This document shows, piece after piece, positions 1 to 64,000 of a DNA stretch of 64,000 bases. Numbering within the stretch: the stretch's first letter is position 1; each line of letters begins with the position of its first letter. Position numbers and translations under genes: made by a program. The notes beneath the pieces were generated by a model. It made no database searches. It saw only the letters and a program-made list of their open reading frames with translations, and was not told where the DNA came from. The DNA is from Bacteroidales bacterium (lineage in GTDB: Bacteria; Bacteroidota; Bacteroidia; Bacteroidales; JAAYJT01): positions 62,001 to 126,000 of the forward strand of contig JACZJK010000046.1 of NCBI GenBank assembly GCA_014860575.1, in the 5' to 3' direction.

Positions 1-380
1 ATGGCTTGTACTACAAGGATGGCGTGCTATATTCCGGTACAGTCACCGAATATTACGAAAATGGTTTGCTCAAAATGGAAATGAATTTATTTGAAGGTCA
101 GAAGCATGACCTCACATTCATCTATTTTCCTGATGGCACAAAAAAAGAACAGCGTTCATACAAGCATGGTGTTAAGCATGGAACCTGGTACACCTGGGAT
201 GAAAATAAGAACCTTACCGCTGAAGCAAATTTTAAAGATGGTGACAAACATGGGAGTTGGCTTGTTTGGGATTCAAACGGAAACAAACGCTACCAGATAT
301 ACTATGAAAACGGCGAAAAAAGTGGCGACTGGTTCATGTGGGATGAAGCAGGCAACCTTGCGATGCAAAGAACATATTAG
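1..380 (+). CDS. YwqK/MORN-variant repeat protein, 5' end outside window
   Basis: The reading frame is open from base 3 to the TAG at 378-380, so this is the C-terminal part of a longer protein that begins upstream. At least five short repeats of the form G-x-W/Y-x-x-W/Y-D-x-x-G/N-x can be seen, including KHGTWYTWDEN, KHGSWLVWDSNGN and KSGDWFMWDEAGN. This is the MORN_2/YwqK pattern of consecutive beta hairpins. Database entries often call this family a toxin-antitoxin antitoxin, but nothing here supports that; in Bacteroidetes such proteins are usually exported and of unknown role. A TTG at base 6 could be read as a start, but the frame continues upstream of it. A strong hairpin follows the stop. 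Confidence 0.7.
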   Translation, partial: GLYYKDGVLYSGTVTEYYENGLLKMEMNLFEGQKHDLTFIYFPDGTKKEQRSYKHGVKHGTWYTWDENKNLTAEANFKDGDKHGSWLVWDSNGNKRYQIYYENGEKSGDWFMWDEAGNLAMQRTY

Positions 381-411
381 TTTCTGCAATAAATAAAGTC
401 TCTTGACCTAC

Positions 412-450
412 CGAAAATGCCTTTACTGCGACACAGTAAAGGCATTTTCG
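412..450. terminator. Bidirectional intrinsic terminator
   Basis: A perfect 17-bp inverted repeat (arms 412-428 and 434-450, 5-nt loop) sits between two convergent genes. Each arm has an A/T-rich outer end, so on either strand the stem ends in a run of T (atttt). It probably ends transcription of both the YwqK-type gene and the TonB receptor gene. Confidence 0.8.
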
Positions 451-491
451 TCATAAGAAAAAGTTACAACGCTTTGAGAGACAGGCCATAC

Positions 492-3383
492 TTAAAACTT
501 ATAGCTCATACCCAGCCCGAATGAAATCCCTGGATTGTATGAACTAAAATACTCATTTTCGGCCTTGTATGAATGATAAAAACTCTCAATTGATGATTTA
601 AGGATATTTGAAACCTTAACATCTAGCACTAAATGATTATCTATAAATTTCTTATTCAGGCTAAAATTAAGACTATGGAAAGGGTGGTCAAAAATATCAG
701 GAAACAAGCCTGCGCCAACAATAGCCAATGTGGGTCCTTTAATATTATAGAAAATCCCGGCTTCCACTCCCAGATCAAAATTACCGTATGTTAGCCCGGC
801 ATTAATCACATAAGGCGCCTGTCCGGCCATTTGCCTCACAGATTCAACAACCTGCCCTATTTTCTTGTACGTTGTTCTTGAGTTGAACTCACGATCAGAC
901 ATATCAATTTTTGACTGCACCCATGTAAAATTGCCACTGAAATTAAAATTTGCGAGGGACTCAGAAATAAAATTCAAATCCTTTCTAAGTTCAAATTCCA
1001 GCCCTATTAACTCCCCATCACCAACATTGCGAACCTGATACTCAGTACTAGTTTGCTGTTCGGGTATTCTTACCATTTCAATCGGATCGTCAAAATTCTT
1101 GAAGAATGCACTTACTGAGAATATCTGCCCTCTTTCAAGAAACCACTCCCATCTGAAGTCAATGTTATCAATTCTTGTTTCAGTTAGTTTGCCATCCCAG
1201 TCAGCATAAGTAAAAAGGCTGCCGTTAAAGATTCTGTTGGTCAAAGGATCTATGATCTGTGCAAACGAAAGTTCTTTAAAGGAAGGCCTTGCTATGGTAC
1301 GGGTATAACTTACACGCAGATTCTGTTCTTCTGTAAGGGCAAAGATGAAGTTAACAGAAGGGAAAAAATCCAAAGATTCAAGCACCTTATCGTTCACCAG
1401 ATTTTTACCATTTGCAAAATCTCCATTTGCAAAAGTCTGATCCCGGCCTGTATGGCGTTGTACATAGTTCTCGATTCTCACACCAAGAATAGTTCTGAGC
1501 CTCGGAAGCGGGCTAAATTCGTTCTGGATATATGCTGCTGAATTTCGAATGTTCGATTCGTAGGCATTGGGGTTAGGATCATTATTTCCTGACTGGTAAT
1601 AAATAGAATTTGGTTTGTTCGGATAAATGTGATCCGGGATTAAAATCTGGGTTGGATCGGATGTTTGCCATGACTGACTGCCTACAAATTGCATATCGAA
1701 AAACAAAATCTCATATTCGCGTTCTTTGTAGGTATAATTTACACCGAATTTGAGCCGGGCATCCCGATCAAATAAAGTGTATTTCTTATTCACATCAACT
1801 TTCCCTGAACCATTGATTTCACTTAATGACCGCCATATTCTGGATGGGTTTCCACCGGCGCCAGCCAGAAATAATGTATCAAGCGGCCTGTAAGTAAATG
1901 CTGTTTTCCGGATATCAGGATCGGAAGATGTTGACAAAGTCGGTGAAATCCGCCAGTCAATCTCCCAACCAGAATTCCCAATCAGATGATTGCCATTCAA
2001 AAAGAGGTTACTCAGTGCCCTCTCATTATACTCCAGATTATCAGAACCAGCAATATATCCAGATTGTCCTACCGCTTCACCGTCATTATTAAGTAAGAAT
2101 TTTCCAGCCAGGGATTCTCCATTTTGCAGGTGCATAAAAGTAAACCTGATTTTCGACAATTTCGTCTTAAACGCCAGGCCGGCAATCGCTCCAATAAGAG
2201 TACTCCTTTCGCCATATTGTCCGTTTTGAATTGTCGCATATCTCATTTCATAACGGTCAGGATCAAAAAAGCGCTGATATTCGCTAAAAGTTACATTATC
2301 ATAAAATTTATAATCATTTTTATAAGACAAGGCGAATATATAGCCCAATTTGGGATCTTTTGGACTTTCGGAATTCAGACTGATCTGATTACCAAGTGAC
2401 AAACTAAAACTCAGATCAGCAAAGCTTTTCTCTCTGATTGCACCCAGGGTAGGGTTGAAGTTATTGATAAAATTTATCACCTCATCCTGCGGGTGACCGC
2501 TATATGGTGTTGGAACTTTGCTTTCTTTGGCTTGCCCGGGTATAGCCCTGGTCCCGTCATCGAATCCAAGGAAGTCGGTTTTACCTCCTTTATAGGTTAG
2601 GAAATCGGGATTGAGGTGCATATCTGGATTATAAGTTGTGCTTAACGAAACACTGAAAATTTTATCTTCGGGGAAGTCTTTGGTTTCAATATTCATAATT
2701 CCACCTGTAAAATCGGCGGGCAGGTCAGCAGTGAAATTTTTAACTACCATCATATTGTCAACCAGGTTGGTTGGAAAAATATCCATTTGTAAGCTATTCC
2801 GGTCAGGGTCAAGTCCCGGAATATCAACATGATTCAGCATTGTTTTTGAATACCGGTCGCCCAGCCCCCTGACATATACATATTTGCCATCTTCAATGGA
2901 AACTCCGGTTACCCGCTTTGCAGCTTCGACAGCTGTAGCATCGCCAATCAATTTTATTTTAGCTGACGAAATACCATCCATGATTACTACAGATTGTTTC
3001 TTCATTGTCATAAGCACGGCTTCAGTGGTTCTGATGGCTTCAGCCGATATAACTACTTCAGCAAGTTCGAATGAACTCTCCTGCAATAAAATATCATCAA
3101 TCAAAGTAACCTCATTGAGTTTGACCCGCACATTCTCCAGTAAAACTGTTTGATATGAAATATAGGTTATCTGCAATTCATGCGAACCCACTGAAACACT
3201 GATTGAAAATTTCCCATCCAGATCAGTACTGGCTCCAATCGTTGTACCTTTCACCAATACAGTTACCCCAACCAAAGTTTCACCGGTTTTCCCGTCCAAT
3301 ACTGAACCCCTTATTGTGCCGTTCTGAGCCATTGTGCCTGACAGAACTAAAATCAATCCAACCATTAACAGGTACTTTATCAT
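492..3383 (-). CDS. TonB-dependent outer membrane receptor with CarboxypepD_reg-like domain
   Basis: 963 residues. A signal peptide (about 1-19, ending GTMAQ) is followed by a CarboxypepD_reg-like beta-sandwich (about 22-105: GTIRGSVLDGKTGETLVGV), a plug domain (about 120-240, with VYVRGLGDRYS and GGIMNIETKD), and a long beta-barrel ending in an aromatic residue (GLGMSYKF). This is the usual layout of Bacteroidetes receptors that import a ligand across the outer membrane using TonB-ExbBD energy. It lacks a SusD partner. The gene upstream on the same strand encodes a beta-helix lipoprotein, and the next gene, divergent, is a nucleotidase-type phosphoesterase, so a phosphorus-containing ligand is possible; that is inference. 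A 42-bp perfect palindrome lies 24 nt before its start codon. Confidence 0.9.
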   Translation of the reverse strand: MIKYLLMVGLILVLSGTMAQNGTIRGSVLDGKTGETLVGVTVLVKGTTIGASTDLDGKFSISVSVGSHELQITYISYQTVLLENVRVKLNEVTLIDDILLQESSFELAEVVISAEAIRTTEAVLMTMKKQSVVIMDGISSAKIKLIGDATAVEAAKRVTGVSIEDGKYVYVRGLGDRYSKTMLNHVDIPGLDPDRNSLQMDIFPTNLVDNMMVVKNFTADLPADFTGGIMNIETKDFPEDKIFSVSLSTTYNPDMHLNPDFLTYKGGKTDFLGFDDGTRAIPGQAKESKVPTPYSGHPQDEVINFINNFNPTLGAIREKSFADLSFSLSLGNQISLNSESPKDPKLGYIFALSYKNDYKFYDNVTFSEYQRFFDPDRYEMRYATIQNGQYGERSTLIGAIAGLAFKTKLSKIRFTFMHLQNGESLAGKFLLNNDGEAVGQSGYIAGSDNLEYNERALSNLFLNGNHLIGNSGWEIDWRISPTLSTSSDPDIRKTAFTYRPLDTLFLAGAGGNPSRIWRSLSEINGSGKVDVNKKYTLFDRDARLKFGVNYTYKEREYEILFFDMQFVGSQSWQTSDPTQILIPDHIYPNKPNSIYYQSGNNDPNPNAYESNIRNSAAYIQNEFSPLPRLRTILGVRIENYVQRHTGRDQTFANGDFANGKNLVNDKVLESLDFFPSVNFIFALTEEQNLRVSYTRTIARPSFKELSFAQIIDPLTNRIFNGSLFTYADWDGKLTETRIDNIDFRWEWFLERGQIFSVSAFFKNFDDPIEMVRIPEQQTSTEYQVRNVGDGELIGLEFELRKDLNFISESLANFNFSGNFTWVQSKIDMSDREFNSRTTYKKIGQVVESVRQMAGQAPYVINAGLTYGNFDLGVEAGIFYNIKGPTLAIVGAGLFPDIFDHPFHSLNFSLNKKFIDNHLVLDVKVSNILKSSIESFYHSYKAENEYFSSYNPGISFGLGMSYKF

Positions 3384-3406
3384 CGCAATAATTTTTTAAA
3401 ATCTTA

Positions 3407-3448
3407 ATGCAACAGACTTGCAAAATTAATTTTGCAAGTCTGTTGCAT
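3407..3448. promoter_or_regulatory. 42-bp perfect palindrome before the TonB receptor gene
   Basis: Bases 3407-3448 form an uninterrupted perfect palindrome with 21-bp arms centred on attaat. It lies in the 120-bp gap between the lipoprotein stop and the receptor start. On the minus strand it is followed by ttaagatttt, so it could be a terminator or attenuator that lowers receptor expression relative to the lipoprotein, or a protein-binding operator. Confidence 0.6.
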
Positions 3449-3503
3449 ATTTTATGCTTGAATTGGTAAATAGTTAAAAATATTCCTGGGAAGTCGGATC
3501 ATT

Positions 3504-5018
3504 TTATTTTGAAGGGATTTTACCTGCCTGAGCAGCCCATGTCCAGCCAAATACAGAAAGATCTGTGGTGTGTGAAGTACCTGCTGTAATTCCTGCCGGT
3601 ACAGCTCCATTTACATAATTTGCAAGATCTGCTGCGGGCACATCAAGTAAAATTCCAGTGAAGTTAACTACACCGACATTATGAACAACTCGGTTGATTT
3701 TCTGGCCATCTCTGATAGAAGTGATGAAAATGTTTTCAAGATTGACCCTGGAATTATCGTCAGTATTAATAAGATCGGCAGAGAATCTTTCCAGATCAAA
3801 ATCATTAGCAATCACATAACCATTCTTAATTGTGTGGCCGGCGGGATAAGAACCTTCCGGGCCGTCGAGCTCAAAGTTGTGGTCGCCAGGAGCAATGATA
3901 ACAAAGTTATCCAGTGTACCAGCCCAGGACTGGTCAGTATCAATGGCGTCATCATTAACATTCCAAACCACGGCATTTGTAACATTCACTGTACCACCGA
4001 ACCATTCGATGCCATCATCCTGGTTCGAAATAATTTCAATATTTTCAATGATGGTTCCCGATCCAACACCACCCAAAGTAAGACCATTAATCTCATTTCC
4101 AGCACCGATATTGGTTCCGCCATGACGAATGGAAACATATCTGAGAATACCTGAATCGTCAGAATCATCATTACCACCATACAGTCCGTTGGGATCTGAA
4201 GTTGGAATACCCTCAATCTGAACTTCGCTCACGTCACCGTTGTCATTTGAAGCTGAAATTCGGGCCCTACCCAGCACAAGCACACCGCCCCACAATCCAT
4301 CAACATCAGGATCAAGGTTTGGGCTTCCAAAATTGCCGGCAGCAATATCTTCAGGTGATAATTCATCGGCAACTGATGTAAAGATAATAGGTGCGTCAGC
4401 TTCTCCGTCAGCAATCAGCTTTCCACCTCTTGCTATCAGCAAAGCCGTGGCATTTGCTCCGGTACCTGCTTCACCCTTAATGATTGTGCCTGCTTCTATA
4501 GTTAAAGTGGCACCGTTAAGTACGGTGATCCTACCAGCCAATTGATATACTTTATCACTGGTCCAGTCTGTATTTGTGCTGATGTTGCTTGAAACAACAA
4601 CAAGTGTTTCCAATGTAACATTCACCACTGCGGTTGCATCATCTGTTTGGTTTTCATTGTCAGTTACAGCAAGTTTGATAGATGCTGCGCCAGCGGCATC
4701 TCCGGCAGTGAAAGCTACAAAAATATTACCTGATTCTGCATCAGCAGTTCCATTGGTTGTAATGGTTGCAGTTCCATTAACTGCACTTACAGTGGCTGAT
4801 TTAAAACCACCATCAGCTGTGTAACTGAAAATGAGATCAACAACTGCACCGGCTTCGATAGTTTGATTATCGGGCGCGGTCACACTAGGGGCCTTGAAGT
4901 TGTCGCCCTTTTTGCAGGAATTTAATCCAACGACTAATGCTAACATGAAAAATGCCAGCTTAAAGAAATTTCTCTTTTGAAAATTGTTGCTTTTCATTTT
5001 TTTGAATAATTGGTTCAT
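3504..5018 (-). CDS. Beta-helix surface or periplasmic lipoprotein paired with TonB receptor
   Basis: 504 residues. A basic N-terminus and hydrophobic stretch end in a lipobox (VVGLNSC, Cys35), so this is probably a lipoprotein. Residues about 40-135 look like an Ig/cadherin-like domain (PDNQTIEAGAVVDL). Residues about 150-480 form a parallel beta-helix-type region (VLNGATLTIEAGTIIKG, then IENIEIISNQDDGIEWFGG and DNFVIIAPGDHNFELDGPEG). Proteins like this often occur beside CarboxypepD_reg TonB receptors in Bacteroidetes and are sometimes wrongly labelled multidrug transporters. It is the first gene of a likely two-gene unit with the receptor. A second ATG at 4997 also keeps the signal sequence, so the exact start is uncertain. 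Confidence 0.8.
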   Translation of the reverse strand: MNQLFKKMKSNNFQKRNFFKLAFFMLALVVGLNSCKKGDNFKAPSVTAPDNQTIEAGAVVDLIFSYTADGGFKSATVSAVNGTATITTNGTADAESGNIFVAFTAGDAAGAASIKLAVTDNENQTDDATAVVNVTLETLVVVSSNISTNTDWTSDKVYQLAGRITVLNGATLTIEAGTIIKGEAGTGANATALLIARGGKLIADGEADAPIIFTSVADELSPEDIAAGNFGSPNLDPDVDGLWGGVLVLGRARISASNDNGDVSEVQIEGIPTSDPNGLYGGNDDSDDSGILRYVSIRHGGTNIGAGNEINGLTLGGVGSGTIIENIEIISNQDDGIEWFGGTVNVTNAVVWNVNDDAIDTDQSWAGTLDNFVIIAPGDHNFELDGPEGSYPAGHTIKNGYVIANDFDLERFSADLINTDDNSRVNLENIFITSIRDGQKINRVVHNVGVVNFTGILLDVPAADLANYVNGAVPAGITAGTSHTTDLSVFGWTWAAQAGKIPSK

Positions 5019-5408
5019 GAATAGATAGGTTTAGCAGATTTGATTTTATGCGGCAAAAGTAGGCTGGTCATGTTAAGGAAATATTAACACAAAGTGACCA
5101 TTTCGTTAATAAAGCATTATCAAATTGTGAAGATTTAAAGGCATAATTCAAGGAATGCTAAGAAAAGCAACAGGAAAAGAAGACAATACGCAAGCCATCA
5201 AATAATTTACCTCATGCTAATCATATTCTACAGAACCGTTTCAGAAATGATAATCAAACCAACAATTCACCAATGAATATTTTTAGTGAAACAGGCAATT
5301 CGAATTAACCGATTTCTTCTCCCGATTGTTATTATTTTGTTCGTGTGTAAAATACCAAGCTGTTCTTTCGTTAATAATATATGTTTAATGTTTCCTAAGA
5401 TTTCCGCA
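5019..5408. other. Divergent intergenic region between lipoprotein and phosphoesterase genes
   Basis: About 390 bp with no convincing gene. The plus-strand word at 5054-5061 reads TACTTTTG on the minus strand, a match to the Bacteroidetes -7 box (TAnnTTTG) 36 nt before the lipoprotein start. No clear -33 element is at the expected spacing. The rest is AT-rich with no recognisable element. Confidence 0.4.
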
Positions 5409-7178
5409 ATGACCTTCAAAATGTCCCGCGCAGCACTATCTGCATTGGTTGCTTTTCTGTTTTCTACAGTAACTACAGCACAGGATACTACATACCTGAA
5501 AATCATAGTCAGCACCGATGTGCACGGCAGTGTTCTCCCTTACGATATTCTTGACGCCAGATCACGCCCCAATTCATTGGCTCAGGTTTATTCATACGTC
5601 ATGAACGAGCGTCAGAAAAAAAACCAGGAAGTCATATTTTTAGATAATGGTGATATCCTGCAAGGAGACCCTTTCATTTATTATTACAACTTCATTGATA
5701 CCTCCGGTATTCACCCCATGGCACGCGTTATGAACTTCATGCAGTACGATGCTACTACTATCGGAAATCATGATATTGAGGCAGGACATCCGGTGTATGA
5801 CAAGCTTAATATGCAATTTGATTTTCCATGGCTTGGGGCCAACATCATTGACGAAACCACAGGGCTTCCATATTTTAAGCCCTACACTATGATTGAAAAA
5901 AATAATAAAAAAATTGCCATCCTCGGATTGTGCACACCGGCTATACCACAATGGTTACCTGAGGAATTGTGGAGTGGAATGCATTTTGAAGACATGCTAG
6001 TTTCGGCAAGAAGCTGGGTAAGGTATATTCAGCGTAATGAGAAACCTGATTTATTGATCGGACTGTTTCATTCAGGGGCACCTGATGTTGAGTACCCTGA
6101 TGGAATACCGGCCAACCTTGAGCAGGCATCAAGAGTAATTGCACAGCGTGTTGCAGGATTTGATGTGGTATTTACAGGGCATGACCACCGGCGCTGGAAC
6201 GAATTTGTTCCTAACCTGAGCGAAGGTTATACATTGCTGCTGGGCGGAGGAAACAATGCCAGGAATCTAGCTGTTGCCGATATTATCTTAATCTCAGATA
6301 CTATTTCAAACTCAACCCGCAAAGAACTGCAGGGCAATATTGCAGATATGACAAAATTACCAGCCCATGAAGGTTTCCTCGATCAATTCTTTGATTATGT
6401 TTATCCCGTTCAGGATTTTGTAAAGCAGCCTGTTGGTGCACTTACGGATTCTTTGTTCAGCCGCGATGCACTTTTTGGAAGCTCAATGTTTGTGAACCTT
6501 GTGCACCATATCCAACTTGAGATCACAAAAGCCGATCTTTCATTTTCAGCGCCTTTAAGCTTTGATGCAGTGATTCCTGCAGGGAAGCTCACGCGTGGAG
6601 ATCTCTTCAAACTTTACCGTTATGAAAATCAGCTTTACACCATGCAACTTTCCGGACAAGAAGTGCTTGATGTTTTAGAATTCAGCTACAGTAACTGGCT
6701 GAACCAAATGAAAACCAGCAGCGACCATCTGTTGAACTTTGTGAAAGATGAACAGGGCAAGCTCGTAACGGATCCTTATGGCAGACCCCAAACAGCAACG
6801 CCACATTTTAACTTTGAATCGGCTGCAGGCATCATCTACACTGTTGATGTCTCAAAACCTGCAGGCCAACGGGTGAATATTATTTCAATGATTGATGGAC
6901 GGCCTTTCAGCGCCGATTCTACTTATGAAGTAGCGATCAACTCCTATAGGGCCAGCGGAGGCGGTGGGCATCTGACTACAGGTGCCGGAATTCCTCACGA
7001 TGAACTAAACAGACGCATCACCTATACTTCGGGGCAAGATCTCAGGTTTATGATTATGGAATGGATCAGAGAAAACAAAGTTCCTCCATCATCACCTTAT
7101 GTTAACTGGAGCATTGTACCAACAGATTGGCATCTTAAGGGAAAAGCAAAGGACGCCGCGTTGTTGTTTAAAAAGTAA
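5409..7178 (+). CDS. 5'-nucleotidase / 2',3'-cyclic phosphodiesterase family protein (UshA-like)
   Basis: 589 residues from the ATG at 5409, which gives a clean signal peptide (SALVAFLFSTVTTAQ). A GTG at 5286 in the same frame would add 41 residues with a second hydrophobic stretch and is less likely. The metallophosphatase domain carries the dinuclear metal motifs in order: STDVHGSV, LDNGDILQGD, TIGNHDIEAG, GLFHSGAPD and FTGHDHRRW. The C-terminal part (about 350-560) matches the 5'-nucleotidase substrate domain (LSFSAPLSF, INSYRASGGGGH). Enzymes of this family remove phosphate from nucleotides or cyclic nucleotides in the periplasm. The divergent neighbour is the receptor-lipoprotein pair, so the three may work in scavenging phosphate or nucleosides. 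Confidence 0.88.
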   Translation: MTFKMSRAALSALVAFLFSTVTTAQDTTYLKIIVSTDVHGSVLPYDILDARSRPNSLAQVYSYVMNERQKKNQEVIFLDNGDILQGDPFIYYYNFIDTSGIHPMARVMNFMQYDATTIGNHDIEAGHPVYDKLNMQFDFPWLGANIIDETTGLPYFKPYTMIEKNNKKIAILGLCTPAIPQWLPEELWSGMHFEDMLVSARSWVRYIQRNEKPDLLIGLFHSGAPDVEYPDGIPANLEQASRVIAQRVAGFDVVFTGHDHRRWNEFVPNLSEGYTLLLGGGNNARNLAVADIILISDTISNSTRKELQGNIADMTKLPAHEGFLDQFFDYVYPVQDFVKQPVGALTDSLFSRDALFGSSMFVNLVHHIQLEITKADLSFSAPLSFDAVIPAGKLTRGDLFKLYRYENQLYTMQLSGQEVLDVLEFSYSNWLNQMKTSSDHLLNFVKDEQGKLVTDPYGRPQTATPHFNFESAAGIIYTVDVSKPAGQRVNIISMIDGRPFSADSTYEVAINSYRASGGGGHLTTGAGIPHDELNRRITYTSGQDLRFMIMEWIRENKVPPSSPYVNWSIVPTDWHLKGKAKDAALLFKK

Positions 7179-7214
7179 GGAATTGAAATCATCTTCTCAT
7201 AATAATTGCATTGT

Positions 7215-7670
7215 ATGAACCAGCCTTGTCCTTTTTGCTCTTTATCCATTCAGGAACAGATTTTCTGGGGTTTGGACAAGGTGATGGCAGTTTATAATAT
7301 TTCACCGATCCTGCCGGGTCATTCAATGATCATTCCGCGAAGGCATGTGGTTACAATCAATGAACTGGATAACGAAGAAATGACAAAATTTTTCACTTTC
7401 GCCCGGCAGGTAACTCAGTTGTTGATGCGTGCATTTGAGGCGGATGGTTTTGATTGGTCGTTGCAGGAGTCCGAAGCTGCCGGACAAAGTTTTGCTCATC
7501 TTCATCTTCACATTATCCCAAGAAAAACCGGTGATCTGAAACGGCCCGGCGATTGGTATGCGTTGTTGCAACAAAACAGGCATGTTATGATTGATAACCC
7601 AGACCGAAAATTGCTAGCACCCAATGAAATAAGTAACATCATAGAATTTATCAAATCACACAAACACTGA
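7215..7670 (+). CDS. HIT family hydrolase
   Basis: 151 residues from the ATG at 7215 (a TTG nine bases earlier is less likely). The histidine triad is HLHLHIIPR with His95, His97 and His99. An N-terminal CPFC pair (Cys5, Cys8) begins a small zinc-type motif seen in many HIT proteins. Family members hydrolyse or transfer nucleoside phosphates, for example AMP-lysine or dinucleoside polyphosphates. The stop is 2 bp from the next start, so it is co-transcribed with the IMPACT-family gene. Confidence 0.9.
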   Translation: MNQPCPFCSLSIQEQIFWGLDKVMAVYNISPILPGHSMIIPRRHVVTINELDNEEMTKFFTFARQVTQLLMRAFEADGFDWSLQESEAAGQSFAHLHLHIIPRKTGDLKRPGDWYALLQQNRHVMIDNPDRKLLAPNEISNIIEFIKSHKH

Positions 7671-7672
7671 CA

Positions 7673-8287
7673 ATGCTGTTCGACGACACATATCGCACCA
7701 TTGGGGGTGTATCTAGCGGCATCTACAAAGAAAAAGGCAGCAAATTCCTGGCATTTGCCGAACCGGCAGCCAACGAAAATGAAGCAAAGGCAATCCTGGA
7801 AAAATACCGTAAGCAATATCACGATGCAAGGCATCATTGTTTCGCATGGGCTATTGGCCCTGCCCGTGAATCGCAGCGAATGAATGATGATGGTGAGCCT
7901 TCAGGAACTGCAGGCAGGCCAATATTCGGACAAATCTTGAGCTTCGACCTTACGGATGTTATTGTAGTAGTTGTCCGATATTTTGGTGGAACCAAACTTG
8001 GGGTAGGTGGATTGATAAACGCATACAAATCAGCAACCAAAGATGCTTTTGATATGGCAGAAATCCTAACCAGGACCATTAATGAATTCTATGAGATTGT
8101 GTTTCCATACACTGCTACCAATGAAGTAATGAGGGTTGTAAAAGAAAAAAACCTTGAAATAATTGAAAGTTCTTACACAGATATTTGCCGGATTGTTATT
8201 TCGGTTCGGAAAAAAAATGCTATTTTGGCCTCCGATTCGATTTCTTCATTAATTAATGTCAAAATCAAATACTTACGTACTATCTGA
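7673..8287 (+). CDS. IMPACT/YigZ family protein
   Basis: 204 residues. The N-terminal UPF0029 (Impact) domain is clear: KEKGSKFLAFAEPA, DARHHCFAWAIG, NDDGEPSGTAGRPI and VVVVRYFGGTKLGVGGLINAYKSA. The C-terminal 70 residues fit the DUF1949 EF-G-like ferredoxin fold. The family is widely conserved and linked to translation or stress control (eukaryotic IMPACT blocks GCN2 activation), but its bacterial biochemical role is not settled. It overlaps nothing and follows the HIT gene by 2 bp. Confidence 0.92.
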   Translation: MLFDDTYRTIGGVSSGIYKEKGSKFLAFAEPAANENEAKAILEKYRKQYHDARHHCFAWAIGPARESQRMNDDGEPSGTAGRPIFGQILSFDLTDVIVVVVRYFGGTKLGVGGLINAYKSATKDAFDMAEILTRTINEFYEIVFPYTATNEVMRVVKEKNLEIIESSYTDICRIVISVRKKNAILASDSISSLINVKIKYLRTI

Positions 8288-8506
8288 AAGTTGCTGTTGA
8301 CCGGGCTTTGGCGGCCTTTAGATACAACTAAAAAAATGTAAAATCAAGGCAAAAAAAATTTTTTTTTTAACTTTTTCTACTGCAATTTTGTTAAAAAATC
8401 GGGAGCGTAGCATCAGGCGCTCATCACCCCCGGATGTTTTTTTATCTCTGGCCTCATTATAAGTTGTTTAATTAGTTTAGGTCTGGTATTAGTTATTGAA
8501 CAAAAC
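8288..8506. other. AT-rich leader of dnaA
   Basis: A 219-bp gap with an A8-T10 tract at 8351-8368, further T and A runs to about 8398, and a small hairpin (gagcg/cgctc, 8403-8422). This resembles the unwinding-prone AT-rich DNA often found at dnaA, but I see no TTATCCACA-type DnaA box, so I do not call an origin. Confidence 0.3.
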
Positions 8507-9943
8507 ATGAAAGTAGATCACGTTGCAGTATGGGAGGCTTGTCTTAAGGTAATCCAAGACAATATTAATCACCAAAGTTTTAAAACCTGGTTCCTGCCAA
8601 TTAAGGCAGTAAAGCTTGATGATAACGTTTTAACCATTGAAGTTCCAAGCCAGTTTTTCTATGAATGGCTCGAGGAGCATTACATAACTCTTCTTAAAAA
8701 AACCATTAAAAAGGAATTAGGCTCAAAAGGCAGACTTGAGTACAGCATTGTTATGGAGAACAGCTATAACAATAACCCGGCCTATACAATAAAAGTACCT
8801 ACAAGTCACAAGCAATCAACCGGCAATCAACCTGTTTCAATGCCTCTGGATATTAACAGAGGAATGTCGAAAGAAATTCCGAACCCGTTTATTATCCCGG
8901 GCCTCAGGAAGGTAAAAGTGAATTCGCAGCTTATTGACTCGTATTCCTTTGAAAATTTCATTGAAGGCGATTGCAACCGCCTGGCCCGTTCAGCCGGTTA
9001 TGCCGTAGCTGCGAACCCAGGCAAGACAGCCTTTAATCCAATGTTCATATACAGTAGTGTAGGACTTGGAAAAACACACCTTTCGCATGCCATTGGCATT
9101 CAGGTTAAAAATAACTTCCCTGATAAGACGGTATTATATCTCTCAACCGAGCAATTTATCCAGCAGTTCATTGATGCAACAATGAATGGCAACCAAAACG
9201 ACTTTGTACATTTTTACCAGATGATGGATGTGCTTATTCTTGACGACATCCACTTTTTAGCAGGTAAGGAAAAAACGCAAGATATCTTTTTTCACATTTT
9301 TAATTACCTGCATCAGAAATCAAAGCAGATCATCATCACTTCCGACAAGCCTCCGGTTGAACTTAAAGGCATTGAAGCCAGGTTGTTAAGTCGCTTCAAA
9401 TGGGGTTTGGCTGCCGACCTGCAGGTTCCGGATTATGAGACCAGGGTGGCAATATTGCAGAAACGGCTTTACAATGATGGCATGACCATGCCTTCGGAAG
9501 TTATTCACTACATCGCCAATAATATTGCGACTAATATTCGGGAACTGGAAGGTGCACTTATTTCATTGATTGCACAATCATCGCTAAACAAAAAGGAAAT
9601 CACTGTTGAGCTTGCCAGGCAAATTATTGACAAGTTTGTTAAAAGCACTTCCAAAGAAATTTCGATTGACTACATCCAAAAGCTTGTCTGTGATTTCTTT
9701 AACATTCCCAGCGAAGTAATCAATTCCAAAACCCGCAAGCGCGAAATTGTTCAGGCAAGGCAACTGGCCATGTATTTCGCAAAAAAACATACCAAAGCAT
9801 CACTGGCAACCATCGGCCTGCACTGCGGCAACAAAGACCACGCGACTGTTCTGCATGCCTGCCGTACGGTAAACAATCTTATTGAAACCGATAAGCAGTT
9901 CAGAAACTACGTTGAAGAACTGGACAACAAACTGAAAATTTAA
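8507..9943 (+). CDS. dnaA: Chromosomal replication initiator DnaA
   Basis: 478 residues, normal for the family. Domain I (about 1-85, WEACLKVIQDNINHQSFKTW) mediates self-assembly and helicase loading. The AAA+ domain has Walker A SSVGLGKTHL (Lys189), Walker B LILDDIHFL (Asp246-Asp247) and an arginine-rich sensor (RLLSRFKWG). Domain IV ends with the DnaA signature helix-turn-helix HCGNKDHATVLHACR, which binds DnaA boxes. ATP-bound DnaA opens the replication origin. The gene stands alone, with an AT-rich leader upstream and a repeat element downstream. Confidence 0.98.
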   Translation: MKVDHVAVWEACLKVIQDNINHQSFKTWFLPIKAVKLDDNVLTIEVPSQFFYEWLEEHYITLLKKTIKKELGSKGRLEYSIVMENSYNNNPAYTIKVPTSHKQSTGNQPVSMPLDINRGMSKEIPNPFIIPGLRKVKVNSQLIDSYSFENFIEGDCNRLARSAGYAVAANPGKTAFNPMFIYSSVGLGKTHLSHAIGIQVKNNFPDKTVLYLSTEQFIQQFIDATMNGNQNDFVHFYQMMDVLILDDIHFLAGKEKTQDIFFHIFNYLHQKSKQIIITSDKPPVELKGIEARLLSRFKWGLAADLQVPDYETRVAILQKRLYNDGMTMPSEVIHYIANNIATNIRELEGALISLIAQSSLNKKEITVELARQIIDKFVKSTSKEISIDYIQKLVCDFFNIPSEVINSKTRKREIVQARQLAMYFAKKHTKASLATIGLHCGNKDHATVLHACRTVNNLIETDKQFRNYVEELDNKLKI

Positions 9944-10250
9944 ATTCTTGCTACGCTTGAGACTGTCTCAAAACTCGCGATTTTTAAGTTTTTGTCATTC
10001 TGAGCGAAGCGAAGAATCTGTTTTACACCTATTTGGAGATCCTTCACTTCGTTCAGGATGACAAGATTCAACCTTTTGAAAAAGCCTCGTGAAATTTCAA
10101 CAGATTGCGAGGGTTTAGCCGCATATAACACTATTGGTCCAGGTTCTCAAAAAGTTAATAAATCCTGTTTTACCTCATTCAGTTTTTATTTTTTGTACAT
10201 TAGCGACTGAATTCAAAACAGGCCATATTTTCATTACAAACAAAACCGCG
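9944..10250. other. Gene-free gap after dnaA
   Basis: A 307-bp gap. It holds the inverted-repeat element at 9994-10062 and an AT-rich stretch before the phosphatase start. A 63-codon minus-strand frame inside it is only the translation of the repeat element. Confidence 0.5.
9994..10062. repeat. Imperfect inverted-repeat element (gtcattctgagcgaag type)
   Basis: The left arm 9994-10018 (gtcattctgagcgaagcgaa...) and the right arm 10038-10062 (...acttcgttcaggatgac) are reverse complements except at four to five positions, around a 19-nt centre. I recognise this word as a repetitive intergenic element common in Bacteroidetes and other environmental genomes, where it gives rise to false ORFs containing ILNEVKDL and RFAQNDK. 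It could fold into a long hairpin in dnaA or downstream RNA. Confidence 0.7.
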
Positions 10251-10712
10251 ATGACTAAAAAAATATTAATGGTTTGCCTTGGCAACATCTGCAGATCTCC
10301 CCTGGCTGCCGGGGTTCTGAGGAAAAAGATTCTGGATAAGGGACTTGATGCGACTGTTGATTCTGCCGGGTTTGAACCTTACCATATTGGCGAAGAACCT
10401 GATGCCCGCACCCTTGAAATAGCTAAAAAACATAGCATTGATATTTCCTCCCACTCCATGCGCTTGTTCAAAGTGGATGATTTTGACATTTATGACAGGA
10501 TCTTCGTGATGGATCAGCGCAACCTGCGTGATGTACTGTTTCTGGCTCGCAACGAAGCCGACAAGAAGAAAGTTGATTACCTTATGAATCAGGCTCATCC
10601 AGGTAAAAATCAAATTGTTCCTGATCCATATTATGGGGATATTGCTGATTTTGAGCAAGCATACCGGATGATGGATGAAGCCTGCGAAAAAATTGCCGAA
10701 TCACTTAAATAA
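10251..10712 (+). CDS. Low-molecular-weight protein tyrosine phosphatase
   Basis: 153 residues from the ATG at 10251 (MTKKILMVCLGNICRSP). A longer frame from 10134 would put 39 non-conserved residues before the catalytic loop, so the later start is preferred. The P-loop C-x5-R-S is CLGNICRS (Cys9 nucleophile, Arg15). The general acid lies in the DPYYG motif near the C-terminus. The family dephosphorylates phosphotyrosine in the cytoplasm; in bacteria the partner is often a BY-kinase of polysaccharide export, which is not present here. It begins a run of closely spaced genes, with 14 bp to the dehydratase. Confidence 0.93.
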   Translation: MTKKILMVCLGNICRSPLAAGVLRKKILDKGLDATVDSAGFEPYHIGEEPDARTLEIAKKHSIDISSHSMRLFKVDDFDIYDRIFVMDQRNLRDVLFLARNEADKKKVDYLMNQAHPGKNQIVPDPYYGDIADFEQAYRMMDEACEKIAESLK

Positions 10713-10726
10713 TTCACTTATCCTTC

Positions 10727-11680
10727 ATGCACGACTTTCCCGGAAAAAATGACATTCTGGAAGCAGCTTCCAGAATCAGCCCTTATGTTCATCGCACGCC
10801 GGTTTTTACGAGCCAGAACCTGAACCAGATAACAGGCGCAAACCTATTTTTTAAGTGCGAAAATCTTCAGAAAACAGGCTCTTTCAAATTCCGTGGGGCT
10901 TGCAACGCTGTTTTTTCGCTTTCTGAACCAGAAGCCGTGAATGGCGTTGCAACACACTCATCCGGAAATCATGCCCAGGCACTTGCCCTCGCTGCCAGGC
11001 TCAGAGGAATTCCGGCATATATCGTAATGCCTGAAAATGCTTCGAAGCCAAAGGTTGCTGCGGTTCGCGAGTATGGTGGAATTATAACTTTCTGCCAGCC
11101 AAATCTAAAATCAAGAGAAGAAGTGCTGAAACTCGTTATCCAGCGCACCAATGCTTCTGAGGTGCATCCGTATAATTATTACCGAACTATCTGCGGACAA
11201 GCCACTGCTGCACTGGAACTTATTGAAGATGCCGGAGAAAATCTGGACATTATTATGGCTCCTGTAGGCGGCGGTGGATTGATTAGTGGAACTGCACTTT
11301 CGACCCATTATTTTTCTCCTTCAACTACGGTTATAGCTGCTGAACCTCAAAATGCCAATGATGCATTTTTATCTTTCAAGGCAGGACACATCATTCCGGC
11401 TCCACAAAAGCCAAATACAATTGCCGATGGTTTATTGACCTCATTGGGAAGCCTTACATTCCCTATCATCAGAAAGCATGTCAACGAAATCGTAACAGTT
11501 GAGGAAGATGAAATAATTGAAGCAATGAAGCTGATTTGGGAACGACTCAAGCTCGTGATCGAACCTTCAGCCGCCGTTGCTTTTGCCGCCACTTTGAAAG
11601 GAAGAGTAAATGTGAAAGGAAAAAATGTAGGGCTGATCCTATGCGGAGGTAATATTGACCTGCAAAAAATTCCGTGGTAA
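10727..11680 (+). CDS. PLP-dependent threonine/serine dehydratase (or serine racemase)
   Basis: 317 residues, the short catabolic form without a C-terminal ACT regulatory domain. The PLP lysine is Lys54 in GSFKFRGA, the substrate loop is SSGNHAQA, and the phosphate-binding glycine loop is GGGGLISG. The C-terminal CGGNID is typical of fold-type II enzymes. It should convert threonine (or serine) to 2-oxobutanoate (or pyruvate) and ammonia. Serine racemases share this fold, so substrate cannot be decided from sequence. It is probably in one transcript with the phosphatase and methylase genes. Confidence 0.88.
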   Translation: MHDFPGKNDILEAASRISPYVHRTPVFTSQNLNQITGANLFFKCENLQKTGSFKFRGACNAVFSLSEPEAVNGVATHSSGNHAQALALAARLRGIPAYIVMPENASKPKVAAVREYGGIITFCQPNLKSREEVLKLVIQRTNASEVHPYNYYRTICGQATAALELIEDAGENLDIIMAPVGGGGLISGTALSTHYFSPSTTVIAAEPQNANDAFLSFKAGHIIPAPQKPNTIADGLLTSLGSLTFPIIRKHVNEIVTVEEDEIIEAMKLIWERLKLVIEPSAAVAFAATLKGRVNVKGKNVGLILCGGNIDLQKIPW

Positions 11681-11699
11681 TTAACTTAAAACCAACTTT

Positions 11700-12416
11700 A
11701 TGAAAACCACAGGAAAAGGAACACTGTACCTGTTGCCAGTTCCGCTCACCGAAGGGAAACCCTCAGCTTCGCTGCCTGTCTCTACCTTGGAAATAATTCT
11801 TTCCCTGCAAATTTTTATTGTTGAAGATATCCGATCGGCAAGAAGGTTCCTCAGAGTAGCCGGGTACAGCGGTGACTTCCAGGATATAACTTTTCATGTG
11901 TTGAATGAGCATGTAAATGCTGCGGCAATCCCAGAAATGCTTAAGGAAACAATACAAGGTACAAACACAGGATTGCTTTCAGAAGCCGGTATGCCTTGTA
12001 TCGCTGACCCCGGGGCATTGGTAGTGACTTATGCACATCAGCAAAAAGTAAAGGTGGTGCCTCTCATCGGGCCGTCATCCATTCTGCTTGCTCTTATGGC
12101 CTCAGGATTCAATGGCCAGCATTTTATATTTCATGGGTACTTGCCGGTAAAAAGCGTGGAGAGGTCAGCTAAAATTAAGGAAATCGAATCTCAGGTATAT
12201 CGTTTGAACCAAACCCAGATTTTTATTGAAACACCTTATCGCAACCTGAACCTGTTTTCAGGCCTTATGGAAACATGCAAAGACCAGACATTGCTATGCA
12301 TTGCATGCAATCTGAATGCTCCCGACGAACTGATCATCAACAAACCAGTTTCATGGTGGAAAAACAATGCTCCTGAGATTCATAAAAAACCTGCTGTTTT
12401 CTTATTGTACAGGTAA
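11700..12416 (+). CDS. SAM-dependent tetrapyrrole-methylase-fold protein (RsmI-like paralogue)
   Basis: 238 residues, shorter than true RsmI (about 280). The RsmI-type landmarks are present: an N-terminal LYLLPVPL strand, FIVEDIRSARRFL, GLLSEAGMPCIADPGALVV, and VVPLIGPSSILLALMASGFNGQHFIFHGYLP. The N-terminal substrate loop differs from the ATPIGN of RsmI, and the C-terminal domain is missing. This fits a second, uncharacterised RsmI-like subfamily found in Bacteroidetes. The likely reaction is SAM-dependent methylation, possibly of rRNA, but the target is unknown. It starts 19 bp after the dehydratase gene. Confidence 0.8.
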   Translation: MKTTGKGTLYLLPVPLTEGKPSASLPVSTLEIILSLQIFIVEDIRSARRFLRVAGYSGDFQDITFHVLNEHVNAAAIPEMLKETIQGTNTGLLSEAGMPCIADPGALVVTYAHQQKVKVVPLIGPSSILLALMASGFNGQHFIFHGYLPVKSVERSAKIKEIESQVYRLNQTQIFIETPYRNLNLFSGLMETCKDQTLLCIACNLNAPDELIINKPVSWWKNNAPEIHKKPAVFLLYR

Positions 12417-12521
12417 AGTAAAACAATGATGCCATGAGTATCTTTAACTCTTCAACCTACAATACCTGTAACTTTTGGTTAATGATAGCGTTATAATACA
12501 CAAAGCAAAACTCGAGAAATT

Positions 12522-12956
12522 ATGACATTGAAAGGACGTGCTGCCGCCATTATCTCCATTACAGTACTGTGTTTAGTTTCTATTTATGGCAAGGCACAAG
12601 ATACAGCGATTGATTTTTTAAGGTATGCAGTTGAAGCAACTGAAAAAAAGGATTATGCCGGCGCTATTGCACTATGCGATCGCTCTATTGCATTGGATAA
12701 ACGTAATGAACTTGCATTCTATCACCGCGCTTATAACAGGTTTCTGCTTGGCGACTTTAAAGGAGCCATTGAAGACACTACAAAATCCATTGAACTGAAC
12801 GACCAAATCGCCGACACCTATTTATTGCGGGCAGAAGCAAACCTGAAAATTGGAGCACGATTTTCTGCAATTTCTGATTATAACAGGGCCAGGCGGCTTG
12901 ATGGCTCAATCACAGTTGCCCACATTGCGCAAAATCTGTTTAATGCGATATTCTAA
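12522..12956 (+). CDS. Exported TPR-repeat protein
   Basis: 144 residues with a signal peptide (about 1-26, ending YGKAQ). Three TPR-like helix pairs follow, with alanines and aromatics in the expected positions (EATEKKDYAGAIALCDRSI, FLLGDFKGAIEDTTKSIEL, ANLKIGARFSAISDYNRAR). TPR proteins act as scaffolds. No partner is evident. A 105-bp gap separates it from the methylase gene. Confidence 0.7.
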   Translation: MTLKGRAAAIISITVLCLVSIYGKAQDTAIDFLRYAVEATEKKDYAGAIALCDRSIALDKRNELAFYHRAYNRFLLGDFKGAIEDTTKSIELNDQIADTYLLRAEANLKIGARFSAISDYNRARRLDGSITVAHIAQNLFNAIF

Positions 12957-12970
12957 CCTGATAAATTCTT

Positions 12971-13132
12971 ACCGCAAGGACGCAAAACTTTGATTTTAAA
13001 CAGAAGAGAGAGATTGCTTATATCACCATAACACACCGCTCTACTCTCTATACGTCCTAAACCATAAACCTTCTAAACATTCTAAACATTCTAAACATTC
13101 TAAACTTCCTTGGCGACTTCGCGTCTTAGCGA
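12971..13132. repeat. Degenerate intergenic repeat element with internal 9-bp tandem repeat
   Basis: The left end at 12971 (accgcaaggacgcaaaact) and the right end at 13109-13132 (cttggcgacttcgcgtctta...) match, loosely and in opposite orientation, a repeat family common in Bacteroidetes intergenic DNA. Between them, 13071-13106 holds four tandem copies of ttctaaaca (last copy with one change). No gene is present. Confidence 0.5.
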
Positions 13133-13154
13133 GAGATTTTAAGAATTCAACATT

Positions 13155-15242
13155 TTAATACCCACCTGCAATCCTCCGGAAAATCCATTCTGCAGTAAGC
13201 AAGGCAATCAGTAAAACAAATAAGTACTTCAAATCAATCAGTTCAAGATAGGATTTCTCAAAGTAAAATACTGGTTTTACATCTCCTCGATCCCGTATAA
13301 TATCGGCGATCTGACCCATATCAGCAGGTAAAAACATTTCACCGCCAAAGCGTTCAGCCACGGAATTCATCAGTCTGTGATCCGCTACGAGGTTGGTAAA
13401 CTCAACCTGCAATGGCAGCACGCTGAAAGCGCCGCGGGCCTCCAATCTTTCGGTTTGCCATTGAGTAGCTGCCGTGTAAGTATAATTGCCTGGCGCGAGT
13501 GAACCAGCCTTCATTGAATAAGCATTCCGCGTTCTGGAAAATGTGAAGGGAAATTGCTTTCCTTCTACATCGCTGATTACCAGTTCTATCTCTGGTGTAT
13601 TAATCGGTTCGAACGATGCATTGTAAAGCTCTGCTGAAAATTCAATCTCTTCATTCTCGTTCCACCTGTTTTGAGTTTGAACCCTGAACCGGTCCTTTTG
13701 TTCCCTGAGTGCCAGGTACTGAATGCTTTTTGTGAGCCACTCGTTGAATGCATTGTGGTTGCCGCGACGCGAAAAGTTAACCAGGCGCCAGCGCCAAAGG
13801 CCCTCGCCCGCGATCACACCAATTTTCCTTCCTGAAAGATCAGCAAAGGTCATGAGGGGTGCATCGGTAACCAGGGATCCAATCTGCCTGTAGAACAATG
13901 CGTTACTTGCCAGCGACTCACGATAGGTTCCGAACGGGCTGAACAATGGCGGGAAAAAGCGGAGCGTTTCGGTAAAATCATCACTTAAAGAAAATAAGGT
14001 AAATGCCGGGTTAAGCGCCGGCAGGGTTTCATCCACTCGGCTGGCTGATCCGCTTATACTCAGTCCATAACCAAGTGTGTTGAACACATTGAGGTCAGAA
14101 CCTGAACCGAGAATATGCAACAACGGCAGATCTGCATCATTGAGTTTGCGAATGAGGGAAGTAAATGCCTGCTGCCGCGATGGAACCTGGTGTAGCACAG
14201 CCAGGTTGAACTCTTTTGGATTTCCATTGTATTGCGAAGCTTCAAAAACTTCAACTGAATAATTTTCCTGTGCTTCCAGTGTTTGCCGGATGGCGGTAAT
14301 ATCGGGATGAGGGGAGCTGTAGAGCACAAGTACTTTTTGGCGTGCTTCAAGGACTTCAATATAAATATCCTTAACGTTGTTGCTGAGAATTATTTCACCG
14401 TCAACAGGCAGCAGTTCAATTCTATAGCGTTGCAAACCAGCTTGCTCTGCAGTCAGCTCAACAGGAATAAAACTGTTGTCATTGTTCCCGGAAAAAACAA
14501 TTCGTTCTGAAAACAACACTGTACCATCTTTTATGACCCTAAGCGTAGTGTTCAGACCATTACATAAAACGCCCCTAACATGAACTTCTAAAGGGAAAGT
14601 ATTATTTAAAAATGCGATCCGGTTATGCGCTACGTTCACAACTACTGCATCCTTCACAACTGTGGTATCGCCCAATGCCACAGTATAAACAGGAAAAGGC
14701 AGGTATTGCAATGCATATTGCGGATGAATACCCTGGTTGAAAATACCATCACTGGCAAGAATGAGCGCCCCAACATTGCGGTTCAGATAACGGGATTGAA
14801 CCTCGGCAAGCATATCCGTAATATTGGTTTGCTTGTCAGTAAAATCAAAATTGATACCCTCGCGGATATGATCGCCAAATGAAAAAGTATGCACATCGAA
14901 GTCCTTGCCGAGTTCTTCCACAAGGCTGTTTACCAGAGCCGGATAAGATTCCGAATAGAAAACCGAATCCCTTGCCGTAGAAATTGAAGCCGACTGATCC
15001 TGTGCCACAATAATAACCGGTTCTTCAACTTTTTTCGTTGTATTTCTGAAAAGCGGTGAAAGCAGGAAAAAAGCGATGAATGAAACAGTAAGTGCCCTGA
15101 TGGTTCCCATTACGATGCGCTGCAAGCCGGAAAACTCATTGCGGCGTTCACGATAGTAAAGGGCAGCCGCGTAAAGCACACCTGCGAGGATACATACAGG
15201 CACAAACCATGCCCCGGAACTTATGATAATTTGTTGGATCAC
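13155..15242 (-). CDS. VWA/BatA-like membrane protein with periplasmic domains
   Basis: 695 residues. Two N-terminal membrane helices (about 7-28 and 42-63) precede a von Willebrand A-like region (about 75-190: PVIIVAQDQSASIS, GALILASDGIFNQG) in which the DxSxS MIDAS motif is degenerate (DQSASIS). Beta-rich domains and a GATase1-like segment follow (KVLVLYSSPHPD). A last helix near the C-terminus is followed by basic residues. This is the usual layout of Bacteroidetes proteins near BatA-type gene sets, of unknown function. It starts with GTG 6 bp after the fabG stop, so the two are probably co-transcribed. Role not known. Confidence 0.65.
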   Translation of the reverse strand: MIQQIIISSGAWFVPVCILAGVLYAAALYYRERRNEFSGLQRIVMGTIRALTVSFIAFFLLSPLFRNTTKKVEEPVIIVAQDQSASISTARDSVFYSESYPALVNSLVEELGKDFDVHTFSFGDHIREGINFDFTDKQTNITDMLAEVQSRYLNRNVGALILASDGIFNQGIHPQYALQYLPFPVYTVALGDTTVVKDAVVVNVAHNRIAFLNNTFPLEVHVRGVLCNGLNTTLRVIKDGTVLFSERIVFSGNNDNSFIPVELTAEQAGLQRYRIELLPVDGEIILSNNVKDIYIEVLEARQKVLVLYSSPHPDITAIRQTLEAQENYSVEVFEASQYNGNPKEFNLAVLHQVPSRQQAFTSLIRKLNDADLPLLHILGSGSDLNVFNTLGYGLSISGSASRVDETLPALNPAFTLFSLSDDFTETLRFFPPLFSPFGTYRESLASNALFYRQIGSLVTDAPLMTFADLSGRKIGVIAGEGLWRWRLVNFSRRGNHNAFNEWLTKSIQYLALREQKDRFRVQTQNRWNENEEIEFSAELYNASFEPINTPEIELVISDVEGKQFPFTFSRTRNAYSMKAGSLAPGNYTYTAATQWQTERLEARGAFSVLPLQVEFTNLVADHRLMNSVAERFGGEMFLPADMGQIADIIRDRGDVKPVFYFEKSYLELIDLKYLFVLLIALLTAEWIFRRIAGGY

Positions 15243-15248
15243 AAAATA

Positions 15249-15995
15249 TTACTTACTCATTCCTCCACAAACGCTGATCACCTGGCCGGTAACATACGAC
15301 GAAAGATCGCTAGCGAGATACAGCGCAACATTGGCCACATCTTCCGGATTTCCTGCACGGCGTAGCGGTATGGTTTTGATCCATTCTTCACGCACATCCT
15401 GCGGTAACTTAGCGGTCATATCGGTTTCGATAAAACCCGGAGCAATGGCATTGCAGCGGATATTGCGCGAACCAAGTTCCTGCGCAATTGATTTTGTAAA
15501 GCCGATCAACCCGGCTTTGGATGCCGCATAGTTCGACTGGCCGGCATTGCCACCCAACCCAACAACAGAACTCATATTGACGATGCTGCCAAAGCGCTGT
15601 TTCAACATCACCTTCTGGATGGCCTTGGTCATGTTGAAAATGGATTTCAGGTTTACTTTGATCACAATGTCCCAGTCGGATTCGGCCATCCGCATTAGGA
15701 GGTTGTCGCGGGTGATGCCGGCATTATTGACAAGGATATCAATGACACCGAAATCATTCATTACTTCAGTTACAAGCTTATCCGAATCATCAAAAGAACT
15801 GGCGTCGGAGGCATAGCCTTTGGCTTTTACGCCCAGTGCAGTGAGATCCTGCTCCAGCGCTTGCATTGATTCATCATTTTTGATGTCGGTAAAAGCAATA
15901 TTGGCGCCTTCGGCTGCAAACTTCAGGGCAATGCCTTTACCTATCCCACGCGCTGCGCCGGTGATGAGGGCGGTTTTTCCTTTTAGTAAATTCAT
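15249..15995 (-). CDS. fabG: 3-oxoacyl-[acyl-carrier-protein] reductase
   Basis: 248 residues, a classical short-chain dehydrogenase. The NADPH-binding motif is TGAARGIGKG (12-21), NNAG is at 90-93, and the catalytic triad fits Ser143, Tyr156 and Lys160 (YAASK). The C-terminal GQVISVCGGMSK is typical of FabG. It reduces 3-oxoacyl-ACP in fatty acid elongation. Other fatty acid genes are not adjacent; instead a VWA-like membrane protein gene follows 6 bp downstream. Confidence 0.92.
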   Translation of the reverse strand: MNLLKGKTALITGAARGIGKGIALKFAAEGANIAFTDIKNDESMQALEQDLTALGVKAKGYASDASSFDDSDKLVTEVMNDFGVIDILVNNAGITRDNLLMRMAESDWDIVIKVNLKSIFNMTKAIQKVMLKQRFGSIVNMSSVVGLGGNAGQSNYAASKAGLIGFTKSIAQELGSRNIRCNAIAPGFIETDMTAKLPQDVREEWIKTIPLRRAGNPEDVANVALYLASDLSSYVTGQVISVCGGMSK

Positions 15996-16154
15996 AAGTT
16001 AATGTGTTGATTGGTTAATTGGTTGATTAGTTCCTGGTTGCTGGTTGCTGGATTTGGGTCATACAATTGTTATACGGTTGCCATACAGTTGTTCTGGGTG
16101 CTGGTTGCTTGTTGCTTGTCTCTTTTTCCCTTCGTCCCTAAGTCCCTAAGTCCC
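15996..16154. repeat. Low-complexity intergenic tract
   Basis: A gap between two minus-strand genes made of short degenerate repeats: ttggttaattggttgatt, then gttgctggttgctgg, and ctaagtccctaagtccct at the end. No gene. It belongs to the family of simple-sequence tracts seen at several other gaps in this window. Confidence 0.5.
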
Positions 16155-19100
16155 TTAGAACCACGTCACCATATACAAATCCTGCCAGTGAGGCAAGAGT
16201 TCATGTTTAGGGAAAATTCTGAATGCATAATCAAAGACGCCTGATTTTTCAGAAGGAAATTCTACAGCGAAAACAACACCATTGCTTTCCGATTTCACTA
16301 ACTGAAGTTCCTTATTAAAATGAATCGTTTTCACTTCATCGTTTTCTTTCTGGCCAAAAAGTATCTCAACACCAATATCGCCTGGTGAAATTCCATTCAA
16401 GTCGAGGGTAACTTTTGCACTAAAAACATCCCCGATATTCAAAGGTTCGTTTCTTGAATCAGGCACCTCAACTTTCAGCACTTCAATATGGTTCCAATCC
16501 CTCATCATACGTCTTTTCCAGGCAGCCATATCCCTGATAAGCTGATAATTATCGGCCTTCATTTTATCAGAACGTTCTATCAGTTTATTATAGTATTGCT
16601 TCACGTAATCATCCATCATCCGCTTCATAGTGAAGTGCGGTGCAATCCCAGAAATTGTGTTCTTAACATACGTAATCCAATCCTTTGACAAACCTGAAAT
16701 ATCTCTTGTGTAAAATGCTGGGATAATTTCATTCTCAAGAATATTATAAATGGAAAGTGAATCCAGCTCGTCCTGAAGGTTTTGTTCCGTGTAAGTTCTT
16801 TCCTCGGGAAGTGCCCAGCCGGCTTCGGGCAGGTAACCTTCAGCCCACCAGCCATCCAATACGCTGAAGTTGATCACGCCGTTCATTACAGCTTTCTCGC
16901 CACTTGTTCCCGATGCTTCAAGCGGTCGCATAGGAGTATTAAGCCACACATCAACGCCCTGAACCAATTTGCTGGCCAGTTCCATGTCATAGTTTTCAAC
17001 AAATGTAATCTTGCCAAGGAAATCGGGCATTTTAGAAATTTCCATTATCCTTTTTATAAGCTCCTGTCCGGCTTTATCAGCAGGGTGGGCTTTTCCAGCA
17101 AAAATCAATTGCACTGGTTTTCCGGGTTGATTTATCAAAGTTTTTAAACGTTCAAGATCTGTAAACATCATGTGTGCCCTTTTATAGGTTGCAAAACGCC
17201 GTGCAAAACCAATCGTAAGAGCATGCTCGTTCATTGAGCCTAAAATCCGCGCAATGGTTTTCGGGTTTTCCTGCCTGCGGCGCATATCGGTCTGCACCCT
17301 GTCCTTTACATACCTGATCATTTCACTGCGAAGTGAATTGCGAATTTCCCAGATTGTCTGGTTGGGTACTTCATGGATTTTTTTCCAATGCTCAGGATTG
17401 GATTGGTCGGTTGTGAAATTTTCGCCAAAGGTTTTTGCATAAAGCTCCTGCCACTGCGGCGCTGCCCATGTAGGGTAGTGAACGCCATTTGTAACATGAC
17501 CGATATGTAGTTCCTCAGGGAAGTAGCCTTCATACATCCGGGCAAACATCTCGCGCGATACCCTGCCGTGGATCTTACTCACACCATTCATTTCCTGCGA
17601 AAGCCGGGCAGCCAGCACGCTCATTGAAAATTTTTCACCTGGGCTATCCGGAACCCATCGACCAAGGTTCATAAACTCTTCCCACGATATATTTAATCGT
17701 TCGGCGTAATGTGGAATATAGGTTCGCAACAAATCTTCGCTGAAGGAATCATGGCCGGCAGGTACAGGTGTGTGGGTTGTAAATAAAGACGTTGTGCGTA
17801 CCAACTCCAATGCCTGCGAAAAAGTCAGCTTTTCCTCCAGCACGTGATACCTGAGCCGCTCAAGACCTGTAAAAGCAGCATGGCCTTCGTTCAGGTGATA
17901 AATATCAGGCGAAATTCCCATGGCATGCAAAACCCTAATACCGCCAACACCCAACAGCAGTTCCTGCTTGAAGCGGTTTTCCCAATCGCCCCCATACAGT
18001 TGGTGTGTTACTACCTTGTCACTTTCCTGGTTCTCAGGAATGTCAGTATCAAGTAAAAAGAGTGGAATTCTACCCACATTCACTACCCAAACCTTGGCGA
18101 ACATCTTCCTTCCTGGAAGCGCAAGGCTTATAGTTACCCAGTTTCCGTCATTATCTCTTACAGGCTGAATGGGCATTTGGGTGAATTTCTGAGGAAGCAG
18201 GTTCGCAACCTGATCGCCAAGAATTGAAATATTTTGCTGGAAATATCCGTAACGGTACAACAACCCGATGCCAATCATATTCTGGTTCGAATCGCTGGCT
18301 TCTTTAAGATAATCGCCAGCCAACACGCCAAGGCCGCCGCTGAAAATCTTCAGCGAATCATGTAAGCCGAACTCCATGCTGAAATATGCAATCTGCCGCG
18401 CTGGCTTGTGTTCTGCTTCTTTCATGTACGCCCTGAAACGCTCAGAAACATGCGCAAGGTGGTGCAGAAAATCAGTATCAGACGAAAGCTCCTGCAATCG
18501 TTGGTAGGTAAGCGATTCAAACAAAGCCAGTGGGTTTTGTTGCAATGACTTCCATTTCTCCGGGTCAATGCTTTCAAAGAGGGCTTTGGCATCATTATTC
18601 CAGCACCACCAAAGGTTCCTGGCAAGGGCATCCAGCGCTTCAAGATTTTTAGGTATTGCAGAGCGAATGAGGATTTTCTTCCACTCATGTTTTTTCTTTG
18701 GCGGAGCCGGTGGCGTAAGCCTGATTTCGGTTTGGATTTTATCGCGGAACAGGTGCTTGCGGTTCTCAACCTTTGTCAGCGCCATGTGGTTTGCCTCCTT
18801 GAAACCGTCAATAAACCTATCCCAACCCGATTGTAAGGCAATTTCTGATGCGGCATTTCTGACGCTGGTAAGTGCGGTTTCATCCAAATCTATCGTTGCA
18901 AGAATCTTTTCAACAATTAGTTGTGGAATTTCATTTGAGTTATCATCCGATCGTTCAATTACGGAAAAGGCCTTCTTCATTTCCTGGAAATTCGCTTGCA
19001 GATGTAATCCAAAGCCCGATAATGTGGTCGTGATTGTTGGAACCCTGTTTGCAAGGCTTTCAAGTGAGGCGATGCCCCACGGTTCGTAGTAAGATGGATA

Positions 19101-20402
19101 CACCGTAAGATCGAAACCAGGTAAGAGTTCATGGTAGGTCAAATTAAAGATTCCATCATAACCATTCAGATAACACGGTGCAAAAACTACTTTTACCATA
19201 TCCTCTGGCTTGTTGGCTAAACCATTTTCCTTCAGTTTCTTAATCACAGGATCAACTTCGCGGTCAAAAAGCGTGTGAGTGATCATTTTGCCGGTGCTTG
19301 ATCCCGTATAATCTTTTGTTTTGATCCTTTCAACAAGTTCCCTTCGTGGACCGGCCTGATTTGCCGGAAGTACGATCATCGCAACTACAGGCTTTTTAAG
19401 GTTGCCCTGGCTGTTCAGCTTGCCGAGTGCATCAATGAACAAGTCTATTCCTTTGTTGCGAACCTCATAACGGCCGCAGGTCAGGAAAATGAAAGTATCG
19501 TCAGGCAGTTCGCTGCTGATGATCGCGCTGGCAACCTCGAGCAGCCTGTATCTTGCTTTACTACGCTTTTTTGCAAAACTATCTGCATCGGTTATCATGC
19601 CTGCATCATATCCGGCCGGTGTGAGTAGATCGGGCGTGCGGTTCAGAAAATGCCGGCATTCCCGCTCAGAAAGGCTGCTAATGGTTGTAAACGTATCACA
19701 ACCCAATCCAGCTGTTTTCTCAAGCGAATATTTAGCTGTGATGTTGAACCTTCGCGCCATGGCATCGGCCTGATACGTTTCCATTTCGTTGTAAAGAGGC
19801 AAACCATTTGAAGCAATGGTACGGCCAACAATTGTTGAATGTGTGGTAAAAACAGTGCCAATCTGAGGAATAAATTCCTTAATATAAAGAACCCCGGCGC
19901 CTGTCATCCACTCATGAAAATGTGCTACAATCCGATCCTGGGAAGTGATATAATAGTCATAAAAACTCTCAATTACTTTGGCTGCAGCCTGGCCAAACAA
20001 AGCCGGCTCAATATAATCCCATTGTCCAGACATAGAATCCACTTTGTGGCTTAACCACATTTCCTCAAATATTTTGTCTTTCGCTGAAAAGTAAGGTGTG
20101 AAATCAATGAGGATTACGATCGGGTTACCTGGTACATTCCATCTTCCAATCCTGAAATGTAGCCCCAGTGTGGCGGCTTTTTCTCGCCAAAGACGAAATA
20201 TTGATTCATCGAGCGTAAATTCGGGATTATCTTGTGTTTCCTTCCATACATCAGGCCCGATGAGGATATAATTGTCTTTAAGTTTTTTCTGAATTTCCGG
20301 AACCTTAGTGGAAATAATGGTGTGAATGGCGCCTACCTTGTTACAAATCTCCCAGCTCACTTCAAATAAATAGTCTGGCCTCAATAAGTTGTTTTCCTTC
20401 AT
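16155..20402 (-). CDS. Glycogen synthase (GT3-like) / alpha-glucan phosphorylase (GT35) fusion
   Basis: 1415 residues in two catalytic parts. Residues about 1-545 resemble the GT3 (eukaryotic-type) glycogen synthase: FEVSWEICNKVGAIHTI at the N-terminus and PSYYEPWGIASLESLA in the nucleotide-sugar site. Residues about 580-680 match the DUF3417 leader of short-form phosphorylases (LARNLWWCWNNDAKALFESI). Residues about 680-1290 are the GT35 domain (YFSMEFGLHDSLKIFSGGLG, HLNEGHAAF), with the PLP lysine Lys1170 in GTSGEKAVMNG. A beta-domain ends the protein. Such fusions are known in Bacteroidetes. One half should extend and the other phosphorolyse alpha-1,4-glucan. It is transcribed alone; a TACTTTTG -7 box lies at 20466-20473. 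Confidence 0.9.
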   Translation of the reverse strand: MKENNLLRPDYLFEVSWEICNKVGAIHTIISTKVPEIQKKLKDNYILIGPDVWKETQDNPEFTLDESIFRLWREKAATLGLHFRIGRWNVPGNPIVILIDFTPYFSAKDKIFEEMWLSHKVDSMSGQWDYIEPALFGQAAAKVIESFYDYYITSQDRIVAHFHEWMTGAGVLYIKEFIPQIGTVFTTHSTIVGRTIASNGLPLYNEMETYQADAMARRFNITAKYSLEKTAGLGCDTFTTISSLSERECRHFLNRTPDLLTPAGYDAGMITDADSFAKKRSKARYRLLEVASAIISSELPDDTFIFLTCGRYEVRNKGIDLFIDALGKLNSQGNLKKPVVAMIVLPANQAGPRRELVERIKTKDYTGSSTGKMITHTLFDREVDPVIKKLKENGLANKPEDMVKVVFAPCYLNGYDGIFNLTYHELLPGFDLTVYPSYYEPWGIASLESLANRVPTITTTLSGFGLHLQANFQEMKKAFSVIERSDDNSNEIPQLIVEKILATIDLDETALTSVRNAASEIALQSGWDRFIDGFKEANHMALTKVENRKHLFRDKIQTEIRLTPPAPPKKKHEWKKILIRSAIPKNLEALDALARNLWWCWNNDAKALFESIDPEKWKSLQQNPLALFESLTYQRLQELSSDTDFLHHLAHVSERFRAYMKEAEHKPARQIAYFSMEFGLHDSLKIFSGGLGVLAGDYLKEASDSNQNMIGIGLLYRYGYFQQNISILGDQVANLLPQKFTQMPIQPVRDNDGNWVTISLALPGRKMFAKVWVVNVGRIPLFLLDTDIPENQESDKVVTHQLYGGDWENRFKQELLLGVGGIRVLHAMGISPDIYHLNEGHAAFTGLERLRYHVLEEKLTFSQALELVRTTSLFTTHTPVPAGHDSFSEDLLRTYIPHYAERLNISWEEFMNLGRWVPDSPGEKFSMSVLAARLSQEMNGVSKIHGRVSREMFARMYEGYFPEELHIGHVTNGVHYPTWAAPQWQELYAKTFGENFTTDQSNPEHWKKIHEVPNQTIWEIRNSLRSEMIRYVKDRVQTDMRRRQENPKTIARILGSMNEHALTIGFARRFATYKRAHMMFTDLERLKTLINQPGKPVQLIFAGKAHPADKAGQELIKRIMEISKMPDFLGKITFVENYDMELASKLVQGVDVWLNTPMRPLEASGTSGEKAVMNGVINFSVLDGWWAEGYLPEAGWALPEERTYTEQNLQDELDSLSIYNILENEIIPAFYTRDISGLSKDWITYVKNTISGIAPHFTMKRMMDDYVKQYYNKLIERSDKMKADNYQLIRDMAAWKRRMMRDWNHIEVLKVEVPDSRNEPLNIGDVFSAKVTLDLNGISPGDIGVEILFGQKENDEVKTIHFNKELQLVKSESNGVVFAVEFPSEKSGVFDYAFRIFPKHELLPHWQDLYMVTWF

Positions 20403-20867
20403 AGAAATTATAAATAATACTGTCAGTCAATGTGTTAATCAAAAACCAAAAAGTTTAACAGGGCACAAAAGTATGCATTTTGAGCGTAAACCTTAGGATC
20501 GCGATGTAAGCAATACAAACAGCTATAACGTTAAAATTGTTGCTTTGCTATTGCTCAACTTGTTAGAACCTCAAAATAATTTAAGGTCAGTTTTAAATGT
20601 TCATCGTTTGAATCAGGTAATTCACTGGTTGATTTGCCCCGTTCACCGGAATTCAGTTTCCGGTGAGGAGAAGCCGTTCTATTTTTGCTTCATCAAACAT
20701 TGATTCATGCAGTTTTATATTCTCATAATTTTTGGTTTGTTGGTTTGGTTAATTGCACATCCCGGTTCACACAAGGACCGGGATGCTGCATTTAGTGCAT
20801 ACCCCCCATCAATGAAATAAAAAAACGTCATATTTTAGCCCTTTATAAATACAATCCAAAACCAACG
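20403..20867. other. 465-bp divergent intergenic region
   Basis: No gene is visible. On the minus strand a TAnnTTTG-type -7 box is at 20466-20473, about 65 nt before the glycogen gene. A hairpin with a 9-bp stem and 6-nt loop lies at 20643-20666 (tcaccggaa / ttccggtga). The plus-strand side before the DUF418 gene is AT-rich without a clear promoter match. Confidence 0.45.
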
Positions 20868-22109
20868 ATGACACTACTAATTACACCAACCGCATCTTCT
20901 CAACGCATTGAGTTGCTTGATGCCCTGCGTGGCTTGGCCATTTTCGGCATCCTGATGGTAAATATGCCATTATTTTTCAAACCTGTTTCTGCCATGCTTT
21001 TGGGTTATACAGGGTCGGGCAACATCCTTGAATTGTTTTCCCAACTGTTTATCAAATTCTTTTTTGAAGGGAAATTTTATGTGATTTTCTCAATGCTTTT
21101 CGGCTATGGATTCTGGCTGTTTATCAACCGCACCAGCCCGGACGGCAAGAGCATCATCCCAACATTTCGCTGGCGGGTATTTTACCTGATGCTTTTTGGA
21201 ATTGCTCATATTGTTTTCCTCTGGGCTGGCGACATCCTTCTATGGTACGCTATACTTGGCTTTATACTACTGTTATACCGGAAAGTTTCGGATAGGGGAA
21301 TAATAAAATGGGCCGCATGGCTGGTAATTATACCTACGCTGATGATCGGCCTTTTTACACTCCTTGCTTTACTTGCCGGCATGGATCCTTCAGCAAAGGA
21401 AGCTTTTGAAGCAGGCGTAAAGGAGAATGCTGCCGGCATGCAGATGCTTCATGATAAGGCGTATCAGGTCTATTCCAATGGATCGTATTCTGAAATTATT
21501 TCCACACGAATCACAGAATATCTTACATTAATGCCAGGCGCTTTTTTCTTTTATCCTGTAGTTCTGGCCATGTTTCTGGCTGGTGTTTGGGCTGCACGAA
21601 AAGGCATCATCAAAAACTACCATGATCATCTGCCTTTTTTCAGCAGACTGCTCAAATGGGGATTAATTATTGGCATACCTGTAAGTGTGGCGTATGCATA
21701 TGCTTACACACAGGCACCCATGAGCGAGCCAGGTATCTGGAGTCTTCTGGGAACCGCAGGACATACAGTGAGTGGAATTATGCTCGGTATGGCCTATGTT
21801 TCAGCAATTGTATTACTAACTGCAAGAGGAAGTTTAGATAAATTCTTGAGTCTGATAGCAGCTGTAGGCCGGATGGCCCTGACAAATTACCTGCTGCATT
21901 CAATCATTTGCACGACCCTCTTCTTGCCTTATGGATTTGGATTATTTGGTAAAATTGAATACTGGCAAGGCATACTTTTAACTATTGTGATTTTTAGTCT
22001 GCAAATCCCATTCAGCATTTTCTGGCTCAAACACTTTAACTATGGACCATTTGAATGGCTATGGAGAAGTTTGACTTACCGGAAGTTGCAACCCTTTAGG
22101 AAAAGTTGA
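20868..22109 (+). CDS. DUF418 domain-containing integral membrane protein
   Basis: 413 residues with about nine to ten hydrophobic helices. The start RIELLDALRGLAIFGILMVN is the hallmark of this family. The central helices contain FEGKFYVIFSMLFGYGF, and the C-terminal DUF418 block has GRMALTNYLLHSI and GPFEWLWRSLTY. It sits in the cytoplasmic membrane. The family is related to acyltransferase-3/HGSNAT-like membrane proteins, but no substrate is established. It is monocistronic, followed by a purine-rich low-complexity tract. Confidence 0.88.
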   Translation: MTLLITPTASSQRIELLDALRGLAIFGILMVNMPLFFKPVSAMLLGYTGSGNILELFSQLFIKFFFEGKFYVIFSMLFGYGFWLFINRTSPDGKSIIPTFRWRVFYLMLFGIAHIVFLWAGDILLWYAILGFILLLYRKVSDRGIIKWAAWLVIIPTLMIGLFTLLALLAGMDPSAKEAFEAGVKENAAGMQMLHDKAYQVYSNGSYSEIISTRITEYLTLMPGAFFFYPVVLAMFLAGVWAARKGIIKNYHDHLPFFSRLLKWGLIIGIPVSVAYAYAYTQAPMSEPGIWSLLGTAGHTVSGIMLGMAYVSAIVLLTARGSLDKFLSLIAAVGRMALTNYLLHSIICTTLFLPYGFGLFGKIEYWQGILLTIVIFSLQIPFSIFWLKHFNYGPFEWLWRSLTYRKLQPFRKS

Positions 22110-22345
22110 TGAGGAGGTGTGTGAGGCGAGAGAAGAAGGGGAGAATTGGAGAGTGGGAGAAAGGGAGATGGGTGACGGGAATGGGGCGTGGGGAGTGGGA
22201 CAAAATAGAATATGATTCCAATCTCAAGAAGCCTTGGATTTCGAGTTTTAGTCTTTATACTTTGAATTTTGGCCTTTGAATTTGAAACTTGGTTCTTGGG
22301 ACTTGGAACTTTGAACCTGGAACATTGAACCTGGAACTTACCACG
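22110..22345. repeat. Low-complexity intergenic tract (purine-rich, then ttgaacctgg repeats)
   Basis: Bases about 22110-22200 are almost pure purine on the plus strand (gaggaggtgtgtgaggcgag and similar). Bases about 22255-22340 are degenerate repeats of cttggaactttgaacctgg. The first part, read on the minus strand, resembles the tract at about 29400-29490. No gene. Confidence 0.5.
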
Positions 22346-23215
22346 CTACCCGAGCAACTTCACCATCGCCCGTCCGATGTCGGCAGGTGAATCTACCACA
22401 TGAATGCCACAGTCGCGAAGGATTGCTTTCTTTGCTTCAGCAGTGTCGCTATGGCCACCAATGATGGCTCCTGCATGGCCCATGGTACGGCCTTTGGGAG
22501 CAGTGGCGCCGGCAATAAAGGCAACCACAGGTTTTGTTCCGTTAGCCTTTATCCATTCAGCAGCTTCAGCTTCCATGCCACCGCCAATTTCACCAATCAT
22601 CACAATGCCTTTGGTTTCCGGATCGCTCAAGAACAATTCGATGGCATCACGCGTGGTGGTTCCCACAATAGGGTCGCCACCAATACCAATAGCTGTGGTC
22701 TGACCCAAACCGATCTTGGTCAACTGGTCAACGGCTTCATAGGTTAAGGTTCCTGAGCGGGAAACAATGCCAACCACTCCTTTTTTGTGTATGAAACCAG
22801 GCATGATGCCAATTTTGGCTTCATCAGGGGTGATAATGCCAGGGCAGTTAGGCCCGATCAGTCGGCTATTTTTGTCTTTCAGATATTCTTTTACTTTTAC
22901 CATATCCAGAACCGGAATGCCTTCGGTGATGCAAACAATTACTTTTATACCTGCTTCGGCAGCCTCCATGATGGCATCGGCTGCAAATGCCGGCGGAACG
23001 AAGATGAGGGAAACATCAGCACCGGTTTTTTTTACAGCATCTGAAACTGAATTAAATACTGGTCTGTCGAGATGGGTCTGACCACCTTTACCAGGTGTGA
23101 CCCCACCAACTACATTGGTTCCGTATTCAATCATTTGGCCTGCATGAAAAGTACCTTCGGTGCCTGTGAAGCCCTGTACAATAACTTTTGAGTATTTGTT
23201 GACGAGTATGCTCAT
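22346..23215 (-). CDS. sucD: Succinate-CoA ligase, ADP-forming, alpha subunit
   Basis: 289 residues, the family length. The CoA-binding Rossmann domain begins with [17 protein letters not shown]. The ligase domain has [20 protein letters not shown] and the phosphohistidine region [13 protein letters not shown]. With the beta subunit it interconverts succinyl-CoA and succinate with nucleotide triphosphate formation in the TCA cycle. sucC is not in this window, unlike the common sucCD operon. A minus-strand -7 box (TATCTTTG) is at 23251-23258, giving a leader of about 30 nt. Confidence 0.95.
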
Positions 23216-23250
23216 TGCTCAGTGGTTTTTAGATAAATTCAATGATGAAG

Positions 23251-23258
23251 CAAAGATA
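23251..23258 (-). promoter_or_regulatory. Putative -7 box of sucD
   Basis: The minus strand reads TATCTTTG, a full match to the Bacteroidetes TAnnTTTG element, 36 nt before the sucD start. A -33 TTG is not found at the ideal spacing. Confidence 0.4.
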
Positions 23259-23351
23259 AAAGCTTTTGGGTATCTGAAAAACTTAATGCTGGTTCAAACA
23301 ACAATATGTTTTAAAAGTTCATCTGGGTTCGGATATTACAAAATGTGAATG

Positions 23352-23381
23352 TTGAAAACCCTCAATGTAATTGTACCTTTG
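23352..23381 (+). promoter_or_regulatory. Promoter of mnmE
   Basis: TTG at 23352-23354, 19 nt spacer, then TACCTTTG at 23374-23381. Both elements and the spacing fit the Bacteroidetes vegetative promoter. The expected transcript start, about 23388, supports the ATG at 23407 over the in-frame start at 23371. Confidence 0.7.
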
Positions 23382-23406
23382 CGTAAATCTTAACAATTGG
23401 CATTCT

Positions 23407-24813
23407 ATGCAAAGGGAAAGGAAAAATCAAAATACAGATACGATTTGCGCTATTTCCACAGCGCCGGGACGCGGAGCCATTGCCATGATAAGAGTTTCAG
23501 GTCCGGAAGCTATTAACGTTACAGAAAATTTGTTCGACCCGGCAACCAAAGACACAAAACTCTCAGAGCAAAAAGGCTATACCCTGCATTATGGGAACCT
23601 TTCAGTGAATGGGGAATTAATTGACCAGGTTGTTGTTGGCTTGTTCAGGGCTCCTCATTCCTACACATCAGAAGATGTGGTTGAGATTTCCTGCCATGGT
23701 TCGCCATACATCCAGCAACGCATTATGGAAGCGCTTATTGGCCAGGGTATCAGGGTTGCCGAGCCGGGAGAGTTCACTTTGCGGGCTTTCATAAACGGGC
23801 GCATAGACCTTTCGCAGGCTGAAGCAGTGGCCGATCTTATTGCCTCCAGTTCTAAGGCTTCGCATCAACTGGCGATGAACCAAATGCGGGGTGGGTTCTC
23901 AAAAAAGATTGAAGAACTGAGGCAACAGTTGGTTGATTTTGCAGCCCTCATAGAACTGGAACTGGACTTCAGCGAAGAAGATGTAGAGTTCGCTAATCGC
24001 GATCAACTGAATGAATTGCTTGTGGATCTGAAAACAGAGTTAAAATTGCTGATCGAATCGTTTCGCATGGGCAATGTGCTCAAACATGGCATTCCTGTAG
24101 CAATTGTAGGAAAACCGAATGTAGGCAAAAGCACCCTGCTCAATGCACTGCTGAACGAAGAACGGGCCATCGTTTCAGAAATTCCGGGAACAACGCGCGA
24201 CAGCATTGAGGATGTGATCAGCATCCATGGTGTTGCCTTTAGGTTTATTGATACAGCGGGTTTGCGCGATACAACCGATACAATTGAAGGATTTGGCATT
24301 GAGCGAACCCATCAAAAGATGGAGCAGGCGGCGATTATCCTTTACTTATTCGATCTCAACGAATTCAGCGTTGCGGAGTTGAACGAAACATTTGAAAACC
24401 TGAACGAAAAATATGGCGACCAGGATAAACGTATTATTCTTATCGGGAACAAAACGGATATGCTGGTTGAGATTCCCCACGATTTCAATGAACTTGTTGA
24501 ACACGAAACCATTTTTGTGAGCGCCAAACAAAAAGAAAACATCAACCTGATTATTGACTCATTGCTTCGCTCAGTGGAACATGGCGCTATTGACAGCGAT
24601 ACGATGGTCAGCAATGCCCGTCACCTGCAGGCATTACAGGAAGCACTGAAGGCCGTGGAAACTGTTGAAGAAGGATTTATCATCCGTTTATCGAGCGACC
24701 TGGTTGCCGTGGATATACGGATGGCTTTGCATCATTTAGGCACGATTACAGGAAAAGTGACGACGGATGAGATTTTAGGGTCAATATTTGGGAAATTCTG
24801 CATCGGCAAATAG
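23407..24813 (+). CDS. mnmE: tRNA uridine-5-carboxymethylaminomethyl modification GTPase MnmE
   Basis: 468 residues from the ATG at 23407; the frame is open from 23371, but that start lies inside the promoter. The N-terminal folate-binding domain has ICAISTAPGRGAIAMIRVSG and GEFTLRAFINGRIDLSQAEA. The Ras-like G domain carries GKPNVGKST (Lys241), DTAGLRDT and NKTD. The protein ends in the conserved CIGK. With MnmG it installs the cmnm5 group on wobble uridines of tRNA. It is monocistronic with a good promoter and a hairpin after the stop. Confidence 0.97.
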   Translation: MQRERKNQNTDTICAISTAPGRGAIAMIRVSGPEAINVTENLFDPATKDTKLSEQKGYTLHYGNLSVNGELIDQVVVGLFRAPHSYTSEDVVEISCHGSPYIQQRIMEALIGQGIRVAEPGEFTLRAFINGRIDLSQAEAVADLIASSSKASHQLAMNQMRGGFSKKIEELRQQLVDFAALIELELDFSEEDVEFANRDQLNELLVDLKTELKLLIESFRMGNVLKHGIPVAIVGKPNVGKSTLLNALLNEERAIVSEIPGTTRDSIEDVISIHGVAFRFIDTAGLRDTTDTIEGFGIERTHQKMEQAAIILYLFDLNEFSVAELNETFENLNEKYGDQDKRIILIGNKTDMLVEIPHDFNELVEHETIFVSAKQKENINLIIDSLLRSVEHGAIDSDTMVSNARHLQALQEALKAVETVEEGFIIRLSSDLVAVDIRMALHHLGTITGKVTTDEILGSIFGKFCIGK

Positions 24814-24817
24814 GTGG

Positions 24818-24848
24818 ACGCTGTCAGGTGCTGCGCACGCTGACAGGT
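24818..24848. terminator. Hairpin after mnmE containing paired 12-bp words
   Basis: The left stem (24821-24831, ctgtcaggtgc) and right stem (24835-24846, gcac then ctgacag) pair with one bulged base around a 3-nt loop. It lies 4 bp after the mnmE stop and may act as a terminator, although there is no long T run. The same two 12-bp words reappear in reverse complement at 27049-27078. Confidence 0.5.
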
Positions 24849-24931
24849 ACACTCGCACAAATTCCGCGAAGCGCAAAACTATTAATGAAATGAGTAGAAA
24901 CAATTGGTATTAACCTCAAAAACAAAAAAAT

Positions 24932-25267
24932 ATGGAATTACTTTCTATTGACAAATCCAGGTTCAAAGAATTAAAAGAAGAACTGAACAGCAACGAAGAA
25001 CTAGTTGGCAGACTCAAACAAAATCCTGAGAAAGTGCTGAAAGAATTTAGCCAACCTAACCCTTTGGAATCCGACAAGTGGATTTACAGGATCATAGTGA
25101 TCGCTTTGGGTACAACGATTTTAGCAACTATCATTGGCGTATTAATCCTTATTGGCAATGGTAAGATTGATGATGACAACAGCGTGCCAACAATCCTTAC
25201 AGCAATTGGATCAGCAGCTATAGGAGCGCTTGCAGGACTGCTGGCCCCACCGCCTAAAAAAGGTTAA
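24932..25267 (+). CDS. Small membrane protein of unknown function
   Basis: 111 residues. The N-terminal half (1-48) is charged and helical (FKELKEELNSNEELVGRLKQ). It is followed by two membrane helices, about 50-72 (IYRIIVIALGTTILATIIGV) and about 84-104 (ILTAIGSAAIGALAGLLAPP), so it is a two-pass protein of the inner membrane. I do not recognise a family. It lies alone between the mnmE hairpin and a T9SS cargo gene. Confidence 0.6.
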   Translation: MELLSIDKSRFKELKEELNSNEELVGRLKQNPEKVLKEFSQPNPLESDKWIYRIIVIALGTTILATIIGVLILIGNGKIDDDNSVPTILTAIGSAAIGALAGLLAPPPKKG

Positions 25268-25451
25268 GGAGCTAAGCTCGCATTCTCCACTCTTCAAAAC
25301 CAGTGAGAATATTTACTCCGGGAAGGATTGCTTAACTTATGGTACTTAACCATCTACACTGCTGAAATACTGCATTGTGAGCCTGGCTGTACCTGGTGTT
25401 TTTCCATGAACAAAATGCATAATCATTGTGTTTCTAAAAAAACCAACCAAC

Positions 25452-26957
25452 ATGCAATCCAACATGAAGCACATATTTACCCTCACCCTCTTGTTGCTTT
25501 TCACTGCAACTGTTAATAGCCAGCAATTTATCTGGGCTGAATCATACGACATAAGCAATACCAACGAAGTAGCAGCCATGACAGTGGATGCCGACAGTAA
25601 TGTGTACATTACAGGCATCCACAACGCCCCATCAACGTTGCCCTATAAAGGAGATGCGTACATTTTGAAAACTACGTCCGTTGGCGAGGTTCTTAGGACC
25701 GATTACATATTCGGACAGTTGCTGATCGGAGATATGATCGCAGTAGGAACCGATGTACTCATCGTTGGGCAATCAACAAATGCTTTTGTTTACCGTGGTT
25801 CGTCATACGAGGACGGTCAATATTTTATGTTCATGATGATGATTGATGCTTCAGGAAATCATTTATGGCATATTACTGACCAGAGTAAATGGGGCGCTTA
25901 TGCCAGCATTTCATTAGGAAATACAGGCAATATTGCCGTGCATGTCCGAAACCAATCCAACCTTGGCGATTGGATCTTAATTCTTGATCCTGATGGCAAC
26001 ATTCTCAAATCAAAGCAGGTGTCCTCAGCATTCACGCTGGTAAAAGACATTGCCTTTTATAATGATAAAATTTATTTCAATGGTGGTTTTAACGGCCCGG
26101 GAACGGTTATGGTAGATACCATACTCATAGAATTGCCCCAAACCCAGAATGCTTCCATTACCATGGGATTGAATGAGGATTTGACTGCAGAATGGCTTTT
26201 TATGGACGAAACATTCAATAATGCTACCGGAAGGATCGTAGCCAATGAAAACGGCCTTTATGTTTACGAACAAGTGGTAGAAGGCGGATTTACACCCGAA
26301 AACACTCTTAAAAAACTAAGCTTTGACGGACAACTTATGGTCGAGGTTATTGTGCCCTTTTTCACGCATTTGGCAAGCTTCCGTGCTGACATGGTGAGCA
26401 CTCCTACTTACATCGGGCTTTTCACACAAAATGCCTCCGATTTCAACAGCCATAAAGTAGTCCTCTTTAATCACGACCTTGCTCTGGAATCAGAAAAAAT
26501 CATTAATGGCCCATCGGTATATTATTCAGGTCAGATTTCAAGCATTGGAGATGAAATCTTTGTTTCGCATGTTCACAAAGGAGATCTTGTATTTGTAGAT
26601 GACCTGACGCTACCTTACAACGGGACTGGCAACAAGGCTTATATTTCAAATCTTAGTTTCTCTTCCGTAGCAACCTATGTTGAAAATCCCTTTCAAGACA
26701 TTGGCTTTATGGTTTTCCCTAATCCTTCGAACCAGTGGATCAGCGTAAACTACGACGGTAATCTTTATAGTTTACAAAGCATCAAGATATTTGATCAGGC
26801 GGGAAGTGTAGTTCTAAATAATAAATTCAGTAAGCAGTTCAATAATATTGATGTAAGAAACCTTCCCAGGGGTGTTTATTATTTACATGCAGTTTTTTCA
26901 GACAAAAAATCACACGCGGAAAAATCGGTCTCAAGGAAAATAATTCTTGCCGATTAA
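25452..26957 (+). CDS. Secreted T9SS type A cargo protein with beta-propeller-like repeats
   Basis: About 501 residues from the ATG at 25452; ATG 25464 also leaves an intact signal peptide (FTLTLLLLFTATVNSQQ). The central region has SBBP/propeller-like units (MTVDADSNVYITG, DASGNHLWH, DPDGNILK). The last 80 residues are a type IX sorting domain: FMVFPNPSNQWISVNYDG, IKIFDQAGSVV, and LPRGVYYLHAVF. It should be carried across the outer membrane by T9SS and displayed or released. No enzymatic motif is visible. Confidence 0.8.
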   Translation: MQSNMKHIFTLTLLLLFTATVNSQQFIWAESYDISNTNEVAAMTVDADSNVYITGIHNAPSTLPYKGDAYILKTTSVGEVLRTDYIFGQLLIGDMIAVGTDVLIVGQSTNAFVYRGSSYEDGQYFMFMMMIDASGNHLWHITDQSKWGAYASISLGNTGNIAVHVRNQSNLGDWILILDPDGNILKSKQVSSAFTLVKDIAFYNDKIYFNGGFNGPGTVMVDTILIELPQTQNASITMGLNEDLTAEWLFMDETFNNATGRIVANENGLYVYEQVVEGGFTPENTLKKLSFDGQLMVEVIVPFFTHLASFRADMVSTPTYIGLFTQNASDFNSHKVVLFNHDLALESEKIINGPSVYYSGQISSIGDEIFVSHVHKGDLVFVDDLTLPYNGTGNKAYISNLSFSSVATYVENPFQDIGFMVFPNPSNQWISVNYDGNLYSLQSIKIFDQAGSVVLNNKFSKQFNNIDVRNLPRGVYYLHAVFSDKKSHAEKSVSRKIILAD

Positions 26958-27023
26958 TTCCAGTCATTCGGTAATTTAGAATTTCAAACCAGTAAGCTTA
27001 AGCAATAAGCATTTTCTTTTGAG

Positions 27024-27078
27024 ACGCTGACAGATCCTTTTATTCCGAACCTGACAGCGTCGCCAGACCTGTCAGCGT
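27024..27078. terminator. Inverted repeat between convergent genes
   Basis: Arms 27024-27033 (acgctgacag) and 27069-27078 (ctgtcagcgt) are perfect reverse complements, with a third related word at 27049-27060. The position between convergent stops suggests a transcription end. The words match those after mnmE. Confidence 0.45.
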
Positions 27079-27089
27079 TCGCTCGCTCG

Positions 27090-28049
27090 CTAATCAGAAC
27101 GAACTCTCAAAAAACCATATTCCGAAATGCTGATTTTTGATAAGATATAAGCCAGAGCCAGTCCTGTCACCATTTGCCAGATGCCCCACCAGGCAGCCAT
27201 AAAAGCCATTCCGCCATTAGCATCAAAGAGTTTAGGGTTGAAAATTAGCACCAGTGCAAGGCCGGAGTTCTGAATCCCGGTTTCGATGGAGAGCGTACGC
27301 CTGTCAATCCGCGGAACGCGTCCGATGGTTCCCACAATATAGCCTGTAAAAAGAGTTTGGGCATTCAGCAGCATTACAACAATGCCGAGCGGGATAATCA
27401 CGCCGGGAATATGCTGAGCATTGGCAGCCAGCGCACCGATGATAAAAGTCATGTATAGAATCACCGAAGTGATTTTGACTTTTTTCTTATATTTTTCTGT
27501 GGTCTGCGGAAATTTATAAGCAAACCACATACCTGCAAGCAAGGGAATGCCCAGAAGAATAAAAACGGTCTGAGCCATTTGCAGAAAATCGATATGGATC
27601 GGAATATTCAGGTGTTTGGCCTTTTCATAATAATTCACATACATATTACCCCAGAAAGCAAAATTCAAAGGTGTGACAATGGTTGCTGACAAGGTTGAAA
27701 AGGCTGTGAGACTAACTGATAACGCCACATTAGCTTTTGATAATGAAGAAATAAAATTTGAGATATTGCCCCCGGGACAGGCAGCAATCAGGATCATACC
27801 CATAGCTATGGAAGGAGGCGGATTAAGTATGATTACCAATAGGAAAGTAAGTGCCGGCAAAAGAAAGATTTGCGAAAAAATGCCCAGCAGTGCCGACTTG
27901 GGAAATAAAAAAATATTTCTGAAATGCTCGGTTTTAATGCCGAGTGCCACGCCAAACATGATGATGGCCAGCGTAATATTCATATACAAAAGCCCTCCTT
28001 CGCTGAAATTCAGGCGGGTTTGGTCAATGGCGGATAAGGATTCAAACAT
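27090..28049 (-). CDS. Bile acid:sodium symporter (BASS) family transporter
   Basis: 319 residues with eight to nine hydrophobic helices. BASS signatures: LAIIMFGVALGIKTEHFRNI near the N-terminus, AACPGGNISNFISSLSKANVALSVSLTAFSTL split over the fourth and fifth helices (the conserved sodium-site region), and ETGIQNSGLALVL later. The family moves organic anions with sodium across the inner membrane; bacterial substrates vary and cannot be told from sequence. It is convergent with the T9SS cargo gene and divergent from a small barrel gene. Confidence 0.9.
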   Translation of the reverse strand: MFESLSAIDQTRLNFSEGGLLYMNITLAIIMFGVALGIKTEHFRNIFLFPKSALLGIFSQIFLLPALTFLLVIILNPPPSIAMGMILIAACPGGNISNFISSLSKANVALSVSLTAFSTLSATIVTPLNFAFWGNMYVNYYEKAKHLNIPIHIDFLQMAQTVFILLGIPLLAGMWFAYKFPQTTEKYKKKVKITSVILYMTFIIGALAANAQHIPGVIIPLGIVVMLLNAQTLFTGYIVGTIGRVPRIDRRTLSIETGIQNSGLALVLIFNPKLFDANGGMAFMAAWWGIWQMVTGLALAYILSKISISEYGFLRVRSD

Positions 28050-28205
28050 AGGCTTTCAATTTTTCTGCCAAAGTAACACATATTCCAATATGTGAATAAT
28101 TTGCAGTCAAAAACACGTAATAAAAATTAAATAAAATGGGTGCCCGAGCGAAACCCGCATCAGTACAGCATCAAAAAGTGAAAATCTCCATCTCACAAAA
28201 AAGAA

Positions 28206-28213
28206 TATTTTTG
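28206..28213 (+). promoter_or_regulatory. Putative -7 box of small barrel gene
   Basis: TATTTTTG matches TAnnTTTG and lies 24 nt before the ATG at 28237. No good -33 TTG is present. Confidence 0.4.
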
Positions 28214-28236
28214 TCGGCTAATAATATAAGCTTTTG

Positions 28237-28707
28237 ATGAAAAGCTTGGGTCTGATTTTAGCATTAATCTTTGCGGGTTGCATTCTGTCCAAAGCCCAGG
28301 ACTATAACACCGGGATCGGCTTAAGAGGTGGCTGGTTCAACGGGATCACGGTTAAGCATTTCATTGATGATAATAAAGCCATTGAAGCAATAGCAAGCAC
28401 CCGCTGGGGTGGTTATGATTTCACTGCATTAGTTGAAATCCACAAGCCAGCTTTTGATGTTGCCTGGCTTTACTGGTATTTTGGTGTTGGTGGTCATATA
28501 GGTTTCTGGGATGGCTCAAGGGTTAAATGGAGCACTGCCGACAAACCTTATAAAGTGCTTGGTGTAGATGCTATTTTCGGGATGGAGTACGTCTTTAATG
28601 ATGTTCCCATCAACCTCAGTTTGGATTGGAAACCGGCTTTCAATCTCGTGGGAATCACCGGTTTCTGGGGCGATGGTGGCGCATTTTCAATACGTTATAT
28701 CTTCTGA
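28237..28707 (+). CDS. Small outer-membrane beta-barrel-type protein
   Basis: 156 residues from the ATG at 28237 (a TTG directly before it is unlikely). The signal peptide ends SKAQ. The mature part has alternating glycine- and aromatic-rich strands (GIGLRGGWFNGITVKHF, VAWLYWYFGVGGHIGFW, NLSLDWKPAFNLVG) and ends in IRYIF, the aromatic terminus of outer-membrane barrels. Similar small proteins are common in Bacteroidetes; function unknown. It is 3 bp from the tag gene, so the two are probably co-transcribed. Confidence 0.75.
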   Translation: MKSLGLILALIFAGCILSKAQDYNTGIGLRGGWFNGITVKHFIDDNKAIEAIASTRWGGYDFTALVEIHKPAFDVAWLYWYFGVGGHIGFWDGSRVKWSTADKPYKVLGVDAIFGMEYVFNDVPINLSLDWKPAFNLVGITGFWGDGGAFSIRYIF

Positions 28708-28710
28708 ACC

Positions 28711-29280
28711 ATGAAAAAACAAAGCTGCGAATGGCCACTCAATGATCCGCTCATGATTGCCTATCACGACACTGAATGGGGAGTACCCGTGCATGATGAC
28801 AAAAAATGGTTTGAATTCATCGTGCTTGATACCTTTCAGGCAGGTTTGAGTTGGCGAACCGTTTTACACAAGCGCGAAAGCTTTCGCGCTGCACTGGATG
28901 GTTTTGATTTTGAAAAGATCGCTCTGTATGGCGAACCAAAAATCGGAGCATTACTTGAAAATCCAAGAATTATCCGGAACAAGCTAAAGATCAGGTCTTG
29001 TATCTCCAACGCTCAGGCTTTTATCAGGGTCAGAGCAGAACACGGATCATTTGATAGTTTTATCTGGAAATTTGTTAACGGAAAACCAATCATCAACAAA
29101 TGGGCATCCACAAAGCAAATCCCTGCCACCTCTCCTGAAAGTGATCTGATGAGCAAGGAACTGAAAAAACTAGGTTTTAAGTTTGTCGGTTCAACAACCT
29201 GCTATGCTTTCATGCAAGCCGGCGGCATGATAAACGACCACCTGACTGACTGTTTCAGATACCGAGAAGTAGGAAGCTAA
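28711..29280 (+). CDS. tag: DNA-3-methyladenine glycosylase I
   Basis: 189 residues, the family length. All four zinc ligands are present: Cys6, His19, His177 and Cys181. The base-binding region has YHDTEWGVPVHDDKKWFEF, followed by FQAGLSWRTVL. The enzyme removes 3-methyladenine from alkylated DNA to start base excision repair. It follows the small barrel gene by 3 bp. Confidence 0.95.
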   Translation: MKKQSCEWPLNDPLMIAYHDTEWGVPVHDDKKWFEFIVLDTFQAGLSWRTVLHKRESFRAALDGFDFEKIALYGEPKIGALLENPRIIRNKLKIRSCISNAQAFIRVRAEHGSFDSFIWKFVNGKPIINKWASTKQIPATSPESDLMSKELKKLGFKFVGSTTCYAFMQAGGMINDHLTDCFRYREVGS

Positions 29281-29557
29281 GTAATGGAATTCAATTGGCA
29301 AGTGGCAATTGGCAGTCGGCAGGAAGCAGAAGACAGCAGCCAGAAGTCCGAGTCTCATGACCTGCTGAAATCACTCATGCAGTAATCAAAAATCAAAGCT
29401 CCCCGCCCCTCGTCCCTCGTCCCTCATCTCTCGCCCCATCTCCCATTCTCCCATTCTCCTCTTCTCCCCTGCTCATCTAATCATCTCGCCCCTTCAAGCG
29501 CCTCAGAAACAATCCATGACTTGGTTTGTTTAGAAAGTTAAACAAAAGCAAGTTATT
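29281..29557. repeat. Low-complexity intergenic tract (pyrimidine-rich)
   Basis: The gap before the STAND operon. The first part has imperfect ggcaattggcagtcggca repeats. Bases about 29396-29490 are C/T-rich with repeats of ctcgtccctcgtccctcat and tctcccattctcccattctc. The last 60 bases are AT-rich and should hold the operon promoter, but I cannot match both boxes there. No gene. Confidence 0.5.
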
Positions 29558-29950
29558 ATGATGGAAATAGTTGCATTAGCGGGAGTGGTTCTAAACCAGG
29601 CAAACAAATTAATGGAAAACGAAGCAGTTGGTAGTGCTGTAAAAGGCGTGATGAATTGGATCGGAGGAATCCTTGGAAAACCTTCAGCCAGCGAAAAACT
29701 TCAACAGATTGAAGTAAATGAAAATGTTGAAGAAAATGTAAACAGCATCAAGAGCAATCTTGAATTTGTACTCGAAGACAATCAGGAACTACAGCGCCAG
29801 CTTCAGGCCAAACTAGAAGAACTTCAGCAAATCATGCAGAAAGAGGGCGTTCCGTTGGCAACTAAAACCAATACAATCAATATCAGTGGTAATTCAAATA
29901 TAGCATTCCAGGACATTAACACCAAGGGAAATATCACCATAGGACAATGA
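29558..29950 (+). CDS. Small helical protein with C-terminal homotypic beta motif (possible Bell-like effector)
   Basis: 130 residues. Residues 1-40 form a hydrophobic helical region (EIVALAGVVLNQANKLMENE, then VGSAVKGVMNWIGGILGK). Residues 50-98 are a coiled coil (LEFVLEDNQELQRQLQAKLE). The last 26 residues (105-130) contain NINISGN-type repeats: INISGNSNIAFQDINTKG. The next gene begins with a near copy of this segment. The plan of a helical N-terminus plus a short C-terminal motif shared with an adjacent NLR-type gene fits known bacterial amyloid-signalling pairs (Bell domain plus BASS or PP motif); assignment to that class is inference. ATGA overlap with the SIR2-like gene. First gene of a six-gene operon. 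Confidence 0.65.
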   Translation: MMEIVALAGVVLNQANKLMENEAVGSAVKGVMNWIGGILGKPSASEKLQQIEVNENVEENVNSIKSNLEFVLEDNQELQRQLQAKLEELQQIMQKEGVPLATKTNTINISGNSNIAFQDINTKGNITIGQ

Positions 29951-31131
29951 ACGAGAATACCAGTAATATAACTGGCGATAACAACATCAACCTGCAGGAA
30001 ATTAGTGCGCGCGATATCATTATCAATATTGCCAAAGACCTGCCGGCGGAGGTTAAGCAACAAAAACAGGCGTTGAATGAAAAGATCAAAAGCCTCGTTG
30101 AAAAATTAGCTGCTATTGATGAAAAAATTTCTGGTCAGCCTCAGGCAAATTCTTTCACTCCACCCGAGAATGACCCAGGCTATGATGCCGTTCGCTGGCG
30201 GAGATTGCTACAAGCATTAAGGCACCAGGGATGCGTGCTTTTTATCGGGCCTGAAGTTTCGACCAATGCCGACGGAAAATCGTTGCATACTGAGTTTTAC
30301 AAGGCACTGGCAAAGGATTTTGATGATATTCAGTTTCTCGAACACGAAGGTTTTTTCTCCCCCGAATCAGATGAAGAAATTCTTTACGACATCCTTGATT
30401 TCTACAGCAAAGACTTCCCCAAAAAAAATATTGCCGGCCGCAAAATCCTCGAAAAACTTGCAGAGGTTCCCTTCAGCCTGATCATCTCGCTTTGTCCGGA
30501 TGATACAATGCACAAGGTTTTTAATGATTATGGCGTGAACCACGAGTTTCTGGCATACGATGGCACCAAACAGGAAGTGGATTCAATCAATCCTGAAAAA
30601 CCTGTTATCTACAATATTCTTGGTAATGCCACCAGCAACGGGCGTTACATATTCACACACGAAAATTTCTATAATTACCTGAATAAGATCAGCGTACCCT
30701 CGGGGATCAAAAAGAAAATACAGGAAGCCACCCACTACCTTTTTATAGGTTTTGATTTTGATAAATGGTATAACCGCCTGTTGCTTTTCATACTTGATTT
30801 CGAGCAGAAGAAAAGCGGCGCACATCGCATGACGGTGGGAAACAAGAACATGCAGCAAGAAATTGAAAGGTTTATCGAGAAACAATTCAACATTACATTT
30901 ATTGAAAATGATTACAGCCAGTTCATCGACTGGCTGCTGCACAATGTTGCCGAAGAAGGCATCAAAAAAAACCTGAACAAAGATTTTGTTCAAAACAATT
31001 TCACCAGGTTGAAGAGCCTGAGCAACAAGGTTGGTTCGGAAGATAATACCGACGAACTGCTAAAATTTGAAGAGCAAACGAGTGAAATTGGAAAAAGCAT
31101 CGAAAAATTTCAACAACGAATTACAGCTTGA
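29947..31131 (+). CDS. SIR2-like domain protein with N-terminal homotypic motif
   Basis: 394 residues. Residues 4-29 repeat the beta motif of the upstream protein (NITGDNNINLQEISARD). A short coiled coil follows (about 33-62). Residues about 85-330 look like a divergent SIR2-like Rossmann domain: LRHQGCVLFIGPEVS (91-105), YNILGNATSNGRYIFTHENF (222-241) and HYLFIGFDFDKWYNRLLLF. In active SIR2 NADases these positions read GAGxS and a lxxHG histidine; here they are GPEVS and ILGN, so NAD cleavage may be lost. The C-terminal 60 residues are helical. Its stop overlaps the STAND gene start (TGATG). Related defence proteins deplete NAD; whether this one does is open. Confidence 0.7.
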   Translation: MNENTSNITGDNNINLQEISARDIIINIAKDLPAEVKQQKQALNEKIKSLVEKLAAIDEKISGQPQANSFTPPENDPGYDAVRWRRLLQALRHQGCVLFIGPEVSTNADGKSLHTEFYKALAKDFDDIQFLEHEGFFSPESDEEILYDILDFYSKDFPKKNIAGRKILEKLAEVPFSLIISLCPDDTMHKVFNDYGVNHEFLAYDGTKQEVDSINPEKPVIYNILGNATSNGRYIFTHENFYNYLNKISVPSGIKKKIQEATHYLFIGFDFDKWYNRLLLFILDFEQKKSGAHRMTVGNKNMQQEIERFIEKQFNITFIENDYSQFIDWLLHNVAEEGIKKNLNKDFVQNNFTRLKSLSNKVGSEDNTDELLKFEEQTSEIGKSIEKFQQRITA

Positions 31132-33128
31132 TGTCAAGCCAACGAAGATATCCGGGAGCAACCCCTTTTACCAGCCGTCAGGAGAAGATTTTTTACGGCA
31201 GGGATAAGGATATTGAGAAGTTGCTCACGCTGATACTCGTTGAAAGGAAAATCCTGCTCTACTCAAAATCCGGTTTGGGTAAGACATCGCTACTCGAAGC
31301 CGGCGTTTTGCCAAAACTGCCACCAAACTATATTCCTGTCAGCATCAGGCTGTTTGCCTATAAAGAAGGCGCCGAAACTCCGGTTGAACGTGTAATCAAT
31401 GCAATAAAATCGGTAATAGGCGATCCTGATGCCATCAGCAATACAGTGCTTGACACCCTGGCCGGCTCGGATAAAAGCAATAAGACACTGTGGTATTACT
31501 TTAAGAAATTACAGTTTTCAGAACCCAAAGCCGCAGCGGATGAGCCGGAAAAGATTTTTCTTTTGTTTTTTGATCAGTTTGAAGAGTTGTTCTCATTCCC
31601 GCAAAAAGATATCGAAGAGTTCAAAACCCAGATTTACGAACTTACCGAATTAAAAGTTCCTGACCGCTATGCAGTTTTGATAGCCAATGGCCGGGAAAAC
31701 AATCAGGAACTCTTTAACCGCGAAACGATCAGCAATCTTCATAAGAAAATTGACATTAAAACTGTTTTCGCGATCCGATCTGATCGCCTCAGCCAACTTA
31801 ACGCACTTTCGGATAAATTGCCGGGAATCCAGAATGTATTTCATGAACTTCAACCCCTGAACCCGGGACAGACCAGGCAGGCGATCGTTAATCCGGCTGC
31901 CGATACAGATCCTGGTTTTGAAACACCGCCTTTTAGTTTTCATGAGGATGCTCTCAACAAAATAATCAAAGAGTTAAGCGATGGTGGCCAGCAAAATATC
32001 GAAACCACCCAATTGCAGATCGTCTGCCACCGGATCGAAGAAATTGCAGCTGCAAAAAAAACAAACGGACCGGTTCAGATTGCGGTGGAAGACCTTCCTG
32101 AATTCAGAAATATATTCCTCAATTTCTACTTTGATTCAATCAATAAACTACCCGAAGAAAAACGCGCCAATGCCAACCGCCTTATTGAAGACGAGTTAAT
32201 AAGGAACAAGCAACGAATTTCGCTGGATCAGGAAATTTGCAAGGAATACCTTGACGAACATGAACTGAGGACGCTTGTTGACACCCACTTATTACGAGCC
32301 GAGCGCAATACTTTCGGGCGTTTAAGTTTTGAAATTAGCCACGATACACTTGTTGAACCCATCCTTGAATCCCAGAAAAAATACCTTGACGAGCTCGAAA
32401 AAATAAGGCTCGAAAATGAAAGACAGGAAGAACTGCGTAAACTCAGGGAACAACAAGAACTTGAAACCCGCGAGCGGGAAGCAGAATTCAAACGCATCCG
32501 TGAAGAGCAACTGCGAAAGGAAAAAGAGCGGCAGCGTAAGATAAAATGGCAACGGACAATCATTGCCATTGTCAGTGTTTTCCTGGTGATTTCTTTAGCC
32601 ATGATCTACCAGGTAAACGAGTTGAGAAAGGATGCCAGAAACGCAGAAGAAAAAGCGGTTCGGGCCCTCGAAGCCTTACGCGAATCAGAATATAGCCGGA
32701 ATGAAACATCCGGATTGGACTTCCAACAAAAAGCCCAGTACGACCGCGCTGTTGACAGTTATAAAATCGCGAAAGACCTGCTTGACTCTGCAGATGACCG
32801 TCGCAACATAATGGATCAGCGCATTGCCGAGTGCCAGCGACTCATCGAAATAAAAGGCGACAATGAGAGAATTATTAACTATGCCGATGATCTGATCAGG
32901 AAAAGGGAATACCTCCTGGCAATGGCAGAGTATAACAGGGTGATTGAGGCAGGCTATGATACGGTTCGGGTTCATGCAAAAAGAAGAGACCTTGAACGCC
33001 GGGCAAAATCAATCTACACAAAAGACCTTGCAGATTATATGGAAATGCAGGACATGGCATGGGCTGATACAAGCAGGCAAAGACTTGAAAAACTGAATGG
33101 GTTGTACAACAAATTTTCTAATCCATGA
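31131..33128 (+). CDS. Membrane-anchored STAND NTPase (nSTAND1-type)
   Basis: 665 residues from the ATG at 31131, which overlaps the previous stop by one base. The P-loop NTPase has Walker A SKSGLGKTSL (Lys51), Walker B FLLFFDQFEELF (Asp148) and the arginine finger-like VFAIRSDRL. A winged-helix region with FEISHDTLVEPIL follows, typical of nSTAND proteins. A charged coiled coil (about 405-472, E/R/K-rich) leads to one membrane helix (about 476-493, IIAIVSVFLVISLAMIY), with basic residues on the N-side, so the NTPase should be cytoplasmic. The C-terminal 150 residues are TPR-like (QKAQYDRAVDSYKIAKDLL) and should lie in the periplasm. No repeat sensor is fused; the next gene encodes it separately (ATGA overlap). 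Confidence 0.85.
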   Translation: MSSQRRYPGATPFTSRQEKIFYGRDKDIEKLLTLILVERKILLYSKSGLGKTSLLEAGVLPKLPPNYIPVSIRLFAYKEGAETPVERVINAIKSVIGDPDAISNTVLDTLAGSDKSNKTLWYYFKKLQFSEPKAAADEPEKIFLLFFDQFEELFSFPQKDIEEFKTQIYELTELKVPDRYAVLIANGRENNQELFNRETISNLHKKIDIKTVFAIRSDRLSQLNALSDKLPGIQNVFHELQPLNPGQTRQAIVNPAADTDPGFETPPFSFHEDALNKIIKELSDGGQQNIETTQLQIVCHRIEEIAAAKKTNGPVQIAVEDLPEFRNIFLNFYFDSINKLPEEKRANANRLIEDELIRNKQRISLDQEICKEYLDEHELRTLVDTHLLRAERNTFGRLSFEISHDTLVEPILESQKKYLDELEKIRLENERQEELRKLREQQELETREREAEFKRIREEQLRKEKERQRKIKWQRTIIAIVSVFLVISLAMIYQVNELRKDARNAEEKAVRALEALRESEYSRNETSGLDFQQKAQYDRAVDSYKIAKDLLDSADDRRNIMDQRIAECQRLIEIKGDNERIINYADDLIRKREYLLAMAEYNRVIEAGYDTVRVHAKRRDLERRAKSIYTKDLADYMEMQDMAWADTSRQRLEKLNGLYNKFSNP

Positions 33129-36100
33129 AAAAACTACTCATTCTTATAATCGCCATGCTGGCTTGTTCCCCGCTGTTTTCGCAAACACGCGATTTCCTGC
33201 TACTTTACGAAAAAGCCCAGGAGCGTTACGAAAACAGGGATTTTATTTCGGCATTTATTTATTTCGATAAAGCGCTTGAAAAAGCTGTTGAAGACAACCA
33301 CAGGGTAACTGCCCTGAATAAAAAAGAGGATTGCAGGCGCCGGATCAGACAGCAGCAGGACAGTTTGCACCAATCCCTGGTTGATACTGAAAGAGCACGC
33401 ATGAAGGCCGATTCGGCATTGGGTGTAGCACGAAGTATTGTGAATGCATTCTACTTTTTTGATGAGAGGCTTGCCCTCGCTTTCAAGGATAACAAATATG
33501 GCTTTATTGATAAAACCGGGCGGCCTGTGATCGCATACAAATACGACGAAGCCTATCCGTTTGACCATATCGGGTTGGCTAAAGTGCGAAGAAACAGAAG
33601 ATATTACCTGCTTGACAGTATTGGAACCGAATACATGCTGGCTGATGGAATAGGCAGTTTAAAAAGAGAAATTCAGGCGCTTGATCTCAGAAACAAACAA
33701 ATTACTGAGTTCCCGGCACAAATTTTACAGAACCCGCAATTGAACATCCTTTTGCTCAGCGCTAATGATATCACATCCCTGCCCGATGCATTGGGCAACA
33801 ATTCCGGTTTGCAGATTCTTACGCTTGCCGATAACCGCATCCGTTCAATCCCACCGGGTTTCGGCAAATTGAACCGCCTGTCAATTCTCGATCTGAGCCA
33901 CAATTTACTTGATTCGATCCCTGGAGAAATATCAGGATTAAATAACCTTAAGGAATTATTACTGGCTGACAATAATATTTCCTCACTTCCGGAAGGAATT
34001 GCCAACCTCAGCAATCTCTATGTTATTGATCTCAGCAACAATTTATTCGATTCATTGCCGGCACAAACAGCAGGACTCTCGAAATTGATCCGGCTGCGTA
34101 TGGGTGGTAACCAGCTCAACCATTTTCCATCTGAAATCTTTGGATTCAGCAACCTTGTTGAACTGGTTCTGAAAGACAACAGTATAACAGAACTGCCACT
34201 TGAAATCTGCGAACTCAACGAATTGCTTGTTGTTGACTTTTCAAATAACCAGATCAGGAACATCCCCGATGAGATTGGGTATCTCACAAAACTCAGGGAG
34301 CTATCACTTGGAAGGAACCAAATCACTGAATTGCCTGCCGGGCTTTTTGAGTTGACGAAACTTAGTTTCCTGAACCTGAATGACAACCAGATAAAGGAAA
34401 TCCCTCCTGAAATAGGTAATCTTAGAAATATTTCCGTCTTGAATATCAGCAATAACCAAATCACAGGTATTCCACCCGAACTCACCAATCTCACTTATCT
34501 TACAAGTCTGAACCTCTCCAACAACCAACTTACAGAAGTGCCACCCGAAATTGGTGATTTGATGAGACTGCAGTTTCTCGACCTCAGCCATAATCAAATT
34601 TCGAAGCTTCCTGAAAAAACCGGCCTGCTCATCAACCTGAAATCCTTAAATATCAGCGAAAATGAGATCACAGACATTCCGGGTCAGATTGGTATTTTTT
34701 CCGATCTCGAAAAACTTGATGTCAGTTTTAACCGCTTGCGTGATCTGCCGGATGAGATAAGTTCACTTCAGAACCTTACAAGTTTGAATGCTTCGGGTAA
34801 CCAACTGACAGCGTTTAATAAAAACCTGGGCAAGCTGTCAAGTCTTTCGGAACTGGATCTCAGTCAGAATCAGGTCTCTGAAATATCGCAACATATCGGA
34901 AATCTTAATAATCTTGCACGGCTTAACCTTAGCGGCAACCTTATTACTACGCTGCCCCCTGAAATTGGCAACCTGAGCAGGCTGGAATATTTTTCAGCAA
35001 CCAACAACCAAATTGATTCATTACCGGCAGAGATCGCGAAATGTATCCTGCTCACCGAACTCGATCTCAGCAACAACCAATTGGTTCAACTCCCTGAACT
35101 AATTGGAAACTTAAGATCCTTAACAATCTTGAAACTTGCAGGAAACCAAATTTCATCCATCCCGGATAGCATTGCCTGGCTAAACAATCTTACAGAACTT
35201 GATTTGCGCGGCAACGGCATTGATTCCATTCCGGCTGCTTTGACACTGTTGCCAAAACTTAAAAAGCTCGACCTGCGCGATAATCCTCAGCTCAACCTCC
35301 AGGTTCTCTGCGAAGTGTTTGGCCAGTCGGATAGAAATATTATTCTAAGTACAGGAATGAACGATTTGGCTTATCTTACCGATGCCAATGTATTATTGAT
35401 AACGCTCAATAATGTAAGCACCTTACCGGCCAATATGGCTGACATGAAAAACCTACTGCTGATTGATTTCACCGGAAACCCATTAATTACCCACAATGAA
35501 ATCTCAACCGTATTTGCCGGATCCAAAAGGCCCACAGAGTATATCTCCGCTTCGCAACCCGTGATTGCTGATTTCGGCAAAACCCTTGTTAATGTTGACA
35601 AGAACCAATTGTTTGAACTGGATATCGCCCGGATATCGGATTTATCCTTCCTCGATTTATCCAACACCGGTTTAGATCATCTGCCTTCTAGCATCTTGAA
35701 AATGGCCAATCTCACAAGACTTGACCTCAGCAGCAACCAACTTGCTATCCTGCCTGAAGAAATTGGCCGGTTGACTAATCTCACCCATTTAATACTGAGT
35801 AATAACAAAATCAGTGAAATACCTCCCAATATTGGCAATCTGAAAAATCTGCGAAGGTTGGTTCTTAGCAACAATAACATTTCTACACTCCCTCCTGAAA
35901 TCGCCGGACTCACCGAACTCAGGCAGTTGTATCTAAGCGGAAACAAACTTGGATTTTTGCCAGGGGAAGTCACCCAGCTTAAAAACCTTACTCACCTGGT
36001 GCTGGATAATAACCCAATAAACAACTTGCCTGATTCAATCATCAGGATGCAGGGCCTGCGCTACCTGAGCATCAGAATCTATCCGGAAACTGACACTGAA

Positions 36101-36451
36101 CGCCTCTTTTCAATGCTCAACCAAATGCCAAACCTGCAAGGGCTGTATCTGAACCTGTATGATATGGAATCATTGCCTGCAAAGATGTATGATCTGCAAC
36201 ACATCAGCGAACTGCATATTTTCTCGCTGGCAATTGCCAGCCTGCCCGCTGAAATTGGCCAGATGAAAAACATTAAACAACTCAGTCTCTGGATGCCGGG
36301 ATTAATGGAACTTCCTGCATCTATGAAGGAAATGACTGGACTTGAAGCGATTTACATCAAAAGCGACAACCTGCCGCTGAGCATGGTTGATCAGTTAAAG
36401 AGCCAATTACCGGCAAGCAGGATCATCACACGCGACCAGATGTTGAAGTAA
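33125..36451 (+). CDS. Exported leucine-rich repeat protein with WG-type N-terminal region
   Basis: 1108 residues. A signal peptide (1-20, ACSPLFSQ) is followed by a TPR/coiled-coil stretch (about 25-105), a WG-like unit (about 122-172, DNKYGFIDKTGRPVIAYKYD), and about 35-40 leucine-rich repeats of 23 residues (about 185-1095), with the pattern LxxLxLSxNxIxxLPxxI. In many Bacteroidetes, WG and LRR segments of this kind are fused to an nSTAND NTPase; here they are a separate exported protein. LRRs bind proteins or glycans, so this is the probable sensor for the upstream NTPase. The ATGA overlap argues against a frameshifted pseudogene. It is 1 bp from the BACON gene. Confidence 0.88.
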   Translation: MKKLLILIIAMLACSPLFSQTRDFLLLYEKAQERYENRDFISAFIYFDKALEKAVEDNHRVTALNKKEDCRRRIRQQQDSLHQSLVDTERARMKADSALGVARSIVNAFYFFDERLALAFKDNKYGFIDKTGRPVIAYKYDEAYPFDHIGLAKVRRNRRYYLLDSIGTEYMLADGIGSLKREIQALDLRNKQITEFPAQILQNPQLNILLLSANDITSLPDALGNNSGLQILTLADNRIRSIPPGFGKLNRLSILDLSHNLLDSIPGEISGLNNLKELLLADNNISSLPEGIANLSNLYVIDLSNNLFDSLPAQTAGLSKLIRLRMGGNQLNHFPSEIFGFSNLVELVLKDNSITELPLEICELNELLVVDFSNNQIRNIPDEIGYLTKLRELSLGRNQITELPAGLFELTKLSFLNLNDNQIKEIPPEIGNLRNISVLNISNNQITGIPPELTNLTYLTSLNLSNNQLTEVPPEIGDLMRLQFLDLSHNQISKLPEKTGLLINLKSLNISENEITDIPGQIGIFSDLEKLDVSFNRLRDLPDEISSLQNLTSLNASGNQLTAFNKNLGKLSSLSELDLSQNQVSEISQHIGNLNNLARLNLSGNLITTLPPEIGNLSRLEYFSATNNQIDSLPAEIAKCILLTELDLSNNQLVQLPELIGNLRSLTILKLAGNQISSIPDSIAWLNNLTELDLRGNGIDSIPAALTLLPKLKKLDLRDNPQLNLQVLCEVFGQSDRNIILSTGMNDLAYLTDANVLLITLNNVSTLPANMADMKNLLLIDFTGNPLITHNEISTVFAGSKRPTEYISASQPVIADFGKTLVNVDKNQLFELDIARISDLSFLDLSNTGLDHLPSSILKMANLTRLDLSSNQLAILPEEIGRLTNLTHLILSNNKISEIPPNIGNLKNLRRLVLSNNNISTLPPEIAGLTELRQLYLSGNKLGFLPGEVTQLKNLTHLVLDNNPINNLPDSIIRMQGLRYLSIRIYPETDTERLFSMLNQMPNLQGLYLNLYDMESLPAKMYDLQHISELHIFSLAIASLPAEIGQMKNIKQLSLWMPGLMELPASMKEMTGLEAIYIKSDNLPLSMVDQLKSQLPASRIITRDQMLK

Positions 36452-36452
36452 A

Positions 36453-39400
36453 ATGAGCAAAATGAATAGAATTATATATACGCTGTTTTCACTCTTTGCA
36501 TTGATTTTGATCCAGCTTATGCCGTTGAAGGATATTGAAGCGCAGCAGCCCTCAGCGAATTTAAGATCATCGGAATACAAAGCAGCTATTGAGAATATTG
36601 TTGCTCAATCAAATGGATCAATCAGCAATGAGGAAGTTATTTTAAGTCTTAGTGATTTTGAGAACCAAAATTCGCCACCACCGTCCAATTCAGTCCTTTT
36701 ATCTGAAATTTTCTTCCTCTTTCCTACTGTTGAACTAGTTTCCTTTGATGGCTCTGAGGCTGCTGAGTTTGGATTCTACTTATTTTTCCCGGTCGCAGTT
36801 GACACCTCATTATTTATTGACTGGACCGGCATTCCCGACTGGGTTGATACCTTATCCGCCGTGATCAGCTATCCCGACAGTTCTATAACCATAAATGTTC
36901 TTCCAAATTCAGAACCAATTGCACGGTCTGCCACAATTACAGCAAAAGTGATTCTGTTTGGCGATACACTAAGTTCCACGGCATTTATACTTCAGGCACC
37001 TGCTCCGCAGCCATACATTTTTGTTTCGCCGAATTTTCTCACAGTTTCACCCGAAGGTGGAGCCACGCCTCCGTTCTCGGTAATTCATTTCAACCTCGAT
37101 AGCGGCTGGGAAGCCATGATTGCCAATGACTGGATCGAAGTAGATTCCAGCTCACTCACACCCAATTCCATCTCCTTTAACATTGCGGCAAACACTTCAG
37201 GAAATTTTCGTTCAGCAGTTATTGAAATAAGGGCAGTGGACAACCCGGAATTGAAAGATACAATTACCTTGTTCCAGTATGCCGGCGCAGAAAATTACCT
37301 TATTGTTTCCCCAACAAACATTAACATTGGCCCTGGGGGCGGTTTTGTTGAAGTGTTGGTTCAAACGAACCTCAGCAGTTGGAACGCGGAAATTACAGAA
37401 AATCCGGGTGGCATGATTGCTGGCCTGGTTCAGAATCCAACCAACGATACTTTACTGATCGCGATCAACCCGAACATGACTGCAAATCCCAGGGTTGGAC
37501 ATATTACTATTTCCGGTGGCGATCCACTTTTGAGCCAAACCATTCAGGTTTATCAGTCAGCAGCTTATCTTCTGCTGAACCCGGCTGAAGTGGTAGTTCC
37601 CTGTTCTGGTGACGATGTCGCTGTGGAAGTCGTAAGTTTTGGTGTAGATGAAATTCAGGTGGTTGAAACACCGTCTTGGGTAAGCGTAAATATACTTGAT
37701 AGCAACAATTTGCTGATTTCGATTGCTGAGAATACAACTGCATCGGTTCGCACAGGATTTGTCGTAATCGGCAGTACATCCAATCCGCTAATTGTTGATT
37801 CATTGGAGATTCTGCAATATTCCTGCTCACAGGCATATATTTTTATTTCTCCCGGTCAACAGCTTGCCAACTGGAATGACACAGTTCTTGCCAGCCCGTT
37901 TATCATATCTTCAAACAATACCGGCACGCTAAGTGTGACATCATCTGCATCATGGTTAGAAACTCAAATTTCGGGCGATTCTGTTTTTGCAACGATTGAG
38001 GTCAACATTTCTGGCATAACCCGTGTAGCTGAAATAACGGTTTTCGACAGCTCTGATCCATTAGTTTCAGCGCAGGCAACTGTAGTTCAGGGAGGTGCAC
38101 AGTCCCTCATTTATGTAAGCCCTGGGTTCCAATCGGTTTCACATACCGGAGGAATAACGTCGCCTTTCGAAGTATTTACCCTCAATATTGCTGAATGGGA
38201 AGTTTTCTTTGAGAATACACCGACCTGGATTACCAATATTCAGACAACCGGAAATACAATATTTTTCACTCTTGCGGCAAATAACAGCCCTGTTCTGCGA
38301 CAAGTCACTTTCAGGGTACGAGATGTCAGCAATCCTGAACTTTACGACGAAGCCATTATTTTCCAGGAAGCAGCGACTTCATCTTATCTTTTCATGGCGC
38401 CACGCCAGCAAGTTGTTTCACACAGCGGAAACTCTGAAGTTAACTTCCAGGTTACTGCCGTGAATGTTGCCTTGTGGGCAGCCGACCTCACCAGTATTCC
38501 GGATTGGATCACAGTGAATGCTTCGGATCAGAACACATTGAGCCTGAATGTTGCTGAGAACCTTTTACTTGAAATAAGAACGGCGCTTATCAGAATTTTT
38601 GACACCGGCAACCCAGGCGTGAATGATTCCATTTATGTTTACCAGTATTCTTCGCTTGACAGCTACCTGCTTGCATCACCACCAACGCAACTGATTGGCT
38701 ATGCCGGTAATCCGAACGTTCAATTTCAGGTTACGGCTGTGAATGTTTCCGGCTGGCAGTTCGATCCGTCCACAGTTCCTTCATGGATTACAGTCACAAA
38801 TTCGGGAGGCGCTCTATTAAGCCTGAACATTGCGCCAAATCAAACGCAGCAAACCCGGCAGGCTGCCATTCGCATTTTTGCTACCGGGCAACCGGCAATC
38901 GAATCTTTTGTGACGATTTATCAGTATGCCGGCCCTGCCGCTTACCTGATTGCGGCTCCGCGTTCGAAAAGTGTTCCTCATACCGGCGATAGCGAAGTGG
39001 ACTTTGCGGTTACAATGGTCAACGTGAGTGGTTGGGAATTTATTGACACAGCGCCTTACGAAGACTGGATCATTTTCCAGAATATCGGAGATTCAATCAT
39101 GCGTTTAAGTGTTGATGAAAATACTCTGCTGCAATCGCGCGAAGCCCAGGTTGTGATCCAGGCGATTGGCAACACAGCAATAAAAGATACCGTTTATATT
39201 TACCAGTACTCAGCCCTTGATAGCTATCTGCTTGCTTCTCCCAGGGAGATAATCCTGACTTATCTGGGCGCTTCAATTGAATTTCATGTCCAGTCAGTAA
39301 ATGTTGACAATTGGCTTATCGATACCAATCTGCTACCGTCATGGATCGCATCAGGAAACAACGTTCATGATACGCTGCGGCTTACAGTTGATTTAAACAA

Positions 39401-41756
39401 TTCTTCTTCAGCGAGGGCAGCCAACGTGTTTATTTTCGACGAAACCAATCCTGCTGTCAGGGATTCCGTTGCGGTTTTTCAGCATGCTTCCGCGGGCTCG
39501 CAAATACTTGCCGCTCCCCGTGTTAGAAATGTCCCTCACTATGGTTCAGATAGCGTTGATTTTCAGATTACACTGGTAAATGTTGAAAGCTGGGAATTCA
39601 CTGACACAACCGTTTATCAGGACTGGATTGATTTTTACAATATCGGCGACAGTATTATGAGGTTAAGTGTTGACTCCAATAGTTCGCTTGCAACACGGAC
39701 CGCCAACATTGTGATCCAATCAGTTAGCGATCCACTTGTTCAGGATAGTGTTATTATCTATCAGTATTCGGCCTTCGATAAATATATTATTGTTGACCCG
39801 CGGGAGCAAATGGCCAGCCATTCTTCAAGCGATACCTTAGTTTTCAATGTACTAACGGTAAATGTTCCTTTGCCTGACTTTGAAATCATTTATGTGTCCG
39901 ACCCAACAATGATAAACATTGAAGCCTCATCATTGACTGAAACACAGCTCAGCATCATTGTGACTCAGAACGTTGATCCTCAGCCCAGGCAAGCAAGGAT
40001 CAGGGTTTTTGATACCGAACACCCGAATATCAGCGATACGGTCTTCATTTACCAGGATTTCCCTTACATGATTATCAGGCCGCCAGCAATGAATGATATC
40101 CACTGGACCGGCGAAATAATAACGCTTTACACATATTCTAATCTTACTGAATACTTTGTGAGCAAAGGCCATGGACTGGATTGGTATGACCTTAGCACAG
40201 ATGCTGTTTCGTGGTCAAATGATCCGATCATGCTTAGCGGAAATGACAGTTTATATTTGCGGGTCCAGGAAAACAACAATGCTTATCTCAGGCGCTCGTC
40301 TTACCTCATGTTCCAATCTGGCAGTTCATTTGAAAATCAATTCTGGTTCGAACAAAACACCAGGCCGGGAGCCTTTTTTAACCTCAGCGGCCGGGTGCTG
40401 ATCCAGGGCGATGAGTTCCAGCCACTTGAGGGTGTAAGGATCGCCATTTATGATATGATCCGGATCACAAATGCCGCGGGTGTTTACTACCATGATAAAA
40501 TTCCAGAGAACTGGGTGGGAACCATCACCCCGCTTATTGATACTTCCCTGCCAGTTCCTTATTATTTTTATCCTCCGGCCATTGAAATTACCGGCGAGGG
40601 CATCACAAGCGATACAATTCTGGGCGCTTTTGCAGCCTATACAATTCAACCTTCCGTGGTGATAAATCCTAAGATTACTTCATCCTGTGCCGGCCAGGCC
40701 CTGGTGCCGGGCAGTGCAGATTACCCTGCAATCAGCATCAATTATACATACGGCCCAAGTACCTATTCCTGGACTTCAATACCCACCGATACGCTACTCG
40801 CCCTAAATCCGAATGTTCTCTATCCGCACTTTGGTCCGCAATCAACCACAGTTTACACGCTTGAGGTAACTAATTACTTCCGAACTGCTACTGACACTTT
40901 CACTATTGTGGTGAATAACCTGCCAGGCATGGTTGATTTTGAAGGGCCTTTAAATGTTTGCAGTAAGCAGGGCGGCGTAGTTTACCAGGTGATTGATCCA
41001 CCGCCGGGATTACATTATAGTTGGAAGCTTGATGCTGAAAATCCCGGAGGATTTTTTGCCAACAGTTTCAACCTTTATGCAGTTGCCGGCAACATCGCCA
41101 TTGTGAACTGGGGTGAGAACCCAGGCAATTATACCTTGCAGTTGTTTGCAAGCAATGAATTTGGCTGTACTCCGGTTCCCGTTTCAAAGATGATAGAAAT
41201 AACAGCATCGGTGGCTTCACCTACAACCACGGTATTACGCAAGAGCAACGACAATATGCTCTATGCAACCGATACGCTGGCAGAATCTTATCAATGGGGA
41301 TGGTTCACAAAAAATGAGGCAGGCGAACTCCGGGAAGAATTTCTGATACCGGGAAAAAATGAATGGTATTGCAGACTTCCCGATGGCCATCTTTTTGATC
41401 CCTTACGTTATTACTATTTTGTGATCACCTATTTTGATGAAGTTTTATGTGGAACACGGTCATTTTACAATGCGCCTGTTGGCATTGAAGAGATACATCA
41501 AAGCCAAATTTCAATTCATCCGAACCCGAACAATGGAATCTTTACATTGATTTTGAACGATGTTGCACAACTGCAAAACGGTGTAATAGAAGTGTATAAT
41601 GCTATGGGGCAGAAAGTGTATGATAAAGCAATAGATTGGGTCAGGAAAGAACAAATCATTAATCTGAATGAAACAGGTTTTACCAGCCCAGGCATTCATC
41701 TGGTTGTGTTGCACTCTGCCGGTTTAATTTTCAGATCTAAAATAATTGTTCAATAA
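36453..41756 (+). CDS. Giant T9SS-secreted protein with tandem BACON-like domains
   Basis: 1767 residues. A signal peptide (about 1-31, ending KDIEAQ) is followed by a degenerate first unit and about twelve tandem units of 85-95 residues. Each unit starts like YLLASPREIILTYLG, has a central W/V-rich PSWITV strand, and ends FQYAG or YQYSA; this is the BACON/Ig-like pattern. Units 8-9 and 10-11 are more alike than the rest. A carboxypeptidase-regulatory-like unit (about 1295-1390, GRVLIQGDEFQPLEGVRIAI), Ig/PKD-like domains and a type IX sorting domain (IHPNPNNGIFTLILND ... GIHLVVLHSAG) complete it. BACON domains often bind glycans or mucin. It should be displayed on the cell surface. 9 bp precede the next gene. 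Confidence 0.85.
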   Translation: MSKMNRIIYTLFSLFALILIQLMPLKDIEAQQPSANLRSSEYKAAIENIVAQSNGSISNEEVILSLSDFENQNSPPPSNSVLLSEIFFLFPTVELVSFDGSEAAEFGFYLFFPVAVDTSLFIDWTGIPDWVDTLSAVISYPDSSITINVLPNSEPIARSATITAKVILFGDTLSSTAFILQAPAPQPYIFVSPNFLTVSPEGGATPPFSVIHFNLDSGWEAMIANDWIEVDSSSLTPNSISFNIAANTSGNFRSAVIEIRAVDNPELKDTITLFQYAGAENYLIVSPTNINIGPGGGFVEVLVQTNLSSWNAEITENPGGMIAGLVQNPTNDTLLIAINPNMTANPRVGHITISGGDPLLSQTIQVYQSAAYLLLNPAEVVVPCSGDDVAVEVVSFGVDEIQVVETPSWVSVNILDSNNLLISIAENTTASVRTGFVVIGSTSNPLIVDSLEILQYSCSQAYIFISPGQQLANWNDTVLASPFIISSNNTGTLSVTSSASWLETQISGDSVFATIEVNISGITRVAEITVFDSSDPLVSAQATVVQGGAQSLIYVSPGFQSVSHTGGITSPFEVFTLNIAEWEVFFENTPTWITNIQTTGNTIFFTLAANNSPVLRQVTFRVRDVSNPELYDEAIIFQEAATSSYLFMAPRQQVVSHSGNSEVNFQVTAVNVALWAADLTSIPDWITVNASDQNTLSLNVAENLLLEIRTALIRIFDTGNPGVNDSIYVYQYSSLDSYLLASPPTQLIGYAGNPNVQFQVTAVNVSGWQFDPSTVPSWITVTNSGGALLSLNIAPNQTQQTRQAAIRIFATGQPAIESFVTIYQYAGPAAYLIAAPRSKSVPHTGDSEVDFAVTMVNVSGWEFIDTAPYEDWIIFQNIGDSIMRLSVDENTLLQSREAQVVIQAIGNTAIKDTVYIYQYSALDSYLLASPREIILTYLGASIEFHVQSVNVDNWLIDTNLLPSWIASGNNVHDTLRLTVDLNNSSSARAANVFIFDETNPAVRDSVAVFQHASAGSQILAAPRVRNVPHYGSDSVDFQITLVNVESWEFTDTTVYQDWIDFYNIGDSIMRLSVDSNSSLATRTANIVIQSVSDPLVQDSVIIYQYSAFDKYIIVDPREQMASHSSSDTLVFNVLTVNVPLPDFEIIYVSDPTMINIEASSLTETQLSIIVTQNVDPQPRQARIRVFDTEHPNISDTVFIYQDFPYMIIRPPAMNDIHWTGEIITLYTYSNLTEYFVSKGHGLDWYDLSTDAVSWSNDPIMLSGNDSLYLRVQENNNAYLRRSSYLMFQSGSSFENQFWFEQNTRPGAFFNLSGRVLIQGDEFQPLEGVRIAIYDMIRITNAAGVYYHDKIPENWVGTITPLIDTSLPVPYYFYPPAIEITGEGITSDTILGAFAAYTIQPSVVINPKITSSCAGQALVPGSADYPAISINYTYGPSTYSWTSIPTDTLLALNPNVLYPHFGPQSTTVYTLEVTNYFRTATDTFTIVVNNLPGMVDFEGPLNVCSKQGGVVYQVIDPPPGLHYSWKLDAENPGGFFANSFNLYAVAGNIAIVNWGENPGNYTLQLFASNEFGCTPVPVSKMIEITASVASPTTTVLRKSNDNMLYATDTLAESYQWGWFTKNEAGELREEFLIPGKNEWYCRLPDGHLFDPLRYYYFVITYFDEVLCGTRSFYNAPVGIEEIHQSQISIHPNPNNGIFTLILNDVAQLQNGVIEVYNAMGQKVYDKAIDWVRKEQIINLNETGFTSPGIHLVVLHSAGLIFRSKIIVQ

Positions 41757-41765
41757 GCGCTGAAG

Positions 41766-43526
41766 ATGAAGCAGAAAATCAATATACTGGTTGCCGGCCT
41801 GTTTTTCCTGGTGTTCATTCATCAGGCTTATGGGCAAAGCAGCGCTGAACAACTGAGAAAAGCGCGCATACTCATGAGCGATTACCAGGATGCAGCTTTA
41901 TTTAAAGACATGAATGATGGCACTTACGACCCTTCGTGGGAGGGAATTTTCAAAAGCCTTTTCAGAACCAATGCAATTATCTTTGATATTCCTTTCAGGG
42001 TGGATGGCAAACGCTTCCGCGAGGGTTCTCTACCTTCAGAATCTGGAACTGAAACTGCAACAATTAAAATTTACCAGGAACAGCTAACGCCCGACAAATA
42101 TATTGAAACCATAAGAAATGCTTACGACCTTTATAGCATCACCGATTTCAGCTACCTGTTTGTTGAAACAAAATTTGACACCACCAGCCTGGGTTCGCAA
42201 AACAAAATTCTCTTTGAGTTCAGGAAAACTTTTGGCAATACCAGTTGGTCAGTCCGGGATTCAAAGAGCTATCTGTTTGAGATACGATTTTTTGATGGCC
42301 AGCCTTTGATAACATCCGTAAGGGCAGTGGATGAAAATATAGCAAAAACAGATGTGGCGCTTACGTTTCTAAATGCCGATCTAAGCAGACCGTTGACAGA
42401 TCTCGTGGCGCATATCCGGTTTGAATTTGACGAGAGTATAAATAATACGAAACTGCTTGCCAAAACAGACCAAACAGGTATTATAAAACCTGGTTTGATC
42501 GCAAACCGGGCTACCATCAAAATTGACTCAATAATAAGCGCTGATGGCCAACGATTTTCGATAGCTGACGATTGGAAATTAAATGGGTATAAGGTCAGCA
42601 ACCAGCCATCGGGCGGGTTTGTTGTTCCGCTGTTCCCCTGGAAATGGAATGGATTTTCATGGTCACCAAAAAGTTATGTTGGCATAATCAGCCAAAGCGA
42701 AAATCGGCTTAAGAACTTTTCATCCGACTCTGACTTCAGCAATAAAAATGGCTACATGTTCGGCATAGGGATGGAAGTATCAAAACTCTTTAGTTTCTCG
42801 CAAATTTCATCAGTTTTTGCCCGGGGTTCTCAAACACCTGAAAAAAGAAATGGGAATCATCGTAGGAACTCCTACCTGGGAGCCGGTTCAGGGATTTATT
42901 ATTACCAATATCATTACCGGATAACAAGCAAGGGTTTTCTTCAGAATCCTTACCCCTACCTCGACAGGCGGGAGGAACCGCTGGAGGTTATTGTGAAAGG
43001 GACAACTTTTGAGGAGAAAGTAACAAGCAAGGGAGTTTCAATGCCGATGTTTTTTGAATTTCGAAAAAACATGGCCAAACGCAATGGTTTATTACGGGCT
43101 TATTCAGTTCAGACTGGTGTGAACCTGATGATACTATTTAAAACTACTTCTGACCTTAGCGGAACCTTTACACGGCATGGTTATTATGAGCAGTTTAACC
43201 GGCAACTTATGATCAATGATTCTTTTTACAACTACTATACTAAGGTTGAAAAATCGTATAAAGATGATATCACAAGGAGTGAAGTCCAGCCAGCCTTGAT
43301 AATCCGGCTAAACGGATTTTTCAATGTTTCTAAAAATAAAACAGATAACCTGCTGGATGTTGGCATTCAGGCGTTCGTTCCATTCCGCACTTCCTCATCA
43401 AATACATTTCACTTTGCAACCGGAAATGATGAGTTTCACAGCCTGAGCAATTCAAAAACGAAACCTTTCAATTATTTTGTGGGATTGAGCATAGGGTATA
43501 GTTTCATTAAGTACCGGCTCAATTAA
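41766..43526 (+). CDS. Secreted protein with C-terminal barrel-like region, unknown family
   Basis: 586 residues. The signal peptide ends HQAYGQ. Residues 25-300 form a globular part with no motif I recognise (ATLFKDMNDG-like start, EIRFFDGQPLITSVRAVDEN). From about residue 305 the sequence alternates polar and aromatic residues in strand-like segments (FPWKWNGFSWSPKSYVG, YLGAGSGIYYYQYHYRI, FNYFVGLSIGYSFIKYRLN), as in outer-membrane barrels. It is the last gene of the STAND operon, 9 bp after the BACON gene. It may anchor or export a partner; this is inference from position and shape only. Confidence 0.65.
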   Translation: MKQKINILVAGLFFLVFIHQAYGQSSAEQLRKARILMSDYQDAALFKDMNDGTYDPSWEGIFKSLFRTNAIIFDIPFRVDGKRFREGSLPSESGTETATIKIYQEQLTPDKYIETIRNAYDLYSITDFSYLFVETKFDTTSLGSQNKILFEFRKTFGNTSWSVRDSKSYLFEIRFFDGQPLITSVRAVDENIAKTDVALTFLNADLSRPLTDLVAHIRFEFDESINNTKLLAKTDQTGIIKPGLIANRATIKIDSIISADGQRFSIADDWKLNGYKVSNQPSGGFVVPLFPWKWNGFSWSPKSYVGIISQSENRLKNFSSDSDFSNKNGYMFGIGMEVSKLFSFSQISSVFARGSQTPEKRNGNHRRNSYLGAGSGIYYYQYHYRITSKGFLQNPYPYLDRREEPLEVIVKGTTFEEKVTSKGVSMPMFFEFRKNMAKRNGLLRAYSVQTGVNLMILFKTTSDLSGTFTRHGYYEQFNRQLMINDSFYNYYTKVEKSYKDDITRSEVQPALIIRLNGFFNVSKNKTDNLLDVGIQAFVPFRTSSSNTFHFATGNDEFHSLSNSKTKPFNYFVGLSIGYSFIKYRLN

Positions 43527-43728
43527 AAATCGCAGCAAACTCTGCTTCCTGCAACAAATGGACCAGAACAGAATCAAATTTTATATGTTCTGCTTGAGTA
43601 ATTGTCGGCAGCATGTGCAATAATTCTCTATTTTTGGCGGCGATATTTCCGAATTACCCCAAACCTTTATCCAAAATGAATGTTATATACGGGTTCACAC
43701 AAACAAGCATAACTTAAAATTTAAAAAA
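43527..43728 (+). promoter_or_regulatory. Intergenic region with putative -7 box of the thioredoxin-like gene
   Basis: A 202-bp gap. TATTTTTG at 43629-43636 matches TAnnTTTG; a TTG lies 24 nt upstream, slightly far. The leader would be about 90 nt. No clear terminator for the preceding operon is visible. Confidence 0.35.
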
Positions 43729-44166
43729 ATGAAGACTGTTTTTTCTTTATTCTCATTACTTATCATTCTTGGCCTTTCACCAGTCACAGCCGGTAGCCCG
43801 GTTGATGATGATCAAACCGGTATCAAATTCTTTGAAGGCACCTGGGAAGAAGCCCTGCAACGTGCGAAAAAGGAAAACAAACTGATCTTCCTTGATGTAT
43901 ATGCCACCTGGTGCGGGCCTTGCAAAAAACTGAATGCACAAACCTTCCCCAATGCTGAAGTTGGAAAATATTATAACGAACGATTTATCAATGTAAAAGT
44001 TGACGGCGAAAAAGGCGAAGGCCTCACACTCAGGCAGCGTTATAACGTGAGAGGTTATCCAACTTTGCTTTTCATAAACCATAAAGGCGAAGTTGTTAAA
44101 AGTACAGCCGGCTTCCGCGATCCTGAGCGTTTTATTGAGCTCGGAAAAAGCGTTCCTACACCTTAA
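43729..44166 (+). CDS. Periplasmic thioredoxin-like protein
   Basis: 145 residues. A signal peptide (about 1-21) precedes a thioredoxin fold with active site ATWCGPCKK (Cys62, Cys65) and the cis-proline GYPTLLF. The context KENKLIFLDVYATWCGPC places it in the Thioredoxin_7/DsbD-gamma-like group. It should reduce or isomerise disulfides in the periplasm. It has its own promoter and no redox partner gene next to it. Confidence 0.9.
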   Translation: MKTVFSLFSLLIILGLSPVTAGSPVDDDQTGIKFFEGTWEEALQRAKKENKLIFLDVYATWCGPCKKLNAQTFPNAEVGKYYNERFINVKVDGEKGEGLTLRQRYNVRGYPTLLFINHKGEVVKSTAGFRDPERFIELGKSVPTP

Positions 44167-44213
44167 TCAGGCCAGCATTTCAAGCGCCGCAAGGTATCCA
44201 CACTTATAATCGC

Positions 44214-44221
44214 TATCTTTG
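44214..44221 (+). promoter_or_regulatory. Putative -7 box of DEAD-box gene
   Basis: TATCTTTG matches TAnnTTTG, about 72 nt before the TTG start. No -33 TTG at the expected spacing. Confidence 0.35.
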
Positions 44222-44292
44222 TACCCGGTTAATGTTCCGACCCGGATAACATTAACCATATTTTAATTATTTATCCTAATTCATTTTTTACA

Positions 44293-45564
44293 TTGAATTT
44301 TACAAATTTCGGCCTGGACGAGCAAATCCTTGAAGGCATCCAGGCCATGAACTACGAAACACCCACACCTGTTCAAATACAGGTAATCCCCGAAATCCTT
44401 GCAGGCCACGATGTAATTGCCAGCGCCCAGACCGGCACAGGCAAAACCGCTGCATTCCTGCTTCCCATCTTACAAAACATTGTTTCTTCGCCATTTAACG
44501 ATCAAATCAAAGCATTGGTGATCGTACCCACAAGAGAACTCGCCCTGCAGATTACCCAACAAGTAGAAGGCTTTGGGTACTTCACATCGGTAAGCTCGCT
44601 TGCGGTATATGGTGGTGGCGACGGCCAACTCTACGAAAATGAAAAGTCGGCATTGAAAAAAGGTGTTGACATAGTGGTTTGCACTCCGGGCCGCATGATC
44701 AGCCATCTCACCATGGGTTATGTCAACTTTCAGAACCTGAAGTTCCTAGTTCTCGATGAAGCCGACCGCATGCTGGACATGGGTTTTTATGATGACATCA
44801 TGAAAATCATCAATCAGTTGCCTAAGGAAAGGCAGAGCTTGCTTTTTTCGGCTACCATGCCGGGAAGAATCAGGGAACTTACACGGAAAATACTTCGCAA
44901 TGCCAGGGAAATCAACATCGCCCTTTCCCGCCCGCCTGAAAAGATTAAGCAGGAAGCCTATATCATATCCGAACACCAAAAAATTCCTCTGGTAAAACAC
45001 CTGATCCAGGATTCATCACTTAAAAGCATTGTTATTTTTTGCGATACCAAATCGAAGGTAAAGGAATTGAGCAAGGTTTTGCAGAAAACCGAAACAGCTA
45101 TAGAAGAAATCCATTCCGATCTTGAGCAAAAAGAAAGAGGCGAGGTGATGAACCGCTTTAAGAACCGCCAGATACGGGTGCTTATCGCCACGGATATAAT
45201 TTCGCGGGGGATTGATGTGGAAGACATTGACATGATCATCAATTACAATGTACCCCATGATGCAGAGGATTATGTTCATCGGATTGGCCGCACCGCCCGT
45301 GCCGAAAGTGAAGGCCAGGCTGTAACATTCATTGGTGAAAGGGAGCGGGGAAAATTTGCCGATATTGAAAGACTTATTGCCCGAACCGTTGAAAAAGTTG
45401 CCCTGCCCGAAGCAATTGGTGCATCACCAGCCTACGAACCCTCCGGGAAGAGGCCTGAAAGGAAGCGTTATCCCGACAATAAATCTGGCAAAAAGCGCAA
45501 CTATTCCGCAAATCAAAAAAAATCGTCATCAAGCTGGCATCACAAACGAAAAAGCCAGCAATAA
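44293..45564 (+). CDS. DEAD-box ATP-dependent RNA helicase
   Basis: 423 residues starting with TTG. No ATG exists upstream before the in-frame stop at 44230, and the next ATG (residue 19) would cut into the Q motif (FGLDEQIL ... YETPTPVQIQ), so TTG is favoured. The helicase core has motif I AQTGTGKT (Lys51), motif II VLDEADRMLD, motif III SAT, and motif VI HRIGRTAR. A basic, low-complexity tail (about 375-423, rich in K, R and S) should bind RNA. RhlE-like enzymes of this size work in ribosome assembly and mRNA decay, often under cold stress. Confidence 0.93.
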   Translation: MNFTNFGLDEQILEGIQAMNYETPTPVQIQVIPEILAGHDVIASAQTGTGKTAAFLLPILQNIVSSPFNDQIKALVIVPTRELALQITQQVEGFGYFTSVSSLAVYGGGDGQLYENEKSALKKGVDIVVCTPGRMISHLTMGYVNFQNLKFLVLDEADRMLDMGFYDDIMKIINQLPKERQSLLFSATMPGRIRELTRKILRNAREINIALSRPPEKIKQEAYIISEHQKIPLVKHLIQDSSLKSIVIFCDTKSKVKELSKVLQKTETAIEEIHSDLEQKERGEVMNRFKNRQIRVLIATDIISRGIDVEDIDMIINYNVPHDAEDYVHRIGRTARAESEGQAVTFIGERERGKFADIERLIARTVEKVALPEAIGASPAYEPSGKRPERKRYPDNKSGKKRNYSANQKKSSSSWHHKRKSQQ

Positions 45565-45817
45565 TACCTTGTGTTGTGCTTTAGCCTGCTGCACGCTTCA
45601 CTTCATCTCTGAGGTGAATGTTAAAGGCATGGAAAATTCTGACCGTTTTTTTTGCCATACCTGAAATGTGGCAAGGATGGCTTAGCGGTTGAGGCTAAGC
45701 GCTGACGGGCAGTTATGAAAGCATTTCTTTCCGGCATGCACTATTATTGAATAAATTTACTATCTTTCTCCTTACCACCATGCGTCCGATAGCGTTTAGC
45801 CTTTGCTAGCAGTAGCT
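45565..45817. other. Intergenic gap with two small hairpins
   Basis: No gene. Small hairpins at 45652-45674 (ttgcca/tggcaa) and 45680-45700 (gcttagc/gctaagc, 7-nt loop) lie after the helicase stop and may end its transcript. Confidence 0.35.
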
Positions 45818-46180
45818 CTACTTTCTATAATGCTTTGTTATTCTGTCAATAATTATTTCTAATTCGATATCTTTATCTACAGTCTTGTTTTGCTCAAAGT
45901 CAAACAATTCTAATAAAGATTTTAATGATTCTATTTCCCAAAAATCTTTATCTGGTTCTAGCCTTTTTAAATATTTATCCAGATTATCGAAAGTGAGTTT
46001 TTCTTTTACTTGCAGCTTTAATTCACAAACCATTTCACTTGGTTCTTCTATATCTTGCGTTGGCCAATCTGTAAATGCTTCCAATAAATTATCAACTGCA
46101 GATTTATAATTATTATCTGTTGAATCATTTTCCAAAACATTAATTAGTTCAGCAAATGTTATTAATTTGTCTCTATGCAC
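45818..46180 (-). CDS. Small acidic protein of unknown function
   Basis: 120 residues from a GTG; no ATG is available. It is rich in D, E, L and K with predicted helices (DKYLKRLEPDKDFWEIESLK). The DNA is clearly more AT-rich than its neighbours, with many AAA, AAT and TTA codons, which suggests recent acquisition. It starts 27 bp after the DHOD-like gene stop on the same strand. I do not recognise a family. Small acidic orphan genes of this kind are sometimes immunity proteins, but nothing here shows that. The coding call rests on the open frame and protein-like composition. Confidence 0.45.
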   Translation of the reverse strand: MHRDKLITFAELINVLENDSTDNNYKSAVDNLLEAFTDWPTQDIEEPSEMVCELKLQVKEKLTFDNLDKYLKRLEPDKDFWEIESLKSLLELFDFEQNKTVDKDIELEIIIDRITKHYRK

Positions 46181-46206
46181 TTTCGTTCTTTTAAAGTTAC
46201 TGCTAA

Positions 46207-47196
46207 CTATTCAATGCCTGCAAAATGCTTCATAAACTGAACCCTTTCCCAGGCGGCAGGATTCTCGGCTTTTTTAAGGCTGAGCGCCCCAATAAACTCT
46301 TCGGTGGTATTATAACCTTGTTTCTCCATCCATGTTTCGAGGTATTTCAGCATTTCACCAATGCGTCCGAAACCATTTTTATATAATGTAGAAGCAATCT
46401 GAACAGCTTTAGCACCGGCAAGCAACTGTTTAACAACGCCTTTTCCGTCGTGCACGCCGGTAGAAGCGGCAATGTCGCAATACAAGCGATCGCTGAGCAT
46501 GGCTACCCATCTGAGGCTGGTACTGATTTCTTCCGGTGTACTGAATATGTTTGATGGAATTACCTTGAGGGTATCAACATTAATATCAGGGGAGTAAAAC
46601 CGGTTAAACAGAACCATTCCTTTTGCTCCAGCCCATGATAGTTTGAGCGCCGTTTTTGCAAGACCCGAGAAATGATAACTAATTTTCAATGCGATGGGAA
46701 TATTGATTTGTCTCTTTACCTGATCAAGGATATCAAAATATATCTGTTCATTTTGCTCGCCGCTAAAGTTCGGATCGGCAGGTAGAATAAAAACATTCAA
46801 TTCCAGGGCATCTGCACCGGCGTCTTCAATCTTTTTGGCAAAAGAAATCCATTCTTCTGCACTCACACAATTGATGCTGGCCATCACTGGAATTGAAACG
46901 GCTTGCTTTGAATCGCTGATGAGTTTGAGGTAATGATCAATATGGTGCGAACGCGAATAATTACTGATATAATCCTGCGCCTCAGGATAATGGCTATCGG
47001 GGCTATCGGTTTGGTTCATTGCCTTGTTGATCTCATAGCGGATTTGCTCTTCAAAAAGCGATTTGAGCACAATAGCCCCTGCACCGCTTCTTTCAAGTTC
47101 TTTTACATTGTCAAGTGAGGATGTTAGTCCTGAACTTCCAACAATAATAGGGTTCCTGAGATCCAATCCCATGTAACGCGTAGCTAAATTAGCCAT
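46207..47196 (-). CDS. Dihydroorotate dehydrogenase-like flavoprotein
   Basis: 329 residues from the ATG at 47196 (MANLATRYMGLDLRNPIIVG); an in-frame start at 47235 falls at the promoter. TIM-barrel flavin motifs: NPIIVGSSGLTSS, IPVMASINCVS, GADALELNVF, and IAASTGVHDGKGVVKQLLAGAKAVQ. The family resembles class 1 DHOD and PreA, but the usual catalytic Cys/Ser loop cannot be assigned safely. Bacteroidetes carry such DHOD-like genes in addition to pyrD; the substrate is not known. The promoter (TTG-N19-TAAATTTG) lies just upstream. Confidence 0.85.
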   Translation of the reverse strand: MANLATRYMGLDLRNPIIVGSSGLTSSLDNVKELERSGAGAIVLKSLFEEQIRYEINKAMNQTDSPDSHYPEAQDYISNYSRSHHIDHYLKLISDSKQAVSIPVMASINCVSAEEWISFAKKIEDAGADALELNVFILPADPNFSGEQNEQIYFDILDQVKRQINIPIALKISYHFSGLAKTALKLSWAGAKGMVLFNRFYSPDINVDTLKVIPSNIFSTPEEISTSLRWVAMLSDRLYCDIAASTGVHDGKGVVKQLLAGAKAVQIASTLYKNGFGRIGEMLKYLETWMEKQGYNTTEEFIGALSLKKAENPAAWERVQFMKHFAGIE

Positions 47197-47236
47197 GATG
47201 ATGTAGTGTTTGTTCCTAAGTGAATATTTGAACAAG

Positions 47237-47266
47237 CAAATTTATGGATTTGGCTCAAAGAGCCAA
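47237..47266 (-). promoter_or_regulatory. Promoter of the DHOD-like gene
   Basis: On the minus strand TTG (47266-47264), a 19-nt spacer and TAAATTTG (47244-47237) form a full match to the Bacteroidetes promoter. This supports translation from the ATG at 47196, with a leader of about 33 nt. Confidence 0.65.
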
Positions 47267-47374
47267 CATTGTACGGATATTTTTTTGGTGGTATTCGCGA
47301 AATTCAAGCCAGGCAGACAGTTAACAGCATTTTGTTATTTGCCTGCAACCAGCTTTTCGTTATGGTTCAAAAGC

Positions 47375-49000
47375 CTAATTTGCTACCAGAATATTTCTGA
47401 AAACCAAATCATCTGCCATTGTCTGTACTGCTTGCTGCAATTCACGGTCTATATCGCTGATGATCCTGTAATACGCATTGAGATCGAACAGATTCCGTCC
47501 GAGCAACGCTTTCAGCATTACAGCAAGGTGAGTCCCGGAAGCCTCAATGCCTTCGTTATCTCTTTCAACTCCTTCTTTTTCAGCAAAAGCATAAAAGCTT
47601 TCCATGAATTCCTCATCGGTTTCAAATTCAGCTATAAAAGCTTCTAAAACCGGATATTCCTTTTCCATCTCCTGGCGGTTCTGGTTCATAAACTCAAGCG
47701 TGAAACTATTTATAACTCCCTTGCGCGATAACAGCGAATAATACTCCGAAGTTCCTAAGGTATCAAAAGGAAGGAAGATATCTGGCATAATGCCTCCGCC
47801 TCCATAAACAACCCTTTTATTATTTGTTAAATATCTCAGGGAATCGGGGAAATGAATGCTGTCGGCATGAACCATTTCGCCATGTTCCAATCGTTTTGAA
47901 ATATCTTTGTGATATTCGGCCACACCTTCATCATATGGTTTTTGAATGCTACGACCCGAGGGTGTGTAATAGCGAGCTGTCGTGAGCCTGATCACGCTGC
48001 TGTCAGGGAGATTGAAAGGGCGTTGCACAAGGCCTTTACCAAATGAACGGCGTCCAAGGACCAAACCTCGGTCCCAATCCTGTACTGCACCTGCAACAAT
48101 TTCGCTGGCTGATGCTGAACCCTCATTAATCATTACAATAACCTTTCCTTTCAGCAGGCTGCCTCTGCTGGTTGCCCTAAAGTCTTGCCTTGGGCTGCGC
48201 AGGCCTTCGGTATAAACGATCATTTTATCGCGATCCAGGAATTCGTCTGAAAGGTCAACAGCAACATCAAGAAAACCACCGGAGTTATTACGCAGATCGA
48301 GGATGAGGTTTTGCATTCCTTCTAATTTCAATGCAGTAATGGCCTGGCGAACCTCATCCATGGTTGTTCTTGCGAACCGGTTAAGCCTGATATAGCCAGT
48401 TTCATCTGAAACCATATACGTTGCGTCAACGCTGTTAAGGGGGATTTTATCACGAATGATATTGAAATCCAGCAAATCATTTTTGCCCTGCCGGAAAATT
48501 GACACTGTAACTTCGCTTCCCTTTTTGCCACGCAAACGCTCCATTACATAATTGTTGTTAATGACCTCACCAACAGATTCTTCTCCATTGATCTTTACAA
48601 TTTTATCTCCGGCCATAATGCCAAGTTTATCGCTCGGGCCTCCAGGGATTGGTGAAATGATAACAATTGTATCCTTAAAAATCTGGAACTGAACGCCAAT
48701 GCCTTCAAAGTTGCCCATCAAAGGCTCATTGGCCCTGGTGACTTCCTCCTTCGTCATATATACCGAGTGGGGATCAAGTTCCTTGAGCATGCTCTTGATA
48801 GCCGTTTCGGTAAGTTCCTGATGGTTCACACTATCAACATAAGCCATGCTGATCAGTTGAAATGCAGCATTGTATTTCTGAGTAGTGGAACGGGAATCGT
48901 ATAGTTGTGCCGTAAGCGTACTGAAACTAAAACTGACCAAAATCAGGACTATAATCAGAGGCGTAGGCAGAGACATTAAAATCTTATTGGTAGGTTTCAT
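47375..49000 (-). CDS. C-terminal processing peptidase, S41 family
   Basis: 541 residues. The N-terminus has a membrane or signal helix (IIVLILVSFSFSTLTAQ). A PDZ domain (about 85-170: GIGVQFQIF, DKLGIMAGDKIVKINGE) precedes the S41 catalytic core with Ser297 in NEGSASASE and Lys322 in FGKGLVQ, 25 residues apart as in CtpA/Prc. These proteases cleave C-terminal tails of envelope proteins in the periplasm. The C-terminal 150 residues are helical. It is transcribed divergently from the GH97 gene. Confidence 0.92.
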   Translation of the reverse strand: MKPTNKILMSLPTPLIIVLILVSFSFSTLTAQLYDSRSTTQKYNAAFQLISMAYVDSVNHQELTETAIKSMLKELDPHSVYMTKEEVTRANEPLMGNFEGIGVQFQIFKDTIVIISPIPGGPSDKLGIMAGDKIVKINGEESVGEVINNNYVMERLRGKKGSEVTVSIFRQGKNDLLDFNIIRDKIPLNSVDATYMVSDETGYIRLNRFARTTMDEVRQAITALKLEGMQNLILDLRNNSGGFLDVAVDLSDEFLDRDKMIVYTEGLRSPRQDFRATSRGSLLKGKVIVMINEGSASASEIVAGAVQDWDRGLVLGRRSFGKGLVQRPFNLPDSSVIRLTTARYYTPSGRSIQKPYDEGVAEYHKDISKRLEHGEMVHADSIHFPDSLRYLTNNKRVVYGGGGIMPDIFLPFDTLGTSEYYSLLSRKGVINSFTLEFMNQNRQEMEKEYPVLEAFIAEFETDEEFMESFYAFAEKEGVERDNEGIEASGTHLAVMLKALLGRNLFDLNAYYRIISDIDRELQQAVQTMADDLVFRNILVAN

Positions 49001-49402
49001 AATGTGTGAGTTTGATATTAAAACAACGTTTCAATTAAAAAGAAGTTGCAGGCAAATGTTAAGATTCCGCTTTCCAACAATTCAGATGCCATAGGGTGAA
49101 CAAAAATCTTATCTACTCTTATTTGCTTATTGTGATTAAATTCAATTTTGCTCTTCACTCCGAACAATTGATATTCAGTGAATTGAGAGGATAAGACCAC
49201 CTCAGTAAACATTGTGTATTGGTCACAAAATTACAACTTCTGGCCGGCAATAATATAGTGAAACAAGAGTTTAACCTTTTTTGGGTAAAAATGATTCAGA
49301 AAATATACAATGCCGGGATTCGGGATTATTTGTAATATTGTAGGACATCAGCTTAGAAACAGGCTGTGGAGAATAACAAATTAAATTGTTCACAAAACAT
49401 TC
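49001..49402. other. Divergent intergenic region, protease and GH97
   Basis: About 400 bp. A minus-strand TAATTTTG box (TAnnTTTG) is at 49226-49233. A 64-codon minus-strand frame (49018-49212) starts just after it, but its composition is not convincing, so I do not call it. No clear promoter for the GH97 gene can be matched. Confidence 0.35.
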
Positions 49403-51544
49403 ATGAAAATGAAAAAAACAGACCCAAAAAGCAAGGTATCAATTCATTTCCAATTGATGGCTATACTTTTCGCCCTGCTAACAGCAAGTTGCCAGATGAA
49501 ACCAAATACAGAAATCAAATCTCCCTCCAGAGAGCTGGTGGCCATTATATCCACACTTGAAAACGGGCAGGCAGCATATACAATCACTTATAAAGAAAAA
49601 ACAGTTATTAAGGAATCTATATTGGGTTTTGATTTGCTCGACCAGCCTTCAATAAGCGAAAGACTTAAGATTACAAAAGCGACAACCCGTTCATTTAATG
49701 AAACCTGGCAATTGCCCTGGGGGGAACAACGCTTTGTTGAAAATAATTTCAATGAGCTTACAGTCAGTTTCCAGGAAAATGATAGCCTGCAAAGGACTTT
49801 CAATCTAATCTTCAGAATGTATGACGATGGCCTGGGTTTCAGGTTTGAATTCCCGGATCAGCCCAATCTGAAAGAAGTATTTATCACCGAGGAAAATACC
49901 ATTTTCAATCTCACCGGCGATCATAAATGCTGGTGGACACCAGGAGATTGGGATATCTACGAACACCTAAACAACACGACCCGTTTCAGTGAAATTGATG
50001 CACTTAGCAAACGCGATCATCCGAACCTGGCTCAAACCTATATTCCCGTAAATGCGGTGAATACACCCGTTACAATGAAAACAGATGATGGCTTGTATCT
50101 GAGCTTTCATGAAGCCGCGTTGATTGATTATGCCGGTATAACGCTTCAAATTTATCCAGAAACCTTTTCGATGCGCTCAAACCTTGTTGGATCGTGGCGC
50201 GATTATAAGGTGGCTCAGAAAACACCATTCAGCACGCCCTGGCGTATAATACAGGTAACGGAAGAAGCTGGCAAACTCATTGAGTCGAAGCTGATCCTGA
50301 ATCTTAACGAACCGAATAAACTCGGTGATGTTTCGTGGATCAAACCTACGAAATATGTTGGCATCTGGTGGGAAATGCATCTCGGGAAAGCAAGCTGGGA
50401 TTACGGTATTGCCCCGGATAAGAGCTTTAAACCACATGGCCGCCATGGAGCTACCACTGAAAACACCAAACGCTACATTGATTTCGCTGCGCAAAATAAT
50501 ATAGGAGCCGTGCTGGTGGAAGGTTGGAATACCGGTTGGGAAAATTGGATCGGAACCGCCGACCGTGAAGGTATCTTTGATTTTGTAACGCCCTACCCCG
50601 ATTATGACCTTGATGAAGTAGCGCGCTATGCCAAAGAAAATGGTGTCAGGATGATCATGCATCACGAAACATCTTCAGCTGTAAGCACGTATGAGCAACA
50701 ATTGGACACAGCTTATGCGCTGATGGAACATTACGGCTTTGGAATGGTAAAAACAGGTTATGTGGGAACCATCATCCCCAAAGGCGAATATCATCATAAC
50801 CAGTTTATGGTGAACCATTATATGCGGGTGCTTCAAACCGCTGCCAAACATAAAGTAGCTGTAAACAGTCATGAACCGATTATGGCAACCGGCTTAAGGC
50901 GAACCTTTCCCAATGATGTTTCACGCGAAGGATTGCGGGGACAGGAATTCAACGCCTGGGCTACTGATGGTGGCAATCCGCCGAAACATCTTCCCATCGT
51001 TGCGTTCACACGAATGCTTGCCGGCCCTATTGATTATACACCCGGCATTTTCAACATCAAGCTTGAACCATATAAAAAGGACAACCAGGTTAATACCACG
51101 CTGGCCCAGCAACTGGCATTGTATGTAGTGCTATATAGCCCATTGCAGATGGCTGCAGATTTACCGGAAAATTATGAAAACCATCCGGCATTTCAGTTTA
51201 TCAGGGATGTAGGTGTAGATTGGGAACAATCGCAAGTGCTCAATGGTGAAATTGGCGAATATGTTACAATTGCGCGCGAGGAAAGGGAAACAGGCAATTG
51301 GTTCCTGGGCAGCATCAGCAATGAGGAAGCGCGCAACATCACAATAAAAACTGACTTTCTGAAACCGGGGATAAAATATACCGCCACACTTTATGCTGAT
51401 GGCCCGGATGCTCATTGGGATTCGAATCCTGACAGCTATGCAATAACTTCATTCGAGGCAGATAATAAATCAGAAATCGAATTAAAAATTGCACCCGGAG
51501 GTGGGGCAGCCATCAGTTTTATTATTGCCGGTGAACCCAATTAG
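49403..51544 (+). CDS. Glycoside hydrolase family 97 alpha-glucosidase (SusB-like)
   Basis: 713 residues. The lipobox FALLTASC near residue 30 makes it a lipoprotein. The N-terminal beta-sandwich (about 40-300) has LPWGEQRFVENNFNELTV; the (beta/alpha)8 barrel follows with KYVGIWWEMHLG and GAVLVEGWNTGWENW. Three glutamates line up with the SusB inverting active site at a constant offset: Glu422 (MHHETS), Glu491 (NSHEPI) and Glu515 (GQEFNAW). In SusB the last is the general acid and the first two activate water. It should therefore be an inverting alpha-glucosidase acting on maltooligosaccharides. No susCD genes are next to it. Confidence 0.92.
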   Translation: MKMKKTDPKSKVSIHFQLMAILFALLTASCQMKPNTEIKSPSRELVAIISTLENGQAAYTITYKEKTVIKESILGFDLLDQPSISERLKITKATTRSFNETWQLPWGEQRFVENNFNELTVSFQENDSLQRTFNLIFRMYDDGLGFRFEFPDQPNLKEVFITEENTIFNLTGDHKCWWTPGDWDIYEHLNNTTRFSEIDALSKRDHPNLAQTYIPVNAVNTPVTMKTDDGLYLSFHEAALIDYAGITLQIYPETFSMRSNLVGSWRDYKVAQKTPFSTPWRIIQVTEEAGKLIESKLILNLNEPNKLGDVSWIKPTKYVGIWWEMHLGKASWDYGIAPDKSFKPHGRHGATTENTKRYIDFAAQNNIGAVLVEGWNTGWENWIGTADREGIFDFVTPYPDYDLDEVARYAKENGVRMIMHHETSSAVSTYEQQLDTAYALMEHYGFGMVKTGYVGTIIPKGEYHHNQFMVNHYMRVLQTAAKHKVAVNSHEPIMATGLRRTFPNDVSREGLRGQEFNAWATDGGNPPKHLPIVAFTRMLAGPIDYTPGIFNIKLEPYKKDNQVNTTLAQQLALYVVLYSPLQMAADLPENYENHPAFQFIRDVGVDWEQSQVLNGEIGEYVTIAREERETGNWFLGSISNEEARNITIKTDFLKPGIKYTATLYADGPDAHWDSNPDSYAITSFEADNKSEIELKIAPGGGAAISFIIAGEPN

Positions 51545-51636
51545 CATTTCCTGGTAGTATAATTTCAGGCAAAAAACAGCATCATGTCTCATTTTAATAA
51601 ATAATTAAATACTTTTACGCTTAAATCAATTTTTCT

Positions 51637-52053
51637 ATGAAGCCAGGGCATTTAATCTTTATTCCGGTAATTTTGGTTGCGATCCTCATCGTTCAATGCC
51701 GCCATGAACCGGAAAACGTGCCAATTGTAGGAGATCCATGCCACCCTGATACCGTGTATTTTGAACGGGATATACTGCCACTTCTGCTTTCCTCTTGCGC
51801 TTTTGCCGGTTGTCATGATGCAGCTACTGCTTCTGATGGTGTAATTCTTGACAGTTATTCTAATGTTAAGAACACAGGAGATGTTAAACCTGGCAATCCC
51901 AATGGAAGCGACTTGTATGAAGTACTGGTTGAAGATGATGAGGAAAAAAGAATGCCAAAACCACCATATCCCCGTCTTGGGAATGACCAGATAGCTATGG
52001 TAAGAAAATGGATATTACAGGGAGCTAAGGATCTTACCTGTGATGAAGAGTGA
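51637..52053 (+). CDS. Lipoprotein c-type cytochrome-like protein (CX4CH)
   Basis: 138 residues. A signal sequence ends in a lipobox (AILIVQC, Cys21). The heme site is CAFAGCH (Cys54, Cys59, His60), a CX4CH spacing found in some cytochromes of this type. The C-terminal part has KRMPKPPYPRLGNDQIAMVRKW, with a possible distal methionine (RMP) and the last helix found in PSCyt1-like cytochromes. It starts an operon with a second cytochrome, an OB-fold protein, YceI and a barrel, which suggests a small electron-carrying envelope system. Confidence 0.78.
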   Translation: MKPGHLIFIPVILVAILIVQCRHEPENVPIVGDPCHPDTVYFERDILPLLLSSCAFAGCHDAATASDGVILDSYSNVKNTGDVKPGNPNGSDLYEVLVEDDEEKRMPKPPYPRLGNDQIAMVRKWILQGAKDLTCDEE

Positions 52054-52084
52054 AGTTAACCTGAATCATTAATTGTCACGCAAA

Positions 52085-52477
52085 ATGAAAAAGTATTGTT
52101 TTTCGTATTTTCCTCTGATTTTCTTCGTGTTGATCATCATTGTATCAGGATGCTACTATGATAATGAAGAGTACCTTTATGGCGATCCCGGTACTGGAGT
52201 GGTAGGATGCGATACACTCAATGTAACCTATTCCGGAACTATAGCTCCCATACTCTCAACGCATTGTATAGGTTGCCACAATCAGAACATCCCTAATGCA
52301 GGCGTTATCCTAAACAACTATAATGGCCTGAAAACTCAGATTGATAATGGCAGGTTCTGGGGAGCCATTAACCACCAGAATGGTTTCGCCATAATGCCAC
52401 CTTCGGGGATCAAACTTTCAAACTGCAACCTCCTGAAAATTCAAAAATGGATTGATGATGGAGCACTGAATAATTGA
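52085..52477 (+). CDS. Lipoprotein c-type cytochrome (CXXCH)
   Basis: 130 residues from the ATG at 52085 (TTG 52073 in frame is less likely). The lipobox is IIVSGC (Cys23). The heme motif is CIGCH (Cys61, Cys64, His65) within YSGTIAPILSTHCIGCHNQN. The axial methionine is probably in AIMPPSG, followed by a terminal helix LLKIQKWIDDGAL. It is clearly related to the upstream cytochrome (same order: lipobox, heme, MPP, WI-DGA helix), so the two are likely tandem duplicates. 31 bp separate them. Confidence 0.82.
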   Translation: MKKYCFSYFPLIFFVLIIIVSGCYYDNEEYLYGDPGTGVVGCDTLNVTYSGTIAPILSTHCIGCHNQNIPNAGVILNNYNGLKTQIDNGRFWGAINHQNGFAIMPPSGIKLSNCNLLKIQKWIDDGALNN

Positions 52478-52534
52478 TAAATGGAAATTGAATTTTGAAT
52501 CTGAATCTGGAATAATCATAAAAAAAAACCAACC

Positions 52535-52966
52535 ATGAAAACCTGGCTAAAAATCCTTATCGGTCTATTCCTGCTCGGCATCATTGCCGGAGTTTTAGGC
52601 TATGTGTTTGTTTACAACAAACCCCACCGCGATTTTGCTGCAGCAAAACCGGAGTTCAATCTTACTGCAGCAGAGCTATATGATGCGTTTATCAACGATC
52701 CTGAAGGTTCAAACGAGAAGTATAGTGGGAAAATAATACAGATTGAGGGTAACCTCGATAATTGTGAAGAATCCGGAGAATTGGTAATCCTTGTATTCAC
52801 CTTTGACGATGGAGCCTTCGGGCCTGAGGGCGTGCGTTGTACCGTACTTCCGGAAGCTAACGAGAAAGCCCACAGCATTCATATTGGAGACTTTATCAAA
52901 ATCAAAGGATTGTGCACCGGCTTTACCGGTGATGTGATTATGGATAAATGTTCGATTGTGGAATAA
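52535..52966 (+). CDS. Membrane-anchored OB-fold (tRNA_anti-like) protein
   Basis: 143 residues. One N-terminal membrane helix (about 5-27, ILIGLFLLGIIAGVLGYVFV) is followed by a short linker and a small beta-barrel (about 45-143: YSGKIIQIEGNLDNCEESGE, GVRCTVLP, IHIGDFIKIKGLCTG). This matches the OB-fold tRNA_anti-like family seen in Bacteroidetes. The soluble part should lie in the periplasm. Two conserved cysteines (Cys in NLDNCE and GLCTG) could bind metal or form a disulfide. It sits within the cytochrome operon; the role is unknown. Confidence 0.72.
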   Translation: MKTWLKILIGLFLLGIIAGVLGYVFVYNKPHRDFAAAKPEFNLTAAELYDAFINDPEGSNEKYSGKIIQIEGNLDNCEESGELVILVFTFDDGAFGPEGVRCTVLPEANEKAHSIHIGDFIKIKGLCTGFTGDVIMDKCSIVE

Positions 52967-53031
52967 CTTTTGCAAGTGTAGGTTGTTATTTAAAATGAAT
53001 TAAATATCAAAACCACTTAACACAATCAATT

Positions 53032-53595
53032 ATGAAACGCAACCACTTATTGGCAGCTATTCTGCTTTCAGGCATTTTTATTTTAGTATCTTTTAGCGCT
53101 CAGGCACAAAAATATATGACCCGCAACGGGCATATTTCCTTTTTCTCAGAAGCACCTCTCGAAAACATTGAAGCACACAACCGCCAGGTTAATACGGCCT
53201 TTGATGCCGGAACCGGTGAGCTCGTATTTAGGATTCTGATGAAATCATTTGAATTTGAAAAAGCCCTGATGGAGGAACATTTCAATGAAAATTATGTGGA
53301 ATCACATAAATTCCCCAATGCAACCTTCACAGGCAAGGTTTCGAACCTCACGGAAATTGACCTCTCAAAAAGCGGGGTTTATAATGCAATTGTCGAAGGA
53401 GATCTTACGATCCATGGGGTCACAAAACAAGTTAAGGAAAACGGCACATTTGAGGTTAAGGGTGACGACCTGACCGGCAATTGTGTTTTCAACATCCGCC
53501 TCAGCGATTATAATGTAACCATACCTAAAGCGGTTGCAAGCAATATCGCCGAAAACATCGAAATCAGGGTGGATGTGGCCATGAGGAAACTCTAA
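53032..53595 (+). CDS. YceI family periplasmic protein
   Basis: 187 residues. The signal peptide ends SFSAQAQ. The YceI lipocalin-like barrel shows GHISFFSEAPLENIEAHNRQ, EFEKALMEEHFNENYVES, KFPNATFTGKV and LTIHGVTKQVKENGTF. Family members bind isoprenoid quinones or other long-chain lipids in a central pocket. The place in an operon with two cytochromes fits a role with quinones or their precursors, but this is inference. It is 10 bp from the DUF5777 gene. Confidence 0.9.
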   Translation: MKRNHLLAAILLSGIFILVSFSAQAQKYMTRNGHISFFSEAPLENIEAHNRQVNTAFDAGTGELVFRILMKSFEFEKALMEEHFNENYVESHKFPNATFTGKVSNLTEIDLSKSGVYNAIVEGDLTIHGVTKQVKENGTFEVKGDDLTGNCVFNIRLSDYNVTIPKAVASNIAENIEIRVDVAMRKL

Positions 53596-53605
53596 TCCAC
53601 AAAAT

Positions 53606-54502
53606 ATGCAACACTTTAGCAAAACTGTTCTTTTTTTATTTTTCGTAGGCATCATCTTCAATGCCAGTTCGCAGGACCTGATGGATCTCTTTGGCGAAGA
53701 AGAGGAAGAAACCACCGAATATGCTTACGCAACTTTTAAAACAACCCGTGTAGTAAATGCACAGTCTGTTGAGAACCCGGCACCGGGCGTGCTGCTGTTT
53801 ATTATTTCGCATCATTTTGGAAAAATAAACGATGGCGCTTATAACCTGTTTGGCCTCGACCAGGCAACCATGCGCCTTGGGTTCGAATACAGTTTTAATG
53901 ATTGGTTATGCCTTGGAATAGGCCGCAGCACATTCCAGAAAACCTACGACGGTTTTGCTAAAGTGAAATTGCTCCGGCAAAGCAGCGGACTGCGCAACAT
54001 GCCGGTTTCACTAACGCTGTACTCAGCTACCACCCTTACATCATTACGCTGGCAGAACAATGAAAGACCCAATTATTTCTCGTCTAGGCTGGCTTACACG
54101 CACCAATTGCTGATTGCACGAAAATTCAACAACAACTTTTCGTTTCAGCTAATGCCTGCTTTGATCCATAAAAACCTGGTTCCTACCGAAGACGACAGCA
54201 ACGATATTTTTGCTGTAGGAGCCGGTGCGAGAGTAAAACTCACCAGCCGTATGACATTCAATGGAGAGTATTTCTACGTTTTGCCCAATCAGCAATCGGG
54301 GGATTTCAAAAACTCACTTTCACTCGGGTTCGACATTGAAACCGGTGGCCATGTATTCCAGCTTCACTTCACCAATTCACAACCTATGTTCGACCGCGGC
54401 TTTATTACCGAAACCACCGGCGATTGGCTGAATGGCGATATCTATTTCGGGTTCAACATAACCAGGGTTTTCACTATCAAAAAGCCGGAAGGTTTCAGGT
54501 AG
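53606..54502 (+). CDS. DUF5777 family outer-membrane beta-barrel protein
   Basis: 298 residues. A signal peptide (ending NASSQ) precedes an acidic stretch (FGEEEEETTEYAYATFKTTR) and a barrel with alternating strands (LLFIISHHFGKINDGAYNLF, MRLGFEYSFNDWLCLGIG, FNGEYFYVLPNQQSGD). NSQPMFDRGFITETTGDW near the C-terminus and the preceding FIISHHFG are typical of DUF5777. In Bacteroidetes this family commonly accompanies YceI and cytochrome genes. It is the end of the operon. Confidence 0.85.
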   Translation: MQHFSKTVLFLFFVGIIFNASSQDLMDLFGEEEEETTEYAYATFKTTRVVNAQSVENPAPGVLLFIISHHFGKINDGAYNLFGLDQATMRLGFEYSFNDWLCLGIGRSTFQKTYDGFAKVKLLRQSSGLRNMPVSLTLYSATTLTSLRWQNNERPNYFSSRLAYTHQLLIARKFNNNFSFQLMPALIHKNLVPTEDDSNDIFAVGAGARVKLTSRMTFNGEYFYVLPNQQSGDFKNSLSLGFDIETGGHVFQLHFTNSQPMFDRGFITETTGDWLNGDIYFGFNITRVFTIKKPEGFR

Positions 54503-54521
54503 AAAAACACAACGAGCATGC

Positions 54522-54815
54522 TTATAAGGCTTTTGTGATCTCCCACACAAAAGCCCTCACTCCTACTTCCTGGTTGATCTGGTCAAGTTTCTTCACTTTA
54601 TCCAGCAGTTCATCAACTTTGTCTGCCGGGATAACTGTCAGCATAGCTGAATTCATTTCGGGCCATGTGTGGGTTCCCATTCTTGGTTCGCCCAGTTCTG
54701 AGCCACGGCCTTTTACTTCACTCCACCATGTGTAGCCCCTGATATGGAGATGGTCAAGTATAAATTCGATCCTTTCGGAATGTGCCTGGTTGAACACTAT
54801 AAAAACTGCTTTCAT
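54522..54815 (-). CDS. PII-like small protein downstream of RND efflux operon
   Basis: 97 residues. The order of strands and helices (MKAVFIVFNQAHSERIEFIL ... AMLTVIPADKVDELLDKVKK ... VGVRAFVWEI) fits a ferredoxin-like PII/DUF190-type fold. It lacks the GlnK T-loop tyrosine, so it is not a nitrogen-regulatory PII protein. It is transcribed after the RND pump (66 bp gap) and convergent with the DUF5777 gene. Similar small genes occur next to efflux pumps in Bacteroidetes, where they could sense a ligand or ion; function not known. Confidence 0.65.
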   Translation of the reverse strand: MKAVFIVFNQAHSERIEFILDHLHIRGYTWWSEVKGRGSELGEPRMGTHTWPEMNSAMLTVIPADKVDELLDKVKKLDQINQEVGVRAFVWEITKAL

Positions 54816-54846
54816 TCTGGTAAAATTGATAATCGTAATTCCTAAA

Positions 54847-54870
54847 TCGTAATTCGTAATTCGTAATTCG
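54847..54870. repeat. Short tandem repeat (tcgtaat)
   Basis: Three exact 7-bp copies of tcgtaat (54847-54867) plus a partial fourth, between the pump and PII-like genes; a further copy is at 54833. It is not a gene. Confidence 0.6.
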
Positions 54871-54881
54871 GCTTTGCCTGC

Positions 54882-57800
54882 TTATTCGAGGAACTGGAAT
54901 TTTTTGCGAAGTTTTCTGGTCTTGTCCCTTTCCCCGGAACGCGACAATACTGCGTACATAACCGGTATCAGCACCATTGTAATTAAAGTAGAGAATACAA
55001 GTCCGCCAATGACTGTAATGCCCATAGGGCTCCATATTTCCGAACCTTCACCGGTACTGAGCGCAAGCGGCAACATTCCCAGCATGGTTGTTAGCGCTGT
55101 CATCAACACAGGGCGTAAGCGCGATTTCCCTGAAGCTATAATTGCTTCATACAGTTTCATTCCACGGTCGCGCATCAGGTTGGTAAAGTCAACTAACACA
55201 ATCCCGTTTTTAACAACGATTCCTATCAGCAACACTGCCCCGAGAGCAGCAACTACACTAAGCGTTGTTCCTGTGATCAACAAGGCAAAAATTACTCCTG
55301 TGAACGCAAAAGGAATAGAGAACATGATCACGAAGGGCATTGTAAACGACTCAAACTGCGAGGCCATAACAATAAAAACCAGGATCAGACTGATGAGCAT
55401 CAACAGCGCCAAATCCATAAAAGATTCCTGCTGCTCCTGGTAAGCGCCACCCACTGCAATCATCACATCCTGTGGCATTTCAACATCCTTAATTACAGCA
55501 GTAATTTCTTTTGCCAGTTCACCTAATGAGGTATTGTTCGGTTTGGCTGAAACGGTTACAATACGCTCTTTCCTCTTATGCTGAATGGCCGGAGGGCCCC
55601 AATACTCTTCTACGCTTCCAATCTCCTTTAGCTTGATCATTTTGCCCATTGGATTCCGGATCGTAAGATTTTCAAGATCGGAAATTGAGCTGCGGAATTC
55701 CTCTGAAAGCCTTATCCGGATATCGTATTCATCACCTTGTTCCTTAAAACGCGAAGCAAGCATCCCGCTGATCCTGTTTCGGATCATACCGGAAACCATG
55801 GCTGTATTCAAGCCGTTCGATGAAAGTTTTTCTCTGTCGAGCAGTATCTGTAATTCCGGTTTGTCTTTCTTTCGGCTAATTGTAACATCCGTTGCACCTT
55901 CTACCTTCATTACCCTGTCTCGAATCTCTTCGGCAATGGTATTGGTGGCATTGAAATCGTAACCATAAATTTCAACATCCACGGTGTTCGTGGTTGATCC
56001 CATTCCGGCGCCGGCAGTGTTCACACTAAAAGTTACAACTTCTGGAAATTGGGCGATCTGTTCCCTGAGACCATCAGCGATTTCCCACACACTGCGGTCT
56101 CTTTCTTCTACATGCCTGAGTCTCATCATCAGGTTAATGATGTTTGAACCGGCGGTTGAAAATAAAGAAAACATGCTACCTTCATCGTCAGAACCGGATG
56201 AAGCGGCCATCACGAGTACTTCAGGATACTGCTCCTGCACAATCTTTTCAATGCTCCGAGCTATCTTCATGGTTTCCTCAACCCTGGTCCCGGTTTGCAA
56301 CTCAATGGAAGCCATAATACGCGACTCATCGGTTTCGGGCATAAAATCGGTTCCCACAAACCTGAATAAAAACAAGGAACTGATAAAGATAAGAAAGGTA
56401 AAAATGATCACGAATATTTTATGATACAATGCCCATCTGAGTATTTTCACGTAAAAGTCATCTACATTCGTAAGAAATGCTTCAATGGTGCGCTCATAGC
56501 TGAGACGGGGCAAATGTAATTTTTTCTTATGCTGCCTCAGTAATCGCGATGATAGCATTGGTGTGAGCGTGATGGCCGCAAGTGTTGAAGTTGTCACGGT
56601 AATTGTTACAATCCATCCAAGTTGTTTGAACAATACACCGGTCATTCCGCCAACCAGCGTAAGCGGGAAGAAAACGGCAACGACTACCAGCGTAGTAATA
56701 ATTACCGAGAGCCAAACTTCGTTGGTGGCATAAATGGCAGCTTCGCGGGGACTGCTGCCACGTTCGATATGCCGGGTTATGTTCTCAAGTACGACAATGG
56801 CATCGTCCACTACCATACCTATTGCAATAGACAGGGAAGTAAGTGAAATAACATTCACGGAATTGCCGGTAATAAATAAATAAACGAATGCCACGATCAG
56901 CGATATAGGAATGGTAAGTACAATGATAAATGTTGCACGCCAGCGCCCGAGGAAGAAAAGCACAACGAGCACCACGAAGAGGAAAGCGAACATCAGGGTG
57001 CGAGAAAGATTACTGATTGATCCTTTGATAAAATCTGAAGTATCCATGATCAGATTGATCCTGATATCAGGAGGCAGATCTTTTTTAAGTTCTTCAAGAT
57101 TTTCACGTATATCCCTGGCCACCTGTATTGTGTTCGCACCTGACTGCTTCATCACAAACATGCGAAGACCTGTTTCACCGCTTATTTTCTCATCAATTGT
57201 CCGATCCTTGAGGGTATCGTTTACCATTGCAACATCGCGCAGGTAAACGAGGTTGCCATTGTAGTTTCCAACCACCAGGTTATTCAGTTCATAGCTCTCG
57301 TTAAACTCTCCCTGTATGCGTAACTGGTAATCCATTTGCCCCATCTTGATATTTCCGGAAGGCATATTCAGGTTCTCAGCTGCAATCAAATTTCCGATTT
57401 GCTCTATGGTAAGGTGGTAAGCATCCAACCTTCGGGGATCAACCTCTACATAAACCACCCGCCTTGGGGCACCAATCATGCCCACCGAGCCCACGCCGTC
57501 AACACGGTTCAGGGGATTGATGATCTTTTCATCCAGTATCTTATCCAGGCCCGGGTAACTTTCTTTTGCTGTTACAGCAAAGAATACGATAGGCATCATA
57601 TTGGTGTTGAATTTAAAAATTGCAGGTCTGTCAACACCATCGGGCATATATTGGTAAATGCGGTCAATTACATCGCGAATCTCGTTGGTAGCCTCATCGA
57701 GGTTGGCTTCCCACGAAAATTCCAGCGTGATTACGGAGAGATTGTCGCTCGAGATTGAAACTACTTCCTTTACCTTATCAACCGTATTGAAAGCATCTTC

Positions 57801-58001
57801 GAGCCGTTTGGTAACATTTATTTCTATGTCAGCCGCATTGGCTCCGGCGTAGGTAGTCATTACCGATATATACGGCGGATCAAGCTCGGGATACAAGTCA
57901 ACCGGGATTCTTGTGAAGGCATAAATTCCCATCACAACAACAGCCGCAAATACCATCAGAGTGGTTATCGGCTTGTTAACAGCATTTTTGTAGATACTCA
58001 T
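54882..58001 (-). CDS. RND family efflux pump, inner-membrane transporter
   Basis: 1039 residues, the size of AcrB/MdtB-type pumps. It has twelve membrane helices in two halves with large periplasmic loops. The proton-relay region of helix 4 reads SIAIGMVVDDAIVVLENI (two aspartates) and the second half has GIVVKNGIVLVDFTNLM. The N-terminus is AVNKPITTLMVFAAVVVMGI. It exports drugs, bile acids or other compounds with the adaptor and outer-membrane channel encoded upstream. The substrate is unknown. A 208-bp repeat-filled gap separates it from the adaptor gene. Confidence 0.95.
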   Translation of the reverse strand: MSIYKNAVNKPITTLMVFAAVVVMGIYAFTRIPVDLYPELDPPYISVMTTYAGANAADIEINVTKRLEDAFNTVDKVKEVVSISSDNLSVITLEFSWEANLDEATNEIRDVIDRIYQYMPDGVDRPAIFKFNTNMMPIVFFAVTAKESYPGLDKILDEKIINPLNRVDGVGSVGMIGAPRRVVYVEVDPRRLDAYHLTIEQIGNLIAAENLNMPSGNIKMGQMDYQLRIQGEFNESYELNNLVVGNYNGNLVYLRDVAMVNDTLKDRTIDEKISGETGLRMFVMKQSGANTIQVARDIRENLEELKKDLPPDIRINLIMDTSDFIKGSISNLSRTLMFAFLFVVLVVLFFLGRWRATFIIVLTIPISLIVAFVYLFITGNSVNVISLTSLSIAIGMVVDDAIVVLENITRHIERGSSPREAAIYATNEVWLSVIITTLVVVAVFFPLTLVGGMTGVLFKQLGWIVTITVTTSTLAAITLTPMLSSRLLRQHKKKLHLPRLSYERTIEAFLTNVDDFYVKILRWALYHKIFVIIFTFLIFISSLFLFRFVGTDFMPETDESRIMASIELQTGTRVEETMKIARSIEKIVQEQYPEVLVMAASSGSDDEGSMFSLFSTAGSNIINLMMRLRHVEERDRSVWEIADGLREQIAQFPEVVTFSVNTAGAGMGSTTNTVDVEIYGYDFNATNTIAEEIRDRVMKVEGATDVTISRKKDKPELQILLDREKLSSNGLNTAMVSGMIRNRISGMLASRFKEQGDEYDIRIRLSEEFRSSISDLENLTIRNPMGKMIKLKEIGSVEEYWGPPAIQHKRKERIVTVSAKPNNTSLGELAKEITAVIKDVEMPQDVMIAVGGAYQEQQESFMDLALLMLISLILVFIVMASQFESFTMPFVIMFSIPFAFTGVIFALLITGTTLSVVAALGAVLLIGIVVKNGIVLVDFTNLMRDRGMKLYEAIIASGKSRLRPVLMTALTTMLGMLPLALSTGEGSEIWSPMGITVIGGLVFSTLITMVLIPVMYAVLSRSGERDKTRKLRKKFQFLE

Positions 58002-58209
58002 TGTTATTGACGATTTACGATTTTAATAGACCGCTGATGACGCAGATTTTGCAGATTTTCACGGATTTATTTGTGATGCAGTGATGCAGTGATACAGTGT
58101 TGAAGTGATACAGTGTTGCGGTGTTCATGTGTTTGAGTTATCAGCTTTGAACATTGGGCTTTGATTTTTGGGTTTTGGGCCTGGGGCTTGGGGCTTGGGG
58201 CTTGGAGCT
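58002..58209. repeat. Repeat-filled spacer inside the efflux operon
   Basis: Bases 58031-58066 (ccgctgatgacgcagatttt...) are a common Bacteroidetes intergenic repeat. Bases about 58074-58130 are degenerate copies of gtgatgcagt/gtgatacagt. Bases about 58165-58207 are ggggcttggggcttggggct-type repeats that end next to the adaptor stop codon (58210). No gene. Such spacing is unusual within an otherwise compact operon. Confidence 0.6.
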
Positions 58210-59259
58210 TTACTCTGGTTTAACTACTTCCACCTTCATACCATCAAGCAGGCGGGCCTGGCCGCTCACAACTATTTGATCGCCCTGTTTAAGTACATCG
58301 CTGATTACTTCTACCTGGTCATCATATCTTTTTCCGATAGTAACAGCAACACGCTTAGCTTTCCCGCCTTCTTCAATAAACATGTATCGGTCGTTTGAAC
58401 CTTGCATTTTCAGCACTGCAATCGCAGGCACCACCATCGCCTGAAACTGATCAAGATCAAGGCTCACACGGCAATACATGCCTGGTCGGAGCAAACTTTC
58501 ATAATTATCAATTGCAACTTCAACATTGAATGTACGGCTGGCCGGATCAATGGTCGGATGAATACGGAAGACACGCCCTTTGAAATCCTTATCAGGATAA
58601 ATATCCGTCATTACTTTGATCTCCAGGCCTGCTTTCAGCAACGGAAAAAAGCGTTCAGAAACTGAGACAATGGCTTTAAGCCGGTCAATCTGCAAAAGCG
58701 AAACAATAGCAGCTTTACCTACCATTGGGTTGGGAGCTCCTGAGAACATCTCACCAGGTTCATAATATTTACCGGAGATTACTCCACTGAATGGAGCAAT
58801 AAGGCGGGTATTGTCGCGCAGGAAGGCAATATTATTTCGTGCAATATCAACCTGAGCTTGCAGCTGATCGTATTGCTGCTGCGGAATACTGCCCACTTTC
58901 TGCAAGGTGTCGAAGCGTTTAAAATCTGCCTCCAGTGTTGCTAACTGCACTTCGGCCTGGTGCAATTGGGTCCTATCCATTTGAACAAGTGCATCGCCTT
59001 TTGCAACGCGGGTGCCAACTTCAACATAAATATTTTCAATCCTGCCTGGAGTACTCGGAGCCAAATGTATCTCTTCGTAAGCTTGCAGTGTGGCGGTGTA
59101 ATCAACAGTTCTGGAAATGGTTTGATAATCGAGGGTGATGGTTCTTACAGGCTCTGATTTTTCAGTGGTTTCGGCAGTTGACTGTTCCTGTTTGGCGGGA
59201 GTGCAGGAAAACGCCATTATTGCAATTGCAGTGATCGCAATAAAAAATACTCTTTTCAT
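58210..59259 (-). CDS. RND efflux periplasmic adaptor (membrane fusion protein)
   Basis: 349 residues. A lipobox (AIMAFSC, about Cys19) suggests lipid anchoring. The family order is visible: barrel-lipoyl half-motif (APSTPGRIENIYVEVGTRVA), alpha-hairpin (about 105-150: LHQAEVQLATLEADFKRFDT), second lipoyl half (NTRLIAPFSGVISGKYYEPG), and beta-barrel (VFRIHPTIDPASRTFNVEVA). It bridges the RND pump and TolC-like channel. 18 bp downstream of the tolC-like gene. Confidence 0.94.
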   Translation of the reverse strand: MKRVFFIAITAIAIMAFSCTPAKQEQSTAETTEKSEPVRTITLDYQTISRTVDYTATLQAYEEIHLAPSTPGRIENIYVEVGTRVAKGDALVQMDRTQLHQAEVQLATLEADFKRFDTLQKVGSIPQQQYDQLQAQVDIARNNIAFLRDNTRLIAPFSGVISGKYYEPGEMFSGAPNPMVGKAAIVSLLQIDRLKAIVSVSERFFPLLKAGLEIKVMTDIYPDKDFKGRVFRIHPTIDPASRTFNVEVAIDNYESLLRPGMYCRVSLDLDQFQAMVVPAIAVLKMQGSNDRYMFIEEGGKAKRVAVTIGKRYDDQVEVISDVLKQGDQIVVSGQARLLDGMKVEVVKPE

Positions 59260-59277
59260 CTTGATATTATTTTGAGA

Positions 59278-60579
59278 TTATTGAATGGTTCCGTAAAGTT
59301 TTTCGAGTTGCAGGCGCGAGCTGAGAACCTGCATCTTTGCTGAAATATAATCCGTTTCGGCTCTTAAATAGTTATTATCGGCAGCAATCAGGTCGAGGCC
59401 CGAAATCATGCCCTGTTCATATTTTAGCTTCAGGCTTTGGTAAATCCTTCGTGAAACCTCAACATTATTTTGCTGATTCGTGTAAGTTTCAAGTGCATTG
59501 CGAAAGTTGAAGAGCAATTGTTTCTCCTGGATCTCTAACTGATCATTTAATAACGCCATATTATTCTGAACCGTTTTAAGATCAATGATTGCCTGTTTGG
59601 TTTGCCAATGCCTCAAACCGCTCGAAAACAAAGGAATATTCATTTGCAAGCCAACCATGTTGGCAGGCGTCATATCAAAATCGGGCTTAAGCAATTTATA
59701 GGTGTAACGATAAAATGCTGACACAGTAGGCAGCGCATTGGACCTTCGCATATCAATCATTTTCTCACTGATGACTTCCTGCTGTTGCAACATTTTGAAG
59801 TCAATGTTTTGCTCTACTTTAAACTGCTGAAGCATCAGGTTTTCGAACCTGGCACCGGCAATCATTCCGTCAAGGGTTTCGGTCAGCACTATTTCAGTAT
59901 CAACCGTAGCGCCGAGTTGAAGCCGTAATAAGTTATATGCAAGTTCAAGCTGGCGTTCCGATGATGTTACTGCATTCTGAAGGGTATTAACCTGAACCCA
60001 AAGCTGGTCGAGATCAGTTTTTTCGATGATGCCAACATGTTCAAGGACAGCGGTTTTTTCGTAAAGACTTTTAAGGTTCGTTAAGTTTTGATTTAGCACT
60101 TCGTTGAGCTGACCAGCCATAAGCACAAGATTGTAAGCATCAGAAACCTGCGCTATAACTTCGAGCTCGGTTTTCTGATAGCCCAGTTGGCTCAGTTCCC
60201 GGTACAGTTTCGCGGTTTGAACACCAACAATATAATTACCACTGAATACCAACTGACCTACGTTCAGGTATAAATTGCTCTGTGGCCTGATGTCAATTTC
60301 AGTAGCCGGCATGGCTTCGTTAAAACGTATGGATATTTTAGCGCCCAGGGCATTCGAATAATCCATGGATGCGTTTACCTGCGGAAGTCCGTTGGCGATG
60401 GCTTCACGCACAGCAAGTTCTGCCTTGTCAATTGTGTAATCCGAGTTGATCATTGCCTTGTTGTGTTCAAGCGCATAGCTGCGGGCATCTTCAAGACTAA
60501 GCGATAACTTTTGCTGGCCAACAAGCATGACGCTGATTGAAAGAAACAGCAGAAGCATTGTTAGGAATTTAGTTTTCAT
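59278..60579 (-). CDS. TolC family outer membrane channel
   Basis: 433 residues from the ATG at 60579; an earlier in-frame ATG at 60606 would overlap the tetR stop by 20 bp. The signal peptide ends MLVGQ. The two structural repeats of long helices and short strands are visible (LSLEDARSYALEHNKAMINS, AVREAIANGLPQVNASMDYS, QMNIPLFSSGLRHWQTKQAI). It forms the outer-membrane exit of the tripartite pump. The gene lies between tetR and the adaptor. Confidence 0.93.
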   Translation of the reverse strand: MKTKFLTMLLLFLSISVMLVGQQKLSLSLEDARSYALEHNKAMINSDYTIDKAELAVREAIANGLPQVNASMDYSNALGAKISIRFNEAMPATEIDIRPQSNLYLNVGQLVFSGNYIVGVQTAKLYRELSQLGYQKTELEVIAQVSDAYNLVLMAGQLNEVLNQNLTNLKSLYEKTAVLEHVGIIEKTDLDQLWVQVNTLQNAVTSSERQLELAYNLLRLQLGATVDTEIVLTETLDGMIAGARFENLMLQQFKVEQNIDFKMLQQQEVISEKMIDMRRSNALPTVSAFYRYTYKLLKPDFDMTPANMVGLQMNIPLFSSGLRHWQTKQAIIDLKTVQNNMALLNDQLEIQEKQLLFNFRNALETYTNQQNNVEVSRRIYQSLKLKYEQGMISGLDLIAADNNYLRAETDYISAKMQVLSSRLQLEKLYGTIQ

Positions 60580-60586
60580 GTGTCTG

Positions 60587-61201
60587 CTAATTATTAATTT
60601 CTTCAAAATACTTAATCATTAATTCAAGCCCTTTAGGCGTACAGATACCCCTGAAATAGGGTAACATAATATTGCTTATCAAATCAGTGTCAGATGGATT
60701 GAGCAAGCGAATGCGATCACTGGTATGCACTATGGAAATGATCTCATGAATGAAGTTGTCAACAAGATCGGTTCTCAGATCGGTTCGGAATATGCCCTGC
60801 GCACGACCCTTTTCAAGCAAAGTAAAGGTTGCGGAAAATTTTTCAAGATCGTGTTTGGATGAATAAAATGAGGCTTGAACCAGTGGGTAATATCGTTTGA
60901 TATCCTCAGTAAAAACCTTCGGATAACTCTGGCGATTCTCTTTCTGAATGCGTATGATCTGAAACATGGCCTCCACAACATTTTCCGAACTTTCAATAAT
61001 TTTTAAAAAGCCTTTGTTGTTTTCGACAATAATGTGACGGATACATTCAATTACCAGTGCATCCTTATCATTGAAGAGCTCGTAAATGGTACGTTTTGAA
61101 ATGCCAAGTTCTCCCGCAAGTGTGTCCATAGTAACATTTCGAACACCAAGCGAGACGAACATCTCACTGGCTTTTCCAAGTATCTTGTTTTTGGTTTCCA
61201 T
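60587..61201 (-). CDS. TetR family transcriptional repressor of the efflux operon
   Basis: 204 residues from the ATG at 61201 (METKNKILGKASEMFVSLG). An earlier in-frame ATG at 61222 falls inside the likely -7 box. The N-terminal helix-turn-helix is VTMDTLAGELGISKRTIYEL. The C-terminal part is helical (EAMFQIIRIQKENRQSYPKV) and should bind a ligand. As the first gene of the operon with an inverted repeat over its promoter, it probably represses itself and the pump genes until a pump substrate binds. Confidence 0.92.
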   Translation of the reverse strand: METKNKILGKASEMFVSLGVRNVTMDTLAGELGISKRTIYELFNDKDALVIECIRHIIVENNKGFLKIIESSENVVEAMFQIIRIQKENRQSYPKVFTEDIKRYYPLVQASFYSSKHDLEKFSATFTLLEKGRAQGIFRTDLRTDLVDNFIHEIISIVHTSDRIRLLNPSDTDLISNIMLPYFRGICTPKGLELMIKYFEEINN

Positions 61202-61219
61202 GTATCCGGATTTCAGGTG

Positions 61220-61253
61220 CAAAACTATAAAACTTTTACGGTTTAATAGTTTT
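61220..61253 (-). promoter_or_regulatory. TetR operator and -7 box of the efflux operon
   Basis: Arms 61221-61233 (aaaactataaaac) and 61240-61253 (ggtttaatagtttt) form a near-perfect inverted repeat. The minus-strand TAGTTTTG (61227-61220) is a match to the -7 box and overlaps the left arm. The layout fits an autorepressed promoter. Confidence 0.55.
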
Positions 61254-61602
61254 CAAATAAAAAAAAAGTACTTTTCCGGTTGTGTTCAGCAGCATCATGT
61301 TTTTCTTGACTATTGTCCGGCTAAAACTTGTTTATCCACTACGTGGAAAAAAGAACTATTATAAGGTTAATCTTCAATTCTATATCCGCTACGCGGAACC
61401 CGTCTCACTTCGCAGTGGATTCGCTGTAGGCGATAAAGTATTGTAGAAAAAAGTAACCCAAATAATACAAGTACCTCGTAGAGGTTTCACAAATTAATGG
61501 ATTTGATAGTTTTACGAATAATTTACCGGACAACGATGATGTTTTATCATGTGAAGCATTCAATCGTATGCTTTATCTTTGTGCATCAATCTCCGAAAAT
61601 TG
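61254..61602. other. Intergenic region with three small hairpin elements
   Basis: A gene-free gap between tetR and an unknown gene. Three short hairpins with 5-bp arms and 3-nt loops lie at 61335-61347, 61385-61397 and 61473-61485. A plus-strand -7 box TATCTTTG is at 61574-61581, 22 nt before the ATG at 61603. Confidence 0.45.
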
Positions 61603-63039
61603 ATGAAATCAAAATCCCGTAAAAAGCTCAGCCGCTTTGCAGAGTTCGTTAATACCATATTACCGCATGAAGCCAGGCACCTGAAACAGGTGCAACAAAT
61701 GCAGGATGCCGACAACATCAACATTCTGGATAAAATCATTCATAATGCAGAAAATATAAACCAGCCAGGGGTATTCGATACCGGCATTGATAAACGCAAA
61801 TACTCCAACCTTAAAACCTGGATTGGAAAAAAACTGGAAGCTGTTGACGCTGATGTTTTCTTTGCTTGGCTGAATAAGCTGGACCAAAAGATCATCCTCG
61901 ATTCTCTCACCCCCGGCGATGAGGAGGAACTCATAAGAACTATCAAACGTTTCAGTTTTCCGAACTATTATTTTATCCGGTTTTATGAACTGGTTCAGAA
62001 CTACCGCTATTACCTGTTAATTCGCGTTCGATACAATTACCGTAGCTTAACCGAGGCGTTTCTTGAAAAATACAGGGAACTTTACCAGCGCTCAAAGCAA
62101 ACTAACCAGCAATTACACGAAGCTACTATTGATATTGTCGATCAGTATGCCACGCCCGGTAAGGAATCAAAGCAATGGGAAGAATGGCTGGTATCAGTTT
62201 TCAAGGATGAAACCCTGGATGGTTTGAACCGCTACTATGCAATCGTGAGGCTCACATTTTTATATTACAATTACCGCGAATACGACAAATTAATTAGTTT
62301 ATACGAAGATCTCGACCAGATGATCATCCGTGGTGAAATCTATAGTCGCAGGATATTGGTAAATTACTATGCCAACCGGCTGATGGTCCATTCACGATAC
62401 AACGAACTGGATAAGGCTGAGTATTATGGGTATTTATCAATCCGTCACAGAGGTTCCGATTATCTTCAGTATTTGAATAACCTTTGTGCAGTCTTGCTGA
62501 GGGCAAAAAAACACGAAGCAGCCCTGAAACTTATGCAAGATTCATTTACGGATTTCAGAAGTACTATCAGTCCACATAACCGCATTGGATTTGCATCATT
62601 CTATTTGCAATGCCTGAATAAAACTGGCAAGGCAAAAGATGCATATAGTTATGGAAAATCATTCCTTGACGTTAACCGTAGCGATATTCTGAACCACCGC
62701 TGGCATCTATTCTTCACTTCGCTGATGCAGACCATGTTCTTGCTAGAGAAGTACCGTGAGATGCTCACACTCGTGAGGAAATACAACCTATCAGAAAAAG
62801 AAGCAGGCTACCGTAAAAGCGCCGGATACATTCCTACCTTCATCTGGTACCATGCTTCGGCAAGGTTCATGGAATTTGAAATCAGCGAGCAACTGCTTCA
62901 GGACATTCTTTTAGATTCAGTAAAAAGTTGTGTTGACGATCCGCACAAGATGCGATTGCTTAACGATCTGGTTCATGAAATAAGCAGGCATATTTCATTC
63001 ATTGACAATAACTTTATTCACAAATTTCAGCACAAATAA
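61603..63039 (+). CDS. Helical-repeat protein of unknown function
   Basis: 478 residues from the ATG at 61603; a TTG at 61579 lies within the -7 box and is rejected. No signal peptide. It is almost all helical, with many Y, R, L and K residues and TPR-like helix pairs in the second half (LYEDLDQMIIRGEIYSRRIL, KAEYYGYLSIRHRGSDYLQY, HEAALKLMQDSFTDFRST). I do not recognise a family. It is likely a cytoplasmic scaffold of TPR/solenoid type. It is alone, with its own promoter-like box, and about 256 bp follow before the thiolase. Confidence 0.65.
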   Translation: MKSKSRKKLSRFAEFVNTILPHEARHLKQVQQMQDADNINILDKIIHNAENINQPGVFDTGIDKRKYSNLKTWIGKKLEAVDADVFFAWLNKLDQKIILDSLTPGDEEELIRTIKRFSFPNYYFIRFYELVQNYRYYLLIRVRYNYRSLTEAFLEKYRELYQRSKQTNQQLHEATIDIVDQYATPGKESKQWEEWLVSVFKDETLDGLNRYYAIVRLTFLYYNYREYDKLISLYEDLDQMIIRGEIYSRRILVNYYANRLMVHSRYNELDKAEYYGYLSIRHRGSDYLQYLNNLCAVLLRAKKHEAALKLMQDSFTDFRSTISPHNRIGFASFYLQCLNKTGKAKDAYSYGKSFLDVNRSDILNHRWHLFFTSLMQTMFLLEKYREMLTLVRKYNLSEKEAGYRKSAGYIPTFIWYHASARFMEFEISEQLLQDILLDSVKSCVDDPHKMRLLNDLVHEISRHISFIDNNFIHKFQHK

Positions 63040-63177
63040 ACAATCTAGGTCAGGGTATGATTCTTTACACTTATTCTGTTGATTAATAAGATCCTAAATA
63101 ATTTAACCACTGCCATTCATTTCTCAGTCCACCACTTGTATTTATAATTCTGCCTTTCATTTCGCATGTTTCGTATT

Positions 63178-63185
63178 TAGCTTTG
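63178..63185 (+). promoter_or_regulatory. Putative -7 box of thiolase gene
   Basis: TAGCTTTG matches TAnnTTTG. It lies 111 nt before the ATG, with a weak TTTC in place of the -33 TTG. Between it and the gene is a short tgaacttt-type low-complexity tract (about 63240-63290). Confidence 0.4.
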
Positions 63186-63295
63186 CAATAAAATTGAAAC
63201 CAATGCCATTATTGATGGTCTGATTCCAACGTCAAACACGAAACCCGGACTCTTGAACTTTGAACCCCGAACTTTGAACACAAAACATCATACTC

Positions 63296-64000
63296 ATGAA
63301 AGAAGTAGTAATAACCTCAGCAGTCCGCACCCCCATTGGAAATTTTGGTGGTGTACTTTCCTCTTTAAGCGCCGTTGAATTGGGCAAGATTGCTGCCGCT
63401 GAAGCCATCACGCGTTCGGGCATTGTGCCTGCGCAAGTAGAAGAAGTAATAGTTGGAAATATTCTCTCGGCAGGTCTTGGGCAGAATGTAGCGCGCCAGG
63501 TTGGTATTCGCGCCGGAGTGCCTGAAACGGTTCCAGCCATAACCATTAATCAGCTTTGTGGTTCAGGGCTGCGCGCTGTGTTGATGGCAGCCCAGATTAT
63601 TCAGTTGGGCGAAGCCGATATTGTTCTTGCCGGAGGAACCGAAAGCATGTCGAACGCTCCCTACCTGTTGCCCAAGGCAAGGTACGGATATAAAATGGGT
63701 GATGGAACCCTGGTTGATAGCATGATCCTTGATGGTCTGACGGATATTTTCGACAACGTACACATGGGAATGACAGCAGAGAATATTGCCGAACGCTGGA
63801 GTATTTCCCGTGCCGAACAGGATGAATTTGCACTATTGAGCCAACATAAGACTGAAAAAGCACAGCAAGAGGGGCGCTTCGCAGAAGAAATTGTGAAAGT
63901 TGAAATCGCTCAACGCAAAGGCGATCCCATTGTGGTTGATACCGATGAGTTTCCCCGGCATGGTTTGACCCTGGATAAACTCGCTGCGCTAAAACCAGCT
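63296..64000 (+). CDS. Acetyl-CoA acetyltransferase (thiolase), 3' end outside window
   Basis: 235 codons are present from the ATG at 63296 to the window edge without a stop, so the protein continues. The thiolase N-terminal domain is clear: [34 protein letters not shown], the nucleophile cysteine in [12 protein letters not shown], and [20 protein letters not shown]. The spacing matches biosynthetic-type (AtoB/PhaA) thiolases, which condense two acetyl-CoA to acetoacetyl-CoA or run in reverse. The second active-site cysteine and histidine would lie past the edge. Confidence 0.93.

Follow-up and report, generated by a model that had tools for sequence, protein, structure and literature searches.

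The region analysed here (64,000 nt of a Bacteroidales genome, referred to as the window) carries a lipoprotein gene followed by a TonB-dependent receptor gene, both on the minus strand, with a perfect palindrome in the gap between them. The features of the locus, in window positions, are:

412–450, no strand assigned: perfect hairpin with 17-bp arms and a 5-nt loop, past the receptor stop codon and between convergent genes
492–3383, minus strand: TonB-dependent receptor gene, 963 aa (Pfam PF00593, PF07715, and PF13715)
3384–3503, minus strand: lipoprotein-receptor gap of 120 nt, from lipoprotein stop to receptor start
3407–3448, minus strand: perfect 42-nt palindrome, predicted intercistronic hairpin of the lipoprotein-receptor transcript (−27.9 kcal/mol)
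3504–5018, minus strand: lipoprotein gene, 504 aa (N-terminal part predicted to be strand-rich, residues 136–482 predicted to form a parallel beta-helix)
5054–5061, minus strand: TACTTTTG, upstream of the lipoprotein gene, fitting the Bacteroidetes −7 consensus TAnnTTTG
5066–5131, minus strand: six consecutive 11-nt TTAAC-type Pho-box-like units, ahead of the lipoprotein gene (12/15 for the best triple, cut-off 13)

Neither Pfam nor NCBIfam gave a match to the lipoprotein at an E value of 0.001. Its structure model has a mean pLDDT of 90.5, and residues ~136–482 of the model align with parallel beta-helix proteins (e.g., phage tailspikes and PL6 alginate lyases), the best alignments having Z scores of 21.1 (rmsd 3.3, 262 residues) and 20.4 (rmsd 3.2, 268 residues). 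Foldseek by itself gave weak matches, and the beta-helix emerged on VIA re-alignment. Lipobox-like N-termini are present among the lipoprotein sequences listed. Relatives of the lipoprotein also occur within open frames of ~1,000–2,300 codons in G769, G571, G612, and other genomes, some of which have two to three matches per frame. On its upstream side, the lipoprotein gene shares an intergenic region (5019–5408, with the 11-nt repeats on the minus strand) with a divergent 5'-nucleotidase-like gene (ORF 5286–7178, ATG at 5409), making this region a possible PHO regulon island. At the other end of the locus, the 412–450 hairpin, flanked by the receptor gene and a plus-strand protein gene (1–380), is a probable operon-end terminator.

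The two palindrome arms (3407–3427 and 3428–3448) are 21 nt each and 100% complementary, with 0 mismatches and a 0-nt spacer, exactly as a preliminary description of this DNA had reported. Its claim that such an element is rare by chance was likewise borne out, as ~2e-7 perfect hairpins with arms of at least 21 and a loop of 0–8 are expected in a 64-kb window of this base composition. The palindrome does lie between the lipoprotein stop and the receptor start, as that description had it, and the distance to the receptor start codon, given there as 24 nt, was measured as 23 nt. In a 464-kb sample of the same genome (the window and 20 further stretches of 20 kb each, out of 4.4 Mb), it is the longest of six perfect hairpins (arms ≥14, loop ≤8), the next being the 17-bp-arm hairpin at 412–450. 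A longer one exists in the genome, outside this sample: contig C5 carries a perfect hairpin with 25-bp arms, a 3-nt loop, and a G+C-rich centre (L002:1788–1840). As RNA, the gap region folds with far greater stability than its shuffles (z = −5.67, reached by 0/200). A terminator scan assigned the palindrome stem 19 pairs, of which only seven are G-C, and a search of Rfam across the window gave 0 matches at the gathering score.

To follow the element among relatives, we used receptor matches (E value of 1e-140 or better), which were found in 85 of 393 genomes of the same taxonomic order (43 families). A gap hairpin of ≤ −10 kcal/mol is present in 74/78 same-direction lipoprotein-receptor gaps (≤ −15 kcal/mol in 71/78), against an average of −6.4 kcal/mol for dinucleotide shuffles of those gaps. 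Loci dropped before this count had no receptor match (L080, L116) or no upstream lipoprotein (L021, L083, L089, L115, L118, and 10 of the 11 distant loci L025–L035, L031 being kept). By the start calls used, the four gaps lacking a hairpin are L043, L100, L102, and L110, and L043 regains one if the aligned start is taken. Among loci from named genomes, 19/22 have the lipoprotein-receptor order (L139–L157), all 19 with a hairpin, including Anaerophaga, Marinilabilia, Geofilum, Roseivirga, and Saprospiraceae and Flavobacteriales assemblies. Once gaps are limited to 40–300 nt, the hairpin is present in 88/88 (72 of the 78 plus 16 named-genome loci). This set leaves out L043, L102, and L110 (gap <40 nt), L093, L096, and L100 (gap >300 nt), and the duplicates or near-duplicates L142, L150, and L153, which are retained in the 59 upstream regions and 91 gaps discussed below; the first relative set and the named-genome set may have further species in common. 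For comparison, hairpins occur in 26/72 co-directional gaps of 60–200 nt in the own-genome sample (palindrome locus included) and in 25/48 receptor 3' flanks. The preliminary description had named lack of conservation in relatives as a sign against its reading of the element; what is conserved is the structure, and the exact palindrome is not. No report of this lipoprotein-receptor hairpin was found in the open-access literature, to which the search was confined. As a separate observation, two gaps of 247 and 257 nt (L055 and L018) contain further large inverted repeats (−60.1 and −31.9 kcal/mol, respectively), which give the impression of insertions between lipoprotein and receptor gene.

A lipoprotein-led sample of the phylum consisted of 40 loci picked from the top of the listed matches (241 genomes with a lipoprotein relative, multi-domain frames omitted), of which 38 yielded a gene order (L182 and L205 gave none). 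Here, 19/21 lipoprotein-then-receptor loci have the hairpin. L206 is without one, and L173 was scored as lacking it owing to an early in-frame ATG, the stretch after its lipoprotein holding a hairpin of −26.7. Dependence of the hairpin on gene order was hinted at by the first sample, in which 0/8 receptor-then-lipoprotein neighbours with a gap <150 nt have a gap hairpin (gap hairpins are present in L026 and L028, whose gaps measure 237 and 707 nt), but this was not borne out in the phylum sample, where 10/17 such loci have a gap hairpin, often G+C-rich. Since a hairpin follows the lipoprotein in 17/17 of these reverse-order loci, its presence appears linked to the 3' end of the lipoprotein gene in both gene orders.

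The letters of the hairpin vary among relatives, and pairing is retained through double changes and G-U pairs. In an alignment of 20 hairpins, picked for a shared CAG/CTG stem out of the 25 closest (the other five are without this stem), 83.7% of cells are paired. None of 500 shuffles and none of the slid versions attained the covariation score of 0.351. In 13/19 pairs both sides show changes, a count matched by 40/500 shuffles, and one pair is G-U in 7/20 hairpins. Because letters change while pairing stays, G-U pairs are used, and the apex length (hence the half-site spacing) differs among relatives, these comparisons indicate that the conserved element is an RNA hairpin and not a DNA operator. 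The preliminary description had also offered regulator binding. In an operator reading, the long dyad, or the two copies of the sub-site TGCAAN5TTGCA within it, would bind a regulator of the receptor. The perfect symmetry and the doubled sub-site would suit an operator, but arms that keep pairing through changes in letters and apex length would not, and the distribution of the motifs also speaks against it: the genome holds 19 copies of the sub-site, and of 15 that were fetched, 10 sit within long open frames and two of the remaining five belong to the palindrome locus; the 16-base arm core has no mismatch-free copy elsewhere (six other places with one to two mismatches, three for a reversed control). 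The operator option thus found no support, and we consider it very unlikely. Long perfect palindromes are also a known form of REP- and MITE-like elements, which raises the idea that the palindrome is the relic of a mobile or repetitive element. This we find scarcely plausible, as no second copy was seen (all six other places of the arm core being mismatched), model R1 found the palindrome locus alone in its own genome at an E value of 1 (150/1637 first-look candidates scored), and many relatives have a hairpin in the same position.

With respect to termination, the gap hairpin is followed by a U-run (5 or more T among the 8 nt after the stem) in 51/88 relatives, and several hairpins of the phylum sample resemble full intrinsic terminators. 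The window copy has the stability and position of a stem-loop after a gene (55 nt past the lipoprotein stop), and 3 T in the 8 nt after its G-C core on the coding strand. As this falls short of a U-run, we do not class it among canonical intrinsic terminators; its longer stem and weaker tail give it the look of a hairpin derived from a terminator. T runs of 8/8 were found in 0/88 intercistronic hairpins and in 6/25 receptor 3'-end hairpins, a contrast chosen after the counts had been seen; their absence is as expected if intercistronic hairpins leak. The overall U-run distributions of the two groups do not differ significantly (p = 0.30). A simple scan calls the palindrome terminator-like on the plus strand, with the tail ATTTTATGCT, and the antisense-side A count exceeds the sense-side T count in 27/88 hairpins, both of which would suit a terminator for antisense transcription arriving from the receptor side. 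The sense T count is the higher in 47/88, however, and no antisense gene is known at the locus, so that we hold this function to be most improbable.

The stem itself looks like a common terminator style. The hairpin covariance model also matches hairpins elsewhere in the same genomes, and 8 of 12 inspected lie ≤50 nt past a called gene end (of the others, L166 sits in a convergent gap, 165 nt beyond a gene end, and L164, L170, and L171 are not close behind one). A sequence-specific meaning of the ACAG...CTGT stem was set aside on account of these matches, which lie mostly just past gene ends. The style is not confined to the lipoprotein-receptor locus, since the match L161 (G001:C85:8379–8421, E value of 2.4e-4), in a genome of the same genus, lies just past another gene; G001 has no receptor match at an E value of 1e-60. 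In the genome of the window, CAG..CTG occurs in 13/43 gap hairpins (palindrome locus included), counted by letters and not by pairing. An attenuator or riboswitch was considered unlikely, as the G-C core of the hairpin begins a median of 31.5 nt past the lipoprotein stop in the 88-gap set, which by our inference leaves little room for a sensor.

Promoter-like signals are found ahead of the lipoprotein gene, and weaker ones in the gap. The 11-nt repeats upstream of the lipoprotein are presumably Pho boxes, judging from PhoB sites, and this reading fits the nature of the divergent neighbour as a 5'-nucleotidase-like gene. Such repeats (three 11-nt-spaced TTAAC-like units scoring ≥13/15) precede the lipoprotein in 28/59 regions, against 0.2 for letter shuffles and 0–1 for other spacings. 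The six units of the window stand in register (5131–5066), their best triple falling under the cut-off. Within 120 nt upstream of the lipoprotein, 43/59 regions have TTTGC (4.0 shuffled) and 13/59 have TAnnTTTG (3.6 shuffled), the latter motif being the −7 consensus for Bacteroidetes as given in PMC7366714. Judged by this motif, TACTTTTG at 5061–5054 is the likely promoter of the lipoprotein-receptor operon.

Across whole gaps, TTTGC occurs in 19/91 (8.1 shuffled), 10 of its 20 occurrences being inside the hairpin, and TAnnTTTG in 3/91 (5.6 shuffled). These figures bear on an alternative in which transcription of a monocistronic lipoprotein gene would stop completely at the hairpin and the receptor would be transcribed independently, from a promoter of its own within the hairpin or directly behind it. 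Consistent with this, many relatives' hairpins resemble full terminators, and after the hairpin TTTGC occurs in 9/91 gaps (2.0 shuffled) and TTTG in 25/91 (14.1 shuffled). However, TAnnTTTG after the hairpin was found in 0/91 gaps (2.2 shuffled), with ~48 nt on average between hairpin and receptor start codon, and Pho-type repeats in 0/91 gaps. The window gap (3384–3503) likewise has no Pho-type repeats above the cut-off and neither TAnnTTTG nor TTTGC after the hairpin. By these motifs, most members, the window included, have no clear receptor promoter, and a minority of relatives may have one. Complete termination with an independent receptor transcript therefore appears rather unlikely.

We consider it probable that the palindrome folds in RNA, as a hairpin at the lipoprotein message's 3' end within a lipoprotein-then-receptor operon, and acts there as a leaky terminator or a decay block. 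One promoter upstream of the lipoprotein, probably PhoB-dependent, would serve both genes. The hairpin would either end part of the transcripts, as a leaky intrinsic terminator, or block 3' decay after processing, so that lipoprotein mRNA would exceed receptor mRNA and the receptor would be made from read-through. The other two options of the preliminary description, reduced read-through and a more stable upstream mRNA, agree equally with the conservation of the hairpin, and sequence does not separate them. Speaking against this leaky-terminator or decay-block reading are the U-poor tail in the window, the terminator call of the scan on the other strand, and the promoter-like letters in some gaps. 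In a broader proposal, which we hold to be unlikely, the phosphate-scavenging lipoprotein and the TonB receptor would form one operon across Bacteroidota, uncoupled by a conserved terminator with regulated read-through (e.g., under control of an RNA-binding protein or of phosphate status). The U-poor perfect 42-nt form of the window would then have switched to a processing and stabilising hairpin.

Either mode of action would be a device of an ordinary kind, here in an unusually well conserved position. REP-type sites, for example, protect parts of operon mRNA from decay. Hairpins also do so in Escherichia coli, mostly inside coding regions, according to PMC5927463. As in those cases, a strong stem stands behind the gene expected to be more abundant, whereas the window hairpin is intercistronic. 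Intra-operonic terminators (ioTTSs) set unequal expression within operons in Methanococcus maripaludis, as described in PMC10450193. The locus resembles these in having a hairpin between co-directional genes behind one apparent promoter, with a stem and U-run in many relatives, and differs in that the window copy is a loopless perfect palindrome without a U-run. Both leaky intra-operon terminators and protective 3' hairpins are known already as devices (PMC10450193 and PMC5927463).

The gene pair has possible counterparts in phosphate-starved bacteria. In Caulobacter, the phosphate-starvation lipoprotein ElpS (Cc0170) is encoded beside the TonB receptor Cc0171, which, unlike elpS, was reported to be constitutive (PMC2996285). 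Such independent regulation of the paired receptor supports uncoupled expression, but it also supports an independent receptor promoter. In Flavobacterium johnsoniae, the phosphate-starvation lipoproteins FI and FII occur with TonB transporters, and FI is the most abundant exoprotein (18.7%); unlike the order in the window, two of the four low-phosphate lipoproteins are described as lying downstream of the transporters (PMC8115612). Shared with ElpS/Cc0171 and FI/FII are a lipoprotein beside a TonB receptor and phosphate-linked upstream signals, the beta-helix being predicted here; the likeness is drawn from gene neighbourhood and upstream signals. The analysis connects an odd piece of sequence with the conserved arrangement of an operon for nutrient uptake at the outer membrane. 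An apparent shared promoter together with a separating hairpin predicts unequal amounts of lipoprotein and receptor, and this would explain, if the proteins are relatives, the dominance of the exoproteome by a lipoprotein in phosphate starvation, as with FI in F. johnsoniae.
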